DNA of 64,000 nucleotides from Kiritimatiellia bacterium. GTDB lineage: Bacteria > Verrucomicrobiota > Kiritimatiellia > RFP12 > DVOR01. The stretch is from positions 1 to 64,000 of the forward strand of contig JAFYWN010000032.1 in NCBI GenBank assembly GCA_017558005.1. The letters are read 5' to 3'. The position numbers and the translations under genes were made by a program. This document shows positions 1 to 64,000 of the stretch, piece after piece (within the stretch, counting starts at the first letter, position 1; every line of letters starts with the position of its first letter). Under the pieces are notes generated by a model. It was not told where the DNA came from. It did not search any database and worked only from the letters and a program-made list of their open reading frames with translations.

Positions 1-358
1 TATTGCGACCCAATTTCGCTGATATTGACCCGGAATTGCTTTAGCTTTCCCCCAAAAAGCTGCTACTTGTTGATAACTTTTCTATCACTCTGGGTCCAAA
101 ATTTCGCAAGGAAGCCGCTGTAGCGGAGTTGATTTTGCCCTGTTTTTGACTTATCTCTTTATTTTTCAAGGAGTTATGCAGTTTTTACGAGGTTGAGCAA
201 AAGTGCCGAAAAACTGCCGATCCGCCGACAAATTTTCAAAAAACTGCGTCGGAAAATGTGAATTGTTGATAACTTGTTGATAACTCAAAAAAGTTTTCAA
301 CAGGCGAAAAATCGTCAAAATTTTCGAAAAAGTGACAAACCTGCGTAAGGGATTTTAA
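1..358. repeat. Long intergenic repeat, copy 1 of 2
   Basis: This stretch is nearly the same as 33998-34355 in the same orientation, with scattered substitutions only; I estimate about 90% identity by eye. No long reading frame crosses it. It holds three exact TGTTGATAA sites (68-76, 264-272, 275-283), whose complement TTATCAACA is one base from the DnaA-box consensus. It also holds a conserved AAGGAG followed by a 6-codon micro-ORF (ATG at 176). The left end shows remnants of the 22-bp tandem units seen complete beside copy 2. The copy may extend left of the window. Confidence 0.85.
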
Positions 359-978
359 CCACGAATTTCACGAATATTTTAAAACCACAAAATACTCAAA
401 ATACTCAAAAAAAGGACTGCTTATGCAAAGGACTGCATGTATTTTTAACGCGAGAACGCTAATCTTACAAATCCGCTCAACTCGGCGCTATGAAAAACCT
501 TGCTACGCAAGCTTTTTCCCGAGTATGACGGATTTGCGCTACGCGAAGCATGTAAAGGACTGCATGTGGATAGATTAGACGGGCAACCGCCCATCGCTCA
601 AATAGATTATGGATAGATTAATGATAGATTAACCATTTACGACGTAATATCCACATCTCCTCCCTCTCATCCACTCTTCTTTACCCCCTGCATTTTCCCA
701 TCTTCACAGGCGAGTCTGCAGGACGAGCACGGGGTAAAGCGCCCTGCGCTTTCGCGGGTGCAGGGGTGCGAACCCCTGCCTTGGGGGTGTGGGGGCGAAG
801 TTAGCCCCCACATGCCTTCCTTTTTTTGAGCTTTTCGAGTTTTCGTGGTTATATCCACTCAAGTCAGAGTGTGGAGTGACGTCAACATTTTCACATTTGC
901 ACATTTTCAAGAGCGCGGAGGGAGTGATTTTATGGTATACTTTCGCGCGTTTTTTAATAAAGAAGAGGATTTAGCTCC
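359..978. other. Gene-free spacer upstream of valS with GC-rich palindromes
   Basis: No gene is supported here. The stretch has short repeated words (AGGACTGC at about 413, 428 and 547) and two strong GC hairpins without T tracts: GCAGGGGT/ACCCCTGC at about 760-779 and TGTGGGGGC/GCCCCCACA at about 787-812. The second hairpin recurs at 34451-34474 next to the other long repeat. The small reading frames here are built from palindromes and do not look coding. Confidence 0.6.
933..941 (+). promoter_or_regulatory. Extended -10 promoter of valS
   Basis: TGGTATACT is a TGn extended -10 element 37 bases before the valS start. No good -35 hexamer lies 17 bases upstream. The same element occurs before the DJ-1 gene and the malY-like gene. 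Confidence 0.5.
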
Positions 979-3657
979 ATGATGGACAAACATTACGACC
1001 CTAAAGCCGTTGAAGCGAAGTGGTATCCGCGTTGGGAAGCACAGGGGTGCTTTCATGATGAACCTGCTGCCGGAGGGAAGCCCTACTCGGTCGTAATTCC
1101 GCCGCCGAATGTGACGGGTATTCTGCACATGGGCCATGCGTTGAACCAGACGATTCAGGATGTGTTGGTGCGTTGGCATCGTATGTGCGGCGACAATACG
1201 TGTTGGATGCCGGGTACGGACCACGCGGGTATTGCCACGCAGAATGTGGTTGAAAAGGCTTTACGCAAAGAAGGCAAGCGTCGTCAGGATCTCGGTCGCG
1301 AGGCATTTATTGATCGCGTGTGGGAATGGCGTAAGGAATATGGTGGCACGATTGTGCGCCAGCAACGCAAACTCGGCAACTCCACCGACTGGCAGCGCGA
1401 ACGCTTCACGATGGATGCGGGTCTTTCTGCGGCAGTGGCGAAGGTCTTTTGCGATCTCTACAACAAGGGCCTTATCTATCGTGGCAACTATATCGTGAAC
1501 TGGTGTCCGCGCTGCGGTACGGCGCTTGCTGACGATGAGGTGGAGCACGAACCCAACAATGGTAATTTGTGGTACGTCCGTTATCCTGTCGTGGGCAGCG
1601 AAGGCGAGTATGTGACGGTCGCAACCACCCGCCCGGAAACCCTTCCTGGCGATACGGCGGTGGCGGTGAACCCGAAGGATGAACGTTATGCACACCTGAA
1701 GGGCAAGAAGGTCCTTTTGCCGCTCACGGGTCGCGAAATTCCGGTGGTCTTCGATGACTACGTGGAAAAGGAATTTGGTACAGGTGTGGTAAAGATCACC
1801 CCTGCACACGATGCCAATGACTTTGCCGTGGGCCAACGTCACGATTTGCCGCAGGTCGACGTGATGAACGACGATGGCACGATGAATGCCCTCTCGGGTT
1901 ATGAAGGCATGGACCGCTTTGAGTGCCGTAAGGCAATCGTGGCAGACTTGGAAAAGGGCGGCTACCTCGTGAAGGTGGAACCCTACCAGAACCAGGTCGG
2001 CCATTGCTACCGTTGCCACACCGTGGTGGACAGCCGCCTCTCGAAGCAGTGGTTCGTGAAGATGAAGCCCTTGGCGCAGCCCGCCATCGAAGCGGTGCGT
2101 AAGGGTGAAGTGGCAATCCAACCGAAACGTTGGGAAAGCGTCTACTTCAACTGGATGGAAAACATCCGCGACTGGTGCATTAGCCGTCAGATTTGGTGGG
2201 GCCACCGCATCCCGGTGTACACCTGCGCCTGCGGCCATGAGTGGGCCAACCCCACTGCGCCTGACACCTGCCCCAAGTGCGGTGCGGGCAAGGATGCCAT
2301 CACGCAAGACCCCGATGTACTCGACACGTGGTTCTCCTCGTGGTTGTGGCCCTTCTCGACCTTCGGTTGGCCCGAAAAGACGCCCGAACTCGACTTCTAC
2401 TACCCCACGGCTGACCTCGTCACCGGCGCCGACATCCTCTTCTTCTGGGTGGCACGCATGATGATGGCAGGCTTTGAATTTATGGGTAAGGCCCCCTTCA
2501 AAAACATCATTTTGCACGGGATTGTGCGCGACGCGCAGGGCCGCAAGATGTCCAAGAGCTTGGGCAACTCGCTTGACCCCTTGGAAGTCATTGACCAGTA
2601 CTCGGCTGACGCATTGCGCTTCTCGCTCGCTCTCATCACCTCGATGGAAACCGACACCAAGGTGGACATGAGCAAGTTTGAGATTGGCCGCAACTTCGGT
2701 ACGAAGCTTTGGAATGCCGCCCGCTTCCTGCAGATGAACGCAGAAAAACTTGGCGACTTCTCCTTCGCTGACTACGCGGGTGACGGTTTGGCACTCGATG
2801 CCGCCTTATTGCATGATGATGACCGCCACTTGCTCTTGAAGACGCACCACATCTGTTCGGCGATGTCCTCGGCATTGGCAAAGTATCGCATCCAAGAAGG
2901 CGCCCTTGCGATTTACGACTTCGCATGGACCGACTTCTGCGACTGGTACCTTGAGTACGCCAAGGGCGACCTCAACGCAGAAGACGCAGGTCGCCGTCGC
3001 CAAGTGCTCGCCCTGCTCGCAGATGTCTATGGCAAGATTTTGCGTCTGTTGCACCCCTACATGCCCTTCGTCACCGAAGAAATCTGGCACCAGTTGGGCT
3101 ACTGCAAGGACGAAGACTCCATCATGCGCGCCCCCTATCCCACTGGCTACACTGCCGACCAGCAGACCGCTTGGGGTCTCTCCGAAGAGGTGCTCACCTA
3201 CGTGGAAACCAAGCGCGAACTCATCACGGGATGCCGCGCACTCCGCGCAGACTCTGGCGTGCCGCCCGCATTGGCCGTCAACCTCCTGCTCCACCCTGCA
3301 ACCGCCGCCATGGAAACCAAGCTCGCACGTGACATTGATTCGCTCAAGGCCGCCATCCGCGCCGAAAGCATCACCTTCGTCACGGAAGCACCTGCCAAGG
3401 CAATGCCTTCTAAGTTGCTCACCGCAGGCATGGTCTATTTGCCGTTGGAAGGGCTCATTGATACCAAGGCAGAAGCAGAGAAGTTGGACAAGGAAATTGC
3501 AAAGTTGCAGGGCTTCCTCAAGGGTATCAATGCCAAGCTCTCCAATGAAGCCTTCGTCTCCAAGGCACCTGAAGCAATTATCCAGAATCAGCGCGACCGC
3601 AAGGTCGAACTGGAAGCGCAGATTGCCGCGCTTGAAGCACGCAAGGCGGCACTCTAA
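979..3657 (+). CDS. valS: Valyl-tRNA synthetase
   Basis: This class I aminoacyl-tRNA synthetase (892 aa, normal length) charges tRNA-Val with valine in the cytoplasm. The HIGH signature is HMGH at residues 50-53 and the second signature is KMSKS at 523-527. DWCISRQIWWGHRIPVY marks the catalytic domain. Cys pairs just after it (CACGHEW and CPKC) suggest a zinc ribbon in the editing/connective region, as in some ValRS. The last ~70 residues form the usual Lys/Glu-rich coiled-coil arm. The ATGATG start follows an AGAGGAT ribosome site. The gene stands alone with its own promoter and terminator. Confidence 0.98.
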   Translation: MMDKHYDPKAVEAKWYPRWEAQGCFHDEPAAGGKPYSVVIPPPNVTGILHMGHALNQTIQDVLVRWHRMCGDNTCWMPGTDHAGIATQNVVEKALRKEGKRRQDLGREAFIDRVWEWRKEYGGTIVRQQRKLGNSTDWQRERFTMDAGLSAAVAKVFCDLYNKGLIYRGNYIVNWCPRCGTALADDEVEHEPNNGNLWYVRYPVVGSEGEYVTVATTRPETLPGDTAVAVNPKDERYAHLKGKKVLLPLTGREIPVVFDDYVEKEFGTGVVKITPAHDANDFAVGQRHDLPQVDVMNDDGTMNALSGYEGMDRFECRKAIVADLEKGGYLVKVEPYQNQVGHCYRCHTVVDSRLSKQWFVKMKPLAQPAIEAVRKGEVAIQPKRWESVYFNWMENIRDWCISRQIWWGHRIPVYTCACGHEWANPTAPDTCPKCGAGKDAITQDPDVLDTWFSSWLWPFSTFGWPEKTPELDFYYPTADLVTGADILFFWVARMMMAGFEFMGKAPFKNIILHGIVRDAQGRKMSKSLGNSLDPLEVIDQYSADALRFSLALITSMETDTKVDMSKFEIGRNFGTKLWNAARFLQMNAEKLGDFSFADYAGDGLALDAALLHDDDRHLLLKTHHICSAMSSALAKYRIQEGALAIYDFAWTDFCDWYLEYAKGDLNAEDAGRRRQVLALLADVYGKILRLLHPYMPFVTEEIWHQLGYCKDEDSIMRAPYPTGYTADQQTAWGLSEEVLTYVETKRELITGCRALRADSGVPPALAVNLLLHPATAAMETKLARDIDSLKAAIRAESITFVTEAPAKAMPSKLLTAGMVYLPLEGLIDTKAEAEKLDKEIAKLQGFLKGINAKLSNEAFVSKAPEAIIQNQRDRKVELEAQIAALEARKAAL

Positions 3658-3682
3658 ACCCACCTGGCACATCGCCTCAACA

Positions 3683-3714
3683 AAAGCCCCGGTCCAATTG
3701 GATCGGGGCTTTTT
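3683..3714 (+). terminator. Rho-independent terminator of valS
   Basis: AAAGCCCCG pairs with CGGGGCTTTTT around a nearly palindromic 12-base centre, followed by a T tract, 26 bases after the valS stop. Confidence 0.9.
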
Positions 3715-3828
3715 GTCTGCCAAACGAGTTAGCGCCTGCGGCGCAGGATGACGTGTGGGAATTTAACCACGAGTATGCAGGGTTCAAAAAGAGTCAATCG
3801 TAAATTGTTACCGTCAACCTTTGCATTT

Positions 3829-3836
3829 GGTATACT
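3829..3836 (+). promoter_or_regulatory. Extended -10 promoter of the DJ-1 gene
   Basis: GGTATACT, preceded by T, matches the TGnTATACT element seen before valS. It lies about 30 bases before the start codon. Confidence 0.45.
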
Positions 3837-3867
3837 ACTTGCATATACGATAATAAAAAGGACACTT

Positions 3868-4419
3868 ATGAAACTCTTACTTTTATTAGCAAACGGATTT
3901 GAAGAAATTGAAGCGCTCGGCACGCTTGACCTCTTACGTCGTGGCGAGGTAGAGGTGACCACCTGCACGTTAAACCAGACTCCACTCACGTTAGGCGCGC
4001 ACAACATCGCCGTGGAGGCAGAACTCTGCCTGACGGAACTGGATAGCACGCAGTATGACGGCGTCATCCTCCCTGGTGGCATGGGCGGTTCGCAAGCCTT
4101 GGCCGCAACGCAGGGTGTCTTGGAACTCTTGAAAGACTACAACGAACAAGGTAAAACCATCTGCGCTATCTGCGCCGCACCTGCCCTCGTTTTGACCGCC
4201 GCAGACATCATTCAGAATCGCAAGGTGACTTGTTATCCCGCGCCTGAATTCATTGAAGCATTGGGCGATAACTACCTCTCTGCGAAGGCACACACAGAGG
4301 GCAACCTCATCACCGCCGCAGGCCCTGGATGCTTCACCGACTTTGCTAAGGCAATTATGGATGCCGTAGCACCGGGCACCTCGGAAGGCGTCTTCAAGGC
4401 TGCATTGATCAAGGACTAA
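3868..4419 (+). CDS. DJ-1/PfpI family protein (YajL/ThiJ-like)
   Basis: This 183-aa protein has the compact alpha/beta fold signature of DJ-1 proteins: LLLLANGFEEIEA at the N terminus with the conserved Glu, GGMGGSQAL in the middle, and the nucleophile elbow ICAICAAPALVL, where the second Cys is the reactive one. Relatives act as chaperones, glyoxalases or deglycases, and the exact activity cannot be read from sequence. The start at 3868 is chosen because it matches the family N terminus and follows AAAAAGGAC; the longer in-frame extension lacks similarity. A lipoprotein gene follows 14 bases downstream. Confidence 0.88.
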   Translation: MKLLLLLANGFEEIEALGTLDLLRRGEVEVTTCTLNQTPLTLGAHNIAVEAELCLTELDSTQYDGVILPGGMGGSQALAATQGVLELLKDYNEQGKTICAICAAPALVLTAADIIQNRKVTCYPAPEFIEALGDNYLSAKAHTEGNLITAAGPGCFTDFAKAIMDAVAPGTSEGVFKAALIKD

Positions 4420-4433
4420 CCAATTCCAACCGC

Positions 4434-5312
4434 ATGCTCAAACACCTGCGACTCGTTCGAACCTGTCTTATGCTTTCAGCCCTTTCGCTGATAGCATTGA
4501 CAGGTTGTCGCGCACCATCGGCATGCCTCCTCCAGCCTCCATCTGTCTCACACGTAGGGTTCTGCATTGGAGAGCATTGGCTCAGTTTGTTTACCGTTCG
4601 CGATAACGAGGGCTACACGGTGGTGTTAAACGTTACCGCGGAGGTTCTCTCCAAGGGACATCCCCTTCAGGTGCAACTTTGTGCAGCCCCCTATCGCACC
4701 GATTCTAGCAAGGCGTGGTCGCGCACCCTCGCCACCATTACGGAACCGAACGCGTACACCTTCAAGTTGGACAACGACGACTTACGGTCCGTCGTAGAGG
4801 GGCCTTATGACTATTGCCTGCGGGTGTCCTTGCTTCAGTCCGACGGCCAATACATTGAAAGCCGTGATACGCGCCTTAGCAGTGAGGTTCCCTCAACAGA
4901 CGAGAAGGGTGCGTACGAACATGAAAACCGCGAGAGCCTCAAGCAGTTGCAAGCCTTTGCTGTTAAGGCTTCCTCCATCACCTTCGCCGTCGAGCAACTG
5001 AATGCGGAAGTCGGCCCAATTGGTCAAAGTACCCCGATTACCTTAACGCCCAGTGACGCGAAAACGGTTCGGGAACTCATTACGCGCATGCGTTCGGTCA
5101 AAACCGAAATTATCTTAGCCGAATATGACCAAATCCAAACCTTCAACTTGCTTGATTCAAGCGGCAACATTTTGACATCTCTCGACCTTATCCATGTCGT
5201 TAGCGAAGCCTACGTCAGTCCAGAAGACGTTGCCTATAATGCCTGTTTTGCCTTGAGCAACGAGGATCACGCCACCTTATGCACCCTCCTCTACCGGTTG
5301 TCTAACCTATGA
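4434..5312 (+). CDS. Hypothetical lipoprotein
   Basis: This 292-aa protein has a signal peptide with lipobox LIALTGC (Cys at about residue 25), so it is predicted to be lipid-anchored outside the inner membrane. The mature part shows no family I recognise; it seems beta-rich. The ribosome site before 4434 is poor, and a start at the internal Met of MLSALSLIAL would still give a signal peptide. Its stop overlaps the rpoN start by ATGA, so translation of the two is probably coupled, which is an odd partner for a sigma factor. Confidence 0.7.
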   Translation: MLKHLRLVRTCLMLSALSLIALTGCRAPSACLLQPPSVSHVGFCIGEHWLSLFTVRDNEGYTVVLNVTAEVLSKGHPLQVQLCAAPYRTDSSKAWSRTLATITEPNAYTFKLDNDDLRSVVEGPYDYCLRVSLLQSDGQYIESRDTRLSSEVPSTDEKGAYEHENRESLKQLQAFAVKASSITFAVEQLNAEVGPIGQSTPITLTPSDAKTVRELITRMRSVKTEIILAEYDQIQTFNLLDSSGNILTSLDLIHVVSEAYVSPEDVAYNACFALSNEDHATLCTLLYRLSNL

Positions 5313-6784
5313 GCCTTCTCAGCCAAAGCACACAAATACGTCAGCAGCAACGCCAAAGTCAGGAGTTGCAGCTCTCGTTGCGTGCGCAACAACGGTTGGA
5401 ACTGCTCGGGTTACAAGTCGGGAAGCTCACCACAGAACTTCGTCAACGCGCCGAACAAAATCCCTTCTTAGAATTCGCTCCCCCTCTTTTAGAGACCGCT
5501 GCAGGCGACTTTCAGAGTGCGGCAGCCGAAGACATCGGCCATGAGGACACCCCCGACTACTTCCTCTCTGGCCGAGAAGGATTTGGCGACCAACCCGACC
5601 CCGTGGAGCAAGCTGAGGCAACCCGTCGGCACGACTACCAACTCCTCTCGCTCACCGAACCAGAAACCCTCTATCGTCACCTTGAAAAACAGGTCCTTGA
5701 GAGCTATCCCCCTGGCGCCGAACGAGACCAACTCCTCCTCATCTGCGATGCCTTAGATAGCGATGGCTACTTACGCCGTTCGCCCCATGAGCTTCTCTCC
5801 GATTGGTGGGAGATGCACCATACGCGTCCTGAGCGTGCAGAAGAGCGCGACATCATTGAGGCCATTACGTCGGTGCAACGCCTTGACCCGCCAGGCGTCG
5901 GGGCGCGTTCACTCGCAGAGTGCCTTGAACTCCAAGTGCGCGCTGACCCCACCTATTCACCAGAGCGTACCGTGCGATTAAAATTGTGCCAGCGCCTCAA
6001 TGCGTTGCTCACCGACACCCCTGCGCAACTCGCCCGCACCTTGCGATGCACCCCCGAGCAACTCGCCGATGCGCGTGCCTACCTCGCTACGCTCAATCCC
6101 TTCCCAGGGCGAGCCTTCGCGAACGAACCGCCGCCTGAGCCCCCTGAGGTCATCGCACTTAAGGGGCCCGATGGCATTTGGAGAGCGCGCTGCAACGAAG
6201 AAGATTTACCCCTTTTTCGGATGGATGAAGCGGCGCTTGAGGCGGCCAAAACACACGCCCATCAGAAGGAAGAGCGTGCCCTCATCTCCGAATGGGAAGC
6301 ACAAGCACGCCTTTGGACCGAGGCCTACAAAGAGCGTAATGAGACCCTGCGACGCGTGGCGCAATTAGTCTTTGATCGGCAGACCGACTTTTTGGATAGC
6401 GGTGGCGACCCTGCAACCCTAAAACCCCTCCTGCAACGCGACATCGCAGAGGTCATTGGTTACGATGAAAGCACCATCTCCCGCGCCGTAAAGGAGAAGG
6501 TTGTGCGCGTGGCAAACGCCCACAAACTCCTTCCGCTAAAGGCATTTTTCACCCATGCGCTCCCCGCCTCTGCCGATGGTTCGGCGACTGCAGTCTCAGA
6601 GCAACAAGCCAAATCTGCGCTCAAGGCATTGATTGATGCCGAAGATCGCACCCACCCCCTCTCCGACCAAGCGCTCATGGAAGCATTGGCCGCGCAACAC
6701 ATCCCCTTGGCACGGCGCACTGTCGCCAAATATCGTGAACAACTCGGCATTCCCTCAACGCGAGAACGCCGTCAGAAACTGTGA
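5309..6784 (+). CDS. rpoN: RNA polymerase sigma-54 factor
   Basis: At 491 aa this is the usual length. Region I is the Gln/Leu-rich N terminus (STQIRQQQRQSQELQLSL...). Next come the acidic linker and the core-binding domain (residues about 130-310), and then the -12-binding helix-turn-helix. The C terminus carries the diagnostic RpoN box, ARRTVAKYREQLGIP, at about residues 468-482. Sigma-54 recognises GG/GC -24/-12 promoters and needs AAA+ activators, and none is encoded in this window. The gene overlaps the upstream lipoprotein and is followed 7 bases later by a dehydrogenase gene. Confidence 0.95.
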   Translation: MSLLSQSTQIRQQQRQSQELQLSLRAQQRLELLGLQVGKLTTELRQRAEQNPFLEFAPPLLETAAGDFQSAAAEDIGHEDTPDYFLSGREGFGDQPDPVEQAEATRRHDYQLLSLTEPETLYRHLEKQVLESYPPGAERDQLLLICDALDSDGYLRRSPHELLSDWWEMHHTRPERAEERDIIEAITSVQRLDPPGVGARSLAECLELQVRADPTYSPERTVRLKLCQRLNALLTDTPAQLARTLRCTPEQLADARAYLATLNPFPGRAFANEPPPEPPEVIALKGPDGIWRARCNEEDLPLFRMDEAALEAAKTHAHQKEERALISEWEAQARLWTEAYKERNETLRRVAQLVFDRQTDFLDSGGDPATLKPLLQRDIAEVIGYDESTISRAVKEKVVRVANAHKLLPLKAFFTHALPASADGSATAVSEQQAKSALKALIDAEDRTHPLSDQALMEALAAQHIPLARRTVAKYREQLGIPSTRERRQKL

Positions 6785-6791
6785 GGTCAAC

Positions 6792-7694
6792 ATGGACAAA
6801 CCGATCGTTCTTGTTTGGTTAACCCTACGTGGCGTGGCTGAATTCACCGCCACCGCAGAACAAGTTGCGCGCTGGCAAGCACGTCTGCCCGAATTGGAAT
6901 TTCTTCACGTCACCACGCAAGAGGACTTCATTAAAAACCTTTCGCGTGCGACCTATGTGATGACCTACCACTTCTGCGATGCGTGGTTGCAACTCACCTA
7001 TCGCGCCAAGTGGATCTCCACCCCTGCGGCGGGGCGTGAACTTTTGGGTGAAAACTTCCCTGAACGCCTCAAAGTCACCTTTGGCACCTTCCATGGTGCG
7101 ATTATGGCAGAGTCCGCAGTAGGGATGTTGCTCGCCGTTCGCCGCGGACTCTTACCGGGCGTGGGGCTCTGCACTGAATTAACCCCGTGGCCCGAACACC
7201 AAGTGGGCCGTCGTATCATCGCAGGAAGTAAGGCGGTCATTTTGGGTTATGGCAATATCGGCAAGGCCATTGATAGCAAACTCACGGCGCTTGGCGTGCA
7301 GTGCATTGGCGTCAATCGTAAGAACTTGGCCAACCTCAAGGACTATCTGAAGGACGCTGATGCACTCTTCTTAGCCCTTCCTGGCACCCCCGAAACGACC
7401 AACCTCATTAATGCCGATGCGCTCGCCTGTTTGCCGCCCCATGCCGTTGTGATCAACGTCGGCCGTGGCAACGCAATCAACGAACGCGCCCTCGCCGAGG
7501 CACTCGTCGCCCATCGCCTCTATGCCGCCTTCTTAGATGTGCTCCCCGAAGAACCCTATCCCGTGGATGGACTCCTTCGTAAGACACCGCACTGCTACCT
7601 AATGCCACACGCATCAGCCTTCGCGCCAGAGTATTTAGACATGGCCTTTGAAGAGTGGATCTCAATCTATCGCGACTGCTTCGCCACCAAGTAA
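6792..7694 (+). CDS. D-isomer-specific 2-hydroxyacid dehydrogenase
   Basis: This 300-aa NAD(P)-dependent oxidoreductase belongs to the 2-hydroxyacid dehydrogenase family. The Rossmann motif is GYGNIG at about residue 150. The catalytic Arg lies in INVGRGN, the Glu in PEEPYP and the His in MPHAS, so the Arg-Glu-His triad is present. The substrate (glyoxylate, hydroxypyruvate, phosphoglycerate-like or other) cannot be assigned. The start at 6792 follows GTGAGGT, which overlaps the rpoN stop. The next gene, recO, begins one base after the stop. Confidence 0.88.
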   Translation: MDKPIVLVWLTLRGVAEFTATAEQVARWQARLPELEFLHVTTQEDFIKNLSRATYVMTYHFCDAWLQLTYRAKWISTPAAGRELLGENFPERLKVTFGTFHGAIMAESAVGMLLAVRRGLLPGVGLCTELTPWPEHQVGRRIIAGSKAVILGYGNIGKAIDSKLTALGVQCIGVNRKNLANLKDYLKDADALFLALPGTPETTNLINADALACLPPHAVVINVGRGNAINERALAEALVAHRLYAAFLDVLPEEPYPVDGLLRKTPHCYLMPHASAFAPEYLDMAFEEWISIYRDCFATK

Positions 7695-7695
7695 C

Positions 7696-8499
7696 ATGCC
7701 CATTAGCCTGATCAAAACCGAAGCCATCTGCCTCAATGTGCGGCCCTTCTCCAAGACCTCGCACATGGTTACATGGCTCACGCGCTCAGATGGGTGTCTC
7801 ACGACCCCCGTCAAGGGCGCACAACGCCCCAAAAGTGCGTTTCTCGGTAAATATGACATCGGCTACACCTGCGAACTCATCTTTTATGCACGGGGGCGCA
7901 ATGGCGTGCACCACATCCGTGAGTGTTCGCCCCTCCACTTTAGAGAAGCCCTTCGCTTCAAGTGGCATCGCGCCTGCGCCGCGGGATATGCCTGCGACCT
8001 CACTCTGCGCACCGCACACGGCGAGCAGGCAAATGAAGCACTCTATATCACCCTCTCCACCCTTTTAGAAACCCTCCAACACTGCGAACGGCACGAGGCG
8101 GCATTGGCGCTCCTCTGGTATGAGTGCACACTCTTACACCTCCTCGGGGTGGCACCAGATTTCACCCCCTGCCCACACTGCCCCGCAAGCGACTTCCTCA
8201 CCTTCTCAATGGAAGAAGGGCGTGCCTTCTGCGAACACCGACCGTCGCGCTTGCATCGGCCTCCTGCGATGTCCCTCCACGCCGACATGCGCGCACTCTT
8301 CGCCACATTCATCCAAACACCCCTCCCAGAAATTCTCCAAACCGCACGCGAGACAGGGCGCACCGATGACCTGGGCCGACCCGAACCCTTTTCGGGCATG
8401 TTTGGCCTTCGACGCTTCCTCGGCGTCTTTATGACCGAACACCTTGATCTTCTGCCCGGCGCCAGACGCACCATCCTTGATATTCTTATCGGCGGTTAA
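7696..8499 (+). CDS. recO: DNA repair protein RecO
   Basis: This 267-aa protein has the RecO layout: an N-terminal OB fold (residues 1-80, EAICLNVRPFSKTSHMVTWLT...GCLTTPVKGAQRPKS), then a helical domain with a Cys cluster (CPHC and a following C) that binds zinc in many RecOs. RecO loads RecA on SSB-coated DNA with RecR in gap repair. The start at 7696 matches the family N terminus; an upstream in-frame Met would overlap the dehydrogenase gene. Confidence 0.88.
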   Translation: MPISLIKTEAICLNVRPFSKTSHMVTWLTRSDGCLTTPVKGAQRPKSAFLGKYDIGYTCELIFYARGRNGVHHIRECSPLHFREALRFKWHRACAAGYACDLTLRTAHGEQANEALYITLSTLLETLQHCERHEAALALLWYECTLLHLLGVAPDFTPCPHCPASDFLTFSMEEGRAFCEHRPSRLHRPPAMSLHADMRALFATFIQTPLPEILQTARETGRTDDLGRPEPFSGMFGLRRFLGVFMTEHLDLLPGARRTILDILIGG

Positions 8500-8625
8500 C
8501 GCGGACCTCTGCTCCTTCCCTCCACAATTCACGCAGGTAAAGCCTCACTTGGGCGCATTGTCCCCCACCCCCAAGCCTCCAATGGAGCGAATCTCAACTT
8601 TTTCTATCATTTTTGAAAAAAAGGC

Positions 8626-8654
8626 TTGCCATTCATCAGTTAATATGGCATAAT
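8626..8654 (+). promoter_or_regulatory. Promoter of tRNA-Ser
   Basis: TTGCCA, a 17-base spacer and CATAAT, with a TGG just before the -10 element, end 16 bases before the tRNA 5' end. Confidence 0.7.
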
Positions 8655-8670
8655 ATGCGCCACATTTTCA

Positions 8671-8761
8671 GGAGAGGTGGCCGAGTGGTCGAAGGCGCAA
8701 GACTGGAAATCTTGTGTACTCCTCGTGGGTACCGAGGGTTCAAATCCCTCCCTCTCCGCCA
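8671..8761 (+). tRNA. tRNA-Ser (anticodon GGA)
   Basis: The 91-base sequence folds into a class II tRNA with acceptor stem GGAGAGG/CCTCTCC, anticodon loop CTGGAAATC (anticodon GGA), a long variable arm typical of serine tRNAs, T-loop GGTTCAAATCC and an encoded CCA end. Confidence 0.97.
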
Positions 8762-8783
8762 GTTTTTGAAGGCAAAATCAATT

Positions 8784-8813
8784 CCGAGAAGTTTTACACT
8801 TCCCGGTTTTTTG
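8784..8813 (+). terminator. Terminator of tRNA-Ser
   Basis: CCGAGAAGT pairs with ACTTCCCGG with one mismatch, followed by six T. Confidence 0.7.
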
Positions 8814-9047
8814 TTTTTATACACCATATTTTTTGTTTTTATATACCTTAATTAAAATTGTACGCGCGCGAAGGTGGTCGCCCTCAATCGTGAAGCAAAG
8901 CAACGAATTCCCACGCCAAACACCTTAGCAAGCACTTAGAATCACACGTGCCGAGTCAACAGTTCAAATGATGCGCTAAACAATCCCCGCAAGCGCAATC
9001 AAGACTGAAGACAATTTACGAAAATGATTTTCTAAAATGCTGTTTTG

Positions 9048-9056
9048 TGTTACACT
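9048..9056 (+). promoter_or_regulatory. Extended -10 promoter of the SulP gene
   Basis: TGTTACACT fits the TGn extended -10 pattern and lies 36 bases before the start codon. A weak TTTTCT lies 17 bases upstream as a possible -35. Confidence 0.4.
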
Positions 9057-9092
9057 AAAAGTTATCGTCGTTTCATACAAGAAGGACCAATT

Positions 9093-10856
9093 ATGTTGAA
9101 CATTCGTTGGAAACGTATCGGTAAAAACATCTCAGAACGTTTTCGCCCTGAGGTGCTTCAATGCTTCAAAGAAGGTTATAACCTAAAAACCTTTATGGCT
9201 GACGCAGTAGCAGGATTAATCGTTGCTGCGGTCGCACTCCCACTCGCCATCGCCTTTTCCATTGCTGCAGGACTGCCCCCACAGGCGGGTTTAATCACTG
9301 CGGTGATCGCGGGCTTTGCGATTTCAGCCCTTGGCGGGTGTCGCGTACAAATCGGTGGACCAACGGGCGCATTCATTGTCATCATCTATGGCATCTACGC
9401 ACAGTTTGGTATGTCAGGATTGGCAATTGCCACCATTATGGCGGGCGCAATCCTAATTATCTTGGGCTTCTGTGGCTTAGGCTCCATCATTAAATACATT
9501 CCCTATCCCGTGACGGTGGGCTTTACCTCAGGTATCGCGCTCATCATCTTCGCGGGGCAGATTGAAGCCCTGCTCGGACTTGACTGCACCCACGCCTTGG
9601 CAACGATCGGAATAGAAAAGATGCCCGGCGACTTCGTGGGAAAGCTCAACGTCTATGCCCATGCGTTAAACACCGTCAATTGGGGTGCCGTGGCCATTTC
9701 AGCCATTACGATTCTCATTTGCATTTATTGGAAGCGCGTCACCCAAAAGGTGCCAGGCTCAATTGTTGCCATCGTGATTACCACCATCGTGGCGATTGTC
9801 TTTGAATCCTTCGGAATTGAAGTAGCGACCATCGGCAGCAAGTTCCCCGCCGTAGCCCAAGGCATGAGCTTAAGCCTTCCACAATTCCCCACCATTGAAT
9901 GGAGCGCCATTCGCGAATTGGTCTCGCCCGCAATTTCAATTGCACTGCTCGCAGGCATTGAATCACTACTCTCAGCTGTTGTGGCAGATGGTATGATTGG
10001 CCGCCGTCACAACTCCAATACCGAACTCATCGGTGAAGGCATCGCCAATATCCTCTCGCCCCTCTTCGGCGGCATCCCCGCCACGGGCGCAATTGCCCGT
10101 ACGGCAACCAACATCAAGAATGGCGGTAAGACACCTGTCGCAGGCATCCTGCACGCCGTCTTCCTCCTGCTCATCATGCTCTTTCTGGGCCGTTATGCCG
10201 CCCTCATCCCAATGGCAACCCTCGGCGGCGTGGTGGCAATCGTCGCCTACAACATGAGCGAACTGCACTTGGTAAAGGGGTTATTCAAAAGCACCCGTTC
10301 AGATGTGCTGGTGATGCTCACCAGCTTCCTGCTCACCGTCTTCATTGATTTGACGGTCGCCATTCAGGCGGGCGTCCTTTTGGCAGCATTCCTCTTCATT
10401 CGCCGTATGAGTGAATCCACTGAAGCGCGCAACATCACTCGCCTCTTAGCAGGTGCCCCTCAAACGCCACGTGCAGATGACTTAGGCCAACCCGGCACCG
10501 AAGTCCCCGAAGGGGTGGAAGTCTTTGAAATCTATGGCGCACTCTTCTTCGGCGCAGCGGATAAGTTCAAAGACACCCTTCTCTCCAATCGTCGCAATCG
10601 CCCCAAAGTGCTCGTCTTACGTATGCGTCACGTCTTGGTCTTAGATGCGACGGCGCTTCACTCATTGGAAGAAGTTTACACCCACACAGCGGCACGCGGC
10701 ATCACCCTGATTCTCTCCGGCGTGACGGCGCAACCGCTCATGTTGATGGTGCGCTCGGGCTTCTTAGATCGCATCGGCCAGCCCAACGTCCACGGGCACA
10801 TCGTGGATGCCTTGGGTCGTGCCCGCGAAATTTTGGCAGAGAAGGCGACAGAATAA
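9093..10856 (+). CDS. SulP family anion transporter with STAS domain
   Basis: This 587-aa inner-membrane protein has about 12-14 hydrophobic segments between residues 35 and 430, with SulP signatures such as GLPPQAGLITAVIAG, GGCRVQIGGPTGAF and NILSPLFGGIPATGAIARTA. A C-terminal STAS domain (about 470-575, GALFFGAADKF...LVLRMRHVLVLDATALHSL) follows. Relatives carry sulfate, bicarbonate or dicarboxylates, and the substrate is not evident here. The start at 9093 is chosen for its GAAGGA site. Confidence 0.92.
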   Translation: MLNIRWKRIGKNISERFRPEVLQCFKEGYNLKTFMADAVAGLIVAAVALPLAIAFSIAAGLPPQAGLITAVIAGFAISALGGCRVQIGGPTGAFIVIIYGIYAQFGMSGLAIATIMAGAILIILGFCGLGSIIKYIPYPVTVGFTSGIALIIFAGQIEALLGLDCTHALATIGIEKMPGDFVGKLNVYAHALNTVNWGAVAISAITILICIYWKRVTQKVPGSIVAIVITTIVAIVFESFGIEVATIGSKFPAVAQGMSLSLPQFPTIEWSAIRELVSPAISIALLAGIESLLSAVVADGMIGRRHNSNTELIGEGIANILSPLFGGIPATGAIARTATNIKNGGKTPVAGILHAVFLLLIMLFLGRYAALIPMATLGGVVAIVAYNMSELHLVKGLFKSTRSDVLVMLTSFLLTVFIDLTVAIQAGVLLAAFLFIRRMSESTEARNITRLLAGAPQTPRADDLGQPGTEVPEGVEVFEIYGALFFGAADKFKDTLLSNRRNRPKVLVLRMRHVLVLDATALHSLEEVYTHTAARGITLILSGVTAQPLMLMVRSGFLDRIGQPNVHGHIVDALGRAREILAEKATE

Positions 10857-10880
10857 TTCTCCGCCTCGCCTCACTGTACG

Positions 10881-10917
10881 AACGGATATCTCAGCCCGAG
10901 ATATCCGTTTCTTTTTT
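10881..10917 (+). terminator. Terminator of the SulP gene
   Basis: AACGGATATCTC pairs with GAGATATCCGTT around a short loop, followed by a T-rich tract. Confidence 0.9.
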
Positions 10918-10978
10918 GTATCCACCTGAATGAAATTGCAAGAAGAGAGGCTCCACAAGTGCATCTATCAGAAAAGCA

Positions 10979-10987
10979 TGGTATAAT
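10979..10987 (+). promoter_or_regulatory. Extended -10 promoter of hemB
   Basis: TGGTATAAT is a perfect extended -10 ending 6 bases before the hemB ATG, so the transcript would start at or next to the start codon. Confidence 0.5.
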
Positions 10988-10993
10988 TCCACC

Positions 10994-11995
10994 ATGAATA
11001 CGTTTCCTGACCTTCGACTGAGTCGTTTACGGCGAACCGCCGGCATCCGCGCAATGTTTGACCTTGAAATCCCCGCACCCGCAAAATGGTGTTGGCCCAC
11101 CTTTGTAGTGCCCGGCAAGGGAATCAAGGAAGAAATTGCCTCCATGCCAGGGCAATATCGTTACTCGCCAGATACACTCGTCAGTGCAGTTGAAAAGGTC
11201 GTGCAACAAGGCGTGGGGTCTGTCCTCCTCTTCGGTCAAACCGATGGCGTAAAAGACAATGGCGGCTCACAGGCGTGGCATGACCATGGTGCAGTGCAAC
11301 AAGCCGTTCGTCTTCTCAAAAGCGCCTTCCCTCACCTAACCGTCATGACCGACGTCTGCCTCTGCGCGTACACCGACCACGGACACTGTGCGCCGTTACG
11401 TCCAGATGGATCACTTGACAACGATGCGGCCTGCGAATGCCTCGCAAAGGTGGCCCTCTCCCACGCAGCGGCAGGCGCAGATGTAGTAGCCCCCTCTGCC
11501 ATGATGGATGGACAAATCGCCGCCATCCGTGCCGCTTTAACGGAAAACGATTTCAATCAAACACTCCTCATGGCCTACTCCACCAAGTTCGCCTCTGCTT
11601 GTTACGGGCCCTTCCGCGACGCAGAAGATAGCGCACCGCAACTGCGCCCTGGCATGCCCGCTGACCGAAAGGGTTATCAAGCCTCCTATGCCAACCCCCG
11701 AAATGCCCTCATGGAGTCGGTCTTAGACGAAGCAGAAGGCGCTGACATCTTGATGGTTAAGCCCGCCCTCTTCTACCTTGACATGGTTCGTGCAGTTCGC
11801 GAACAAACCCTTCTGCCGGTGGCCGCCTACAACGTTAGTGGCGAGTATTCGATGCTCATCGCAACTGCCCGTCAAGGATGGGGCGACTTAGATGAACTCG
11901 TGCGCGAAAGCACCATGGGCATTGTGCGGGCGGGTGCCGACCTCATCATTTCCTATTGGGCTTCGGAATACGAACGCTTCTTCGGCAAACGCTAA
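10994..11995 (+). CDS. hemB: Delta-aminolevulinic acid dehydratase (porphobilinogen synthase)
   Basis: This 333-aa enzyme condenses two 5-aminolevulinate molecules to porphobilinogen in tetrapyrrole synthesis. The Schiff-base lysines lie in YSTKFAS and ILMVKPALFY. The stretch DVCLCAYTDHGHC has the three cysteines of zinc-dependent HemB enzymes. The N terminus (RLSRLRRT) fits the family, which supports the start at 10994, yet there is no ribosome site and the -10 element sits almost on the ATG. No other heme gene is in the window. Confidence 0.96.
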   Translation: MNTFPDLRLSRLRRTAGIRAMFDLEIPAPAKWCWPTFVVPGKGIKEEIASMPGQYRYSPDTLVSAVEKVVQQGVGSVLLFGQTDGVKDNGGSQAWHDHGAVQQAVRLLKSAFPHLTVMTDVCLCAYTDHGHCAPLRPDGSLDNDAACECLAKVALSHAAAGADVVAPSAMMDGQIAAIRAALTENDFNQTLLMAYSTKFASACYGPFRDAEDSAPQLRPGMPADRKGYQASYANPRNALMESVLDEAEGADILMVKPALFYLDMVRAVREQTLLPVAAYNVSGEYSMLIATARQGWGDLDELVRESTMGIVRAGADLIISYWASEYERFFGKR

Positions 11996-12303
11996 TTCAT
12001 TCTAAAGTGTACATTGCTACGACCGCGACGATTTTCTTAATAAATCCGCGGTCTTCTTTTTTACCTCTCCTAAAGATAAGATTACGGTACCTCGGCGAGG
12101 CTCAGAAGAAAGCGGAGCGCTTCAATGGAGAACGGGTAGAAAAGTTCACTTTTCGCTTATTTTTTATCATTTTCATCATTTTTCTTTCACTTTTTCAACA
12201 AATTCATTGTAAAAGTGTCTATTTTTTACTACAATTTGGAGTGTTGGTTTTCGTGCTGACATTTTGCGATGTCAGTCATTTAATTGAAAGGACTAAGAAA
12301 ACA
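11996..12303. other. Spacer and leader of the sugar operon
   Basis: After the hemB terminator (12021-12061), about 240 bases of AT-rich sequence precede the cupin gene. I see no gene and no riboswitch I can name. GAAAGGACTAAG just before 12304 is the ribosome site. Confidence 0.45.
12021..12061 (+). terminator. Probable terminator of hemB
   Basis: GACCGCG pairs with CGCGGTC across a 19-base loop, followed by TTCTTTTTT. Confidence 0.65.
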
Positions 12304-13026
12304 ATGGATACGGTAAAAATGATGCGTTTCGGCGCTCTGGCAGCACTCGCTGCGACGTTTATGGGATTTTCTGCAGGTTGCTGCGGTACGGCAACTTGCC
12401 CAACTGCTAATGCAAAGGAGATTGTTCAAGTGACTAATGATGCTTTTTACACCGATGGTAAGTTCGATGCTGAAAAGGGCAAGCAGGCTTATATCGATTT
12501 GATGAAGAAACTCGGTGCACCCGTTTATGCTCGTTACACCGATGAACCCGGCTTCCTCTGGGCTGTTGACTTCGCACAGGGCGACTTCGCTGCATTCGGT
12601 ATGGGTGGCGTTTTCTGGGAAAACAACCGCGAAAAGGAATATTTCGCACACGAAATCTTCTTGCTCCCTGGTCAGTCGATTGCTGAACACTGCCACAAGC
12701 CTACGACCGATGATAAGGGTCCCTTGCAGTGCAAACACGAAGCTTGGCAGGTGCGTTATGGTTCTGTCTATGGCTTCAGCGAAGTGGGCGAGCCCAACCT
12801 CGACCAGTATCCTGAAGCGAAGGCAATGCTCGCCAAGTGCCAGGCTCCGCACATGAACAGCGTCCACGTGGAAAAGTGGGAAGCTGATGGCAAGGTGCAT
12901 CGTTTAGCTAAGGATGAAACTTGGCACTTCATGATGGGCGGTCCGGAAGGCGCAATCGTCTCCGAATATGCCACCTATCACGATGGCAACGGCCTCCGTT
13001 TCAGCTGCCCGAACGTGGCATTCTAA
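12304..13026 (+). CDS. Exported cupin sugar isomerase-like protein (YdaE/D-lyxose isomerase type)
   Basis: This 240-aa protein starts with a signal sequence and a GFSAGCC stretch that could be a lipobox, so it is probably exported or lipid-anchored. The rest resembles the cupin of Bacillus YdaE, a D-lyxose isomerase: LLPGQSIAEHCHKP supplies the two metal His, CKHEAWQVRYGSVYG the Glu, and DETWHFMMGGPEGAIVSEY the third His. Activity is inferred from these motifs. An export signal is unusual for this enzyme. Codon choice is strongly biased (GAA, AAG, GCT), which suggests high expression. It heads a run with a VOC protein, dhaK, dhaL and an lsrF-like gene. Confidence 0.72.
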   Translation: MDTVKMMRFGALAALAATFMGFSAGCCGTATCPTANAKEIVQVTNDAFYTDGKFDAEKGKQAYIDLMKKLGAPVYARYTDEPGFLWAVDFAQGDFAAFGMGGVFWENNREKEYFAHEIFLLPGQSIAEHCHKPTTDDKGPLQCKHEAWQVRYGSVYGFSEVGEPNLDQYPEAKAMLAKCQAPHMNSVHVEKWEADGKVHRLAKDETWHFMMGGPEGAIVSEYATYHDGNGLRFSCPNVAF

Positions 13027-13099
13027 TTTCAAAACCCTTAGAGCCGGTGCAATTCCGGCTCTAAGGAGTCTCTTTCTACTAACACTAAGGAGTTAAACA

Positions 13100-13408
13100 A
13101 TGAAGTACATGCACACCGGCATGCTCGTCGGCGAAAAGATGCCCGACATGGTTTATGTGGAACCCTTGAAGGTTTGGATCACCGATGCTTCCAAGGATAA
13201 GTACGCAATCGAATTCCTTTATTTTGAACCCGATTCTCCGATGGCTGCCGCTATTCAGGAACAGCCCCACGTCGCTTACGAAGTGGAAGATATCGACGCC
13301 GCACTTGAAGGCAAGGCCATCCTCTGGAACAAGATGGACATCGGCAATGCCTACATCGCATTTGTCTATGACAATAGCACGGTTGTTGAATTCTACCAGA
13401 GCAAGTAA
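13100..13408 (+). CDS. VOC/glyoxalase-like small protein
   Basis: This 102-aa soluble protein has a vicinal-oxygen-chelate flavour: PHVAYEVEDIDAALEG in the middle, then IAFVYDNSTVVEFYQ at the end, where the Glu matches the usual metal ligand. It is shorter than a full VOC repeat pair and probably dimerises. AAGGAGTT precedes the start. Position in the sugar operon suggests an epimerase, isomerase or binding role, which is inference. Confidence 0.65.
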   Translation: MKYMHTGMLVGEKMPDMVYVEPLKVWITDASKDKYAIEFLYFEPDSPMAAAIQEQPHVAYEVEDIDAALEGKAILWNKMDIGNAYIAFVYDNSTVVEFYQSK

Positions 13409-13443
13409 TTCGCTTTCACCCTCTAACTAAAGGAGCATTAATC

Positions 13444-14451
13444 ATGCCGATGAAGAAATTTATGAATGACCCCGCGAACCTCACCGCAGAAATGTTGGAA
13501 GGTCTCGCACTCGCCTACTCTGACAAGGTGAAAATCGTCAACGAACGCATCGTCGTGCGTACCCAGCCCAAGGCTGAAGACAAGGTCGCTTTGATCTGCT
13601 TCGGCGGCACCGGTCACGAACCCGCCATGCACGGTTTCGTCGGTGAAGGTATGGCTGACGCAGCAGTGGCTGGCGACGTCTTCGCCGCTCCTGGTGGTCC
13701 CAAGGTTTTTGAAGCCATTGATATGTTCAAGCGTCCCGCAGGCGTGATTTTGCTTACGCTCAACCACAATGGTGACCGCATGGCCGCTCGCAAGGCCCTC
13801 CGCCTCGCTGAAAAGGCTGGCATCGAAAACATCAAGGAAATCATCGTTCAGGAAGATATCGCTCCTGGCATCGATGCAGATCCGGAAGATCGTCGCGGTC
13901 TCGGCGGTTGCATCCCCTTGATGAAGGTCATGGGCGCCGCTTGCGAAGCAGGTAAGTCGATTGACGAAGTGCTCGCCATCGGTGAAGCTTTCCACGCTCA
14001 GCTCGCAACCCTCTCCGTGGCACTCAAGGTGGCTACCCACCCGCAGAACGGCGCTGAAATCGGTGCACTCGCTGATGACGAAATGGAAATCGGCATGGGT
14101 CAGCATGGTGAAGGCGGCGGCGGCGTGATGAAGATTCAGACCGCTGACGAAACCGCTAAGATCATGGTGGAACGCCTCGTGGCCGCCACCAAGCTTCAGT
14201 CTGGCGATCGCGCGCTCCTCATCATCAATGGTTCTGGTGCGACCACCGCGATGGAAATGCTCATCTGCTACCGTGCAGCCGCTAAGATTCTCATGGGCAT
14301 GGGCATCTCGCTCGTGAATGGTTTGGCCACCGAACTCCTCACCGTGCAGGAAATGGCTGGCTTCCAGATGACCCTCGCTAAGGTCACCCCTGAAACCGAC
14401 GCCCTGCTCAAGGCGAAGTCCAACGCTCCCTACTGGGTTTGCAATGGCTAA
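13444..14451 (+). CDS. dhaK: Dihydroxyacetone kinase subunit DhaK-like
   Basis: This 335-aa protein matches the substrate-binding subunit of dihydroxyacetone-type kinases. The loop FGGTGHEPAMHGFVGEGM corresponds to the GGxGHEP motif, and EIGMGQHGEGG holds the His that binds the ketose as a hemiaminal. The usual Pro of the HGEPG motif is replaced by Gly, so the substrate may differ from dihydroxyacetone; erythrulose-type kinases share this fold. The phosphate donor subunit DhaL follows. The start with AAAGGAG upstream is clear. Confidence 0.88.
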   Translation: MPMKKFMNDPANLTAEMLEGLALAYSDKVKIVNERIVVRTQPKAEDKVALICFGGTGHEPAMHGFVGEGMADAAVAGDVFAAPGGPKVFEAIDMFKRPAGVILLTLNHNGDRMAARKALRLAEKAGIENIKEIIVQEDIAPGIDADPEDRRGLGGCIPLMKVMGAACEAGKSIDEVLAIGEAFHAQLATLSVALKVATHPQNGAEIGALADDEMEIGMGQHGEGGGGVMKIQTADETAKIMVERLVAATKLQSGDRALLIINGSGATTAMEMLICYRAAAKILMGMGISLVNGLATELLTVQEMAGFQMTLAKVTPETDALLKAKSNAPYWVCNG

Positions 14452-14457
14452 TTCTCA

Positions 14458-14481
14458 TGGGAGGCGCCCTCGCGCCTCCCA
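14458..14481 (+). promoter_or_regulatory. Perfect hairpin between dhaK and dhaL
   Basis: TGGGAGGCGC and GCGCCTCCCA form a 10-bp stem with a CCTC loop. No T tract follows, so this is more likely an mRNA-stabilising or expression-tuning element than a terminator. Confidence 0.6.
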
Positions 14482-14510
14482 CACCACCTTTCAACAGGAC
14501 CCTCTAAATC

Positions 14511-15110
14511 ATGACACTCGAACAATTCAAGACCATCTGGAAGAATGCCCAGGTCGCTATCAACGAAAACGAAAAGCGTTTCTCTGAACTCGATGCCGCC
14601 ACCGGCGGTGATGGTGACCACGGCACTGCAATCGTTGCTGCTCTGAACGCAATCGTTCACGCAGAAGGCGACGACTTCAAGACCTACATCACCGACATGG
14701 CAGAAAAGTTGGAAACCGAAGCCTCTGGTTCCACCTCCTCGCTCTATGGTGCGTGGTGCGAAGGTATGGCAGACGCAGTGGCCGCTGGCAAGACCGAACT
14801 TGATGCTGACGAACTCGCAGAGATGTTCGAAGGCGGCTTCGACGAAATCTGCTGCGTGACCAAGGCTCGCAAGGGCGACAAGACCATGATGGACGCACTT
14901 CAGCCCGCCACCGAAGCCCTTCTCGCGGCTAAGGATCAGGGTGAAGCAGCGATGTTTGCTGCTGCTGCCGCCGCCGCTAAGGCTGGTTCTGAAGCTACCG
15001 CTCAGATGCAGGCTAAGTTCGGTCGTGCTCGCAACCTCGGCGAACGCTCCATCGGCGCAATCGACGCTGGTTCGGCTTCCATGGCTGTGATCTTCGCAGC
15101 TTTCGCCTAA
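14511..15110 (+). CDS. dhaL: Dihydroxyacetone kinase subunit DhaL-like
   Basis: This 199-aa nucleotide-binding subunit has all DhaL motifs: GGDGDHG with the Mg-binding Asp residues near residue 33, SGSTSSLYG, KGDKTMMDAL, and GRARNLGERSIGAIDAGSAS near the C terminus. Together with DhaK it would phosphorylate a short ketose. Whether it uses ATP or a PTS phospho-donor (DhaM) cannot be told; no dhaM is near. Confidence 0.9.
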   Translation: MTLEQFKTIWKNAQVAINENEKRFSELDAATGGDGDHGTAIVAALNAIVHAEGDDFKTYITDMAEKLETEASGSTSSLYGAWCEGMADAVAAGKTELDADELAEMFEGGFDEICCVTKARKGDKTMMDALQPATEALLAAKDQGEAAMFAAAAAAAKAGSEATAQMQAKFGRARNLGERSIGAIDAGSASMAVIFAAFA

Positions 15111-15150
15111 TTTAATCCAACCTTTCATCTTAACGACAGGAGTTATTACC

Positions 15151-16023
15151 ATGGCAGATATGGATAATTTCAAAGAAGCCACCGCTTTCGGCGTGGGCAC
15201 CCCTCAGAAGACCATCGGCTTCCCCCTCAAGGGTTGCTCCAATCTTGACTGGGGCATGAAGAACCGCCTCTCCCGCATCTTCAATCCCAAGGACGGCAAG
15301 TCCCTCATGCTCGCTTGCGACCACGGCTTCATCATGGGCCCCACTGGCGGCGTTGAACGTGTCGATCTCTCCATCGTCCCCTTGATGAAGTATGCTGACT
15401 GCTTGATGTGCACCCGCGGCATTCTCCGTTCCGTCATTCCTCCGACCAACACGATTCCCGTCTGCTTGCGTTCTGACGCTGGCTCCTCGATCCTCACCAA
15501 CCTCAATGACAACGTGGTGATCGATCCTGAAGACGCCATCCGCATGAACGTCTCTGCAATGGCCGTGATGGTGGCCGTGGGTGATGAACTCATGGAAGCC
15601 AAGACGATGGCTAACCTCTACCACACGGTGGATATCGGTCAGAAGTATGGCATCCCCGTCATGGGCGTGACCGCTGTGGGTAAGCAGATGGCTCGCGATG
15701 CTAAGTACTTCCGTTTGGCCACCCGTATGTGCGCAGAAAACGGTGCCAACATCGTAAAGTCCTACTACACCGAAGGCTTCGAAACCGTGACCGCTTCCTG
15801 CCCCGTGCCGATCGTGATTGCTGGCGGCAAGAAGATCCCTGAACGCGACGCGCTCGAACTCGCCTACCGCGCAATGAACGAAGGCGCCGCAGGTGTGGAT
15901 ATGGGTCGCAACGTCTTCCAGTCCGAAAATCCTGCTGCAATGATCCGCGCCGTGGCTGCGGTCATTCACAAGAACATGAAGCCGGAAGAAGCTTATCAGA
16001 TGTACCAGGACCTCTCCAAGTAA
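15151..16023 (+). CDS. LsrF-like thiolase / DhnA-type class I aldolase
   Basis: This 290-aa TIM-barrel protein closely follows E. coli LsrF along its whole length: LDWGMKNRLSRIFNPK, ACDHGFIMGPTGGVER, CTRGILRS, VPIVIAGGKK and GAAGVDMGRNVFQS. The Schiff-base Lys is in NIVKSYYTEGFE. LsrF converts phosphorylated AI-2 product (3-hydroxy-5-phosphonooxypentane-2,4-dione) and CoA to DHAP and acetyl-CoA. Other family members are fructose-bisphosphate aldolases. Coupling to dhaK/dhaL suggests cleavage of a phosphorylated ketose; no lsrK or lsrG homologue is present. Confidence 0.85.
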   Translation: MADMDNFKEATAFGVGTPQKTIGFPLKGCSNLDWGMKNRLSRIFNPKDGKSLMLACDHGFIMGPTGGVERVDLSIVPLMKYADCLMCTRGILRSVIPPTNTIPVCLRSDAGSSILTNLNDNVVIDPEDAIRMNVSAMAVMVAVGDELMEAKTMANLYHTVDIGQKYGIPVMGVTAVGKQMARDAKYFRLATRMCAENGANIVKSYYTEGFETVTASCPVPIVIAGGKKIPERDALELAYRAMNEGAAGVDMGRNVFQSENPAAMIRAVAAVIHKNMKPEEAYQMYQDLSK

Positions 16024-16041
16024 GTCCCCAAAACATCTCTC

Positions 16042-16079
16042 AATCACGCTTCGCATCTCGCGAGGCGTGATTATTTTTT
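16042..16079 (+). terminator. Terminator of the sugar operon
   Basis: AATCACGCTTCGC pairs with GCGAGGCGTGATT (13 bp with one G-T pair), followed by ATTTTTT. Confidence 0.93.
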
Positions 16080-16306
16080 ACACTAAACAATTTACACCAA
16101 GCTGTCACACCTCGGCTTCCAAACGTGGGAGCTTAAGCCACGGCGAAATGCCACAATCCGCTTCACCCACACGTTCAATAAAGGGTGACCATCGCGTTAA
16201 ACCAAATTATGAACTAAACAGATTAGCGCTTCTCCATTTACCTCTCTCATTTTCAAAAATCACACGCACTTACACACGCCCTTTTTAAAAGACTTCATTT
16301 GCCACT

Positions 16307-16336
16307 TTTACAATCCCACTGCACCTTTGCTATAAT
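16307..16336 (+). promoter_or_regulatory. Promoter of the exosortase operon
   Basis: TTTACA, an 18-base spacer and TATAAT. The -10 ends 7 bases before the ATG at 16344, pointing to a leaderless transcript. Confidence 0.55.
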
Positions 16337-16343
16337 TAATGTA

Positions 16344-17753
16344 ATGTTTTCGAAACTCAAACTCTTAACTCAAATCGGCCTCTATGCGCTCATCATAAGC
16401 ATTGGGTGTTGGTCCTTTTATCACACGCTTTCCAATCCCACCCCTTTCCCGAATGAGGCCCCCCACTTGCTGACTGCGGCAGTGGAAGCAGAGGCATGTA
16501 ACCTCTCCATGTTGCCCGAGGCGAGCCTCGCAACACGCCAACCCTTTCACGAATGTGCCGCCGCCTTTGTCCGCTTTATTAGCGAAAGTCGTCCCAATGG
16601 CTACCGCACACGTACCTATCGTCTATTCCCGATGCTCCTCTCGATTTTCTTTCTCCTCGCCTTGCCGGCATTGGGGATGAAACGTCGCGGGGGCTGTTTT
16701 GAGACGGATGATGCGCTTTTTTGGACGGCCTTATTCGTCATCTTCTCGCCTGCCTTTTCAAGCTATGGCTCGCTTTTTCTTCCCCTCTCCTTCCAAGCGC
16801 TCCTCTTTTTAGGACTCCTTATCTCTTTTCGAGCGTATGTGCAATGGCCAGGCTATCTCTCGGCAATCGTCATTGCCCTCTGCATCTCCCTCGGCATTAG
16901 CATCAATGCTGACATGGCGTGGGTCTCCCTCCTCTTCGTGCCAGCGATTGCAATCAGCGTGGGATGGAGACGCATTTGCCTCTATTGGCACACGGGCCAC
17001 TTCCTCACCTTCTGCGGCGTCTTGGCCGCAAGCCTTGGGAGCGGCATCTACTTTGATCTCATTCAAGCCCCTACGTTGCCTAATTTCACCTTCCCTGCGG
17101 GGTGCGTCACACTGCATGCCTATTGGTTTGCCTTAGGTGGCTTTTCCTTGATTGCTTGGGTTAGCATGATTTTCTGGTGCGCCTACCATCCAGATAAACG
17201 TTGGGCAAAACTCTTCACCCTCATCTTTCCTTTACTTTTCATCTCCTCCTTTGGATTTGCTCGCGGCGGTGGGTTTGCGGTGCCCTTGGTTTGCATCTCC
17301 CCGATTCTCTTGGCGATGGCGCTCTCTGCGATTCCCAATCTACGCATCCGCATCATCATGGGCGGCATCACCCTTTTGGTTTTGGCACTCTACGTTCCAG
17401 AGCTCAACCACCATCCCCTCACACGCGAGGCCCAACGGCACTTTGCGCGCACCTTAATCCATCACACCCAAGCGCAAAAAGGCACCCCCATCACCACGGC
17501 CATCCGCTTCAACGATCCCGAGTGGTGCGCCTTCTCTGTTTGGCCCATCCGCCATACGCGGTTAGTCTCTGGCGAAGCGACACCTCACGCCACCCTTTCA
17601 CGCGTTGATCGTCTGCTCACCGACCACCCCCTCCCGCAAGACGTACGCGCCGAACTCCTCTTCTCCCGCCCCGTCACTCGGATAGAAACCCTTTCCCTTT
17701 ACACAACGCACCCCGTCACGACACCCGCTCCCACACCGCCTAAAACGTTATGA
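16344..17753 (+). CDS. Polytopic membrane protein of unknown function
   Basis: This 469-aa protein has about ten hydrophobic segments, a short extracytoplasmic loop after the first, and a soluble C terminus of ~110 residues rich in Thr and Pro. The general layout resembles glycosyltransferase-like integral membrane proteins of exosortase and polysaccharide loci, but I see no diagnostic motif. The start at 16344 fits the -10 element directly upstream. Its stop overlaps the exosortase start (ATGA), so the two are coupled and may work together. Confidence 0.7.
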   Translation: MFSKLKLLTQIGLYALIISIGCWSFYHTLSNPTPFPNEAPHLLTAAVEAEACNLSMLPEASLATRQPFHECAAAFVRFISESRPNGYRTRTYRLFPMLLSIFFLLALPALGMKRRGGCFETDDALFWTALFVIFSPAFSSYGSLFLPLSFQALLFLGLLISFRAYVQWPGYLSAIVIALCISLGISINADMAWVSLLFVPAIAISVGWRRICLYWHTGHFLTFCGVLAASLGSGIYFDLIQAPTLPNFTFPAGCVTLHAYWFALGGFSLIAWVSMIFWCAYHPDKRWAKLFTLIFPLLFISSFGFARGGGFAVPLVCISPILLAMALSAIPNLRIRIIMGGITLLVLALYVPELNHHPLTREAQRHFARTLIHHTQAQKGTPITTAIRFNDPEWCAFSVWPIRHTRLVSGEATPHATLSRVDRLLTDHPLPQDVRAELLFSRPVTRIETLSLYTTHPVTTPAPTPPKTL

Positions 17754-19363
17754 CCAAGTATTTCCGCCATCTTCCCTTTCTGCTTCTCGCGCTCCTCGCG
17801 GTGCCGTGGCTAACGCCCGCTGTGACGAGTATGCATAGCACGATGACCGACGCATCGCAGCACATGGAGTACATTTGGTTGATTCCATGCTTAAGTGCGC
17901 TCCTGCTTTGGCAACGTAGAAAGCAGATTCTTGACGCGATTCGTGCCCCGAAGCCGGCCCCATTCTTAGCCCTACCGCTCGTTTTAGCCTCTGGCTTCTT
18001 CCTCTTCTTCGGGCTGCGTGGCGGTCAAGATCGCTTTCTACAGACTGCGGCAGTGCTTCTCCTCTTAGCCCTACCGCTCGCAACTTATGGTAAGCGTCTC
18101 TTCCGCGTGGTGTGGTTTCCGATTCTGCTCTTAGCCTTTGTGATGCCCGTCGGCTTCTTGGACAACTTCACCGTGCCCTTACGTCGCGCCTCGGTCTCCG
18201 TAACCGCCTTCATCCTCAACGGATTAGGCATCAACGTGCGCCAACTCGGCACCGCCATCATCTCCACCGGAACGCCCCCCTTCCAATTAGACGTGGCAGA
18301 CCCCTGCAGCGGCATTCGTTCCCTTGTGGCTCTCTTTGTTGGCACGGCTGCCTATGGCGCCTTTATGCTCACGAGCGTCAAACGGCGTTGGGTGCTCTTC
18401 CTCTCCAGCGTGCCGATTGCCTTTTTGGGCAACATCCTTCGCCTCCTCTTAACCGCATTCACCTGCCACTTCATTAGTCAACAAGCGGGGATGACCCTCC
18501 ACGACCATGCGCTTTTCATCGTGGCACCCTTCTATGCCTTTATCGTCTTCCAATTCACAGACTTCCTCAAGAAGAAGCAAACCGTTGCGCCCGCACCCGA
18601 AGTCGCCACCGAAAACACTGCGTCCCGTGCGCTCACGCACCTCAGGTGGGGCGCGCTTGGCCTCATCGCGCTCTTCCTCGTTACCTTCCGTGGCTATGCC
18701 AACAAAATGCCGCCCTTAGTCTTTGAATCCGATGACTTCCTCTGCTCAAACTTCGTCGAACTGCCAAATGCGACAATGGCCTTCCCTTGGTTCTGCCAAG
18801 ATCGCACCTGCCTCGCCTCCCAAAACCTCACCCTTGGCGCCCCCTTCCCGGAACGTTGCCCCCAATGCGGTGGCGAAGTTGGCAAGGTCTCCCGTGCCGA
18901 ACAAGACATTCTACCCGCCGATACGCAGAGCCGAAAGGTCACCTACACCTTCAACAATGGTGATGTCTTCACCGTCTCGCTCGTCATTGCGGGCAAGAAT
19001 CGTATGTCCATCCACCGCCCTGAGCTCTGCCTTCCATCTCAAGGTTACGTCCTTAGCGAACGCAAAATCCTCCACCTCTCCGATGCCTTACCGATGGCCA
19101 CTTTCTCATTGCGTCGCGAAGGCCACACCCATACGAGTGGATTTGGGTATGTCTTCTTGAACTCCCGCCTTGCAACCACCTCCAACCTGCACCGCGTCTT
19201 GGGGGACAGTTGGCAACGTTCAGTGCACAATCGCATTCAACGTTGGGCAATGATTACAGTTCGTTCGCCCCATTACGATTTCCAAACGCCCGAAGGCGAA
19301 GCCGCCCTTCGCGCATTTATGCTCCGCTTTTATCCCACCCTTTTCACCGCAACGGCCCAATAA
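17750..19363 (+). CDS. Exosortase fused to EpsI domain
   Basis: At 537 aa this combines two parts. Residues 1-285 are an eight-helix exosortase with catalytic Cys186 in DPCSGIRS, Arg231 in GNILRL and the His in HDHALFIVAPFYAF. Residues ~300-537 match the EpsI/DUF3485 domain (HRPELCLPSQGY). Exosortases cleave and probably transfer PEP-CTERM proteins to the cell surface. Between the domains lie four Cys (CQDRTC and CPQC) that look like an inserted zinc ribbon. No PEP-CTERM substrate is visible in the window. Confidence 0.88.
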   Translation: MTKYFRHLPFLLLALLAVPWLTPAVTSMHSTMTDASQHMEYIWLIPCLSALLLWQRRKQILDAIRAPKPAPFLALPLVLASGFFLFFGLRGGQDRFLQTAAVLLLLALPLATYGKRLFRVVWFPILLLAFVMPVGFLDNFTVPLRRASVSVTAFILNGLGINVRQLGTAIISTGTPPFQLDVADPCSGIRSLVALFVGTAAYGAFMLTSVKRRWVLFLSSVPIAFLGNILRLLLTAFTCHFISQQAGMTLHDHALFIVAPFYAFIVFQFTDFLKKKQTVAPAPEVATENTASRALTHLRWGALGLIALFLVTFRGYANKMPPLVFESDDFLCSNFVELPNATMAFPWFCQDRTCLASQNLTLGAPFPERCPQCGGEVGKVSRAEQDILPADTQSRKVTYTFNNGDVFTVSLVIAGKNRMSIHRPELCLPSQGYVLSERKILHLSDALPMATFSLRREGHTHTSGFGYVFLNSRLATTSNLHRVLGDSWQRSVHNRIQRWAMITVRSPHYDFQTPEGEAALRAFMLRFYPTLFTATAQ

Positions 19364-19374
19364 AACCCCTCACG

Positions 19375-19692
19375 ATGTTCATTGAAGTCGCGAATACCCC
19401 CCTCAAACGGATGAAAGGTCTCCTTGGACGCTCCACCTTGGAAGACGGCCACGGGCTTCTCATTACCCCTTGTAATGCGGTGCATACACACTTTATGAAG
19501 TTTGCGATTGATCTTCGCTTTTTCAGCAAATCTGGCGAATTAGTGCGCCTCTATCGCAATGTTACGCCAGGCAAGTGGTGGCTCTGGGGTGGCTTCAAAG
19601 CCCATTGCGTGCTTGAAACACGCGCAGGAGACACCACCTTTGATTCGCCCACAGCACTTAGCCAACTAAAGAAAGAAGTTTTCCATGTCTGA
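19375..19692 (+). CDS. DUF192 family protein
   Basis: This 105-aa protein has the DUF192 core: [32 protein letters not shown] and a C-terminal [12 protein letters not shown]-type segment. The family is small, beta-rich and of unknown function. The start at 19375, 11 bases after the exosortase stop, matches the domain boundary. Its stop overlaps the pflA start. Confidence 0.78.
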
Positions 19693-20380
19693 CACGCCCC
19701 CTCTTCGCCTCCATTCCTACGAAAGCTTTGGTGCAGTTGATGGACCTGGCATCCGCTTAGTAGTCTTCTTGCAAGGGTGCCCTTTACGTTGCCTCTTCTG
19801 CCACAATCCGGACACTTGGGCGACCGATGGCGGCAGAGAGGTCACGGCCGCAGAACTCGTTCAACGTGCCACACGCATGAAGCCCTACTTTGGCAAAGAC
19901 GGTGGCGGTGTAACCTTCTCTGGCGGCGAACCCCTCATGCAGGCCGCCGCACTTCTGCCTGCCGTGAAAGCACTTCGTGAAGCGGGCTTCCATGTGGCGA
20001 TTGACACCTCTGGTGCCGTGGACACCCCCGCTGCACGTGCCGTATTAGATGAAGCAGACCTAATTCTTTTGGACGTGAAAAATCCGCTCCCTGAACGCTT
20101 TAAGGAGGTCACGGGGTTGGAGATCTCCTCCACGTTAAACATCTTTAATCACCTCAAAGCCACCCAAAAGCCCATTTGGATTCGCCAAGTGGTCGCCCAT
20201 GGTCTCAATGATACCGAGGCGGAAAAGGAAGCCACGCGCCGCATGATTGAAGGCCTCAATGTCCAACGGATCGACCGTTTGCCCTACCATGAGCTCGGCC
20301 TTCACAAGTATGAAGCGTTGAACATTCCCTATCGTGGCGCCGACCTTACGCCGCCCTCTCCAGAAGAGTTGAAATTATGA
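19685..20380 (+). CDS. pflA: Pyruvate formate-lyase activating enzyme (radical SAM)
   Basis: This 231-aa glycyl-radical activase carries the CxxxCxxC cluster motif in [13 protein letters not shown] and the [12 protein letters not shown]-binding segment. It installs the glycyl radical on pyruvate formate-lyase or a related enzyme under anaerobic conditions. No glycyl-radical enzyme is in the window, so the partner is elsewhere. The gene overlaps DUF192 upstream by 8 bases and trkH downstream by ATGA. Confidence 0.92.
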
Positions 20381-21939
20381 ATACGGTTGCCCCCAACGCA
20401 TTAAAGAACGAACGCGAGCGCCTTCAAGACACGCTTGAGGACGTTCACGCGTCGCTGAGTGCGCATCGCAAGCGCACAAACCGTTTTGACCCGCGTCGGA
20501 TGATGGCGTTCACCTTCATCCTTCTCATCGCACTTGGCACCATCTTGCTCTCCACCCCTTGGGCGCAATCTACTGGAACATGGGCGTGGTACCGAGAGAC
20601 CTCGGTCTTCTCGTGGTCGACCTTCTTCCATGCGGTGTTGGACAACCTCTTCATGGCGACCTCTTCCTCCTGCGTCACAGGATTAACCGTTGTCCAGGTC
20701 TCCACCTACTACTCCACCTTCGGCCACGCCGTCCTACTCTGTTGTATCCAATTGGGTGGCATTAGCTTGTTGACCTTAGGTACGTTGATTGTGACCATCC
20801 TCTTAGGACGCGTTCCTGCGGGTGGGGAAGACCAGGTCATGATGAGCTATGGTGCAGGATCTGTCTCACGCGCAAATAGTCTCTTAAGCCAAACGATTTG
20901 TTACGCCTTCTCATTCGAAATCCTTGGTGCCGCACTGCTCTTCATTCGCCACTTCTGGACCCATGGCTACCCTTTGGGCAAGAGTGTTTGGTACGCCTGC
21001 TTCCATGCCGTCAGCGCCTTCTGCAATGCCGGTGTGTCGTTGTATGACAACAACTTGATTGACGTGCGCGGTGACTTGATCTATATCTCCGTCATTACAC
21101 TTTTGGTTATTTTGGGTGGCATTGGCTTCTTAGTCATTGCCAATGTCTTCCACTATCGCCCATGGAATCTGGACCTCCGCAGCCGCGGCAAAATTTCATT
21201 GCACTCGCGCATTGTCTTGTGGGCCACGTTTTACATGTGCGTCGGGGGTGGCCTCCTCTTCACGGCATTGGAGTGGTCCAACTCATTGGACATCCACGAG
21301 ATCCCCAACTTCTGGCAAGCATTGACTGACGGCAATTGGGCCTCCTGCTTCACCTCATTGAAGTTGATGACCCAGCGCATCTGCGCAGGCATCTCTCAAG
21401 CCTCAATGTTCCGCACCGCCGGCTTCAACTTTGTTGAGATGGATGCTATCACCCCGCCTGCGAACCTGCTCTCGGTCTTTTTGATGTTGGTGGGCGGCTC
21501 GCCTGGTTCCATGGCGGGCGGCATTAAGACCACCACCTTGATTGTCTTGATTCTCACCATCCGCGCCTACCTCAAAGGTTCGCCTGTGGTCCAACTGCAC
21601 AAGCGTACAATTTCCGACACAATCTGCCGTGAGGCGATGGTGATTATCTTCTACTACCTCTCGATGGTCTTCACCTTCTACTTCCTGCTTCTCTTGACCG
21701 AACGCAATCTCATCACCCAACGTGGTGACTTCGTGCTCTTCTACGAAGTCTCGTCCGCATTTGGTACCGTTGGTACCTCGCTCAATGCCACACCATTGCT
21801 CTCGCCCGTCGGGAAACTGATGATTGCATTAGCGATGTTCGTAGGACGTATTGGACCGATTTCAATCGCCTTTATGATGGCACGTCGTGAAATAACCCAT
21901 CGGATTCGTTACCCTGAAGAAATTATTACGGTCGGTTAA
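20377..21939 (+). CDS. TrkH/KtrB family potassium transporter
   Basis: This 520-aa membrane protein has the four P-loop signatures of K+ translocating subunits: [30 protein letters not shown] and [10 protein letters not shown]. It has a ~55-residue charged N-terminal extension. The family needs a cytosolic TrkA/KtrA regulator, which is not encoded here. Overlap with pflA suggests co-transcription. Confidence 0.9.
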
Positions 21940-21944
21940 TCCCT

Positions 21945-22856
21945 ATGAATGCGCTTACAGCTTGTACGCTTTGCCCTCGTCAATGTCACGTCAATCGCTT
22001 GGAAGGCCAACGTGGCTACTGCGGTAGCGCCCTCGATACGCGAATGTTCCGTTGGGGGCCACACTTCGGCGAGGAACCACCCCTCGCGGGCACCAAGGGC
22101 AGTGGCACCCTCTTCTTCTCCCATTGCACCCTCAAGTGCATCTACTGCCAAAATGCCAAGTGGAGCAACGGCGGTCGCGGGGAAGACCTCACCATTGAGC
22201 AACTCCGCGAGCGCTTTACTACACTCGTTGAAAAGGGATGCCACAATTGGAATTTGGTCTCCCCCACCCCATGGTTGCCACAAATTGACGCGGCGGTGCG
22301 TCCGCTCTTGGAGGCTGGCATCCGTCTTCCCTTTGTTTACAATACCTCTGGGTATGAACGCCCAGAGACCTTATCCCAGTACGCACACCTCATCGATATC
22401 GGGTTGGCCGACCTACGTTATGCCTCTGCGGCGAGTGCCTATGAAGGCTCTCAAGCGCGCGACTACGTTGAAGCGGCTCGTGCATCCCTCCAATGGATGT
22501 GGAACCACCTCGGCCCTCTTGAATGTGACGATGAGGGCATCGCCAAACGTGGCCTCATTGTTCGCCTCTTAGCATTGCCAGGACGCACCAATGAGGTGGC
22601 AGAAAATCTGATTTGGTTGCGCAATACCCTCGGCAAAAAGGTCGCGGTCAGCGTCATGGCGCAATACAATCCCGTGGGCTTAGCCGCCGTAACGCCTAGG
22701 TGGAATCGTCGTATTACCCCAGAAGAATTTGAACCCATCGCAGATTTGGTGGCAGATTTAGATTTTGAGACCGGCTGGATTCAGCCGTGCGAAGACGAAA
22801 CTGCAGAGTGCATGCTCGGCGATGATATGGAAGCGGGCTACGGCGAAGTCCGTTAA
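21945..22856 (+). CDS. PflX/YgcF-type radical SAM protein
   Basis: This 303-aa protein has an N-terminal Cys-rich segment (CTLCPRQCHVNR, GYCGS) and the CxxxCxxC motif in HCTLKCIYCQN, the pattern of PflX-like radical SAM proteins related to pyruvate formate-lyase activase. Its target is unknown. Presence in the same operon as pflA suggests a shared anaerobic regulon. Confidence 0.85.
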   Translation: MNALTACTLCPRQCHVNRLEGQRGYCGSALDTRMFRWGPHFGEEPPLAGTKGSGTLFFSHCTLKCIYCQNAKWSNGGRGEDLTIEQLRERFTTLVEKGCHNWNLVSPTPWLPQIDAAVRPLLEAGIRLPFVYNTSGYERPETLSQYAHLIDIGLADLRYASAASAYEGSQARDYVEAARASLQWMWNHLGPLECDDEGIAKRGLIVRLLALPGRTNEVAENLIWLRNTLGKKVAVSVMAQYNPVGLAAVTPRWNRRITPEEFEPIADLVADLDFETGWIQPCEDETAECMLGDDMEAGYGEVR

Positions 22857-22882
22857 GCCCCCACCCTTTTTTGGAGAAAACA

Positions 22883-23134
22883 ATGCCCGTTTATGATTAT
22901 CGTGCGAAAGACAGTGCCCATGCTTGCGATTATTGCAAGGATGGCTTTGAGATGATGCGCCTTCTCAGTGCGCCCCCCTTGGAAGTTTGCCCCGAATGTG
23001 GTGCACCTGTCATCAAACTCATCTCCGCGCCCGCCCTTGGCAGAAGCAAGTCCAAACTGGACGATCGTGCGAAAGCCGCTGGCTTCCACAAACTGAAGCG
23101 CGTGGACAAAGGCGCCTTTGAAAAACTTTACTAA
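22883..23134 (+). CDS. FmdB-type zinc ribbon protein
   Basis: This 83-aa protein begins MPVYDYRAKD and has two CxxC pairs (CDYCKDGFE, CPECGAP), the regulatory FmdB/CxxC_CXXC_SSSS zinc ribbon pattern, with a basic C-terminal tail. Function is unknown. The ATG at 22883 with GGAG upstream is preferred over an in-frame TTG at 22871. Confidence 0.82.
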   Translation: MPVYDYRAKDSAHACDYCKDGFEMMRLLSAPPLEVCPECGAPVIKLISAPALGRSKSKLDDRAKAAGFHKLKRVDKGAFEKLY

Positions 23135-23147
23135 GGAGTTTATCACC

Positions 23148-24026
23148 ATGACCATTGACCAACTCAATTCCCACTTTGGCGCCGCTGGACGCATTGCCTT
23201 TCGTGAAGGCCCTGGCGGACACCCCATTGCCGCCCTCGTTGCACCGCAAGGTGTTTGCGAGGTTTCGCTCTACGGTGGCCAAGTCTTGACCTATCGTACC
23301 CTTGGCTTCCAAGACGCCCTTTGGTTGAGCCCGCTGGCGGAATTCGCCGATGGAAAGGCGATTCGAGGGGGCATTCCAGTCTGTTGGCCATGGTTTGGTA
23401 AAGCGCCCGCAGGGATGCCGGAGGGAACGCCCTCCCATGGCTTTGCACGGCGTTCGCTCTGGCGCGTGGTCCACTCAGAATATGCCGCTCGTGAAACGGT
23501 GCTCAAACTTGAATTAACCGATGACGATGCGACCGACCCCGCTTGGCCTTATGCCTACCAACTCACCCTGACGATTACTTTAGGGGATTGCCTGACCTTG
23601 GAATTGCAAACGCGCAATCTCTCCAACGAACCCTTCACCTATGGCGAAGCATTACACACCTATCTGCGTGTCGGCGATGCCCGCAATATCCGTCTGCTCG
23701 GCATTACCGAAGAGGCTTTATCCTTCAACGATACCGACACCCATGATGTCGTTTATCCAAAGACCGATCTTGTTGCCTTGATTAGCGACCCCGATATGGA
23801 GCGCATCTTGGCCTTGACCGCAGACGATTCCAGCGCCGTTGTGGTCTGGCATCCCGCATTAGAGTGCGGCCTTTCGGATGTCTCTTTGGGCGGACCGCGC
23901 CACTTCCTCTGCGTTGAACCCGCCAACCCTCACCACACGGGCGGCGAAATTACCCTCGCCCCAGGCTCTGCGCACGTCTTAACCATGCGCATTCAGCCCA
24001 CCTCTCCTAAAGAAAAGAATGCCTAA
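23148..24026 (+). CDS. D-hexose-6-phosphate mutarotase (YeaD-like)
   Basis: This 292-aa beta-sandwich protein matches aldose 1-epimerase relatives of the YeaD type: DALWLSPLAEFADGKAIRGG, PVCWPWFGK with the phosphate-binding Arg region, the His in GFARRS/ALHTYL, and Glu in CVEPAN. It would equilibrate alpha and beta anomers of hexose-6-phosphates. AAGGAG sits 9 bases before the ATG. It lies between the zinc-ribbon gene and deoC. Confidence 0.88.
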   Translation: MTIDQLNSHFGAAGRIAFREGPGGHPIAALVAPQGVCEVSLYGGQVLTYRTLGFQDALWLSPLAEFADGKAIRGGIPVCWPWFGKAPAGMPEGTPSHGFARRSLWRVVHSEYAARETVLKLELTDDDATDPAWPYAYQLTLTITLGDCLTLELQTRNLSNEPFTYGEALHTYLRVGDARNIRLLGITEEALSFNDTDTHDVVYPKTDLVALISDPDMERILALTADDSSAVVVWHPALECGLSDVSLGGPRHFLCVEPANPHHTGGEITLAPGSAHVLTMRIQPTSPKEKNA

Positions 24027-24047
24027 TCAGCCGAAAGGATTCCTCAG

Positions 24048-24722
24048 ATGACCGCGAAAGCTCTCCTCAAAACGTTGGACTACGCCATCCTGAAGCCCGA
24101 AGCTTCGATGTTGGACCTCCATCATGCTGCCGAATACTGCAAGGATCTCGGCGTTGGATGCCTCTGCGTAAAGAGTTGCGATGTCAAGTTTACGGCAGAG
24201 TGCCTCGCCGATAGCGAAACCATCGTTGCGGCAGTGGTCGGTTTCCCACACGGCAATACGCTCCCCGCCTTGAAGGCAATTGAGGCCCAAATGGCGGTGG
24301 CGCATGGCGCGAAGGAGATTGATATGGTGATCAATATCTCCGCCTTAAAGGATGGCGATACCGAGGGGGTTACCGACGAAATCCGCGTTGTGGTCACCGC
24401 TGTTTGGCCGCATCCGGTCAAGGTCATCCTTGAAACCGCCCTCTTGACTCCTGCAGAGATTCGCAAGGGGGTCGCTTGTGCAATTAAAGCGGGCGCCGCC
24501 TTTGTTAAGACCTCCACGGGATTTGCAGCACATGGCGCCACTCCTGAAGCTGTCCAAACCATGATTACCGCCGCCAAGGGCAAAATTAAGGTCAAAGCCT
24601 CTGGTGGCATCCGCACCCGTGCAGATGCAGAGGCTTACCTCAAGATGGGCTGCGAACGTCTCGGCGTTGGCAATGTGGATTGCTTACTGACCGAAGCAGA
24701 AAAGAAAAAGTTGCTCGCATAA
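24048..24722 (+). CDS. deoC: Deoxyribose-phosphate aldolase
   Basis: This 224-aa TIM-barrel enzyme splits 2-deoxyribose-5-phosphate into glyceraldehyde-3-phosphate and acetaldehyde. The Schiff-base Lys is in FVKTSTGF, a second conserved Lys in KVKASGGIRT, and the VVGFPHG loop is intact. Length is standard. It is the last gene of the run that ends at the bidirectional terminator. Confidence 0.95.
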   Translation: MTAKALLKTLDYAILKPEASMLDLHHAAEYCKDLGVGCLCVKSCDVKFTAECLADSETIVAAVVGFPHGNTLPALKAIEAQMAVAHGAKEIDMVINISALKDGDTEGVTDEIRVVVTAVWPHPVKVILETALLTPAEIRKGVACAIKAGAAFVKTSTGFAAHGATPEAVQTMITAAKGKIKVKASGGIRTRADAEAYLKMGCERLGVGNVDCLLTEAEKKKLLA

Positions 24723-24749
24723 GCATTCTGTACGCAAACACCATAAACA

Positions 24750-24783
24750 AAAAAACGTCTCCGAATTCGGAGACGTTTTTTAT
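24750..24783. terminator. Bidirectional terminator between deoC and the DksA-like gene
   Basis: AAAAAACGTCTCCG and CGGAGACGTTTTTT form a long perfect stem around AATT, with A and T tracts on both sides, so it can stop transcription from both convergent genes. Confidence 0.95.
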
Positions 24784-24800
24784 TCATAGTGGCCCAATGA

Positions 24801-25862
24801 TTAGAGGTTGAGCGAACGCTTCGAGGCCTTCACCTGACGTTCATACTCTTCCTTGCACTTGACGCAACGAATCGCGAAGGGTGCGGCACGCAGACGTTCA
24901 CGCGAAATGGCACACTTGCACATCGTGCAAATACCATAGGTCTTGTTTTCAATCGCACGCAGTGCATCGTCAATCGCCAAGAGGCTCTTGCGCGTATCTT
25001 CAGCACGACTCAACATCTCTGCGCGATTAGCCGAATTGGAACCGTCTTCTTCAACGTTCTCTTCGTCCGGACGGCTCAGCGCATCATTCGACATCGCATT
25101 CTGCAGCTTCACCTTCTTTTCGCGCTCTTCAAGCAAACGACGCTTGAATTCTTCGAGATCAGAATCCTTGAAGGGCGAACGCATCACCTGACGCACCGAG
25201 CCTCCCTTCTTCCCATTGTTCTTCGGACGCAACAAAGCATAGCGTGGCGTCAATGGAGAGGACACCTTAATTGAGGTCGGTTCCGTGGTCGGTGTACGCA
25301 TCCCCGTCGACGGCTCAGGGTTTACGGGCGTCTTGGAAGGAGTGGTCGGCTTCTTCGGTTCCTTGGGCTTAGCAGTAGGCTTTTCCGTAGGAGTGGGCTT
25401 AGCGGTAGGCTTAGCCGTTGGCTTAGCAGTAGGCTTTTCCGTGGGCTTCTTCGTAGGAGCAGGCTTGGCCGTGGGCTTAGCGGTAGGCTTGGCCGTGGGC
25501 TTCTTCGCAGGAGTAGGTTTAGCCGTAGGCTTCTTCGTCGGAGCAGGCTTGACCGTGGGCTTAGCGGTAGGCTTGGCCGTGGGCTTCTTCGCAGGAGCAG
25601 GCTTGGCCGTGGGCTTCTTCACAGGAGCCGGTTTTGCCGTGGGCTTAACCACAGGCTTCTTTGCAGGAGTAGGCTTTGCCGCAGGCTTAGCAGGTGCTTT
25701 CTTTGCAGGTGCAGGCTTTGCCGCGGGTTTTGCGGCAGGCTTAGCGACCGGCTTCTTTGCAGGTGCCTTAGCGGGAGTCTTCTTGGCAGGAGCAGACTTC
25801 ACGGCGGGTTTAACAGCCTTTTTGGATGACGTTTTTACAGTTGCTGCTTTTTTCGTTGCCAT
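24801..25862 (-). CDS. DksA/TraR-type zinc finger protein with histone H1-like Lys/Pro/Ala tail
   Basis: This 353-aa protein has two halves. Residues ~1-190 are almost only Lys, Pro, Ala and Thr in repeats such as KPTAKP and APAKKP, resembling the C-terminal tail of histone H1 and bacterial DNA-binding tails. Residues ~215-345 form a DksA-like unit with a coiled coil ([15 protein letters not shown]) and a four-Cys zinc finger (GICTMCKC ... [10 protein letters not shown]). DksA-family proteins act on RNA polymerase. The fusion suggests tethering to DNA. The antisense Gly/Val-rich frame is an artefact of the repeats. Confidence 0.88.
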
Positions 25863-26039
25863 AGTAAACTCTCATGTTCAATTGTTTATACGCATCAATG
25901 ACGTAGCACTTACTCCGTCGCAACGTATTTACTTTAGCAAAATTTTCACCCTTCTTCAACACCCTAAATGTACCCTCATCCCGATTTTTTAAGGTTTTAC
26001 CCCCAAAATTCTCCCAAAAAAACCTTTCAAACATCACTT

Positions 26040-26756
26040 TCAATATTCAAGTGCGTGAATATTCATGAAAAAGTGGTGCAGATTGCTTTCAGGGTTCTGC
26101 CACCGAAACGTTCCACACAGGTAGGGTTTTAGGAGTTCAAGCGAGGGAGATTTGTCTCCTACTAACAGTTGCGTCACCTCTACAATAACCTCATGTGTTG
26201 TATCGATTCGCGAGGAATCTACGCAAATAAGAAGTCCCTCTGGAGAAAGCAATTTCCGCGAACGCGTATTTTGCCAGGGAGCACTCAAAAAGTTTACCAA
26301 TGCGCCCTCCGAGTCAAAGACCAAGCACTCACAGGAAAAGTTAACCCGCTTCTTGAGGACTTCATCTGCTGCTCGCATCTGCACACCCATAAAGAGTCCT
26401 TTTCGTGTGCACCCTGGATAACACGAGTCTTGCATACACATAGCGAGGTCGTGCAGCGTAAATTCAAAGGGTTGCGAGTAACTATCAACCAAACGCACCT
26501 GATAGATTGACGCTTCACCTACTAACCGTTTTAACGCTAATTGCCAATAGCCATTTGTAGCAGAAAAACCGATTGATCGCGTTTCATCAAACGCCACTTC
26601 TTCATGCTCTGACGTAAATAAAAAAGATGACATGAGCGTCGCACGATCCATCGTAACTGAACAACCTGCGGCTAAAACAGGGAAGGAAATGAATAAGCAC
26701 ACATTTCGTCTAATATCAGAATAGAGACGATCAAATTGCAACATCTTTTTGAGCAT
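26040..26756 (-). CDS. Hypothetical lipoprotein
   Basis: This 238-aa protein has a signal peptide with lipobox LAAGC. I know no family for the mature part, which has an unusual number of Cys (CMQDSCYPGC, CECLVF). The start at 26756 is chosen over one at 26816 because GAGGAGGTAGGA lies directly upstream. It follows the gene at 26816-27514 on the same strand. Confidence 0.6.
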   Translation of the reverse strand: MLKKMLQFDRLYSDIRRNVCLFISFPVLAAGCSVTMDRATLMSSFLFTSEHEEVAFDETRSIGFSATNGYWQLALKRLVGEASIYQVRLVDSYSQPFEFTLHDLAMCMQDSCYPGCTRKGLFMGVQMRAADEVLKKRVNFSCECLVFDSEGALVNFLSAPWQNTRSRKLLSPEGLLICVDSSRIDTTHEVIVEVTQLLVGDKSPSLELLKPYLCGTFRWQNPESNLHHFFMNIHALEY

Positions 26757-26815
26757 TCCTACCTCCTCACACCGGCTTCTCTTAAGCAAACTCGCAGGTA
26801 ACACCATTAGCAACA

Positions 26816-27514
26816 TTAAAGTGGCGCCTCAAAATACGAGAAGGCTGATTTTGGCCGTTCAAAATCTCCATGAATGGTCCAATGCCGCTTCTTGTGGTGA
26901 TATGAGAACGCGACCGCTCCCCCCTCTTTCTGTGAATACGACACAGTTATCGTTCTTGGCGGACAGTCTATAAAGAGTTCATTCCATGAGCGGGTCTCTA
27001 TTGGGAGTTGCGTCACGTGTTCAAATTCAGACCACGAAAGTGCGTCATGCCGTTCAAATTGCACATCAAGCTTGTTCAATTTTTCTCCAATAAATACGCA
27101 CACCAAGCGCCCTTCATACCCTCCGACCGCCTCAAAGGTATAATTCCAAAGGCTATAACATCTCCCCGCGTTATCTGAAAGCACTTCCACCATTTGCTCA
27201 AGTGAATGTATTTCAATATTGTGATACTGTCCCGTCAAAATCCTTTTAGAAACGGTCGCATCAAGAGCTTCTTCAGGCACCTCGTCCTTGAGGTAAAAGT
27301 AAAGCATACGATTGGGGATGCCGACGCGTCCCAAGATCTCTTGAAAACGCATTTCACAACTGCATTGTTGGACAAATGTGAGTGCATTTGAGAGGTTGAT
27401 AACAGCATCGAATCTCTCCCGTTGCACACGGCGCTTATAACCGTTATACACGAAAAAAGCGGCGATTAATAGCACGAAGAGGATGGAGAATCGGACTAAC
27501 CTCTTTTTGTTCAT
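26816..27514 (-). CDS. Hypothetical membrane-anchored protein
   Basis: This 232-aa protein has one N-terminal membrane helix after a short basic start (MNKKRLVRFSIL) and then a ~205-residue extracytoplasmic part with two Cys in CSCEMRF. No family is recognised. GGAGAG precedes the start. It lies in tandem with the lipoprotein gene downstream, and both are convergent with the deoC operon. Confidence 0.6.
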   Translation of the reverse strand: MNKKRLVRFSILFVLLIAAFFVYNGYKRRVQRERFDAVINLSNALTFVQQCSCEMRFQEILGRVGIPNRMLYFYLKDEVPEEALDATVSKRILTGQYHNIEIHSLEQMVEVLSDNAGRCYSLWNYTFEAVGGYEGRLVCVFIGEKLNKLDVQFERHDALSWSEFEHVTQLPIETRSWNELFIDCPPRTITVSYSQKEGGAVAFSYHHKKRHWTIHGDFERPKSAFSYFEAPL

Positions 27515-27547
27515 ACGCTCTCCACGAGTTCAACACATAAAAATGAC

Positions 27548-28186
27548 TCAAATCGCAAAGGTCGCTTTTAAAAATGGCACCAATTCTTGCAAAGAAGGAA
27601 TTACGGGAAAGCCCCACTTGCGTAATCGTTCCTCTGTTTGATGCCCTGCAGAACATAAGACACAGCTCCACCCCTGTGCACGCGCCACTTCCGCGTCATG
27701 TTCTGTATCACCGACCAAGACAATCGGAGCCTTTAATTTTAATGCCGCTGCTGCATCAGCCTTTGAGGCGCCATCATAGGAGCGACTCCCACTGATGAAG
27801 TCCATCCGATGCGCAAGGCCAAATTGCTCTAACTGCAGTTCCAACAGCCCCTGCTCCAATGCCGAAAGCACCCCTTGGCGAACGCCCGCAGTGTGTAAGG
27901 CCATTACCGTCTCTGCGGCATGGGGTTGCAACTTCAGATGCTTGGAGAAGAGATAGCGCATATGAAAACTCTCCCCAATATTCTCCCAGTCTTCCGCATC
28001 CACCGGAATCAAGCCTAAGCGTTCATAAAAATGAATCACTGGAAAGCCAAAGTGATTTCGATAATAGTCGCGATCCACTGGGGCGAGTTGGCGCGCACGC
28101 AATAACACATTTAATGCATCCAAACACGCCTGAAGATCATCCAGGAGGGTGCCATTAAAATCCCAAACAACGGTTAACTCGCGCAT
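27548..28186 (-). CDS. HAD family phosphatase (phosphoglycolate phosphatase-like)
   Basis: This 212-aa protein has the HAD nucleophile motif DFNGTLLDD at residues 9-17, with Asn instead of the more common Gly or Ser, the Lys of motif III in SKADAAAAL, and VGDTEHDAEVARAQGW as motif IV. A helical cap lies between. The substrate is not predictable. It is 5 bases after ftsW on the same strand. Confidence 0.85.
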   Translation of the reverse strand: MRELTVVWDFNGTLLDDLQACLDALNVLLRARQLAPVDRDYYRNHFGFPVIHFYERLGLIPVDAEDWENIGESFHMRYLFSKHLKLQPHAAETVMALHTAGVRQGVLSALEQGLLELQLEQFGLAHRMDFISGSRSYDGASKADAAAALKLKAPIVLVGDTEHDAEVARAQGWSCVLCSAGHQTEERLRKWGFPVIPSLQELVPFLKATFAI

Positions 28187-28191
28187 AGCCT

Positions 28192-29310
28192 TTAATCAAA
28201 CGAAACGACTTTTCGTGTCTTGGGTTCACTATCATCACCCTCAAGCTCAATTGTCTTTCGGCCAACGCTCACAATCACCCCCGTCGCCAAGATGGAGGAG
28301 AGCAAACAGGAGCCACCATAAGACAAGAAGGGTAAGGCCAACCCCTTCGTTGGGAAGACATTGGTCGCCACGGCCATGTTGGAAACGCCCTGGACACAAA
28401 TCAACATCGTTGAACCAAAGGCCAATAAGATGCCCTGCTTATCTTTCGCACGAAAGGCGATTACCGAACCGCCACACAACATTAAGAGGAAGACGCCCCA
28501 AATGGTTGCCGTGGCCACAAAGCCAAAATCTTCTCCAATCACTGCAAAGATAAAGTCGGTGTGACATTCTGGCAGATAGTTCTCCTTCTGCATTCCGCGC
28601 CCTAACCCAACGCCTGTCACGCCGCCATTTTGAAAGGCAATCTTGGACTGCTTCGCCTGATAGTTTTCATCATTCTGTTCATTCATCAGACGGCGCATGC
28701 GGTTCTGGTTGGTCAACAGCAAAGCACCAATGACGAGCAACCCACACCCGCCCAAAAGCAAACAACGCTTCCAGCCCACACCCGCGAGCAACATCGTGAC
28801 CCCCGCCAAGAAGCAAACAATCATCGTACCGCCAAAGTCGGGTTGCACCAAAAGTAATAGTGCCACCGCCGCAAGGATGCCGCCTGGCGCCAAGACGCCC
28901 TGCTTCCACTTTGCGATGCGCCCCCCAATCGTCTCATAGTAAGCAGCGAGGAACATCACCATCATCAACTTCACAAATTCAACCGGTTGCACACTTAAGG
29001 GCCCCAAGCGAATCCAACGCAACGATCCCTTAACCGCCTTTCCGACACCCGGCACTTGCACTAAGAGCAAGGAGAAAATCATCGCCCCCGCAATCATCCA
29101 CAAAATCATTGGCCGTTTGTAAAATCGATAGTCGGTCCAATAGAGCACCGCCGCCCCCACAAGCGCCACCCCAAAGTAAATCAACTGCATAAAAAAGTGG
29201 TGCATCACGGCATCAGACTGCGTCTTTCCTGCATGTGCAATCACCAACACCCCAAACAAGGCCAACAAAATCGTCAGCACAATCATCGTATACGTCCAAA
29301 ACTTCAACAT
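28192..29310 (-). CDS. ftsW: FtsW/RodA/SpoVE family peptidoglycan polymerase, FtsW-like
   Basis: This 372-aa protein has ten membrane helices and the SEDS signatures RWIRLGPLSVQPVEFVKL, QPDFGG, ECHTDFIFAVIGEDFG and PTKGLALPFLSYGGS. These proteins are glycosyltransferases that polymerise lipid II with a partner PBP. FtsW rather than RodA is favoured by the PTKGLALPFLSYGG motif, but no division cluster surrounds it. Confidence 0.88.
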   Translation of the reverse strand: MLKFWTYTMIVLTILLALFGVLVIAHAGKTQSDAVMHHFFMQLIYFGVALVGAAVLYWTDYRFYKRPMILWMIAGAMIFSLLLVQVPGVGKAVKGSLRWIRLGPLSVQPVEFVKLMMVMFLAAYYETIGGRIAKWKQGVLAPGGILAAVALLLLVQPDFGGTMIVCFLAGVTMLLAGVGWKRCLLLGGCGLLVIGALLLTNQNRMRRLMNEQNDENYQAKQSKIAFQNGGVTGVGLGRGMQKENYLPECHTDFIFAVIGEDFGFVATATIWGVFLLMLCGGSVIAFRAKDKQGILLAFGSTMLICVQGVSNMAVATNVFPTKGLALPFLSYGGSCLLSSILATGVIVSVGRKTIELEGDDSEPKTRKVVSFD

Positions 29311-29430
29311 CTTTAACCTCTTTGATTACTCAACAACAACCTCGCCAATCCATCTTCACCCATTAGGTGTCCTGACCACGCGAACCTTCCATCACCCCAT
29401 TAAACACTGCTACCTAAAGACCTTTCGCGG

Positions 29431-29458
29431 AAAAAAAAGCGCGGGCACACCGCGCTTT
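29431..29458 (-). terminator. Terminator of the LysM gene
   Basis: Read on the - strand, AAAGCGCGG pairs with CCGCGCTTT, and eight T follow. Confidence 0.88.
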
Positions 29459-29482
29459 CTTCAATCCGCATAAAGCCATGGA

Positions 29483-30592
29483 TTACTTCACCGTGGCAGG
29501 CATCGGCAAACGAAGCGTGGTGCCAGGAACCAATTCCGGAGCGGTCGCATCGTCAAAACCATTCAGTGCGCGCAATTCTGCGGGAGAAACACCCCACTTC
29601 ATTGCAATACCCACCAAATCTTCGCCTTCCTGAACCACGTACACGCGTTCGCTCTGCTCAATAGCAGGAGCAGCTTCAGGTGCATCAGGAATCGGTTCGG
29701 GCGGCAAGAGAGCATCTTCGCCAGCCTGTTCAGGGAGAGCTTCTTCCACCACAGGTGCGGGCACTTCAGGTGCCGGAGCAGGAGGCAATTCTTCCACCAC
29801 AGGTGCGGGCACTTCAACGGGCTGCTGGACAGGAGCATCCTTCGGCGTCACGACCGGACCAGGCACAGACTGCTTCTTTTCTGCGGGCTTGGCGACCTTC
29901 TTTTCAACGGGCTTCTTCGTAGCGCCAGGGATCGTCAACTTCTGACCGACCCAAATCATGTCCTTCTTCAGGTTGTTTGCGCTCTTAATCGTAGCCACGG
30001 GAACGCCATGCTTGATTGCAATGCCACCGAGCACATCGCCGGGCTTAACCACATAAACGACCGAACCTTCCGGACGCTTTGCATTGGCAGGCTGAGCAGA
30101 AGAAGCACGACGCTGAGCCTTCTTCGTCACATCCGTACCTGCAGGCAAGAGCACCTTCTGGCCGATGCGCAAATCGTTCGGGTTCTTACGAAGATTGGGG
30201 TTCAATGCCAAGATGTCGGGACGACGCACGCCAAAACGAACGGCCAATGCGCTCACCGAGTCACCTGCGGTCACGGTGTATGCCACCGGCTGGGGGTGCA
30301 CCGTCTTCACGATTTCAGCCTTCTGTTCAGGGGCTGCTTCGGGAGCAGCTTCTGCGGGCGTAGCGGTAACTTCGGGCGCTGCAGTTTCTGCAGGCGTCAC
30401 TTCTGCGGGGGTGACTTCAGGGACGGTTTCTTCGCAAACTTCAGCTTCCATTTCCTGGGTTTCAGCCGCGGTGACTTCCGTTGCTTCCATCTGAGACTGA
30501 CGAGCTGCAGCCTCCTGCTTCGTGGCACAACCAGTGAACACTGCCGCAGTTGCAGCGGTCAGACAAACAGCAAAAAGTGCTTGTTTCTTCAT
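29483..30592 (-). CDS. Triple-LysM lipoprotein
   Basis: This 369-aa protein has a lipobox (VFTGC), an acidic Glu/Thr/Ala/Pro linker, and three LysM domains: YTVTAGDSVSALAVRFGV at about residue 100, YVVKPGDVLGGIAIKHGV at about 170, and YVVQEGEDLVGIAMKWGV near the C terminus. Pro/Glu/Ala-rich stretches separate the second and third. LysM domains bind peptidoglycan, so this is a lipoprotein that links the membrane to the wall. No hydrolase domain is present. The start at 30592 with GGAG upstream is preferred. Confidence 0.88.
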   Translation of the reverse strand: MKKQALFAVCLTAATAAVFTGCATKQEAAARQSQMEATEVTAAETQEMEAEVCEETVPEVTPAEVTPAETAAPEVTATPAEAAPEAAPEQKAEIVKTVHPQPVAYTVTAGDSVSALAVRFGVRRPDILALNPNLRKNPNDLRIGQKVLLPAGTDVTKKAQRRASSAQPANAKRPEGSVVYVVKPGDVLGGIAIKHGVPVATIKSANNLKKDMIWVGQKLTIPGATKKPVEKKVAKPAEKKQSVPGPVVTPKDAPVQQPVEVPAPVVEELPPAPAPEVPAPVVEEALPEQAGEDALLPPEPIPDAPEAAPAIEQSERVYVVQEGEDLVGIAMKWGVSPAELRALNGFDDATAPELVPGTTLRLPMPATVK

Positions 30593-30896
30593 GTAAAAAA
30601 CTCCAACAAATTTAATCTCGAGCAAACCGTTGCTCAACTCCTTAATAATACCACAACCACCGCACCCGTCTCAACATTAAATTAAAGACAATCGTGGAAA
30701 AACAATTATTTCTCACACGAAGATGCACCCTCCCACAGACGCCCCCACGCCCATTCGTTCCCTCGCCCCCGCTTCGCTACACATTTCCCCCAAGCCACCC
30801 TCATCCTTTCGCCAAACCAACGCGCTCCATCCCCACATCATTCTTGCTTAACAACAAAAAAAGACGACTGATTCGAAAATCAATCGTCTTCAAAAA
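30593..30896. other. Spacer between the LysM gene and tRNA-Cys
   Basis: No gene is seen. It contains the upstream region of the LysM gene and a T-rich stretch beside the tRNA 3' end. Confidence 0.4.
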
Positions 30897-30970
30897 TGGA
30901 GGCGCGAATCGGAGTCGAACCGATCTAAAAGGATTTGCAGTCCTCTGCCTAACCGCTTGGCTATCACGCC
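30897..30970 (-). tRNA. tRNA-Cys (anticodon GCA)
   Basis: On the - strand the 74-base sequence begins GGCGTGA, pairs with TCGCGCC, has the anticodon loop ACTGCAAAT, a T-loop GGTTCGACTCC and an encoded CCA end. The layout matches bacterial tRNA-Cys. Confidence 0.97.
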
Positions 30971-31388
30971 CTAAAACACCGATAATAATAGCAAAATCTT
31001 TTCTTCTCTGCAAGCCTTATTTTTGTTTTTCTTCATTTTTCTTTATTTTCTCACCTGAGTCAACCCATGTAGAGGCTTCCTTTGCGAGCTCTTTGTACAT
31101 CTCGCGATGCAAACCACCCCTCGCGCACAGCCGCTCTCCTACACCCCTTCTAATCGTGTAAGGTTACACCACGAGCATGCGCTTTAGCCGAGACTTTTGT
31201 AACAAATTTGGGTCAAAACCCTGCCTCGTCCAAAGCGCTACTTGAACGATAGCACACTCGATCAAGGCTGTCAAATGCATCCCCCCTCCCCGATTCTTTC
31301 TCCTGTTAAAAATATTAAAAAACTCCACGGCGCACCGTGGAGTTGATTTAAAGGTAAAAGATATTACCTTATAGATAAAAGGGCACGC
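30971..31388. other. Spacer between tRNA-Cys and the PAP2-like gene
   Basis: No coding frame is supported. The right end carries the terminator of the convergent-side gene at 31315-31344 and a small AAGGTAA/TTACCTT hairpin at about 31352-31371. Confidence 0.4.
31315..31344 (-). terminator. Terminator of the lepA-PAP2 operon
   Basis: On the - strand AACTCCACGG pairs with CCGTGGAGTT and a T-rich tract follows. Confidence 0.9.
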
Positions 31389-31907
31389 TTAGACACCTGG
31401 CCAAGCCATCTTCTGCCAAAAGAGCATCACCAAGATGGCCACGCAGGTGCCAGTAATCATCCCACCGAGCACTTCAGTGCGCGTGTGGCCCAGCATTTCC
31501 TTCAGCGGCTTCGCAGAAAAACGGTGTTCTTTGAAGACTTGGCGCGTCATCTTGTTGAGCAATCGCGCCTGCAAACCCGCCGCACGACGCACGGTGGCCG
31601 CATCAAACATCGTAATCGTTGCTACGACGCTCGCCACAATCGTTATTGGATGTTGCCATCCTAGACCCAGCCCGAGGCTCACAAAAACCCCCACGACCAG
31701 AGACGAATGGGCGCTCGGCATGCCGCCAGTACTCATCAAGTAGGTGAAGTCCAAGCTCTTTGTGCGAATGGCGCCACGCGTCATCTTAATGGTCTGCGCA
31801 ACGCACCACCCCATGAAACCACTCCAAAAGTAGGGATTCATGAAATACTGCCAAAAGCTCCAATGCAAAGCATCCACTGCTTCCGTCACTGCTACAGGAT
31901 CGCTCAT
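31389..31907 (-). CDS. Divergent PAP2 family membrane protein (DUF212)
   Basis: This 172-aa protein has about four membrane helices and the divergent PAP2 signatures GGMPSAHSSLVVG, FDAATVRRAAGLQA and LGHTRTEVLGG. Relatives may be membrane phosphatases acting on lipids, but function is unproven. The start overlaps the lepA stop (ATGA), so it is translationally coupled to lepA. Confidence 0.88.
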   Translation of the reverse strand: MSDPVAVTEAVDALHWSFWQYFMNPYFWSGFMGWCVAQTIKMTRGAIRTKSLDFTYLMSTGGMPSAHSSLVVGVFVSLGLGLGWQHPITIVASVVATITMFDAATVRRAAGLQARLLNKMTRQVFKEHRFSAKPLKEMLGHTRTEVLGGMITGTCVAILVMLFWQKMAWPGV

Positions 31908-33730
31908 TTTTCCTCCGAAGTTCCTCGCAGCACGGCAATAAACGCACTCTGGGGCACATTCACTGAGCCAAATTCCTTCATGCGCTTCTTACCTTCTGCC
32001 TGTTTCTTCAACAACTTTTGCTTACGGGTCACGTCACCGCCATACAACTTTGCCGTCACGTCCTTACGGAATGGGCGAATGTCTTCGCGTGCAATAATTG
32101 TTCGGCCGATGCAGGCCTGCACAGGGATTTTGAACATGTGTGGCGGGATTGTCTCACTCAACGCCTTACACATCTGCTTACCGCGTGCCACCGCACGATC
32201 CTTATGCACCATGCAGCTAAAGGCATCGACGGGTTCCGAATTCAAAAGGATATCCATGCGCACAATGTCGCTGGGCTGATAACCGTGCGGTTCGTAGTCC
32301 ATTGATGCATAGCCGCGCGAAATTGATTTCAACGTATCGTGGAAGTCAATCAAGATTTCGTTCAACGGCAAAATGCACGTCAAAATGACACGTTGCGCAT
32401 CCAGCGTCTCTGTGCAGTCCACAATCCCGCGACGCTCCATCACCAAACGCATAATGTCGCCCATGCAGTTGCTCATCGTAATGATGCGCGACTTAATCAT
32501 CGGTTCTTCAATCATCTCAATGCGCGTCACATCTGGCAACATCACAGGGTTGTCAATTTCCATCACGGTGCCGTCCTTCAACGTCACCTTGTAAATCACC
32601 GCGGGATGTGTATTGATGATGTCAAGTTGGAACTCGCGACGCAAGCGTTCTTGCACCACTTCCATGTGCAACAACCCTAGGAAGCCGCAACGGAAACCAA
32701 AGCCCAGCGCCACCGAACTCTCCGCATGAAACGTAAACGCAGAGTCATTTAAGTGCAGCTTTTCCAACCCCGTACGCACCTTGTTGTACTCATCCGTACT
32801 GACAGGATAGATACCGCAGAAGACCGTCGGGTGGATTTCCTTAAAGCCATTGAGGGGTTCGTCAGCGCCATCACGATCATTGGTCAGCGTATCCCCAATC
32901 TTAATTTCAGACGGATCCTTAATCGCACCAACGATATAGCCCACCTGACCCGCTTCCAAACGATCCACCGGCTTCTGCGAAGGTGAGAAGATGCCCACTT
33001 CCTTCACTGGCGTTGACTGACCCGTACTCATAAAGCGCAGGGCATCCCCCGCACGAATGCATCCGTCCACCACGCGCACATAGGTAATCACACCGCGGTA
33101 GATGTCAAAGACCGAGTCAAAGACCAACGCACGCAAAGGCCCACCCGCCTTTTCAGTCTTCGGTGGCGGAATACGTGCAATCACCTCTTCAAGGACCTCG
33201 GGCACACCTTCGCCCGTCTTTGCAGAAATCTTCAATACGGGATCAACAGGAATCCCGAGCACATCTTCAATCTGATGAATCACCCCTGGCACATCTGCAC
33301 TCGGCAAATCCACCTTGTTCAACACCGGGATGATTTCCAAATCGGCATCAATCGCCAAGTACGCATTGGCCACCGTCTGTGCTTCCACGCCTTGTGCCGC
33401 ATCCACGACCAAGATTGCCCCCTCACACGCACCCATCGCGCGGCTCACCTCATAGGCGAAGTCCACGTGTCCAGGCGTATCAATGAGGTTTAAACGGTAG
33501 GTCTGCCCATCCTTCGCCGTATACTCCATCGTCACCGGATGGCTCTTAATCGTGATCCCACGCTCACGCTCCAAATCCATTGCGTCAAGCGTCTGCTCCT
33601 TCAACTGACGAGGGTCAATCGCCTTCGTCAATTCAAGGATACGATCCGACAACGTGGTCTTGCCATGGTCAATATGGGCAATAATGCAAAAATTACGCGT
33701 ACGTTCCAATTCAGTCATAGTCATACTCAT
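31904..33730 (-). CDS. lepA: Elongation factor 4 (LepA)
   Basis: At 608 aa this is a normal-length LepA, a ribosomal GTPase that back-translocates or remodels stalled ribosomes. GTPase motifs are AHIDHGKTTLSD (G1), RGITIKSH (G2), DTPGHVDF (G3) and NKVDLPSADV (G4). The LepA C-terminal domain is complete, ending with the KKQAEGKKRMK basic segment. Three possible ATGs lie at 33730, 33724 and 33718; none has a clear ribosome site, and a TGCTAAAAT element sits 11 bases before the first. Confidence 0.96.
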   Translation of the reverse strand: MSMTMTELERTRNFCIIAHIDHGKTTLSDRILELTKAIDPRQLKEQTLDAMDLERERGITIKSHPVTMEYTAKDGQTYRLNLIDTPGHVDFAYEVSRAMGACEGAILVVDAAQGVEAQTVANAYLAIDADLEIIPVLNKVDLPSADVPGVIHQIEDVLGIPVDPVLKISAKTGEGVPEVLEEVIARIPPPKTEKAGGPLRALVFDSVFDIYRGVITYVRVVDGCIRAGDALRFMSTGQSTPVKEVGIFSPSQKPVDRLEAGQVGYIVGAIKDPSEIKIGDTLTNDRDGADEPLNGFKEIHPTVFCGIYPVSTDEYNKVRTGLEKLHLNDSAFTFHAESSVALGFGFRCGFLGLLHMEVVQERLRREFQLDIINTHPAVIYKVTLKDGTVMEIDNPVMLPDVTRIEMIEEPMIKSRIITMSNCMGDIMRLVMERRGIVDCTETLDAQRVILTCILPLNEILIDFHDTLKSISRGYASMDYEPHGYQPSDIVRMDILLNSEPVDAFSCMVHKDRAVARGKQMCKALSETIPPHMFKIPVQACIGRTIIAREDIRPFRKDVTAKLYGGDVTRKQKLLKKQAEGKKRMKEFGSVNVPQSAFIAVLRGTSEEK

Positions 33731-33741
33731 TTAATGCGTAC

Positions 33742-33750
33742 ATTTTAGCA
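33742..33750 (-). promoter_or_regulatory. Extended -10 promoter of lepA
   Basis: TGCTAAAAT on the - strand fits the TGn extended -10 pattern and ends 11 bases before the first possible start codon. Confidence 0.4.
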
Positions 33751-33948
33751 CAAATTTCACGCTTACGCACGCGCGTCTCTAATCCTTAAAGCTTCACCCC
33801 TACGAAGCCGCTCTCACAAACCTCTTCTCAGAACTCTTCTCTCTACACACGCTAAAAGTGTAGCAAACCGGAGACAAGTCGTCAACTCTGCCGACCCTGG
33901 TAAGCGAAAATTTCGCGATAAGTAGGCGAAATTTCCGCCTGAAAATCG

Positions 33949-34036
33949 GCGACTTTGCTCACCCAATTTCGCTGACTTTGCTCGGGAATTTCGCTGATAT
34001 TGCTCACCAATTTCGCTGATATTGACCCGAAATTTC
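33949..34036. repeat. Four tandem 22-bp units
   Basis: Consecutive units of the form GCTGAyATTGCTCnCCAATTTC repeat four times at 33949, 33971, 33993 and 34015 with a few substitutions. The last overlaps the start of the long repeat, and part of the array is seen again at 1-40. Confidence 0.8.
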
Positions 34037-34355
34037 TTTAGCTTTCCCCCAAAAAGCTGCTACCTGTTGATAACTTTTCTATCACACTTGGTCCAAAATT
34101 TCGCAAGGAAGCCGCTGTAGCGGAGTTGATTTACCCCTATTTTTGGCTTATCTCTTTATTTCTAAAGGAGTTATGCAGTTTTTACAAACTTGAGCAAAAG
34201 TGCTGAAAATCCGCCGATCCGCCGAAAGATTTTCAAAAAACTGCGTCGAAAAAGGTGAATTGTTGATAACTTGTTGATAACTAAAAAAAGTTTTCAACAG
34301 CCGAAAAATCGCCAAAATTTTCAAAAAAGTGACAAACCTGCGTAAGGGATTTTAA
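33998..34355. repeat. Long intergenic repeat, copy 2 of 2
   Basis: Same sequence and orientation as 1-358. Three TGTTGATAA sites (34075-34083, 34261-34269, 34272-34280) and the AAGGAG-led 6-codon micro-ORF are conserved, including the 11-bp offset between the second and third site. Confidence 0.85.
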
Positions 34356-34450
34356 AGGGATTTTTGAAGGGAGAAAGGGATTTTGAAGAGATAGAAGGGG
34401 CGAACGGGATAAAAGAGATAGAAAGGATAAAAGGGATGAAGGGAGGAGAA

Positions 34451-34880
34451 ATGTGGGGGCGACGCCGCCCCCACACCCCTGCGGCAGGACTGAGTCCTGC
34501 ACGCTACGCATCCTAACGGATGCTTTTACTGGTGCTCACGGAGAGGAAAGGGATGAGGTGGGCGAAGGGAGGTTAGAAGACGGAATTTATCGTGGCCACG
34601 GCCCACTGCGGCAGCGTAGTTTATCGTGGCCACGGCCCACCGCGGCCGTGGTGAGTCCTGCACGCTACGCATCCTAGCGGATGCTTTTACTGGTGCTCAC
34701 AAGAAGAAAAGCGAGGGGTTCGGGGAGCGCAGCGTCCCCGTCGTTTGGTACCACACTGGATAACGGCTGGTTAGAAAACGGCATTTATCGTGGCCCCCTG
34801 CCCACTGCGGCAGGGGGCTTCGCGGAGGACCGAGTCTTCGGCGAGGGGTACGGGGAGCGCAGCGTCCCCGTCGTTTGGTG
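34451..34880. repeat. Cluster of REP-like GC-rich palindromes
   Basis: Three copies of a palindrome of the type TTATCGTGGCC..GCCCACyGCGGC..G start at about 34587, 34621 and 34784. A ~50-base unit beginning AGTCCTGCACGCTACGCATC occurs near 34493 and 34653, and GGGGAGCGCAGCGTCCCCG occurs near 34718 and 34852. A TGTGGGGGCG/CGCCCCCACA hairpin lies at 34451-34474. Another copy of the first palindrome lies inside the CRISPR array at 61025-61060. Confidence 0.75.
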
Positions 34881-34956
34881 TGTCCCGTGCAGGGACGTGA
34901 GCAGGAGTCGCACGTCATCTTTTCTCGCTTCAAATTTCGCCTACTCTCTTTTTAAA

Positions 34957-34965
34957 TGGTATACT
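34957..34965 (+). promoter_or_regulatory. Extended -10 promoter of the malY-like gene
   Basis: TGGTATACT, identical to the element before valS, lies 45 bases upstream of the ATG at 35011. Confidence 0.45.
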
Positions 34966-35010
34966 ATTTGTTCATTTTGTTTTATCTCATTGAGCCTATC
35001 GAGTTTCGTT

Positions 35011-36177
35011 ATGAAATACGATTTTGAGTTTTTTGACCACCCACTCGCGCGCGGAAAGAGTGACAGCATTAAGTGGCGCCAATATTCGGAAGATATCATT
35101 CCGTTGTGGATCGCCGATATGGATTTTCGTGCTTGCGAAGAGATTACAGACGCATTAGTGCGTCGTGCTCGCGAGGGATGTTATGGCTATGCGGCAGACT
35201 CTGAATCTGCGATTCAGGCGATGATTGATTATCATCGTGAACACTATGAGATTGAGATTGCACCGGAGTGGGTCTTGCCGCAACCCGGCGTGGTGACCTC
35301 CCTCAACCTTTTCTGCAAGCTTTTGCACGAATTGCGTCCCGCCGCTTCTGACGTCTTTATCGGCGAGCCGATGTACCACCACTTTATGTCGGCAGCGGAA
35401 TTGCAACGCATCCGCGAACGGAAGATTGATCTCCAGATGCAGGGTGCGCCTCTGCCTCCTTTGGAAACGTTGGACCCGAAGGGCGCGGGCGGATGGATGT
35501 TCTGCAACCCTGCCAATCCGCTCGGCTATACGTGGCGCGAAAATGAACTGCGCGACGTCCTCACCTTCTGCCACACGAATAATCTGCTGTTGGCTTCGGA
35601 TGAAATTCATGGTGGGCTCGTATTGGATGCGCCGCACGCTTACAAGCCTATGCTTTCGGTGACACAAACCGATGCCGAACGCGCCTCGGTGCTCTCCTTC
35701 ATCGCACCGAGTAAGACGTGGAATGTGCCCGGCTTAGGATGTGCCTTTGCGATTGTGCCCGACCCCGAACTCCGCCACCGCTTCCACCGTTCGTATGACC
35801 AAATTGTACCCTGCGTCAATCTCTTTGGGTGGGTGGGCGCAGAGGCCGCCTATCGTTATGGTGAACCGTGGCGCTTGGGCGTGCTCGCCTATCTCCGTCG
35901 CAACCGTGACCTGATGGAACAGACCGCCGCCCAGTGGCGCTTACCCTTGTGCCGACTGGAGGCGACCTACCTCGCCTTTATGGACTGCACTGAACTGCTG
36001 CCCTACCTCAATAATGAGACGCCAGCCGCCTTCTTCCTGCGCCACGGCGTCGCCGTACATGATGGCGACATCTTCGGCAAGCCAGGTTGGGTGCGCATCA
36101 ACCTCGCCACCCAAACAGCCCTCTTAAAACAGGCTTTCGAACGCATGGGTAACGCCATCGCCGCATTACCGCGTTAA
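35011..36177 (+). CDS. MalY/PatB-type PLP-dependent aminotransferase/cystathionine beta-lyase
   Basis: This 388-aa fold-type I PLP enzyme begins MKYDFEFFDHPLARGKSDSIKW, the standard MalY/PatB start with RGKSDSIKW-like tail binding. WIADMDF, GEPMYHHF, CNPANPLGYTW and SDEIHGGL are family motifs, and the PLP Lys is in APSKTWNVPGL. MalY/PatB enzymes cleave C-S bonds of cystathionine or cysteine conjugates. The start at 35011 is the family start; the ribosome site is weak. Confidence 0.92.
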   Translation: MKYDFEFFDHPLARGKSDSIKWRQYSEDIIPLWIADMDFRACEEITDALVRRAREGCYGYAADSESAIQAMIDYHREHYEIEIAPEWVLPQPGVVTSLNLFCKLLHELRPAASDVFIGEPMYHHFMSAAELQRIRERKIDLQMQGAPLPPLETLDPKGAGGWMFCNPANPLGYTWRENELRDVLTFCHTNNLLLASDEIHGGLVLDAPHAYKPMLSVTQTDAERASVLSFIAPSKTWNVPGLGCAFAIVPDPELRHRFHRSYDQIVPCVNLFGWVGAEAAYRYGEPWRLGVLAYLRRNRDLMEQTAAQWRLPLCRLEATYLAFMDCTELLPYLNNETPAAFFLRHGVAVHDGDIFGKPGWVRINLATQTALLKQAFERMGNAIAALPR

Positions 36178-36219
36178 TTGACCGCTTGATCACACGTTAC
36201 ACCTACTTAAGGATTTCTC

Positions 36220-37560
36220 ATGTCTACTTTCGCCTTCCACACTTACGGTTGCCAAATGAATGTCCGCGAGAGCGAAGCCGCCGCCAAGGCGTTGCTTGAC
36301 GCAGGTCACACCGAAGCGCCAGACGAAGCCTCTGCCGATATCATCATCGTAAACTCCTGCTCGGTGCGCGGTAAGGCTGAAGATAAAGCGCTTGGGAAAT
36401 TGGGACTTCTCTGCGCGACCAAGCGCGAACGTCCTGGACGCGTGGTGGGACTCATGGGCTGCATGGCGCAGCGCATGGGCAAGGAAATCTTTAAGAAGAT
36501 TCCGCTCTTAGACTTTGCCATTGGGACCCGATGCGCAGATCGCGTGGCTCCCGCAGTGGAAGCGGCACTTCAAGGTCGCACCACCCTCGCTTTGACCGAC
36601 CTACACGAACGCCCCGACGCGCCGAGCGGCCACGTCTATGGGGACGGATTTTCGGCCTTTGTGACGATTTTATTGGGTTGCAATCGCCGCTGCACCTACT
36701 GCATCGTGCCTGACGTGCGTGGCGATGAATGGAGCCGTCCTGCGCGTGATGTGATTGCAGAAGTGCGTGAGTTGGCGGCACATGGCGTGAAGGAAGTCAC
36801 GTTGTTGGGCCAGTCCATCATGAACTACGGCCTGCGCACGCCCGCCTTTGACGAACAAGACCCGCCCTCTCCCGGTGGCTACACCCTTCCCTTCCCGCGC
36901 CTCTTAGAAGCAGTCGCCGCCATTGATGGTATTGAACGCATCCGTTTCACGAGTGGCCACCCCTCTGGCGTGACAGATGAACTCATTCGCCTCTACCGCG
37001 AAGAACCCAAACTCTGCCACCACCTCCACCTTCCAGTGCAGAGTGGCTCCACCGAAGTTCTCTCGCGGATGCGTCGCGGATACACCCGTGAACGTTACTT
37101 GGAAGCCATCCAAAAGTTGCGCGATGCCGTGCCAGACATCGCCATCACCACCGACGTGATTGTCGGCTTCCCCGGCGAAACCGAAGCCGACTTCGAAGCC
37201 ACGCGCACCCTCATGGCTGCGGCAAAATTTGACAATGCCTTCATCTTCAAGTACAGCCCCCGCCCTGGCACCGTCTCTGCCACGTGGGAAGACGACATCT
37301 CCGATGCCGAAAAGGCTCGCCGAAATCAGATCCTTTTGGGCGACCAAGATGTTCGTGGTGCGCAGCAGAACCAGGCTCTTGTCGGTCAAACGGTGGAAGT
37401 TCTCGCCGAAGGCCCCAGCCTGCGCAATAAGGCACGTTGGTCTGGACGCACATCCTCCAATAAGATTGTCATCTTTACCCCGCCAGAAGGCATTCGTCCG
37501 GGCGATTTGGTGAAGCTCACCATCACGAAGGCAGCACCGCAAACGCTCTACACCGAATAA
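36220..37560 (+). CDS. miaB: tRNA-2-methylthio-N6-dimethylallyladenosine synthase
   Basis: This 446-aa radical SAM methylthiotransferase modifies A37 of tRNAs. The N-terminal MTTase domain starts TYGCQMNVRESE with cluster Cys residues (NSCSVRGKAED, GCMAQR). The radical SAM motif is GCNRRCTYCIVPDVRG, and a TRAM domain closes the C terminus. Methylthiolation requires both clusters, and their Cys are present. Confidence 0.96.
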   Translation: MSTFAFHTYGCQMNVRESEAAAKALLDAGHTEAPDEASADIIIVNSCSVRGKAEDKALGKLGLLCATKRERPGRVVGLMGCMAQRMGKEIFKKIPLLDFAIGTRCADRVAPAVEAALQGRTTLALTDLHERPDAPSGHVYGDGFSAFVTILLGCNRRCTYCIVPDVRGDEWSRPARDVIAEVRELAAHGVKEVTLLGQSIMNYGLRTPAFDEQDPPSPGGYTLPFPRLLEAVAAIDGIERIRFTSGHPSGVTDELIRLYREEPKLCHHLHLPVQSGSTEVLSRMRRGYTRERYLEAIQKLRDAVPDIAITTDVIVGFPGETEADFEATRTLMAAAKFDNAFIFKYSPRPGTVSATWEDDISDAEKARRNQILLGDQDVRGAQQNQALVGQTVEVLAEGPSLRNKARWSGRTSSNKIVIFTPPEGIRPGDLVKLTITKAAPQTLYTE

Positions 37561-37584
37561 TCCTTTTTATTAAGGAGAATTTTC

Positions 37585-38802
37585 ATGAGAAAATACTTCT
37601 CGCTCGTAACACTTCTCATTGCAACGCTTTGCTTTGCGGCGCCCAAAAATGTCATCATTATGATCCCTGACGGCACGGGGCACGCATCGCTCACCGCCGC
37701 ACGCCAACTCAAAGGTGCGCCCCTCGCAATTGACGCCGCCATCTACGGTATCATCTCCACGCGCTCTGCAGACAATAGCGTGACCGACTCCGCGGCGGCC
37801 GCCACCGCAATGGCCTGCGGCCAACGCACCTACAATAGCGCCATCGGTGTAAGCCTCCAGCAGGTCCCACTTCGATCCATCTCCGAATTAGCCTATGCAC
37901 AAGGCAAAGCCGTTGGCATTGTGACGACTGATTTGGTTACTGGTGCCACCCCCTCTGGCTTCTCTGCCCACGTCTCGAAGCGCGATCATGCCACCGACAT
38001 TCTCGAACAACAAATCGCCTCAGGCTTTGAAGTCTTCTTCGCGGGTGGCAGAAATGCGCTAACCGATGATTTGCGCGCCTACCTCACAGAACAAGACTAC
38101 ACCTTCGTTGCGACGCGCGAAGAAATGAACAAAGCCCAAGCAGATAAACTCTTCGGACTCTTTGCCCCAGGACTCCTCACTGCAGAGGTAGACCGCCGCG
38201 CAGGTGCTGGTGCGACGGAGCCGACGCTTCGTGAAATGACGGAAAAGGCGCTTGATGTCCTTGCACGCAATCCGCAAGGCTTCTTCTTAATGGTTGAAGG
38301 TGCGCAAGTTGACAAGGCCAACCATGTACACGATTTGCCCTGGGCTACCTATGACTTATTAGCCTTTGATGATGCCGTCGCACACGTGCTCGCATGGGCT
38401 GAGAAGCACCCCGACACCCTCGTCCTCATTGCGCCCGACCACGAAACAGGCGGCCTTACCATCCTCAACGAACCCTCTGAAGGCGCCCGTGCCAGAGCAC
38501 TCGCAAGCGTCACAAAGAAGACGACCGGCACTGCCGCAGATTACTTCGTGGGCTATGCCACCACATGGCACACCGGCGTGGATGTCTTCCTCGCAGGCAA
38601 CACCCCTACCTGCCGCCCCATGCGCAACTGTGACATCCTCGAAGCCATCACAGGTGCCACCGCCACCACGCTCACTGAAATTCAGGGAACGACCCTCACC
38701 GAAAACGGCATTACGTGGTTGGTAACCGCCGATGGCAAACGCCTTCGCGCACAACGCGATGCGATTTACATTCGATCCACCGGCAAATGGTACCAACGTT
38801 AA
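37585..38802 (+). CDS. Alkaline phosphatase (PhoA family), secreted
   Basis: This 405-aa protein has a signal peptide (MRKYFSLVTLLIATLCFAA). The active site is present: IPDGTG metal Asp, the nucleophile Ser in TDSAAAATAMACG, VTTDLVTGATPSGF, EGAQVDKANHVHD, APDHETGGL and WHTGVDV. It should hydrolyse phosphate esters outside the membrane. AAGGAG lies 8 bases before the start, and a terminator follows. Confidence 0.94.
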   Translation: MRKYFSLVTLLIATLCFAAPKNVIIMIPDGTGHASLTAARQLKGAPLAIDAAIYGIISTRSADNSVTDSAAAATAMACGQRTYNSAIGVSLQQVPLRSISELAYAQGKAVGIVTTDLVTGATPSGFSAHVSKRDHATDILEQQIASGFEVFFAGGRNALTDDLRAYLTEQDYTFVATREEMNKAQADKLFGLFAPGLLTAEVDRRAGAGATEPTLREMTEKALDVLARNPQGFFLMVEGAQVDKANHVHDLPWATYDLLAFDDAVAHVLAWAEKHPDTLVLIAPDHETGGLTILNEPSEGARARALASVTKKTTGTAADYFVGYATTWHTGVDVFLAGNTPTCRPMRNCDILEAITGATATTLTEIQGTTLTENGITWLVTADGKRLRAQRDAIYIRSTGKWYQR

Positions 38803-38826
38803 ACGAGTGCTTAAAAGGCAAAAACA

Positions 38827-38857
38827 AACGTCGAAAGGGTGACTTTTCGACGTTTTT
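38827..38857 (+). terminator. Terminator of the alkaline phosphatase gene
   Basis: AACGTCGAAA pairs with TTTTCGACGTT, followed by TTTTT. Confidence 0.92.
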
Positions 38858-38887
38858 TATTACCCCAAAAATATTTTTGAAATTCTA

Positions 38888-38916
38888 TTGAAATAGCCTA
38901 TAGGGTTTGTTACAGT
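38888..38916 (+). promoter_or_regulatory. Promoter of the alpha-2-macroglobulin/pbpC operon
   Basis: TTGAAA, a 17-base spacer and TACAGT, about 114 bases before the start codon. Confidence 0.6.
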
Positions 38917-39030
38917 TTGGATATCCCTTACGTGTCTGATACTCTTCCGCTTTGTGTGGGGATTTTCGTTGTAAAACGAAGACCGCGAGGCTTCCTCCCT
39001 AAAACTTAATTCTCTTACTGGTAGACTGCG

Positions 39031-42000
39031 ATGTTCAACAAATCACATCTCATTTCGAGCGGTGTCGGCGTCGTTTACGGCGTCCTTCTCTCCGTGACCT
39101 GCTTCCTCTTCTTCGCTCAGCGGAAGACGCCGAATCAAACCACACCCCCCGCGCAACCGAGCCCAACGGAAGCGCTGCCCACGCGAGCACCGCTACCGAT
39201 TCCCGATGCCGCCACAACCACACCGCAAACGGAGCACGCTACGCAACCCGCCGCCACAACCACACCGCAACCCGCCGCCACAGTAGCACCCACGCCCAAA
39301 CAACTCTGGTTTTTACACGCAAAATCGCCTCATTACACGACGATTAACCTCAAAGTTTTAGCGGAAGAAGAGGTCCCCTTGAGCCTCGGCAAGGACTTGT
39401 TCATTTCACCTGAGGTCTCAAACGTGAAGGTAAAATGGGATAATTGGAACTCCACCATTGAACTTTTTGGAGACTTCCTCCCAGAGACAACCTACACGAT
39501 TACGGTCAAAAAAGGCGCAGCGACGCGCTCGGGCAACTATATCCTTGGGGAAGACCGCACATTGACCGTCACCACCCCAAAGGCCGCCCCGAATGTTCAT
39601 CTCCACGGGCGCAAAGGACAGATGCCCTTCACGCCAGAGACCTCACTTCCCTGCAGTTTTATCTCCTGCGATGAAATTCAAATGGAAGTCTGGCGCGCCT
39701 TCTCCAATAACCTTATTCACTATGGTCAGTCCGATTGGCACGACTACCTCATGGAAAAGGTGGCCGAGCACACCTTTAAGGTGCCCCTCAATACGCGTCG
39801 TGAGCAAAACGCACTCCTCCCCATCTATACCCTTCTGAAGGGGAAGCCTGGCGTCTATCGTTTTAGAGTCTCCATTCCCGACGGTGTCTCCTCGGAGTGC
39901 TATCTCATCTTGTCAAACATCGGTGCCACCTATGCCTACGACCATCGCAACTTACCAATCGTCTCTACGCAACATCTCGTGGACGGCACACCAATCGTTG
40001 GGGCGGAGGTGAACCTCTATGATTCCTTCAATCAATGTATCGCCCACGGCATCTCAAATGAACAAGGCGTCACCGTCACCTCTCTTACGCCCGAAGCGGC
40101 CACGCGCAAAGAGCCCTTCACTCCGAAACGTATGATTATTACTGCGGGAGAGGATATTACGATTGTTGAGTGTGATAACGCCACCGAACACGCTGCATAT
40201 CGTCCTACGCTCAATAAGATGCCCACCTTCCCGACCACCCTTTGGCCCGACCGTGATGGGATTCATCCTGGGGAAGCAGTGCAAATTTATGGTTTGATTC
40301 GGACTGCAGAGATGGATGCCGCGGCAGCATTTCCCCTCACCATCGTATTAGAATCACCGTTCAACAACACCCTCGCCACAGAAAAGGTAACCTCCAATCA
40401 AGATGGTTACTTCACGACCTCCCTCACAATCCCCGAAGGTGCGCGCTCGGGATACTACTCCGTCTTGGCCTACGTCGGCAAAGAATTGCTCGCATCAACC
40501 TCTCTCTACGTCTCCGACTTCACCCCCAATCATGTTAAGTTAGGGCTTGCCTTTGCAGAGGATTCAACGGAAAAATTAACGTTGACCGCGATGACCTACT
40601 TCGGTTCGCCCGTGACTCAGGGAACGGGCTCCTACACCCTCACGGCAGCCTACGCGCCACTTCCAAAAGCATGGAAAAACTGGACCATCGGCACGAACGA
40701 ATCCAAGCAGCGCTTGAGAAGCGATACATTTACCAAAAACTCCGACAGTGCCAACCTTTCACTTGAAGGGGTAGCGCTTGATACCCTTCAGCACTTCAAT
40801 GCGCCTGTTCGCGTCAATGCCTCGGCGACCTTTAGCGAACCCAATAGTCGCGCCGTAACCACCACCGATACATTTGACTATGCCCACCACAAAGCCTATC
40901 TCGCCTTACGCTATGATGACGAGATCCAGAACCTTGAACTAAAGCAGTACTTCCCCAACGAGAAAGAGGTGGCGCCAGGCACCATCCAGAAGTTCACCTT
41001 GAAAGAGATTACGACCGATTACGAACTCGTACGTGAAAAGCACGGGTGGCGCTATCAATGGGTCACGCACACGACGGATGTACCACTCAATGGCGCCTCT
41101 GCACCCTTTGATACATCGGCCATTCAGCTCACCCAAGAAACGGTACGACGCTCCTTGGAAAATCTCGCCCCTGGCCACTATACGTTAACCGCCACCTTAA
41201 ATGACACTGTCACGACCTCTCTCACCTTCTGGCACAGCTGTTACTGCACTGGAGAGGCGCTCGAGAATCCCTCCAATCTCACCTTTGAGGTCGACAAAGA
41301 GTCCTACAAGCCAGGCGAGACAGCCCTCGTATCCTTCATAACACCGATTGATGGACGTGTCATTATCATGGCGGGCGATAAGACGTTGACGCACGCGGCC
41401 GCAATGGACGTAACAGCGGGCGTGGTGACGCTTCCCATTGAAATCCCAAGCACAACGAAACATGGCGTGTGGACCGCGGGGATTACCTTGGTGGCGAAAA
41501 ATATCAACCAAGAGGCGCGCTACTTTGGCGTTGCGGAATTAAAGCTTGACCATAGCAATCACAAGCTCAATCTCTCGCTTGACCTCCCGAAGGTCACGCC
41601 TCCACAGCAGCCCCTTAACCTCTCCCTCACCCTCACGGACCAAAAGGGCGAACCCTGCCGTGGCACGGTGGCACTCTTCGCCGTGGATGAGTCAATTTTG
41701 GACGTGACCGGATTTAAAACGCCCGATCCTTACCAAGCCCTCTTCCAAATGGCCGACACGACGTTTACCTTTGGTGACATCTATGGCACACTGCTTCCGC
41801 AATTAAAATTGAGCGCGGATGGTCGCATCGGCGGTGACAGTGCAGAGGGCCTTAGCCGACGAAAGATTGATGACACGGTTGATGTTTCGCAAGCGACCAC
41901 AGTGATTACCTTCCCCTTACAAGAGGTGGATGCCACAGGGCGGCTCACCCTCCCCGTGGAACTGCCCGAATTTGTTGGATCCCTACGCTTCATGGCGGTT

Positions 42001-43596
42001 GTCGCAAACGGGGAGAAGGTTGGCTCCACGGAGCACACCCTCATTGTGCGCCCGCCCGTCTCCGTCACAACGGCAGGGGTGCGTTATGCCTGTGCAGGTG
42101 ATGAGATGGCGTGCACGGTGCGTTTGATTAACCACGACCTCCCGGCCCAACCCTATACGTTGACCATGGGTGACCAGACCCTTCAGGGCGAATTCGCACC
42201 TGGTGCAACGATCTATCACACCTTCACGCTCCCTGCCGGCGAGACTGAAGTCACCTTAAAAACGCGTGATTTTACCACCTCGCTCACCCATCACGTCGCG
42301 CTCCAAGAGGAAGTGCCGCTCTACACGCAGACGATCATTCGGCAGTTGGCTGAAGGCGAATCCCTGCCCGCCGATGCACAACCGCTCCCCTCCCTCGCAG
42401 AGGCGCGGAAGGTGGCGCTCGAATGGTTGAACAACTATTCCTATCGATGCACTGAACAACTCTCTTCCAAAATGTTGCCCTACTCCTTTAGCACCAATCC
42501 TGAAGAACGTGACATCGTGAGGCATCTCTTCAACGCCCTTATGCCACGACTCCAGCCTCAAGGAGGATTCAGCTTATGGCAAGGGGATTATTCCATCCAT
42601 GTGCCGGCCTCCCTCTTTGCCAGTCATGTATTGATTGAAGGCCATCAATCGGGCATCCTCTCCAACCATAACCTTGACCGCATTTTACGCTTCCTTGAAG
42701 ACACCGCCACCTCTACCGATCCCGATAATCGTGGCGAAGCCGCCTATGCCGCCTTCTTGCTCGGAGAGGCGAAGGCAACCAAGGCAGCAATCGCTGCGGC
42801 ACGCAACCTATTGGTGACCAATAAGACCGATACCGCTGCATTTGTTGCTGCGGCGACCTTGGTCTTTAATGGTATGGCAGACGAAGGCACGCCGATTATG
42901 AAGGCTTATCTTCAGCAAACCCCCATCCCGACACCGCTCTTGCCAATGTATATGAATGAGGTCGCCGCACAGGCGATGGTCCTTGAATTCGCCACCCGTG
43001 CAGGTATCATAGAGGACGAACCTAAACGTCTCGCCCACCTACTCTCGCGGGAATGGAATACGACACAATCCAATGCATGGGTGGCACGTGCCCTCGCCTA
43101 TTACAACACCCACGCCACACCCACGCTCTACCGTCAAACGATTCTTACACGCGTCTTGCAAGACAATGCCCCCATCTTTGTGAACAAAGAGATTCTTAAC
43201 CGTGAAGGCAAGCCACAAACCACCTTCACACATGGTGAATTAGCCTATGTTAGATTGACAATTCAAACACCTACGACAATTGCTCATCTGGCGATTCGCG
43301 ACCGTCTGCCGGGTGGATTTGAGTATGAAGATGCCAATCTTGCCACACGTGAAAGTGCCACACATCCCGCATGGACAAAGGAGGATAGCCCGCTCACCAT
43401 TCAGTCGAAAGAAAATCTTGGAGCAGAGCTGCGCTTCTTCGGCGAGATTTACGCAAGAGAAACGGAATCATTAATCTATCCCGTTCGTGCCAGCACCAAG
43501 GGAACATTTGCCATCCCTGCAGCGGTCGCGGAGGATATGTATCGGGCAGATATCGTGGGCGGTCATGACCCACAAGAGATGCTCATCATTCAATGA
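39031..43596 (+). CDS. Bacterial alpha-2-macroglobulin with thioester
   Basis: This 1521-aa protein has an N-terminal membrane anchor, then a Pro/Thr/Ala-rich linker (residues ~35-90), macroglobulin domains, the A2M domain with FAVDESILD and the thioester motif CTEQ at residues 1140-1143, and an alpha-toroid and receptor-like C terminus. The thioester is intact, so it can covalently trap attacking proteases in the periplasm. The penicillin-binding protein gene follows with an ATGA overlap, the classical yfhM-pbpC pair. The ribosome site before 39031 is weak. Confidence 0.94.
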   Translation: MFNKSHLISSGVGVVYGVLLSVTCFLFFAQRKTPNQTTPPAQPSPTEALPTRAPLPIPDAATTTPQTEHATQPAATTTPQPAATVAPTPKQLWFLHAKSPHYTTINLKVLAEEEVPLSLGKDLFISPEVSNVKVKWDNWNSTIELFGDFLPETTYTITVKKGAATRSGNYILGEDRTLTVTTPKAAPNVHLHGRKGQMPFTPETSLPCSFISCDEIQMEVWRAFSNNLIHYGQSDWHDYLMEKVAEHTFKVPLNTRREQNALLPIYTLLKGKPGVYRFRVSIPDGVSSECYLILSNIGATYAYDHRNLPIVSTQHLVDGTPIVGAEVNLYDSFNQCIAHGISNEQGVTVTSLTPEAATRKEPFTPKRMIITAGEDITIVECDNATEHAAYRPTLNKMPTFPTTLWPDRDGIHPGEAVQIYGLIRTAEMDAAAAFPLTIVLESPFNNTLATEKVTSNQDGYFTTSLTIPEGARSGYYSVLAYVGKELLASTSLYVSDFTPNHVKLGLAFAEDSTEKLTLTAMTYFGSPVTQGTGSYTLTAAYAPLPKAWKNWTIGTNESKQRLRSDTFTKNSDSANLSLEGVALDTLQHFNAPVRVNASATFSEPNSRAVTTTDTFDYAHHKAYLALRYDDEIQNLELKQYFPNEKEVAPGTIQKFTLKEITTDYELVREKHGWRYQWVTHTTDVPLNGASAPFDTSAIQLTQETVRRSLENLAPGHYTLTATLNDTVTTSLTFWHSCYCTGEALENPSNLTFEVDKESYKPGETALVSFITPIDGRVIIMAGDKTLTHAAAMDVTAGVVTLPIEIPSTTKHGVWTAGITLVAKNINQEARYFGVAELKLDHSNHKLNLSLDLPKVTPPQQPLNLSLTLTDQKGEPCRGTVALFAVDESILDVTGFKTPDPYQALFQMADTTFTFGDIYGTLLPQLKLSADGRIGGDSAEGLSRRKIDDTVDVSQATTVITFPLQEVDATGRLTLPVELPEFVGSLRFMAVVANGEKVGSTEHTLIVRPPVSVTTAGVRYACAGDEMACTVRLINHDLPAQPYTLTMGDQTLQGEFAPGATIYHTFTLPAGETEVTLKTRDFTTSLTHHVALQEEVPLYTQTIIRQLAEGESLPADAQPLPSLAEARKVALEWLNNYSYRCTEQLSSKMLPYSFSTNPEERDIVRHLFNALMPRLQPQGGFSLWQGDYSIHVPASLFASHVLIEGHQSGILSNHNLDRILRFLEDTATSTDPDNRGEAAYAAFLLGEAKATKAAIAAARNLLVTNKTDTAAFVAAATLVFNGMADEGTPIMKAYLQQTPIPTPLLPMYMNEVAAQAMVLEFATRAGIIEDEPKRLAHLLSREWNTTQSNAWVARALAYYNTHATPTLYRQTILTRVLQDNAPIFVNKEILNREGKPQTTFTHGELAYVRLTIQTPTTIAHLAIRDRLPGGFEYEDANLATRESATHPAWTKEDSPLTIQSKENLGAELRFFGEIYARETESLIYPVRASTKGTFAIPAAVAEDMYRADIVGGHDPQEMLIIQ

Positions 43597-45617
43597 TGTT
43601 CCAACGATTTAGACAAAAGCACCGATGGTGTTGGCGATGCGCCATGACCGTCGGTGCTTTTGTGGTGTTGGGATGGAGTGCATGGATGGTGGCGCCGTGG
43701 TGCGTTGAAGATCCATTGCCCGCGCTACTTCAACGTCCTGCCGCACGCCTTTACACCGATGTGAATGGCGTCCCGCTCTATGCCCACTCGGGTTATGACG
43801 CCCAGTGGCGCTTTGACCTTACGTTGGCAGAGATCTCACCCGATGTCATCCGTGCCACACTCATCGCCGAAGATGCTCACTTCTATGACCACGCGGGGGT
43901 AGATTACGGCGCACTCCTACGCGCCTCATGGCAAAACCTCACCTCTGGCGAGATTATCTCTGGCGCGTCCACCCTCTCTATGCAGGTGGCCTCTCTCGCG
44001 ACTTGTCGGAGACGGTCATTCTGGGGAAAATTCCTCCAAGCCGCCCGTGCTCGTAAGATGGAGCGCCATCATAGCAAGGATGAGATTCTCACCGCCTATC
44101 TCAATCACGCCCCTTACGGCGGTAAAATCACCGGCATTGAAGCCGCCGCCCGCTACTATTTCAACGCTACGGCAAAAGACCTTACCTTCGCCGAAGCCAC
44201 CCTCCTCTGCGGTCTGCCCCAACGCCCCAATGCGCTTCGCCTTGACCGCCATCCACAGGCCGCCAAAAAACGTCAAGAGCGGCTTCTCAAAATGATGGTG
44301 CGCCGCCACTTACTCACCGAAGAAGAGGCGCAAACCATTGCGAATAGCGCAGGGTTACGGTGCCGAGACTACCGTTCGCCCGCAAGTTTCCAACGGATTG
44401 CCAAGCCCGATGAAAACCTCCATGCGCTCAAGGCAGGTTATCCCATCCGCGCAATCTGGCAGAGCCATGCACTCTCCCTATTGCGCCAACAGCAATCGCA
44501 GTTGCCCCACGTGAAAGATGGCGCCTGTGTAGTCCTTGACCGCCACGCACCACAAGCGCCCGTCATCTACCTCGGCACCCTCCACTTTGATGACCCCAAA
44601 GATGGCCAAGTTGATGCGGCGCGTGCCAAGCGAAGCGCAGGCAGCGTCCTCAAACCCTTCTTCTATGCCGCCGCGATTCAAGGGGGGCTATTGGCGCCTG
44701 AGACGCAACTGCTCGATGCGCCTTTACGTTATGTTGACTACGCACCAGGAAATTACGATGGCTCCTTTCAGGGATGGGTCAGTGCACGCACAGCACTCGC
44801 AGACTCGTTAAATACCCCAGTCATTCGCCTCTTACAGACCTTAGGCGAAGCACGCACCAAAGACCTCTTCCAAGCACTTGACTTACCACTGGGTAATCAA
44901 CCAGGACTCACCTTCGCCCTCGGCACAGGGGGCACTTCCCTCCTGCAACTCGTCAAAGCCTACCACCGCCTCCCCGAGGTCTTTTCTCCCGCTACCGCCA
45001 CGCTCATTGAGCACATGCTTCGTCGCCCACTCCCGCATACAACAGTGGATGTTGCATGGAAAACAGGCACGGCCAACAACAACACCGATGCATGGTGCGT
45101 GGGATGGACGCCCGATTACGTTGTTGGTGTCTGGTTTGGCAATAAGCAGGGCCCACGAAGCGAAGCACTTGTCGGTGTAAAAGCCGCCGCACCCGTCGTG
45201 GGAGAACTCTTTAATCTCCTCTACAAAGCGCGTCCGCATCCCTTTTGGGAGGAACCCTCCGCCACACAAACACTCTGTAAAACCTCTGGACTTCGCGCCA
45301 CCCAACACTGTGCTGAGCGCTTTCAAGGCCACGTTCATCCCGACATTCCCCTTTTAGCATGTCGCTGTGGCCAACCCATCACCACCCACTCTCCACTTGT
45401 ACTCTCCCCCATCACCGCCACCTACTGCGGAGATCAAGTCACCCTGCCACTCATCTCAAGCCGAAAAGCCACCCAGTGGTTCCTCAATGGCTCCCCCGTT
45501 TTCCCTCCTACCCTCACCCTTTCGCCCGGCACCTACACCCTCCTTGCCATCGCAGGCGACCACACCGAAACAACCACCCTCACCATCCTGCCAAAAGCGC
45601 AACGCTTCATCCGATAG
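43593..45617 (+). CDS. pbpC: Penicillin-binding protein 1C
   Basis: This 674-aa bifunctional enzyme has a signal anchor (residues ~18-36), a GT51 glycosyltransferase domain with EDAHFYDHAGVD and GASTLSMQVA, and a transpeptidase with Ser351 in SAGSVLKP, SxN at 405-407 and KTG at 490-492. The C terminus is a BiPBP_C domain with Cys-rich segments. PbpC repairs peptidoglycan next to the macroglobulin. The start is either ATG of the overlapping ATGATG. Confidence 0.95.
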   Translation: MMFQRFRQKHRWCWRCAMTVGAFVVLGWSAWMVAPWCVEDPLPALLQRPAARLYTDVNGVPLYAHSGYDAQWRFDLTLAEISPDVIRATLIAEDAHFYDHAGVDYGALLRASWQNLTSGEIISGASTLSMQVASLATCRRRSFWGKFLQAARARKMERHHSKDEILTAYLNHAPYGGKITGIEAAARYYFNATAKDLTFAEATLLCGLPQRPNALRLDRHPQAAKKRQERLLKMMVRRHLLTEEEAQTIANSAGLRCRDYRSPASFQRIAKPDENLHALKAGYPIRAIWQSHALSLLRQQQSQLPHVKDGACVVLDRHAPQAPVIYLGTLHFDDPKDGQVDAARAKRSAGSVLKPFFYAAAIQGGLLAPETQLLDAPLRYVDYAPGNYDGSFQGWVSARTALADSLNTPVIRLLQTLGEARTKDLFQALDLPLGNQPGLTFALGTGGTSLLQLVKAYHRLPEVFSPATATLIEHMLRRPLPHTTVDVAWKTGTANNNTDAWCVGWTPDYVVGVWFGNKQGPRSEALVGVKAAAPVVGELFNLLYKARPHPFWEEPSATQTLCKTSGLRATQHCAERFQGHVHPDIPLLACRCGQPITTHSPLVLSPITATYCGDQVTLPLISSRKATQWFLNGSPVFPPTLTLSPGTYTLLAIAGDHTETTTLTILPKAQRFIR

Positions 45618-46000
45618 CAAACCCTCTCAGACAGACATGCCTATTTTCAATAAGAGATAGTCTTGTATCAAGGTGGGAGCGAACACCGCACGTTGTTACC
45701 GAATTGAAAGGTTGCGTAGCGTGGTGCTACGTAATTGTATCAAGGTGAGAAAGCACCTCCCATTGTTACCGCATCTCAACCTACGAAGCACGGCATCTCT
45801 CTTCTCTCCAAGAAACATAAGATTACAAAAAAATGCAATGAACCTTTGTTGTACCACCACACTCTTTACAACGAACTTTTGTCGTAACACTACACTTTTA
45901 CAACGTCCCTTGTGTAAATCGTGCGTGAGGTGAGCTTTATAAAAATAAAAAGGCACCGCGGAGGCGGTGCCTTTTGTTGTGCGTTCTCACACGCGAAGAC
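45618..46000. other. Spacer between pbpC and yebC with short repeats
   Basis: No gene is supported. A word TGTATCAAGGTG occurs at about 45663 and 45737, each followed ~25 bases later by TTGTTACCG. Two near copies with GTTGTA and CACTxTTTACAACG lie at about 45848-45905. The yebC terminator is at its right end. Confidence 0.45.
45950..45976 (-). terminator. Terminator of yebC
   Basis: On the - strand AAGGCACCGC pairs with GCGGTGCCTT, followed by T residues. Confidence 0.9.
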
Positions 46001-46753
46001 TTATTCTTCAGCAGCGAGAGCAGCTTCCACTTCGTCAGAGAAATCTGCGGTGGTGTACACGTTCTGCACGTCTTCGTTATCTTCGAGGGCGGCGATGAAC
46101 TTGTTGATTGCCTTAGCCTGAGCAACGTCGGTCACAGGGGTGGTGGCCATCGGCATGAGCTTAACTTCAGCGTCAGCGGTTTCAATGCCAGCCTGGTTGA
46201 GGGCGTCGCACACAGCGGTGAATGCGCTCGGAGCGGTGAGGATTTCGAAACCTTCATCGTCAGCGTTCACGTCGTCAGCGCCTGCGTCAAGAGCCATCAT
46301 CATCACGTCATCTTCGTTGAGGTCGCCCTTAGGAAGAAGGATCTGCCCCTTACGTTCGAAGTTACGGGTCACGGAGCCGGACTGGCCGAGTTCAGAGCCG
46401 TTCTTCTTGAAGATGTTACGGATTTCTGCAGCAGCGCGGTTCTTGTTGTCGGTCAACACCTGGACGACGAGACCGACGGTACCTGCGTAACCTTCGTATG
46501 TGATTTCTTCGAGTGCTTCTGCCTGAAGTTCGCCGGTACCCTTCTTGATGGCGCGGTCGATGTTATCCTTCGGCATGTTGATGGACTTTGCCTTGGCGAT
46601 CAAGTTACGCAAAGAGGGGTTGGTGTTCGGGTCACCGCCGCTCTTAGCAACGATCATGATTTCCTTTGCCAAACGGCTGAACATCTTGCCGCGCTTGGCG
46701 TCAGCTGCGCCCTTGGCGTGCTTGATGGTTGCCCATTTACTATGTCCGCTCAT
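46001..46753 (-). CDS. yebC: YebC/PmpR family protein
   Basis: This 250-aa protein has the family start MSGHSKWATIKHAKGAADAKRGKMF and KSINMPKDNIDRAIKKGTGE. YebC-type proteins act as transcription regulators or as translation factors on poly-proline stretches. Length and sequence are standard. Confidence 0.96.
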   Translation of the reverse strand: MSGHSKWATIKHAKGAADAKRGKMFSRLAKEIMIVAKSGGDPNTNPSLRNLIAKAKSINMPKDNIDRAIKKGTGELQAEALEEITYEGYAGTVGLVVQVLTDNKNRAAAEIRNIFKKNGSELGQSGSVTRNFERKGQILLPKGDLNEDDVMMMALDAGADDVNADDEGFEILTAPSAFTAVCDALNQAGIETADAEVKLMPMATTPVTDVAQAKAINKFIAALEDNEDVQNVYTTADFSDEVEAALAAEE

Positions 46754-46845
46754 CTTCTCTCTTCCTTTCTTGAAGCTCGTATGAACACCGCCATTAAGGG
46801 GGAAACACCCTTGCGTCTTCCGCTAGCGGTTAAAATGATTCGCGT

Positions 46846-46875
46846 ATTGTATCACATCTATTACAAAAAAGGCAA
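46846..46875 (-). promoter_or_regulatory. Promoter of yebC
   Basis: On the - strand TTGCCT, an 18-base spacer and TACAAT preceded by a TG. Confidence 0.45.
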
Positions 46876-47014
46876 ATACCTTTCACCGCTCTCCAAGGTA
46901 AATTCTCTATTGGTCCCCAAATACAGTCAGGCTCTCGCTGCCACTGCGAGCCCTCGCTTTGCGAGGAGTGCTTTGACTTTGTCTTATCCACAAAATCTCT
47001 ATTGGAAAGAATCA

Positions 47015-47043
47015 TTGCATCTTTCCCTTTTTTATCCTATAAT
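47015..47043 (+). promoter_or_regulatory. Promoter of the hydrogenase operon
   Basis: TTGCAT, a 17-base spacer and TATAAT, with the -10 ending 50 bases before the ferredoxin start. Confidence 0.7.
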
Positions 47044-47093
47044 GATAATGTCAAGTTTTGTTTCTATTCAACCGTATTTGCAGGAGAGAGCAA

Positions 47094-47354
47094 ATGGCAG
47101 CAACAGTTACCGTCGAGATCTGCATGGGTACGACGTGTTATGTAATGGGCGGTGCACAACTTGCAGGCATCGCAGAACGTCTTCCCGAAGAATGGAAAGA
47201 CCGTGTTACCGTGAAGGGAATGCGTTGCGTAGGCGCTTGCCAACAGGCTGGTGTCTATGGTCGCGCCCCCTTTGTTCGCGTGAATGACGAGCTCATTGCC
47301 GAAGCAGACGAAGGCAAAGTGCTCAACGCGATTCGTACGATTCTTGAAGCTTAA
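47094..47354 (+). CDS. Thioredoxin-like [2Fe-2S] ferredoxin
   Basis: This 86-aa protein resembles the C-terminal half of NuoE and of hydrogenase HndA-type subunits, with the four-Cys pattern C-x4-C (CMGTTCY) and C-x3-C (CVGACQQ) that binds one [2Fe-2S] cluster. It probably passes electrons to the hydrogenase encoded 15 bases downstream. AGGAGAG precedes the start at 47094. Confidence 0.82.
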   Translation: MAATVTVEICMGTTCYVMGGAQLAGIAERLPEEWKDRVTVKGMRCVGACQQAGVYGRAPFVRVNDELIAEADEGKVLNAIRTILEA

Positions 47355-47369
47355 CCTAAGGAGATAGCC

Positions 47370-48815
47370 ATGTCTATTCCGATGATCAGTGAAGCCGACC
47401 GTTTACGTCGCGAAGTTTTGGCTTACGTTATCAAGGCCGTCAAAGAAGGTAAGCACGAAGAGATTGATCGTATCCCGCTGAAGATGCGTCCGAAGGGTGC
47501 ACCCTCGTCGCGTTGCTGTATCTACAAGGACCGCGCTGCGCTGCGTTATCGTTGCATGTCGGCGCTTGGCTTCCGCGTGGAGGATGAAACGGACGAACTG
47601 AAGACGTTGGCCTCCTATGCCGATGACACGAAGACCACGTCCCCCGCTTGCGACCCCTTCCTCACCATCTTCCCGGATGCTTGCTCGGCTTGCATGGAAT
47701 CGCAGATTATGGTGACCAATATGTGCCGTGGTTGCTTGGCGCGTCCTTGCACCAACATCTGCCCGCGCAAGGCTATCCAGGTGCGCAATGGTCGTGCACG
47801 TATTTCTCACGAACTCTGCATTAACTGCGGCAAGTGCGCTGAAGTGTGCCGTTATCACGCCATCATCCAGGTGCCGCTCGCTTGCGCTGATGCTTGTCCT
47901 GTTGGCGCAATCGGTAAGACCGATGATGGTCGCGTGACGGTAGATGACGAAAAGTGCATCCGTTGTGGACGTTGCATCAAGGCTTGCCCCTTCGCAGCAA
48001 TCATGCAGAGCAACCAGGTGGCTCACGTCGTGCGTGACATCAAGGAAGGCAAGAAGGTCATCGCTTTGGTCGCCCCCGCCATCAATGGTTTCTTCCCTGT
48101 TGAACCCGGCAAGCTCTACGCCGCACTGAAGCAAATCGGCTTCTCTGAAGTCCATGAAGTCGCACTCGGCGGTGATGACACCGCAATCGCCGAAGCCGCC
48201 GAATGGGCAGAACGCAAGGCTGAAGGTGCACCCTTCATGACCACCAGCTGCTGCCCTGCATGGATGGAATGCGTGGAACGTCACATTCCGGAAATCAAGC
48301 CTTATGTGTCGCACACGCCTTCGCCGATGATCTTCTCCGATCGCCGCGCAAAGGCAATGTATCCCGACGCCGTCACCGTCTTCATCGGACCGTGCATGGC
48401 GAAGCGTACCGAAGCACATAAGAAGGGCTCGCCCGACTATGTGATTACGGCAGAAGAAGTGGGTGCATGGTTGATGGCTGAAAACGTGCAGCTGGATGAC
48501 CTCGAAGCTGTTCAGCCCGAACTCGGCGGTACGCACTACGGCGCAGAATTCGCCATCAGTGGTGGCGTGGCCAACGCTGTGGCGCACTACTTGCCTGAAG
48601 GCGCTCCGAAACCCACCGTCTTCAAGATTAATGGTCTCAACAAGAAGAACATCGCCTTGTTGAAGGTCTTTGCGAAGACGAAGAAGGCGCCGGCAGATAT
48701 CATTGAAATCATGGTCTGCCCCGGCGGCTGCGTTGCAGGTCCTTGCGCAATCGCCACGCCTGAAGACGCCACGAAGGCAATTCAGTCTCGCCGCCCAGAA
48801 GATTTTGAAGCATAA
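47370..48815 (+). CDS. [FeFe] hydrogenase, group B-like
   Basis: This 481-aa protein has Cys-rich N-terminal segments, two ferredoxin [4Fe-4S] domains (CINCGKCAEVC, CIRCGRCIKAC) and the H-cluster domain with L1 TSCCPAW, L2 FIGPCMAKRTEA and L3 IMVCPGGCVAGPC. The L1 and L3 variants match group B enzymes better than standard group A. It would reduce protons or oxidise H2 in fermentation. HydE/F/G maturases are not in the window, so they lie elsewhere. A terminator follows. Confidence 0.92.
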   Translation: MSIPMISEADRLRREVLAYVIKAVKEGKHEEIDRIPLKMRPKGAPSSRCCIYKDRAALRYRCMSALGFRVEDETDELKTLASYADDTKTTSPACDPFLTIFPDACSACMESQIMVTNMCRGCLARPCTNICPRKAIQVRNGRARISHELCINCGKCAEVCRYHAIIQVPLACADACPVGAIGKTDDGRVTVDDEKCIRCGRCIKACPFAAIMQSNQVAHVVRDIKEGKKVIALVAPAINGFFPVEPGKLYAALKQIGFSEVHEVALGGDDTAIAEAAEWAERKAEGAPFMTTSCCPAWMECVERHIPEIKPYVSHTPSPMIFSDRRAKAMYPDAVTVFIGPCMAKRTEAHKKGSPDYVITAEEVGAWLMAENVQLDDLEAVQPELGGTHYGAEFAISGGVANAVAHYLPEGAPKPTVFKINGLNKKNIALLKVFAKTKKAPADIIEIMVCPGGCVAGPCAIATPEDATKAIQSRRPEDFEA

Positions 48816-48837
48816 GGCTTCATCGTCTTCTAATATC

Positions 48838-48891
48838 AAAAGCCCCTAAAGCGTTTTTGCAAATTCATTTGCATCACTTTAGGAGCTTTTT
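48838..48891 (+). terminator. Terminator of the hydrogenase operon
   Basis: AAAGCCCCTAAAG pairs with CTTTAGGAGCTTTT across a loop that itself holds TTTGCAAAT/ATTTGCA, and T residues follow. Confidence 0.78.
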
Positions 48892-48951
48892 ATCTCCTCA
48901 AATCGCCTTTCGCGTCCTTCAAATTCTCATACAGGCGCCACACCGCTCACC

Positions 48952-49413
48952 ATGTCACGCGGACTCCATCTATTCTGTTTTGTACTGACTGCTATGGCAA
49001 TCCACTGCGGATTGCAGTTAATGCCCGATGCATGGATGATGCCGCTCTTTTGTCGTCCGCCTGCGACTTGTGCCGCGTTTTGGTTTGGTGTGCCATTAGA
49101 CCCCACGTCGCTCACCTACGTCGTCAATACGATTTCCTTTGAAATGGCACGAAGTTGCTCAGGTGAGGGCTTTTTCTCAATCGCCTTTTCGCTTCTTCTT
49201 TGGCGCAAACCGAAATGGTGTTGGGCCGCGTTTCCCCTCACCCTCGTCTTAAATTCCCTCCGAGCCATCCTCACTACCACCTTAACACTCTCCCTACACG
49301 GTAGCCGCTTTGAAAGCCTCGCCCACCTAACCGCTGGTGCGGCAATCTTTATCTGCACCCTTTATCTACTTTGGTTTTTAACAGGAACTTCCCGCCATGA
49401 CACCCACGACTAA
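48952..49413 (+). CDS. Exosortase K-like protein (XrtK)
   Basis: This 153-aa protein has four or five membrane helices and the exosortase/archaeosortase triad in order: Cys69 in ARSCSGEG, Arg104 in NSLRA and His125 in HLTAG. It is very short, which fits the exosortase K class that has one dedicated target next to it. The target gene overlaps its end by 17 bases. Confidence 0.78.
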   Translation: MSRGLHLFCFVLTAMAIHCGLQLMPDAWMMPLFCRPPATCAAFWFGVPLDPTSLTYVVNTISFEMARSCSGEGFFSIAFSLLLWRKPKWCWAAFPLTLVLNSLRAILTTTLTLSLHGSRFESLAHLTAGAAIFICTLYLLWFLTGTSRHDTHD

Positions 49414-51829
49414 CCCTCCTCGCCCCCTTTTACAACGCCCCCTTCTCCTCATCCTTGTCCGCGTGCTCCTGCCACTCTTGGCCTTGGCGGCCATCGCCCT
49501 CATGCTCTGGCTCCACCCCCAAGGCGAAACGCCCGCAGGCACGTCACTCAAGTTGGCGCATGATTATGACGGCGTCTATGCAGCAATTCCTTGTGTCCTT
49601 GTCATTATTGCATCAGGGCTCTTCAGTTGTTTTACCCGACGTTACGAACGCATCTCTACGTTTATCGCTTGGGCTGGCTCACTCGCGGCCTCCATCGCGC
49701 TCTTCTACTTCTCAGAGATAGCCGATAATCTTATGGCGAGTGACTTGCTCTGGGATGTTCCTTTTATCTGTAACGCAACCCTCTGCTTTGGATTACTCAC
49801 GCCCCTCATTCTGACACTTTGGCAGGCAGTTGCCCGACCGATCAAGCCCAATCTTTCCCCAATCTTGGATGCCATTGCCTCGCTCCTTTGTATGTTCGCC
49901 GTCTTCTTCGGCGGTCCCATTTGCGCCTACCTCTTATTTGCAATCGGTGTCCAAAACGATGCCGTTTGGATTACAGGTTGTGTCTCCTACCTCATGATTC
50001 TCCTCGCTGGTGTTTTGCACTTGTTTTGGATTATTGGCTCATTTCACCTCAAACATCTCACCGCGCATGCCAACTACCGCAGAGGATGGACCTTCATTGC
50101 CGCCCTTCTCCTCCCCCTGCTCGGTCTCCTGCTCAACCGAGCAGTCCCCTTCCCTGGCGACTTCCAGTCTCCTTGGAGTTATATCCTCACCACGCTAACT
50201 GCCCTTGTGCTCCTCTTGCCCGATAGCAAAGGCCTCTTCGGCAAACTCATCGCAGCGACACGTTGGGCCACCTTCCCCTTCACGCTCTATTTCTTCATCG
50301 TCTTTTTGCCCTTCATGCCATTGGCTATCCCGGGCATGCTCGCCTTTGGGCTTGGCATTCTCCTCCTTGCCCCAACGGCACTTTTGAGCATCCATCTCCC
50401 CGCATTACGCCATGCCAATGCTTGCTTCACCACCCATTGGGCACGGATAACCATGGCGATTGGGTGCAGTCTCATCCTTCCGCTCCTCTTTCTTGCCTCC
50501 ATTGAACGCGACCGCGCAAATGTCCGCCCCCTCATTACCGCCATCGCAGAACCCGACACCACCGCTCCCGCCGACACACTTCCGATGGAAGAGGCGGCCG
50601 CCAAACGCGTTGCCGAGGCGCTTCTTGACCGAAATTACAACCAAGGTTTCCCCCTCCTTCGCCTCTGGGCTGACTATCGTCTCTTTGATGGCATGGCGCC
50701 TCGCGCCGACATCTTAGAATCCTTAATGCGTCGCTTCAATCTTGAAAAGGAGGATAACCTCTTTATCCGTGGCCGAAAAACACAATCGCCATGGCGACAA
50801 ATCCGCGCCAAGACCGCTACCGTTGAAACCGACTTGCGCGGCGTGGGCACGACCCAACTCACGGTTGCCATCACCATCCCTCAACTTAAATCCGCAGAAG
50901 AATTCCGCGCCCCCATCAAATTAGATGACGGCGTGTGGATTACTGGCTTACGTCTCAAAATGCCAAATGAGGGTCCATGGCGTGATGGGCTTCTCTGTGA
51001 TCGCCGTGCCGCGACGTGGATTTACGAACGCCTCACCGAGAAAAATATTGACCCCGCTCTTCTCACCCTCGACTCCCTTACACAGGGCACCCTGCGCGTC
51101 TCACCCGTAAACGAAGTTCGCCACGTGGAGATTGACCTCTTAATGCCCTCCCCGACCTGGAGCTCCACGCCGATTACCATCGGAGAGGTCGCCGTTACCG
51201 TGCCGGGTGTCCCAACGCCAGAGGTCAAGGACTCACGCCCCACCGCCACTGTCTGTTTCATCGGACCCAAGGCTGAAGCGCCCTTACCCGCCGCCACGCT
51301 CTATGTCACAGCGGCGCCACTAATTACGGTCACCGAATCTGCCCCCGAAACACTCCCCACAGAGGGCAGGGTTGATGTGCCGCGCGCGCTTCGTTTCGCC
51401 CAAGGTGCCGCCTATGCACGCAATCTCCGCCTCACCGAAGCACACTTCGTGGGAGAGGGATGGGAAACAGCCACCTTCACCCCAGAACCACCTCGACGCG
51501 CCCTCCCCACCCTGCCACCCGATAGCCCTTGGCAACAAGGTGCACAGGCCGCCCAACTCTCCGAGTTGCGCTTACACGCCCCCCACCCAGAATATCTCGC
51601 ACCCTTGCGAGATGCGATGAAAGCCTCCAAAGCACTCATGCCGCGCTTTGCCTACATCGTGGTGGAGACCGAAGCACAAGAGCGCGCCCTTCGCACCTTA
51701 GATGCGATTGCCAACCAAGCCGACGCGGCCATGGACTTTGACACCCCCGTCAAACAATCCGCGCCAGCCTTCCTCCTGCTCTTACTTCCCCTCCTCCCCC
51801 TCATGCTTCGCAAAGGCACTAAATCGTAA
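49397..51829 (+). CDS. MSEP-CTERM-like membrane protein with VIT domain
   Basis: This 810-aa protein has about nine N-terminal membrane helices (residues ~10-370), then a VIT-like domain (WIYERLTEKNIDPALLTLDSL and LRVSPVNEVRHVEI), and ends with a sorting-like tail: a short motif with SAP, a Leu-rich helix and basic RKGTKS. This matches the partner of exosortase K. The short motif differs from the MSEP type, so cleavage is inferred. It overlaps the exosortase gene. Confidence 0.75.
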   Translation: MTPTTNPPRPLLQRPLLLILVRVLLPLLALAAIALMLWLHPQGETPAGTSLKLAHDYDGVYAAIPCVLVIIASGLFSCFTRRYERISTFIAWAGSLAASIALFYFSEIADNLMASDLLWDVPFICNATLCFGLLTPLILTLWQAVARPIKPNLSPILDAIASLLCMFAVFFGGPICAYLLFAIGVQNDAVWITGCVSYLMILLAGVLHLFWIIGSFHLKHLTAHANYRRGWTFIAALLLPLLGLLLNRAVPFPGDFQSPWSYILTTLTALVLLLPDSKGLFGKLIAATRWATFPFTLYFFIVFLPFMPLAIPGMLAFGLGILLLAPTALLSIHLPALRHANACFTTHWARITMAIGCSLILPLLFLASIERDRANVRPLITAIAEPDTTAPADTLPMEEAAAKRVAEALLDRNYNQGFPLLRLWADYRLFDGMAPRADILESLMRRFNLEKEDNLFIRGRKTQSPWRQIRAKTATVETDLRGVGTTQLTVAITIPQLKSAEEFRAPIKLDDGVWITGLRLKMPNEGPWRDGLLCDRRAATWIYERLTEKNIDPALLTLDSLTQGTLRVSPVNEVRHVEIDLLMPSPTWSSTPITIGEVAVTVPGVPTPEVKDSRPTATVCFIGPKAEAPLPAATLYVTAAPLITVTESAPETLPTEGRVDVPRALRFAQGAAYARNLRLTEAHFVGEGWETATFTPEPPRRALPTLPPDSPWQQGAQAAQLSELRLHAPHPEYLAPLRDAMKASKALMPRFAYIVVETEAQERALRTLDAIANQADAAMDFDTPVKQSAPAFLLLLLPLLPLMLRKGTKS

Positions 51830-51915
51830 TCGCAAACGAATTTAGTGTCACGCTGAACGAATTTGATAGGCGTAGCGTAAAAACCTTGTTGCGCTTTTCT
51901 CCAAAGGAAGTTCCA

Positions 51916-53394
51916 ATGAAACTGCTTGGCAAGATCGTACTCACCATCCTACTTTCACTCATAGGACTCATGGCTTTGGCAGCAATTGCGTTCACCACAT
52001 TTCTTTACATCGGAGGATGTGGTGATGCCAATACGCCCACATTTGAAGATGCCGACCTCTACCTCACCTATGAAGCACTTCTAGATGAAGACAATGCGTT
52101 TGTACACTTCGCCGCCGCAACGAATCATTATGCCGTACTCAGTGATAACCAAACCGATGACCAATTAGATGATTACCGTTTTCTAAAAGGCTATAGCAAA
52201 GCCTTCCCAGAGAAAAACTCCTTTCACCAAAGAGCCCGGAACGAACCCCAATCCGCGGCACGCGCCGATGCAATCCTCGCATCACACAGCCCACTCTTTG
52301 CCCTGCTTTCAGCAGGCATTCAATGCAAGGGCTATCGCACAATTCCCGCCATGGAGGCAATGCCTAAACGTTTCGAACCTCTAGCCACCGCCCAATTTGT
52401 TGATTATGGTGCACTCTTATGCCTCAAAGCGCAACGCGAATTGGAGCGCGGCGATTTGGAATCCGCTACCCAAACCATTGAACTCCTCCATGCCTTTGGC
52501 AAGAAGATGCTCACCCATACCGATGGTCTGCTCACCTCTCTCGTGGGCAAAACACTCAAACAGATGGCCTATCAGAAGATGATTGACGCCGCAGGCATGG
52601 GACTTCTAACCGATGAGATAACGACACGTTTTAGTGCCTGTGTGAATGCCGATCTGCAAACCCTTCAAGCAGAGCATGAACGCACCCTCCGAGCAGAATA
52701 CACCGTTGTCACGGTGCGAATGGAGCAGTTTACAGTTGAACAAATCATCGCGGCAATGGATGCCCTGCAGAATGCCCTGCAGCAGGTCTTTCCAGACGAG
52801 AAGCCCACATTTACTGAACAATGCACAGCCTTCCTCAACCGCACCATCCTGCGTTGGCCGGGCTATCTACGCTTCTCGCTTCACCCTTGCACCACACGCG
52901 TCCTGCTTGCAGACATTGCACGAAAGGCCCTCCAAGGTTGCCCCCAAGAGTCCCTTCACACAACGACGAGTAACTTTACCCCCAATCACCTCGGGACCGA
53001 AACCATCTCAACGTTTGCAGAAACATGTAAGGGCATGGCGAACAGTGCTAAACAGGACGCCTTCTTTTATGCGAAAACGCAGCTCATCTTAGCCACCATA
53101 AAGTGGCAACAACGTAATCATGATGCTTTTCCACCCTCATTAGAGGCCCTTGTTCCAGAATATCTCCCTGCGGTCCCCATTGACCCATTGAGCACCGATG
53201 CGCGTCCACTCGCCTACCATCCTGCCACAGGCACCGTATGGACAGTCGGCGAAGCAGGTGAATTTGACTACCTCGAATACCTCAAAGCCACCCCATTAGA
53301 CCAAACCTCTGGCACCCTCCGCTACCAACTGCAAGACAATGCCTTCCGCCTCGATGGCCGCCCCCACCCACACCCCTCTCTCAAACGCCGATAA
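51916..53394 (+). CDS. Membrane-anchored protein of PVC type, unknown function
   Basis: This 492-aa protein has an N-terminal membrane helix (residues ~5-35) and a long helical extracytoplasmic part. The last ~100 residues (PPSLEALVPEYLPAVPIDPLS, then TGTVWTVGEAGE) resemble C-terminal segments of secretion-pseudopilin-like proteins common in planctomycetes and relatives. The function is unknown. AAAGGAAG precedes the ATG at 51916. Confidence 0.65.
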   Translation: MKLLGKIVLTILLSLIGLMALAAIAFTTFLYIGGCGDANTPTFEDADLYLTYEALLDEDNAFVHFAAATNHYAVLSDNQTDDQLDDYRFLKGYSKAFPEKNSFHQRARNEPQSAARADAILASHSPLFALLSAGIQCKGYRTIPAMEAMPKRFEPLATAQFVDYGALLCLKAQRELERGDLESATQTIELLHAFGKKMLTHTDGLLTSLVGKTLKQMAYQKMIDAAGMGLLTDEITTRFSACVNADLQTLQAEHERTLRAEYTVVTVRMEQFTVEQIIAAMDALQNALQQVFPDEKPTFTEQCTAFLNRTILRWPGYLRFSLHPCTTRVLLADIARKALQGCPQESLHTTTSNFTPNHLGTETISTFAETCKGMANSAKQDAFFYAKTQLILATIKWQQRNHDAFPPSLEALVPEYLPAVPIDPLSTDARPLAYHPATGTVWTVGEAGEFDYLEYLKATPLDQTSGTLRYQLQDNAFRLDGRPHPHPSLKRR

Positions 53395-53480
53395 TAAATT
53401 CCCATCGGCCACTCAACGCTTGCCCCTCGCGCCACACCTTGCCGCGAGCCACGTAAAGCGCATGACCACACCACGACACG

Positions 53481-53642
53481 ATGATTGCCACCCCTGTGGA
53501 CGCAAGCGCGTGTTTCTGCGAAGCCTATAAGCGCCTATGCCGTTGGCTTGGCATTCCCGGTCCTAAAGACTATGATGCATGTGCGAGTTGCACGCCTCCA
53601 TACGCACTGCGACGCTCCTTCTTTTTCTTCTTAAGGGGCTGA
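53481..53642 (+). CDS. Possible 53-aa Cys-rich peptide
   Basis: A short frame encodes a peptide with CFCEAYKRLCRWLGIP and DYDACASCTPPYALRR, ending in a Phe-rich tail. There is no obvious ribosome site and no known family. It may be a remnant of a gene. Nothing else is seen in the 53395-53716 spacer except the ankyrin gene terminator. Confidence 0.25.
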   Translation: MIATPVDASACFCEAYKRLCRWLGIPGPKDYDACASCTPPYALRRSFFFFLRG

Positions 53643-53654
53643 ATATCCCTTAAT

Positions 53655-53694
53655 AAAAAACCTACAGCAGCCGTGGGGATGACTGCTGTAGGTT
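53655..53694 (-). terminator. Terminator of the ankyrin gene
   Basis: On the - strand AACCTACAGCAG pairs with CTGCTGTAGGTT, followed by TTTTTATT. Confidence 0.92.
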
Positions 53695-53716
53695 AATCAC
53701 TGAGCAATGGTTCGGC

Positions 53717-54673
53717 TTACTTGCGCTGCATCAACCATGCCTCTGCCTGCTTTGCTTGATACCGCTTCGCCACCTCAAGTGCTGTCTTCCACTTCGAAGT
53801 AGGCTCGTTTATTTTTGCGCCATGCTTAAGTAGTAGTTCCATCAATGCCACATCATTCATCGCCACCGCTGTATAAAAAGCCGTCAACCCATTCTGCGGC
53901 ACTGCATTTACATCCACACCCTTTTTCAACAACGTCGTGATGAGTTCTATGGCATTCTCCAACTCCATTGCAAGCATCAGCGTGGTAGCCCCCGACTTTG
54001 CCCACTTCACCTTCACGTCCGCGCCCATTGAAACGAGTGCTCTCGCTGTATTCACATTCGCCCGCTCTAACGCAATCTGCAAAGCCGTCTCCCCGGTGGG
54101 GACGCGTGCATTGACATCAGCACCAGCCTTCACCAAATGCTCCACACATCCACCTGCCCCATCCCATGCGGCATGATGCAACGGCATCCAGCCTTGCTCA
54201 TCCTTTGCAGAAGGATCTGCGCCATAACGCAATAACGTCTTCGTGCTAAAGACCTCACGCCCCTGAATAGCATAATGCAACGCCGTTAACTGTTGCTTAC
54301 AACGCACATTTGGATTTGCCCCCGCCTCTAACAATGCCTGAAGAATGACATCATGCCCATAGCTTGCGGCAATCGCCAACATCGTTCGTTCCATCTCATC
54401 CAAACGATTGAGACCACCCTTCGGCACAAGTAATTCACCCCCCTGCGCCGTTTCCGTTAAGCCACCCACACCATAACGTTGATACGCACGCGCCACGCCA
54501 CGTTGTTTGGCATCAGACGTTACCACCGCTGTGCCATCCTCCAAAACAAATGTCACATCCCCGGCCCAAATAAACGGCTTATCCGTGTACCTAATCGATA
54601 CAGACGGAGCCGCCTGCACCGCAAATCCCAACCCCAAGCCTACAATCAAAGTAAACATCATCCGTTTCATCAT
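53717..54673 (-). CDS. Secreted ankyrin-repeat protein
   Basis: This 318-aa protein has a signal peptide (MMFTLIVGLGLGFAVQAA) and about six ankyrin repeats between residues ~85 and 315, for example QLTALHYAIQGREVFSTKTL, GWMPLHHAAWDGAG, GETALQIALERANV and GLTAFYTAVAMND. Such proteins bind other proteins, here outside the inner membrane. GGAGG is only 3 bases from the first ATG, so translation may begin at the second (54670). Confidence 0.85.
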   Translation of the reverse strand: MMKRMMFTLIVGLGLGFAVQAAPSVSIRYTDKPFIWAGDVTFVLEDGTAVVTSDAKQRGVARAYQRYGVGGLTETAQGGELLVPKGGLNRLDEMERTMLAIAASYGHDVILQALLEAGANPNVRCKQQLTALHYAIQGREVFSTKTLLRYGADPSAKDEQGWMPLHHAAWDGAGGCVEHLVKAGADVNARVPTGETALQIALERANVNTARALVSMGADVKVKWAKSGATTLMLAMELENAIELITTLLKKGVDVNAVPQNGLTAFYTAVAMNDVALMELLLKHGAKINEPTSKWKTALEVAKRYQAKQAEAWLMQRK

Positions 54674-54693
54674 AAACCTCCGTTCAAAAACAA

Positions 54694-54990
54694 TTAATCA
54701 CGCTGCCCGCCCAGGGCTTTTAGGAAACAACGTACAGATAAACCGTACATCCCAAGTAAAACGAGGACACCGCAGCCCCCCGTAAGATCATTAACGAGAT
54801 TATACAACTCAATATGATCACACTCACAGTCGTAAGGATCATCATATGGCGGGACCAATCTGGCCACCACGTCGTCAACGCATCACTTGTAGTCAGCAGT
54901 TGTAGGCAGCAGTACTAGCAGTGCTAATAAGGCAAAAAACACCGCTAACCCCAACAACAAAATCCTAACGAAAATCTTCAAGAACAACAT
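54694..54990 (-). CDS. Small Cys-containing membrane protein with in-frame UGA
   Basis: From 54990, after AAGGAAGGAG, a frame encodes a hydrophobic helix and reaches TGA at 54883-54885 (35 residues). The same frame then continues open for 62 codons to TAA at 54694. That second part is protein-like: DDVVARLVPPYDDPYDCECD, IELYNLVNDLTGGCGVLVLL and a basic end. Either the gene was broken by a nonsense change, or the UGA is read through, or two peptides are made. No ATG starts the second part at a useful place; GTG at 54870 is possible. Confidence 0.5.
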
Positions 54991-55006
54991 CTCAAATTCT
55001 CCTTCC

Positions 55007-55213
55007 TTATGGTAAATTCACCCACGGCTTATAGTGATTTTGAACGCAACGACACTTCAAAAACGCATGCGACGGCGCTGGATAGAATGGACACCGTTGC
55101 GCACTTCCTTCGCAACGCAATCGCCGCCCGTATTCTACCAAAACGCGCTCACCACTCCAATGTTGACACGTGCCACAACACTGCGCCGGCAATGTGATAT
55201 ACCGATCCGACAT
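55007..55213 (-). CDS. Small Cys-rich zinc-finger-like protein
   Basis: This 68-aa protein has CCGTCQHWSGE near its start, followed by single Cys and CRCVQNHY, a pattern expected for a zinc-binding fold. It is unknown. The start at 55213 follows AAAGGAATTGG; a longer frame from 55255 lacks a ribosome site. It belongs to the small-gene cassette. Confidence 0.65.
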   Translation of the reverse strand: MSDRYITLPAQCCGTCQHWSGERVLVEYGRRLRCEGSAQRCPFYPAPSHAFLKCRCVQNHYKPWVNLP

Positions 55214-55229
55214 AATCCAATTCCTTTCG

Positions 55230-55340
55230 TTAAAAATAATTCGCTTCCACATCATTAACGTAACAAGCGCATTTCAATCCCATCGCTGCGATACAAAGGC
55301 TCAGCCACTTCAGCCCTGTTCTCAATTTATCACTCGACAT
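55230..55340 (-). CDS. Possible 36-aa peptide
   Basis: A short frame starts at 55340, 16 bases after the DUF3825 gene stop, with GAAAGGA upstream. It encodes MSSDKLRTGLKWLSLCIAA followed by a Cys-containing tail, perhaps a short membrane helix. It ends 16 bases before the next gene start, which fits a compact operon, but no homology supports it. Confidence 0.4.
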   Translation of the reverse strand: MSSDKLRTGLKWLSLCIAAMGLKCACYVNDVEANYF

Positions 55341-55356
55341 TATGCTGCCTATCCTT

Positions 55357-56994
55357 TCAAGTCAACACGTTAGCACCTAAGCACAAGCCTTCTGGTCGGT
55401 TCTTTATGCTTCGAACCTCAGCAAAAAAGGTATTTTCCCAAACAGAATCTTCTTGCGGTGTAATCACACGAGAATTGTAATACGCCATAGAAGGCGTCAA
55501 CATCGTTGGAGCCTCATAGCCCACCTCTTCATTATCCACAAGTACCAAATAAAAGTTGGGGACCTCGCTATTATCTAGACACAACGGTAATTGCAGCGTA
55601 ATCTTTCCATGATAATATCCAGGAATTACGCATCGATAATTCGCCTGCACCTTTTTACGTGCGACCTCAACAGCATTAATAATCTCCTGGTATAAAAGGG
55701 TCGTGTTTAAAATGCGCATCCCATCTACCGTAAGGAAAAATCTTGGTGAAAATCGTGATTCGTCCACTTCATTTAAGATGTGCTTGAAATTGATTCGCCC
55801 CTCCAAACCACGCAAACGCTTGTATTGACAAATCAACTCCTCCGGTTTCCGTGTCCAATTGGGTGGATAAGGCAATCCGTAATTACTATCCGAAGACAAT
55901 GGCGGCAATCGCTCGTCTCGCCCATTTACATAATCATTCTCAACCCACTCAATTTTATTGAATCTCCCGCCGACATCTCTCTCACTACACACTGCGTAAA
56001 TGTAGTTCCCGCTCTTTTTTCCTTGAAGCCCAGTGCAGAAGCACAGTTTGTCATCATAATAAGTCAACGAATTCGTAGACTTTCCCATTAAACCTTTTGG
56101 CTTCCCATTTCCCAATTCATAAGGGTCTGATGAATTTTGATCATCATGTAAACGCGTAAAAACGTTCATCAAGTAATTCCCCAACGCCCCGTTTTTCACG
56201 ACTAACTCTTCTCCCACATAATAATCCCATTTGCACGGAGCTACTTCATCTTGCGCCATCTCAATTAATGATTCAAGGCGCTCCTCGTTCTCAAAAAAAC
56301 CAATTGGGAACACTTGATAAACTTTGGGGCAACGTGGATGTTTGAGTAATTGTGCTTCATCTAAAACAACTCCGCATTCATTTTCCTTTTTTACCTGCAG
56401 TACTATTGTTGCATCCTCCGTATACTTATCCGAAGTAATAACCCAACACTTCTCCCACACATACGATTTATACAATTCCTTTTCTACGACCTTTCGCGTC
56501 ATCCCTAAAATAGGGGCCAGCACTCGAGTCACCTCAAGCCAATTAACGATTGTGGGCATTGGGTAACAGGGATACATCCCGTCATCACCCTCTTTTTGTG
56601 CATAGAAATCATATGTTGCTCGATATCGATAACCGCCCTTTTCTTCTTGTGGTACGATTCGTAAATTCAAATAAATTTGAACATTCTCCACCTCAAACTT
56701 ATTCCTATTTAAGCACAACCCTGTGTCAAACATAATTTCACAAGGCGCAAAGCGTAGCGCATTGAGGAAGCCTCGCACATCCAGAAAACTATCTGTTTCC
56801 TTCCTGTAAATACCTAATGTCTCCCCACCCACACCCGACAATTGAGCTTCAATCCGCTTGTTAAACGCATTCGAATTAAAATTCCCCGCCAAAGCTCTTA
56901 GCTGCGCAAATAAGTTTTGCGACTCAATGAATACCTTCTTTTGGCTGAAAAAGCCACCCTTTTTAGACTCTACTCGTAAACATTTAGTTTTCAT
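55357..56994 (-). CDS. DUF3825 domain protein, putative RNA-metabolism protein
   Basis: This 545-aa protein has in its second half the DUF3825 pattern: WDYYVGEELVVKNGALGNYL, DKLCFCTGLQG, IYAVCSE, WTRKPEELICQYKRL, and the closing LQLPLCLDNSEVPNFYLVLV then MLTPSMAYYNSRVI. The first half has no recognised domain. DUF3825 proteins are found with NYN nucleases and OST-HTH domains and are thought to act on RNA. AAGGAG precedes the start at 56994. It sits in the same cassette as the S1-NYN gene. Confidence 0.75.
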   Translation of the reverse strand: MKTKCLRVESKKGGFFSQKKVFIESQNLFAQLRALAGNFNSNAFNKRIEAQLSGVGGETLGIYRKETDSFLDVRGFLNALRFAPCEIMFDTGLCLNRNKFEVENVQIYLNLRIVPQEEKGGYRYRATYDFYAQKEGDDGMYPCYPMPTIVNWLEVTRVLAPILGMTRKVVEKELYKSYVWEKCWVITSDKYTEDATIVLQVKKENECGVVLDEAQLLKHPRCPKVYQVFPIGFFENEERLESLIEMAQDEVAPCKWDYYVGEELVVKNGALGNYLMNVFTRLHDDQNSSDPYELGNGKPKGLMGKSTNSLTYYDDKLCFCTGLQGKKSGNYIYAVCSERDVGGRFNKIEWVENDYVNGRDERLPPLSSDSNYGLPYPPNWTRKPEELICQYKRLRGLEGRINFKHILNEVDESRFSPRFFLTVDGMRILNTTLLYQEIINAVEVARKKVQANYRCVIPGYYHGKITLQLPLCLDNSEVPNFYLVLVDNEEVGYEAPTMLTPSMAYYNSRVITPQEDSVWENTFFAEVRSIKNRPEGLCLGANVLT

Positions 56995-57041
56995 GATAAA
57001 CTCCTTAAGATTTACAACATTGTTCAACATCTTCCACTCGT

Positions 57042-57404
57042 TTAGGACATCCAAACATCAACACGTTCACGCTTCCAATTAATGTCGCAACGCGCAAATT
57101 CAGGACTATAAAACGGGCCACCATCATCGTCATTGACATAAACATTTGCATCGTCATAGAACAACGGCTCGTCGTAGTCAGAGTCGTCCCAATCATAGTC
57201 CAACAAACCCTTTAACCTGTCAACCGTATACCCCTCATGATCATCCCCATCCTGCCAAAGCGTCAAAATGAGGTCATCATCATCTACGCGCCAACATTCA
57301 GGCTGAATCCACTTACCTCGATTACGCGTAGTAAAGCGTACCTTAAAATCATCGCAAGCATAGGGTAAGCGATCAAGCAACTCGTATAATTCACCAACTG
57401 TCAT
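57042..57404 (-). CDS. Small acidic protein of unknown function
   Basis: This 120-aa protein starts MTVGELYELLDRLPYACDDF, has many Asp and aromatic residues (DYDWDDSDYDEPLFYDDANVY) and ends with a short basic segment. The N-terminal helix pattern resembles small phage or immunity-type proteins, but no family is named. It lies 47 bases before the DUF3825 gene. Confidence 0.6.
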   Translation of the reverse strand: MTVGELYELLDRLPYACDDFKVRFTTRNRGKWIQPECWRVDDDDLILTLWQDGDDHEGYTVDRLKGLLDYDWDDSDYDEPLFYDDANVYVNDDDGGPFYSPEFARCDINWKRERVDVWMS

Positions 57405-57491
57405 CTCTCATCTCTCTTTCTTAAAACGTTTTAGTCTCACTTGTAAATCCTCTGCGAAAACCGTCATCGTCTCCGCAGAGGCATCAACTCC

Positions 57492-57620
57492 TTACGAATT
57501 GTAGTAATCAAACATTGGGCCTTCGTACCCGCACTGGTAACAAGCCACTTCGCAAGGTTCACCATAACCCATATCCATCAGCCAACGCCAACATGTTTTC
57601 GTCCCACACGGATTCTTCAT
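57492..57620 (-). CDS. 42-aa Cys-rich peptide
   Basis: A short frame with GAAAGGAAAAGG upstream encodes a Cys-rich peptide: KNPCGTKTCWRWLMDMGYGE, then CEVACYQCGYEG. The Cys spacing suits a zinc knuckle. It is compactly placed between the duplicated-domain gene and the acidic-protein gene. Confidence 0.55.
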   Translation of the reverse strand: MKNPCGTKTCWRWLMDMGYGEPCEVACYQCGYEGPMFDYYNS

Positions 57621-57665
57621 TGCCTTTTCCTTTCTAAACGAACCATAATCACCAAAAATAGACGC

Positions 57666-58448
57666 TCACGCATCAGGATTACTTGCAATCGCCTGCAAAT
57701 CTTCTGCGATCTCCGAAAGCGTCGACCGCACATATGCCGAATATTCCTCATCCGACATTTCGAACGGGTCTTCAACATCACGGGACACCCCAGAAGCACG
57801 TCGCTGTGCTACTTCAAGATGGGAAACCAGCCCCTGAACCAGATAATCTAATTCAAAGAGTACATCACACAGCTGCGTCTGCAACGACTTGAGCGCATCC
57901 TCAGATGCCATGCTACCCTTACGATGAAAGCTCCGGGAAATTACAGCACACGCACGAGAATCCCCACGCTTCTCGAAGAAACGCCAGGCATTCGTAACCG
58001 CCTTGCCAGCATGCCATGCGGAGTCAAGCCCGAGTTCATCGGCAAGCTCCGAGAAGGTCATGCGAGTGCGATTATTCCAGAGTACAATCGCAAGGTTCTT
58101 AATTGAGTAGTGTGTGTCAAGGCTCATAACTTTGTCTCCTATTTTTTCGCAAACTTTATTCACAACATTCTGCAACTTAACGGTGATTTCGCACATATCT
58201 GAAGGCATCCCTGCCCTCATTAAGTTGGTGTAACCACCCACCGAATCCGTGAAGGCTTGTGCAATTGCACTCGCTTCTTCATAACGCTCTTCGCCCAACA
58301 TTGCCTTATACGCAATTCCAACGCGGCGTCCCATCAATTTAGATTTATGACCCAACTCTGCTGCGAGCTCGTTAAAAGTCATCGTTTCACCATTCTGGTA
58401 GAGTTCCAACGCGATTTCTGCCACGCGTTCTTGCCAATCATTAGCCAT
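57666..58448 (-). CDS. Protein with internally duplicated helical domain
   Basis: This 260-aa protein holds two copies of a ~55-residue unit: IALELYQNGETMTFNELAAE...IAQAF and LAIVLWNNRTRMTFSELADE...ISRSF. Each looks like a winged or simple helix-turn-helix (MTFxELAxELG). The C terminus is acidic and helical. It may be a DNA- or RNA-binding protein. The start at 58448 is preferred because AAAGGAG touches the ATG at 58454. Confidence 0.6.
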   Translation of the reverse strand: MANDWQERVAEIALELYQNGETMTFNELAAELGHKSKLMGRRVGIAYKAMLGEERYEEASAIAQAFTDSVGGYTNLMRAGMPSDMCEITVKLQNVVNKVCEKIGDKVMSLDTHYSIKNLAIVLWNNRTRMTFSELADELGLDSAWHAGKAVTNAWRFFEKRGDSRACAVISRSFHRKGSMASEDALKSLQTQLCDVLFELDYLVQGLVSHLEVAQRRASGVSRDVEDPFEMSDEEYSAYVRSTLSEIAEDLQAIASNPDA

Positions 58449-58462
58449 TTCCATCTCCTTTC

Positions 58463-58777
58463 TTACATGTACACGTTACACCCACACTCTGGGCACGAAT
58501 CGTCATCTTCATCGGGATAAACCAACTCGCCGCAGTTACCGCACCAAACACGACCTACATCGCCATGCTCCTCCTCGTCATACTCCTCCTCGTCATCGCA
58601 GTATCGGGTTCGCCAATCATCCCCATACCGTTCTCTCATACAATCGTCACAAGTCCAAAGTACGCAACCACGTGAATCAAGGTCTACAAAATCCCCATCC
58701 TCAACAGAGGTCACGCACCAACCGTACTGCCCGCATTCAGAGCACGTCGTTTCTTGTTCGTCAAGCCAAATAGACAT
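58463..58777 (-). CDS. Acidic double zinc-ribbon protein, copy 1
   Basis: This 104-aa protein has four CxxC-type knuckles: CSECGQYGWC, CDDCMRERYG, CGNCGELVYPDEDD and CPECGCNVYM, with an Asp/Glu-rich stretch between. Two zinc ribbons are expected. It is almost identical to the next gene upstream, so it arose by recent tandem duplication. Function unknown. The second ATG (58777) fits the AAAGGAG spacing. Confidence 0.72.
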   Translation of the reverse strand: MSIWLDEQETTCSECGQYGWCVTSVEDGDFVDLDSRGCVLWTCDDCMRERYGDDWRTRYCDDEEEYDEEEHGDVGRVWCGNCGELVYPDEDDDSCPECGCNVYM

Positions 58778-58791
58778 TTCCATCTCCTTTC

Positions 58792-59106
58792 TTACATGTA
58801 CACGTTACACCCACACTCAGGGCACGTTTCATCGTCTTCGTCGGGATAAACCAACTCGCCGCAGTTACCGCACCAAACACGCCCCACGTCGCCATGCTCC
58901 TCCTCGTCATACTCCTCCTCGTCATCGCAGTATCGGGTTCGCCAATCATCCCCATACCGTTCTCTCATGCAGTCTTCACAGACCCAAATCACGCGGCCAC
59001 GTGAGTCAAGGTCTACAAAATCCCCATCCTCAACAGAGGTCACGCACCAACCGTACTGCCCGCATTCAGAGCACGTCGTTTCTTGTTCGTCAAGCCAAAT
59101 AGACAT
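58792..59106 (-). CDS. Acidic double zinc-ribbon protein, copy 2
   Basis: This 104-aa protein differs from copy 1 by only a handful of residues (for example RVIWVCEDC versus CVLWTCDDC). All four Cys pairs are kept. The upstream AAAGGAAACGG site differs slightly from that of copy 1. Confidence 0.72.
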   Translation of the reverse strand: MSIWLDEQETTCSECGQYGWCVTSVEDGDFVDLDSRGRVIWVCEDCMRERYGDDWRTRYCDDEEEYDEEEHGDVGRVWCGNCGELVYPDEDDETCPECGCNVYM

Positions 59107-59120
59107 TTCCGTTTCCTTTC

Positions 59121-59399
59121 TTACATGTACACGTTACAGCCACACACGGGGCACGAGTCGTCATCTTCATCAGGATAGACCCACTCGCCGCAGTTACCGC
59201 AGCAAACAAGGTCGTCGTCAGAATCATCATCCTCATCATCCGAGAGCACATACGCCTCTACACATTCATTGCAAAGCCACACGGGGCTTCCATCGCTGTG
59301 CACGTCATCATACAAACAGTCGGTCACGAAGGTGTAGCAGCGCGTCTCGCAGCCGCAGTTTTCACACGTTGTATACTTGTCATAACATCCATCTCTCAT
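59121..59399 (-). CDS. Acidic zinc-ribbon protein, third paralogue
   Basis: This 92-aa protein shares the C-terminal ribbon (CGNCGEWVYPDEDDDSCP and CGCNVYM) and the middle CNECVEAY with the two neighbours, but its N-terminal Cys pairs are spaced differently (CENCGCETRC). The first half has diverged, so it is an older copy. Confidence 0.7.
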   Translation of the reverse strand: MRDGCYDKYTTCENCGCETRCYTFVTDCLYDDVHSDGSPVWLCNECVEAYVLSDDEDDDSDDDLVCCGNCGEWVYPDEDDDSCPVCGCNVYM

Positions 59400-59467
59400 G
59401 GCATGCCCCTTTTTAGATTCTTACTCTGGTCACACATTCCGCAAAGGGTTATTCTTCACTTCTGTGC

Positions 59468-59487
59468 TGTCAACGGGGAATAGTAAA
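59468..59487 (-). promoter_or_regulatory. Shared 20-bp motif upstream of the zinc-ribbon genes
   Basis: On the - strand TTTACTATTCCCCGTTGACA matches 17 of 20 positions with the element at 60722-60741 before the S1-NYN gene. It lies about 70 bases before the start at 59399. Confidence 0.45.
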
Positions 59488-59574
59488 GCAAAGATTTGCC
59501 ACCTTCACTCCAAAACAGATATCCACAGACATCCACCCCTCTCTAATCCATTCACTATGCAGATCACCAGTCCA

Positions 59575-60231
59575 TTACGCACATTTACGGAAACGGCCAC
59601 CATGCTTTTGACGACGCTCTTGCTGCCATACGCGTTTCTGCGACTCACGTGCAACACGATCCAAGGTTGCGGACTTGCGGAAGTTCTTGGAAACTCGCAC
59701 GCCTTCTGCATAACACGTTGCCAACATCTCAAGTGCCTCAGGATCATGCGCCAAGGCCTTTCGATAGACCTTGAACATCGACACCGCATGCTCAACTGCG
59801 CGTGCAGTTACGGGTGTTGCCTGACGTTCTTCAATACATGCCAACTCTGGCGCGAGTTCGGGCTCAACCGTTACTGCAGGCTCCAATTTACGCAACTGGA
59901 TCGGCGCCTTCAAACCTATCACAAACAACATCGGCGTCGGCTTAGCGAAGACTGAAAACGTATGCAACCGTTGCGTTCCGACCAGTTGAGGAAACGCGTT
60001 AGCATAGTCTCTAAATTTATCATTTGAGAGTGCAACAGCATGTGCATTTGCCGCGGTCAACTGCAACACCGAAAAATCAGCCTCTCCCTGAGTACGGCAG
60101 ACCTTTTCCATGCAAAAAGTTGCAAAGCCTTCGCGCTCCGCATCCACTTTATAATTGTAGTAGACACTCCAATAGACGCGTTCATCCATGAAGAAGGCGA
60201 CCTCGTGGCCAGCCTCAGTAAGGTCTGCATC
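59575..60231 (-). CDS. NYN-type ribonuclease domain, downstream part of frameshifted S1-NYN gene
   Basis: In this frame the codons from 60231 encode DADLTEAGHEVAFFMDERVYW, then TQGEADFSVLQLTAANAHAV and LSNDKFRDYANAFP, followed by a helical C terminus. The acidic residues in FFMDE, GEADF and SNDKFRDY, with VVVDAANV in the upstream frame, make up the catalytic set of Zc3h12a-like NYN/PIN ribonucleases. A +1 shift near 60231-60232 joins it to the S1-domain frame. The joint protein would have about 365 residues. Confidence 0.75.
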   Translation of the reverse strand, partial: DADLTEAGHEVAFFMDERVYWSVYYNYKVDAEREGFATFCMEKVCRTQGEADFSVLQLTAANAHAVALSNDKFRDYANAFPQLVGTQRLHTFSVFAKPTPMLFVIGLKAPIQLRKLEPAVTVEPELAPELACIEERQATPVTARAVEHAVSMFKVYRKALAHDPEALEMLATCYAEGVRVSKNFRKSATLDRVARESQKRVWQQERRQKHGGRFRKCA

Positions 60232-60679
60232 CAACGGACGACAATACATCCCATGCGGAGAATTCAAGCGCAAACTTCTGCGCCAAGCCAACCACATTCG
60301 CGGCGTCTACCACAACCAATGTTCCAGGTGCAAGCAACTGCTTCTGCGGCTTGCTGTGCTTCACCTTCTTATAATGCTTCACCATAGCAGTAGCCGACGA
60401 GGCAAACGCTAACACTAACTGGCGAGCGGCTTCGTAGTAAGCACACACCTTGACCTTTACCTGCTGTCCAGGCTGGTACTGCATCACCGCACAACGGCGT
60501 TCATCGGCAGTTTTGCCAAAGCAAGAAGCCTTGATCATCCCCGCGATCTTTTCATCAAGTGTCTCCACGAACACGCCACAGGCATTCATTGATTTCACCG
60601 TCGCGGTAATGACCATGCCCGGAGTAAACGTAATTTCGGAAGCGGTTGCGGAAGTATTCAACGTTATCATAGTGTCCAT
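60215..60679 (-). CDS. S1-domain protein with start of NYN nuclease (upstream part)
   Basis: This 154-aa frame contains an S1 RNA-binding domain (ITFTPGMVITATVKSMNACG to VKVKVCAYYEAARQLVLAF), a Lys-rich linker, and the first strand of a NYN nuclease (TLVVVDAANVVGLAQK). It then stops early at 60215. The nuclease continues in the +1 frame. GAAAGG lies directly before the ATG at 60679, so translation may begin at the second ATG (60670). Confidence 0.72.
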   Translation of the reverse strand: MDTMITLNTSATASEITFTPGMVITATVKSMNACGVFVETLDEKIAGMIKASCFGKTADERRCAVMQYQPGQQVKVKVCAYYEAARQLVLAFASSATAMVKHYKKVKHSKPQKQLLAPGTLVVVDAANVVGLAQKFALEFSAWDVLSSVGCRPY

Positions 60680-60721
60680 CCTTTCAGATTACTGCTCTTT
60701 GTTTTCACTCGCCCTTTGCGG

Positions 60722-60741
60722 TGTCAACAAGGCATAGTAAA
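60722..60741 (-). promoter_or_regulatory. Shared 20-bp motif upstream of the S1-NYN gene
   Basis: On the - strand TTTACTATGCCTTGTTGACA is the partner of the motif at 59468-59487. It lies about 43 bases before the start at 60679. Confidence 0.45.
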
Positions 60742-60874
60742 CCACAGTTGAGGCGAATGATTGTTTACACAGTAATCCGTTGGATATCTGCCAAGAAATT
60801 GTGACGAAAAAGCAACCTCTATCTCGCTGAATTACCCACACAACAAACGTATTCCCTACACACTTTACTCCATT

Positions 60875-60902
60875 TAAAAACGCTACATCCGAAGATGTAG
60901 CG
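60875..60902 (-). terminator. Terminator downstream of the CRISPR array (- strand)
   Basis: On the - strand CGCTACATC pairs with GATGTAGCG around a TTCG loop, followed by TTTTT. It would end transcription coming from the array. Confidence 0.85.
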
Positions 60903-60987
60903 CGTCATAAACATCCCAACACCCATCCCTTTCACTCCACTTGAGATATGCAGGGATTGAGCTTGAATGCCGTTTGCACTCTCCGTT

Positions 60988-61534
60988 GTCTCAATAGCCT
61001 CTCAACACGCACTCTACTTGCCACATTATCGTCCCCCTTGCCCACCGCGGCAAAGGGGGCCTTTCGACTGTCAGTCCACTTGGGACTTGAATTCATGAAA
61101 GTGGCAGTGCCTGCTTACAACGCGGTGTCTCAATAGCCTTTCGGCTGTCAGTCCACTTGGGACAAGTTGGAAGTGAATTATATGGGTCGGGATAAGGGGT
61201 CTCAATAGCCTTTCGGCTGTCAGTCCACTTGGGACAAGTTGGAAGTGAATTATATGGGTCGGGATAAGGGGTCTCAATAGCCTTTCGGCTGTCAGTCCAC
61301 TTGGGACACTCAAAAAGTTGGAGTTAATCATGCCACCTCCCAAAGGTCTCAATAGCCTTTCGGCTGTCAGTCCACTTGGGACGACGCAGCGATCCTGTGC
61401 CGGCCGGGGGACGCATACGATGTCTCAATAGCCTTTCGGCTGTCAGTCCACTTGGGACACGCCGGGAGAAGGCCCTCGCGCCGAAGCCTTGGCGCATGTC
61501 TCAATAGCCTTTCGGCTGTCAGTCCACTTGGGAC
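60988..61534 (-). CRISPR. CRISPR array, 7 repeats, 6 spacers, no cas genes in window
   Basis: Six identical 37-bp repeats (GTCTCAATAGCC...CCACTTGGGAC on the + strand) start at 61127, 61199, 61271, 61346, 61422 and 61498. A seventh at 60988-61086 is degenerate and split. Spacers are 35-40 bp; those at 61164-61198 and 61236-61270 are identical. Read on the - strand the repeat ends ATTGAGAC, like the 5' handle of type I and III crRNAs, and forms an AGCC-GAAA-GGCT hairpin. The degenerate repeat is then at the trailer end, and the leader lies right of 61534. Confidence 0.93.
61025..61060. repeat. REP-like palindrome inside the terminal CRISPR repeat
   Basis: ATTATCGTCCCCCTTGCCCA and the following GCGGCAAAGGGGGC form a hairpin closely resembling the elements at 34587, 34621 and 34784. 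It interrupts the first repeat between GTCTCAATAGCCT and CTTTCGACTGTC. Confidence 0.65.
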
Positions 61535-62030
61535 TGTACCACTTTTAATCATTGAAAGTCAATGACTTATTTAGTGATTTTGGCGGGACGCTCATTTCAC
61601 CTCCTCATTTTTAGACCAGACTAACACCCCTTGCAAGCATTCTATTTAGCATAACCTATTGAAATAACAACACCTTACGTCATTTGACGGGACTCCCCCA
61701 TTTTTTAACCTTTTCGAGTCCCGTCAAAAATATGTCGAAATAGGGCCCTCGTACATGAGTGTGAGTCAAATTTAGCATCACAACATTCTCTGAGCCCTTA
61801 TCTTTAGGCGTTTACACACAATTCCTTAGTCGTGGAATTTCATTTGAAAATAGAAAAGTATTACAAAGCTGATCAGGATGTTCATGTTGAGATGAGTTGC
61901 AAACATGCGCCCACCCATCTAGCCAACTTTTGAGGACGTTGACCAGTCAAACGCATATTCACAACTCAACTTTCTCTTCTCTTGTTAAACAGTCCCTTAC
62001 GCCCCACACTTATGCACAAAGCCCCAAAAT
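61535..62030. other. CRISPR leader region and spacer
   Basis: AT-rich stretch adjoining the first repeat. It holds a TCATTG/CAATGA dyad (61549-61565), a 16-codon micro-ORF on the - strand (61545-61595) with GAGGAGGTG upstream, and a 13-bp perfect inverted repeat (61683-61695 and 61716-61728). No cas gene is present. Confidence 0.55.
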
Positions 62031-62720
62031 TTATGTCAAGTCTTCAAACCAATTGGCACACTGTTGACAGTGCTCGACAAACTCTCCAAAATTAGTATTC
62101 GGTGACAGAAACTTACCAGAAGGATGACACCAATCAATTACGATGCGTTCATTCACAGAATCCCACACAGGCTCACTTTGCGAACCGCATGGAATATCAC
62201 CATCACAAATATAGCGTGCGTAAATATCGTATGTCCCGCAGCAAACAATCACATTAGGATCACAAAGATCAATTTGTTCATTTAAATAATCTCTGTCGCG
62301 ACGAGCGAACCCCCTTAGCACCGGATAGCCTACACTTGAACACCCCAGCTCTTTTTTAATGTTCACATAGGCCACGTTATCGAGCGAATACCCTCCATCG
62401 TTATGACCTTCGTAGAATTCATCTTTGTCTGGCTCATCACCACTCGCAAGACGACCAATGACATATGTCCACATCCCTAGCATCCGCCAAAATTTCCAAG
62501 AGTTTGGCTTACAACTTCCTCCACGCGACGTGAAATCACCACCCCGAACCCAGTAAAAATCATCCCACGAATCTTTCAATAAGAAAAGAATTCGCACATT
62601 CGATTCAAAGTATCTCTCTGAATCACTATTGATAATCCCATCGTGACAGAAGGAGTCGTAACAACGATCCGCTTTCCAGCGTTCATCTAGTTCGTTCGCC
62701 TCATCTGCATAATCACTCAT
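62031..62720 (-). CDS. Uracil-DNA glycosylase superfamily-like protein
   Basis: This 229-aa protein has the general pattern of UDG-superfamily members of unknown role: VRILFLLKDSWDD as the first strand and loop, NVAYVNIKKELG in the middle, LCDPNVIVCCG strand and WCHPSGKFL in the place of the HPS motif. The catalytic Asp/Asn set is not clear, so activity is uncertain. It follows a 40-aa gene by 13 bases with AAAGGAGAG before its ATG. Confidence 0.6.
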   Translation of the reverse strand: MSDYADEANELDERWKADRCYDSFCHDGIINSDSERYFESNVRILFLLKDSWDDFYWVRGGDFTSRGGSCKPNSWKFWRMLGMWTYVIGRLASGDEPDKDEFYEGHNDGGYSLDNVAYVNIKKELGCSSVGYPVLRGFARRDRDYLNEQIDLCDPNVIVCCGTYDIYARYICDGDIPCGSQSEPVWDSVNERIVIDWCHPSGKFLSPNTNFGEFVEHCQQCANWFEDLT

Positions 62721-62733
62721 TTCATCTCTCCTT

Positions 62734-62856
62734 TCAAAGCAATTCTAAAAATAACTCACGCTCTTTCCATCCCTCGACGGAATACTGTCCAGGACATCCA
62801 TTAATCCTAATACGCCCTATACCATTCTCAGCAATTCCCATATCCATCTTGTACAT
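62734..62856 (-). CDS. 40-aa peptide upstream of the UDG-like gene
   Basis: A short frame with GAAGGAAGAGG upstream encodes a peptide containing GIAENGIGRIRINGCPGQYS and a Glu/Leu-rich end. It lies 13 bases before the UDG-like gene and was probably co-transcribed with it. No family is recognised. Confidence 0.55.
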   Translation of the reverse strand: MYKMDMGIAENGIGRIRINGCPGQYSVEGWKERELFLELL

Positions 62857-63006
62857 CCTCTTCCTTCTCAAAGACACGAAAAAGGCGTGTCTCTTGTTAT
62901 TGAAACTCTCTGGAACGAAAAATACGCGTTAACGCATCTTTTAGTGCGTCTGAGAGGTGGTGAGAGGGCGCATCACGTCTTCACCCCAATCAAACTATGT
63001 ATCTAT

Positions 63007-63035
63007 AGCATACTCCCCTCTACATAAGATTGCAA
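63007..63035 (-). promoter_or_regulatory. Promoter of the UDG-like operon
   Basis: On the - strand TTGCAA, a 17-base spacer and TATGCT. Confidence 0.5.
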
Positions 63036-63259
63036 GCCATTTTTAAGATATCGGCAGGCGGCGTAGCCGTAGGCCAAATAGGACCGCGTGAGAAGCGACG
63101 GGGCTAAACATGGACTACAGCGAAAAGTGGCGGGGCGATTGTTTAGCAGGGGGCCGCGCTGACAGCACCCGTCCGTTCATCAAGCGCAACGCGCATTGGC
63201 TCACATCGCGCATCATTCCGAGTTCTCCTCCTTTCCCCAATTCTTCCCTCTTCTCTGCC

Positions 63260-63388
63260 AAACCCAATGGGTTTGAGTTTGAAACCCAATGGGTTTGAGT
63301 TTGAAACCCAATGGATTTGACTTTGAAATCCAATGGATTTGAGTTTGAAATCCAATGGATTTGAGTTTGAGATCCATTGGATTTGAGG
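63260..63388. repeat. 22-bp dyad tandem repeats (about 6 units)
   Basis: Units of the form AAAyCCAATGGrTTTGAGTT plus TG repeat every 22 bp. Each unit contains a near-perfect dyad, and units differ by paired changes (CCCAATGGG to TCCAATGGA) that keep the dyad. Confidence 0.88.
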
Positions 63389-63538
63389 AGGCACTGAAGC
63401 GGTTCTGTGTGTTTTAAAGGGCTCTATCGCGGCGCGTAAGGGCAACTTGTTTGGTGAAGGGCCGAGCATTTTTCTGTGTCTAATGCCTTAGTGCTTCTGC
63501 CTCTCCCTTTTTAACCCAACATGAGCGAGGGGATTTTA

Positions 63539-63567
63539 TTCATTTCTTAAAAGGGGTTTGATATAAT
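63539..63567 (+). promoter_or_regulatory. Promoter of the SDR gene
   Basis: TTCATT, a 17-base spacer and TATAAT about 65 bases before the start codon. Confidence 0.5.
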
Positions 63568-63632
63568 CACATCACTGAAAGGATGTGGTGCTAATTCTTT
63601 CTATTCATCATTGTTAGCGAAGAGGGTGTTTT

Positions 63633-64000
63633 ATGGAATTTCAAGATAAGGTGGTCGTCATTACCGGTGGGGCTCAGGGTATTGGAAAGTGTTGCGCAGA
63701 GGTTTTCCAAAGTAAGGGTGCCCTTGTGCAGATTATTGATTGCCAACCTGGCCCATGGTTTGTGGGAAATCTTGCCGAAAAGTCTGTATTAGAAGCATTT
63801 GCCGCAGAGGTTATTGCGCGCTATGGCCGCGTTGATGTCTTGGTCAATAACGCAATGCCTCTCTTTAAAGGGATTGATGCGTGCACCTATGAGGAATTTG
63901 CTTATGCTCAGGCAGTGGGCGTAATAGCCCCCTTCTACTTGGCGAAATTATTCAAGGATGTCTTCTCGCCTAGCGCCGCCATTATTAATATCTCCTCCTC
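63633..64000 (+). CDS. Short-chain dehydrogenase/reductase (5' part, cut by window end)
   Basis: The first ~122 residues are visible. They begin MEFQDKVVVITGGAQGIGK, with the TGGxxGIG NAD(P)-binding loop, then VDVLVNNAM and AAIINISSS where the catalytic Ser is expected. The Tyr-Lys part is beyond the window. AGAGGG precedes the ATG at 63633. Substrate unknown. Confidence 0.85.
   Translation, partial: MEFQDKVVVITGGAQGIGKCCAEVFQSKGALVQIIDCQPGPWFVGNLAEKSVLEAFAAEVIARYGRVDVLVNNAMPLFKGIDACTYEEFAYAQAVGVIAPFYLAKLFKDVFSPSAAIINISS

Follow-up and report, generated by a model that had tools for sequence, protein, structure and literature searches.

A one-directional cassette around a frame-shifted S1-NYN gene next to an orphan CRISPR array of a Kiritimatiellia genome: a possible RNA-targeting defence or RNA-surveillance system

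The window, meaning the whole 64,000-nt stretch of DNA analysed here, is contig C36:1-64000 of a Kiritimatiellia genome (G000) represented by a 2.05-Mb assembly of about 90% completeness. On its minus strand, 12 genes or candidate genes run from 60679 to 53717 with gaps of 8 to 175 nt, mostly preceded by good AGGAG-type start sites. A sequence-only reading of this DNA had described a one-directional run of at least eleven small genes on one strand with short gaps; that description holds, and the run is slightly longer than claimed, extending past its earlier limit into an ankyrin-repeat gene (53717-54673). The features, in the direction of the cassette, are as follows.

61127-61534, minus strand: CRISPR array, six 37-nt repeats plus degenerate copies
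60880-60903, minus strand: intrinsic terminator between array and cassette (10-pair stem, TTCG loop, T tail)
60717-60741, minus strand: leader motif TTTACTATGCCTTGTTGACACCGCA ahead of the S1-NYN gene (whole-assembly pattern search)
59575-60679, minus strand: frame-shifted gene for a putative S1-NYN(-Sel1-like tail) ribonuclease (S1 match; intact G002 homologue)
59463-59487, minus strand: second copy of the leader motif, ahead of ZnR1 (whole-assembly pattern search)
59121-59399, minus strand: ZnR1, 92-aa acidic zinc-ribbon protein (ORF, duplication, codon statistics)
58792-59106, minus strand: ZnR2, 104-aa acidic zinc-ribbon protein (Zn_ribbon_3, E 2.1e-5, under the curated cut-off)
58463-58783, minus strand: ZnR3, tandem duplicate of ZnR2 (93% nucleotide identity)
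57666-58454, minus strand: duplicated HTH protein, 262 aa (two profile domains)
57492-57620, minus strand: 42-aa Cys-rich peptide (ORF)
57042-57404, minus strand: 120-aa acidic protein (ORF, codon statistics)
55357-56994, minus strand: DUF3825 protein (start taken at 56994, which has AAGGAG, rather than at the TTG at 57054)
55007-55255, minus strand: 82-aa Cys-containing ORF, doubtful as a gene (negative codon score)
54883-54990, minus strand: 35-aa hydrophobic peptide ORF
54694-54870, minus strand: 58-aa ORF with GTG start, uncertain (ORF, codon statistics)
53717-54673, minus strand: ankyrin-repeat protein, last gene of the run (Ank_2, E 3.4e-58; 20-nt gap)
53659-53694, minus strand: terminator closing the run after the ankyrin gene (strong 14-pair stem, T tail)

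Codon statistics support the annotated frame of the S1 and NYN parts, ZnR1, the HTH and acidic proteins, DUF3825 and the ankyrin gene; ZnR2, ZnR3, the Cys peptide and the 35- and 58-aa ORFs gave a weak or ambiguous signal, and the 82-aa ORF a contrary one. No PADLOC defence-system model matched the cassette, the sole match being to Csn2 at chance level (E 0.038), and PADLOC, PHROGs and NCBIfam were uninformative on its proteins except for a phage family overlapping DUF3825. Rfam gave no match within 53500-63500, and the cassette genes include no McrB/McrC homologues with coiled coils and a HEPN or other RNase, the core of CoCoNuT systems.

The leading gene had been read as an S1-NYN nuclease. 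Both domains are present, the S1 domain by Pfam (PF00575, E 1.8e-5), but no single intact frame joins them: the gene consists of two overlapping ORFs in different frames, 60215-60679 and 59575-60297, with the break near 60,240. The first carries S1, reaches the first NYN catalytic motif (VVVDAANV) and then leaves the NYN domain; the second carries the remainder, including the GEAD and SNDKFRDY motifs, and the clustered catalytic aspartates typical of NYN domains are thereby split over two frames. Alignment to the single intact 361-aa protein of a congener, G002, places the frame change near 60232-60247, inside the NYN domain; intact copies occur in several relatives. Either the nuclease has been lost in this genome or the assembly contains a local error. 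A programmed frameshift is unlikely, there being no stop or slow-codon signal at the break and no shift in the intact relatives. Widespread assembly indels were also considered, but there is no sign of them: a seemingly truncated RNase III gene of this contig turned out, when inspected, to be whole. A local error at the break is still conceivable.

The acidic positions expected of an NYN nuclease (D of DxAN, E and D of EAD, D of SxDxF and D of DY) are invariant in the aligned members of the family. The G002 protein gave a weak match to the Zc3h12a-type NYN domain (E 0.0095), and against solved structures a profile search reached the NYN domain of KHNYN at E 2 only. In a fold search with its AlphaFold model (mean pLDDT 76), all matches up to E 0.001 were to S1-domain proteins and the NYN part went unrecognised.

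A 25-nt element, TTTACTATnCCnnGTTGACAnCnCA, has two matches in the whole G000 assembly, even with one mismatch allowed, and these lie ahead of S1-NYN and ZnR1; a similar element at a different spacing precedes the S1-NYN gene of G002. Because this leader is common to the two genes, it suggests that the cassette comprises two co-controlled units, S1-NYN and the genes from ZnR1 onward.

The tandem duplication and repeated AAAGGAG start sites reported from the sequence alone were both borne out, the latter because the zinc-ribbon genes are themselves tandemly duplicated: ZnR2 and ZnR3 share 300 nt at 93% identity, and ZnR1 is a third, more distant copy (83% over 140 nt). All score below curated Pfam cut-offs. 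The duplication suspected within the HTH-like protein is likewise genuine, with two copies of one domain recognised by profile (E 1.5e-4 and 4e-35), the second closely resembling single-HTH proteins in G086, G010, G118 and G143. The 120-aa acidic protein has no family match in Pfam or the other profile sets. The predicted DUF3825 protein was confirmed by PF12873 (E 4.9e-28; 98.8 bits against a curated cut-off of 27). Its homologue in G007 is 44% identical, its predicted structure is poor (pLDDT 43), and no OST-HTH domain was detected in DUF3825 proteins up to E 10; the open-licence texts that we searched make no mention of the family, and the tie to RNA metabolism that the sequence-only reading gave it found no confirmation. 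Elsewhere, a Listeria phage (next to AcrIIA1 and HNH genes) and plasmids carry DUF3825 on its own, and it adjoins GmrSD-type genes in G057, contexts consistent with a mobile, defence-related protein. In another genome (G008; L028:10732-14343) two DUF3825 proteins stand in tandem, one with repeated N-terminal modules to which no family was assigned.

Upstream of the cassette, the reported nearby CRISPR array is real, with its six 37-nt repeats at 61127-61534. Degenerate repeats at 60988-61095 are likely its trailer end, and since the repeat read on the minus strand ends in ...AGCCGAAAGGCTATTGAGAC, its most likely direction is toward the cassette. Profiles for cas1 and RAMP proteins found no match in this assembly of about 90% completeness, and the array appears to be an orphan. 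Between its repeat and that of a type III locus in G063, the 3' halves differ by a single base. Two adjacent spacers (61164-61270) are near-identical duplicates. Beyond the far end of the array lie a 229-aa protein (62031-62720) with a weak uracil-DNA-glycosylase-like match (E 0.0074) and, at 63238-63408, tandem 22-nt repeats that are partly palindromic (AAACCCAATGGGTTTGAGTTTG). Taken with the frame-shifted nuclease and the degenerate repeats, the absence of cas1 and RAMP matches makes the CRISPR end of the region look like one that is decaying in this genome; the ZnR-HTH-DUF3825-ankyrin part of the cassette is still open.

A profile search for S1-NYN across 346 genomes of the class, draft assemblies that are mostly MAGs, retrieved seven clear members, all of them from Kiritimatiellae gut MAGs of the host order, together with a cousin in G057 that has two S1-like regions. 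Searches of viral contigs and plasmids gave no S1-NYN match, and the viral contigs held no relatives of the window-type DUF3825. Two members, in G024 and G123, sit on short contigs. All five loci with usable context place S1-NYN beside either CRISPR components (the window, G002 and G063) or an RtcR-like activator (G061 and G086). In the window the array lies just upstream. In G002 the gene is followed downstream by DarT, a NADAR antitoxin, cas1 and cas2. In G063, one direction of transcription leads from RAMP genes through a Card1 CARF nuclease, a Cas_NE0113 CARF protein, S1-NYN and a small zinc ribbon to Cas1, Cas2 and an array, a locus that we call type III-B-like from its gene order.

The other two loci have a divergent sigma-54 activator beside S1-NYN. 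RtcR is the best model for these activators and the match extends into the N-terminal domain, with scores of 256-268 bits against an RtcR equivalog cut-off of 650. In both genomes a sigma-54-like site lies at -85/-86 before the S1-NYN operon and a second at -44 before a conserved gene for a 92-96-aa protein; none of 5000 mononucleotide shuffles of the two upstream stretches contained both sites. The canonical rtc operon of G000 carries a site of the same kind, a positive control for the pattern. That operon (L119, G000:C9:9000-22000) encodes RtcR, RtcA and RtcB, with extra AAA and functionally unassigned genes between RtcR and RtcA. The window cassette has no adjacent RtcR-like gene and no convincing -24/-12 site, the best upstream score being 8 of 12.

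Two further families accompany these islands. The 92-96-aa protein occurs in islands with S1-NYN or DUF3825 (L022:4466-4756, L118:1687-1965 and L077:6090-6470), the members at L022 and L118 being those with the site at -44; a by-eye likeness between this family and the C-terminus of the window's HTH protein failed on comparison. An FtsW/RodA-like membrane protein (26-33% identity) is found in three S1-NYN islands (L022:3423-4442, L118:556-1656 and L031:2383-3531).

Whether the gene set recurs bears directly on its standing as a system. In G086, from a different family of the order, S1-NYN, a single-HTH gene and DUF3825 share a stretch of roughly 5 kb, and a gene for a small acidic zinc ribbon lies within 10 kb. 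Among the 162 genomes of the order, DUF3825 is present in five and S1-NYN in seven, with two shared (chance 0.015); given presence, their location less than 5 kb apart in both G000 and G086 has a chance probability of about 1e-5, and it is in these two genomes only that DUF3825 is near S1-NYN. The zinc ribbon of G086, of an 'LFRHI' type, has strong matches in G063 and G086 only, near S1-NYN in each. In G118, an acidic zinc-ribbon ORF (L024:7768-7986) directly upstream of a single-HTH gene echoes the ZnR-HTH order of the window. The proximity of S1-NYN and DUF3825 to zinc-ribbon genes is therefore repeated in G086, but not with the window's own zinc-ribbon family, which, like the Cys peptide, the acidic protein and the tail ORFs, was found at no other locus examined. 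Parts of the set thus recur and the exact operon does not, a pattern as compatible with a defence island as with a dedicated system.

Our preferred reading, at a probability of roughly one half, takes the region as an accessory cassette for RNA-targeting defence or RNA surveillance, with a lineage-specific S1-NYN ribonuclease at its centre. Because S1-NYN repeatedly adjoins CRISPR or RtcR-like genes, an assignment to defence or RNA surveillance is reasonable, and the G086 cluster argues in the same direction; the sequence-only proposal is partly supported. Against it stand small genes that are not conserved, a DUF3825 pairing confined to two genomes and a nuclease that is frame-shifted. What the analysis shows directly is gene content, domains, recurrence, sigma-54-like sites and the frame break; cleavage of RNA, a part in defence, the signal coupling and the functions of the small proteins are inferred. 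Relatives with an intact gene would use S1 to deliver the NYN endoribonuclease to single-stranded RNA, which it may then cleave. The enzyme could be coupled to infection or RNA damage through a type III CRISPR locus, as in G063, or through adjacency to cas1-cas2, as in G002; alternatively, an RtcR-like protein may activate its own operon through sigma-54, as in G061 and G086. Both couplings are proposed from gene order and from published work on a CRISPR-associated NYN (PMC11346440) and on RtcR biology (PMC7790460, PMC9650030, PMC11090510). The HTH and small acidic zinc-ribbon proteins might act as regulatory or RNA-binding partners, and DUF3825 as a mobile cargo protein. More tentatively, and at clearly lower confidence, S1-NYN, HTH, DUF3825 and the small zinc ribbons may together make up a modular RNA-targeting immune system of Kiritimatiellae that has not been described before, in which the nuclease is connected to either type III CRISPR signalling or an RtcR-like, sigma-54-driven response to RNA damage.

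An ordinary defence island, in which S1-NYN, HTH, DUF3825 and zinc ribbons are independent cargo of shared hot spots, is a possible account, though we think it rather unlikely. It would explain why DUF3825 travels alone in phage and on plasmids and stands beside GmrSD in G057, why HTH genes occur without S1-NYN in G010, G118 and G143, and why the small genes of the window are not conserved; the uniform strand and short gaps, the leader motif common to two units, and the renewed clustering of S1-NYN, HTH, DUF3825 and a zinc ribbon in G086 argue against it. It is improbable that S1-NYN is instead a crRNA-processing enzyme of type III CRISPR, with the rest of the cassette unrelated. That role has been proposed for the NYN of Bacteroides fragilis type III-B, thought to trim crRNA (PMC11346440), and it would suit the position of S1-NYN within the G063 locus, where we noticed no Cas6 among the listed ORFs (an ORF listing rather than a profile search), and near cas1-cas2 in G002; the copies in G061 and G086 lie beside RtcR-like activators and away from cas genes, however, and there was no match to RAMP in G086 and none to RAMP or cas1 in the window genome. 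A housekeeping or stress RNA-turnover operon with an array nearby by chance is more improbable still: proteins of RNA metabolism often carry S1 and NYN domains and G000 has its canonical rtc RNA-repair operon elsewhere, but S1-NYN is patchy (7/162 genomes) and its CRISPR, CARF, DarT, GmrSD and TerY-P-like neighbours are not of a kind usual for housekeeping genes.

Published work already covers CRISPR-associated NYN RNases and RtcR-linked defence loci. The S1-NYN of G063 resembles the NYN ribonuclease of B. fragilis (Chi & White 2024, PMC11346440) in being encoded among type III effector genes and in its comparable conserved acidic residues, a likeness of residues and context; it differs in its fused S1 domain, in the Sel1-like tail of several members, in the family's presence beside RtcR-like activators away from cas genes, and in the frame-shifted state of the window copy. 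As in RtcR-regulated sigma-54 operons for RtcAB RNA repair (PMC7790460, PMC9650030, PMC4012209), G061 and G086 have a divergent RtcR-like activator opposite a sigma-54-like promoter, whereas the operon there carries S1-NYN in place of RtcA/RtcB, the activators score far below the RtcR cut-off, and the window cassette has no such regulator alongside. In the G061 locus a putative RNase is accompanied by an RtcR-like gene, an AAA ATPase (McrB-like by eye) and VWA, PP2C and kinase-like genes, recalling the type IV CoCoNuT RNA-targeting systems with RtcR homologues and TerY-P (PMC11090510); unlike those, it shows no McrC/HEPN core, and the window has none of these genes. Finally, LK-nuclease/NYN-type proteins fused to OST-HTH and S1/cold-shock OB folds (PMC2848206) likewise join a PIN-like RNase to an OB-fold RNA-binding domain, but belong to another family and neighbourhood, and no OST-HTH was detected in the cassette proteins. 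In the open-licence literature searched we found neither an S1-fused NYN family, nor its presence in both settings, nor its small-protein partners.

If the reading of a defence or RNA-surveillance cassette is correct, one nuclease family would serve two sensing pathways, forming a direct link between type III CRISPR and RtcR-like sensing of RNA damage. The proposed induction is open to test through the sigma-54-like sites and divergent activators, and the repeated neighbours, namely the HTH, zinc-ribbon, 92-96-aa, FtsW-like membrane and DUF3825 proteins, would provide first functional leads for families that are as yet unnamed.
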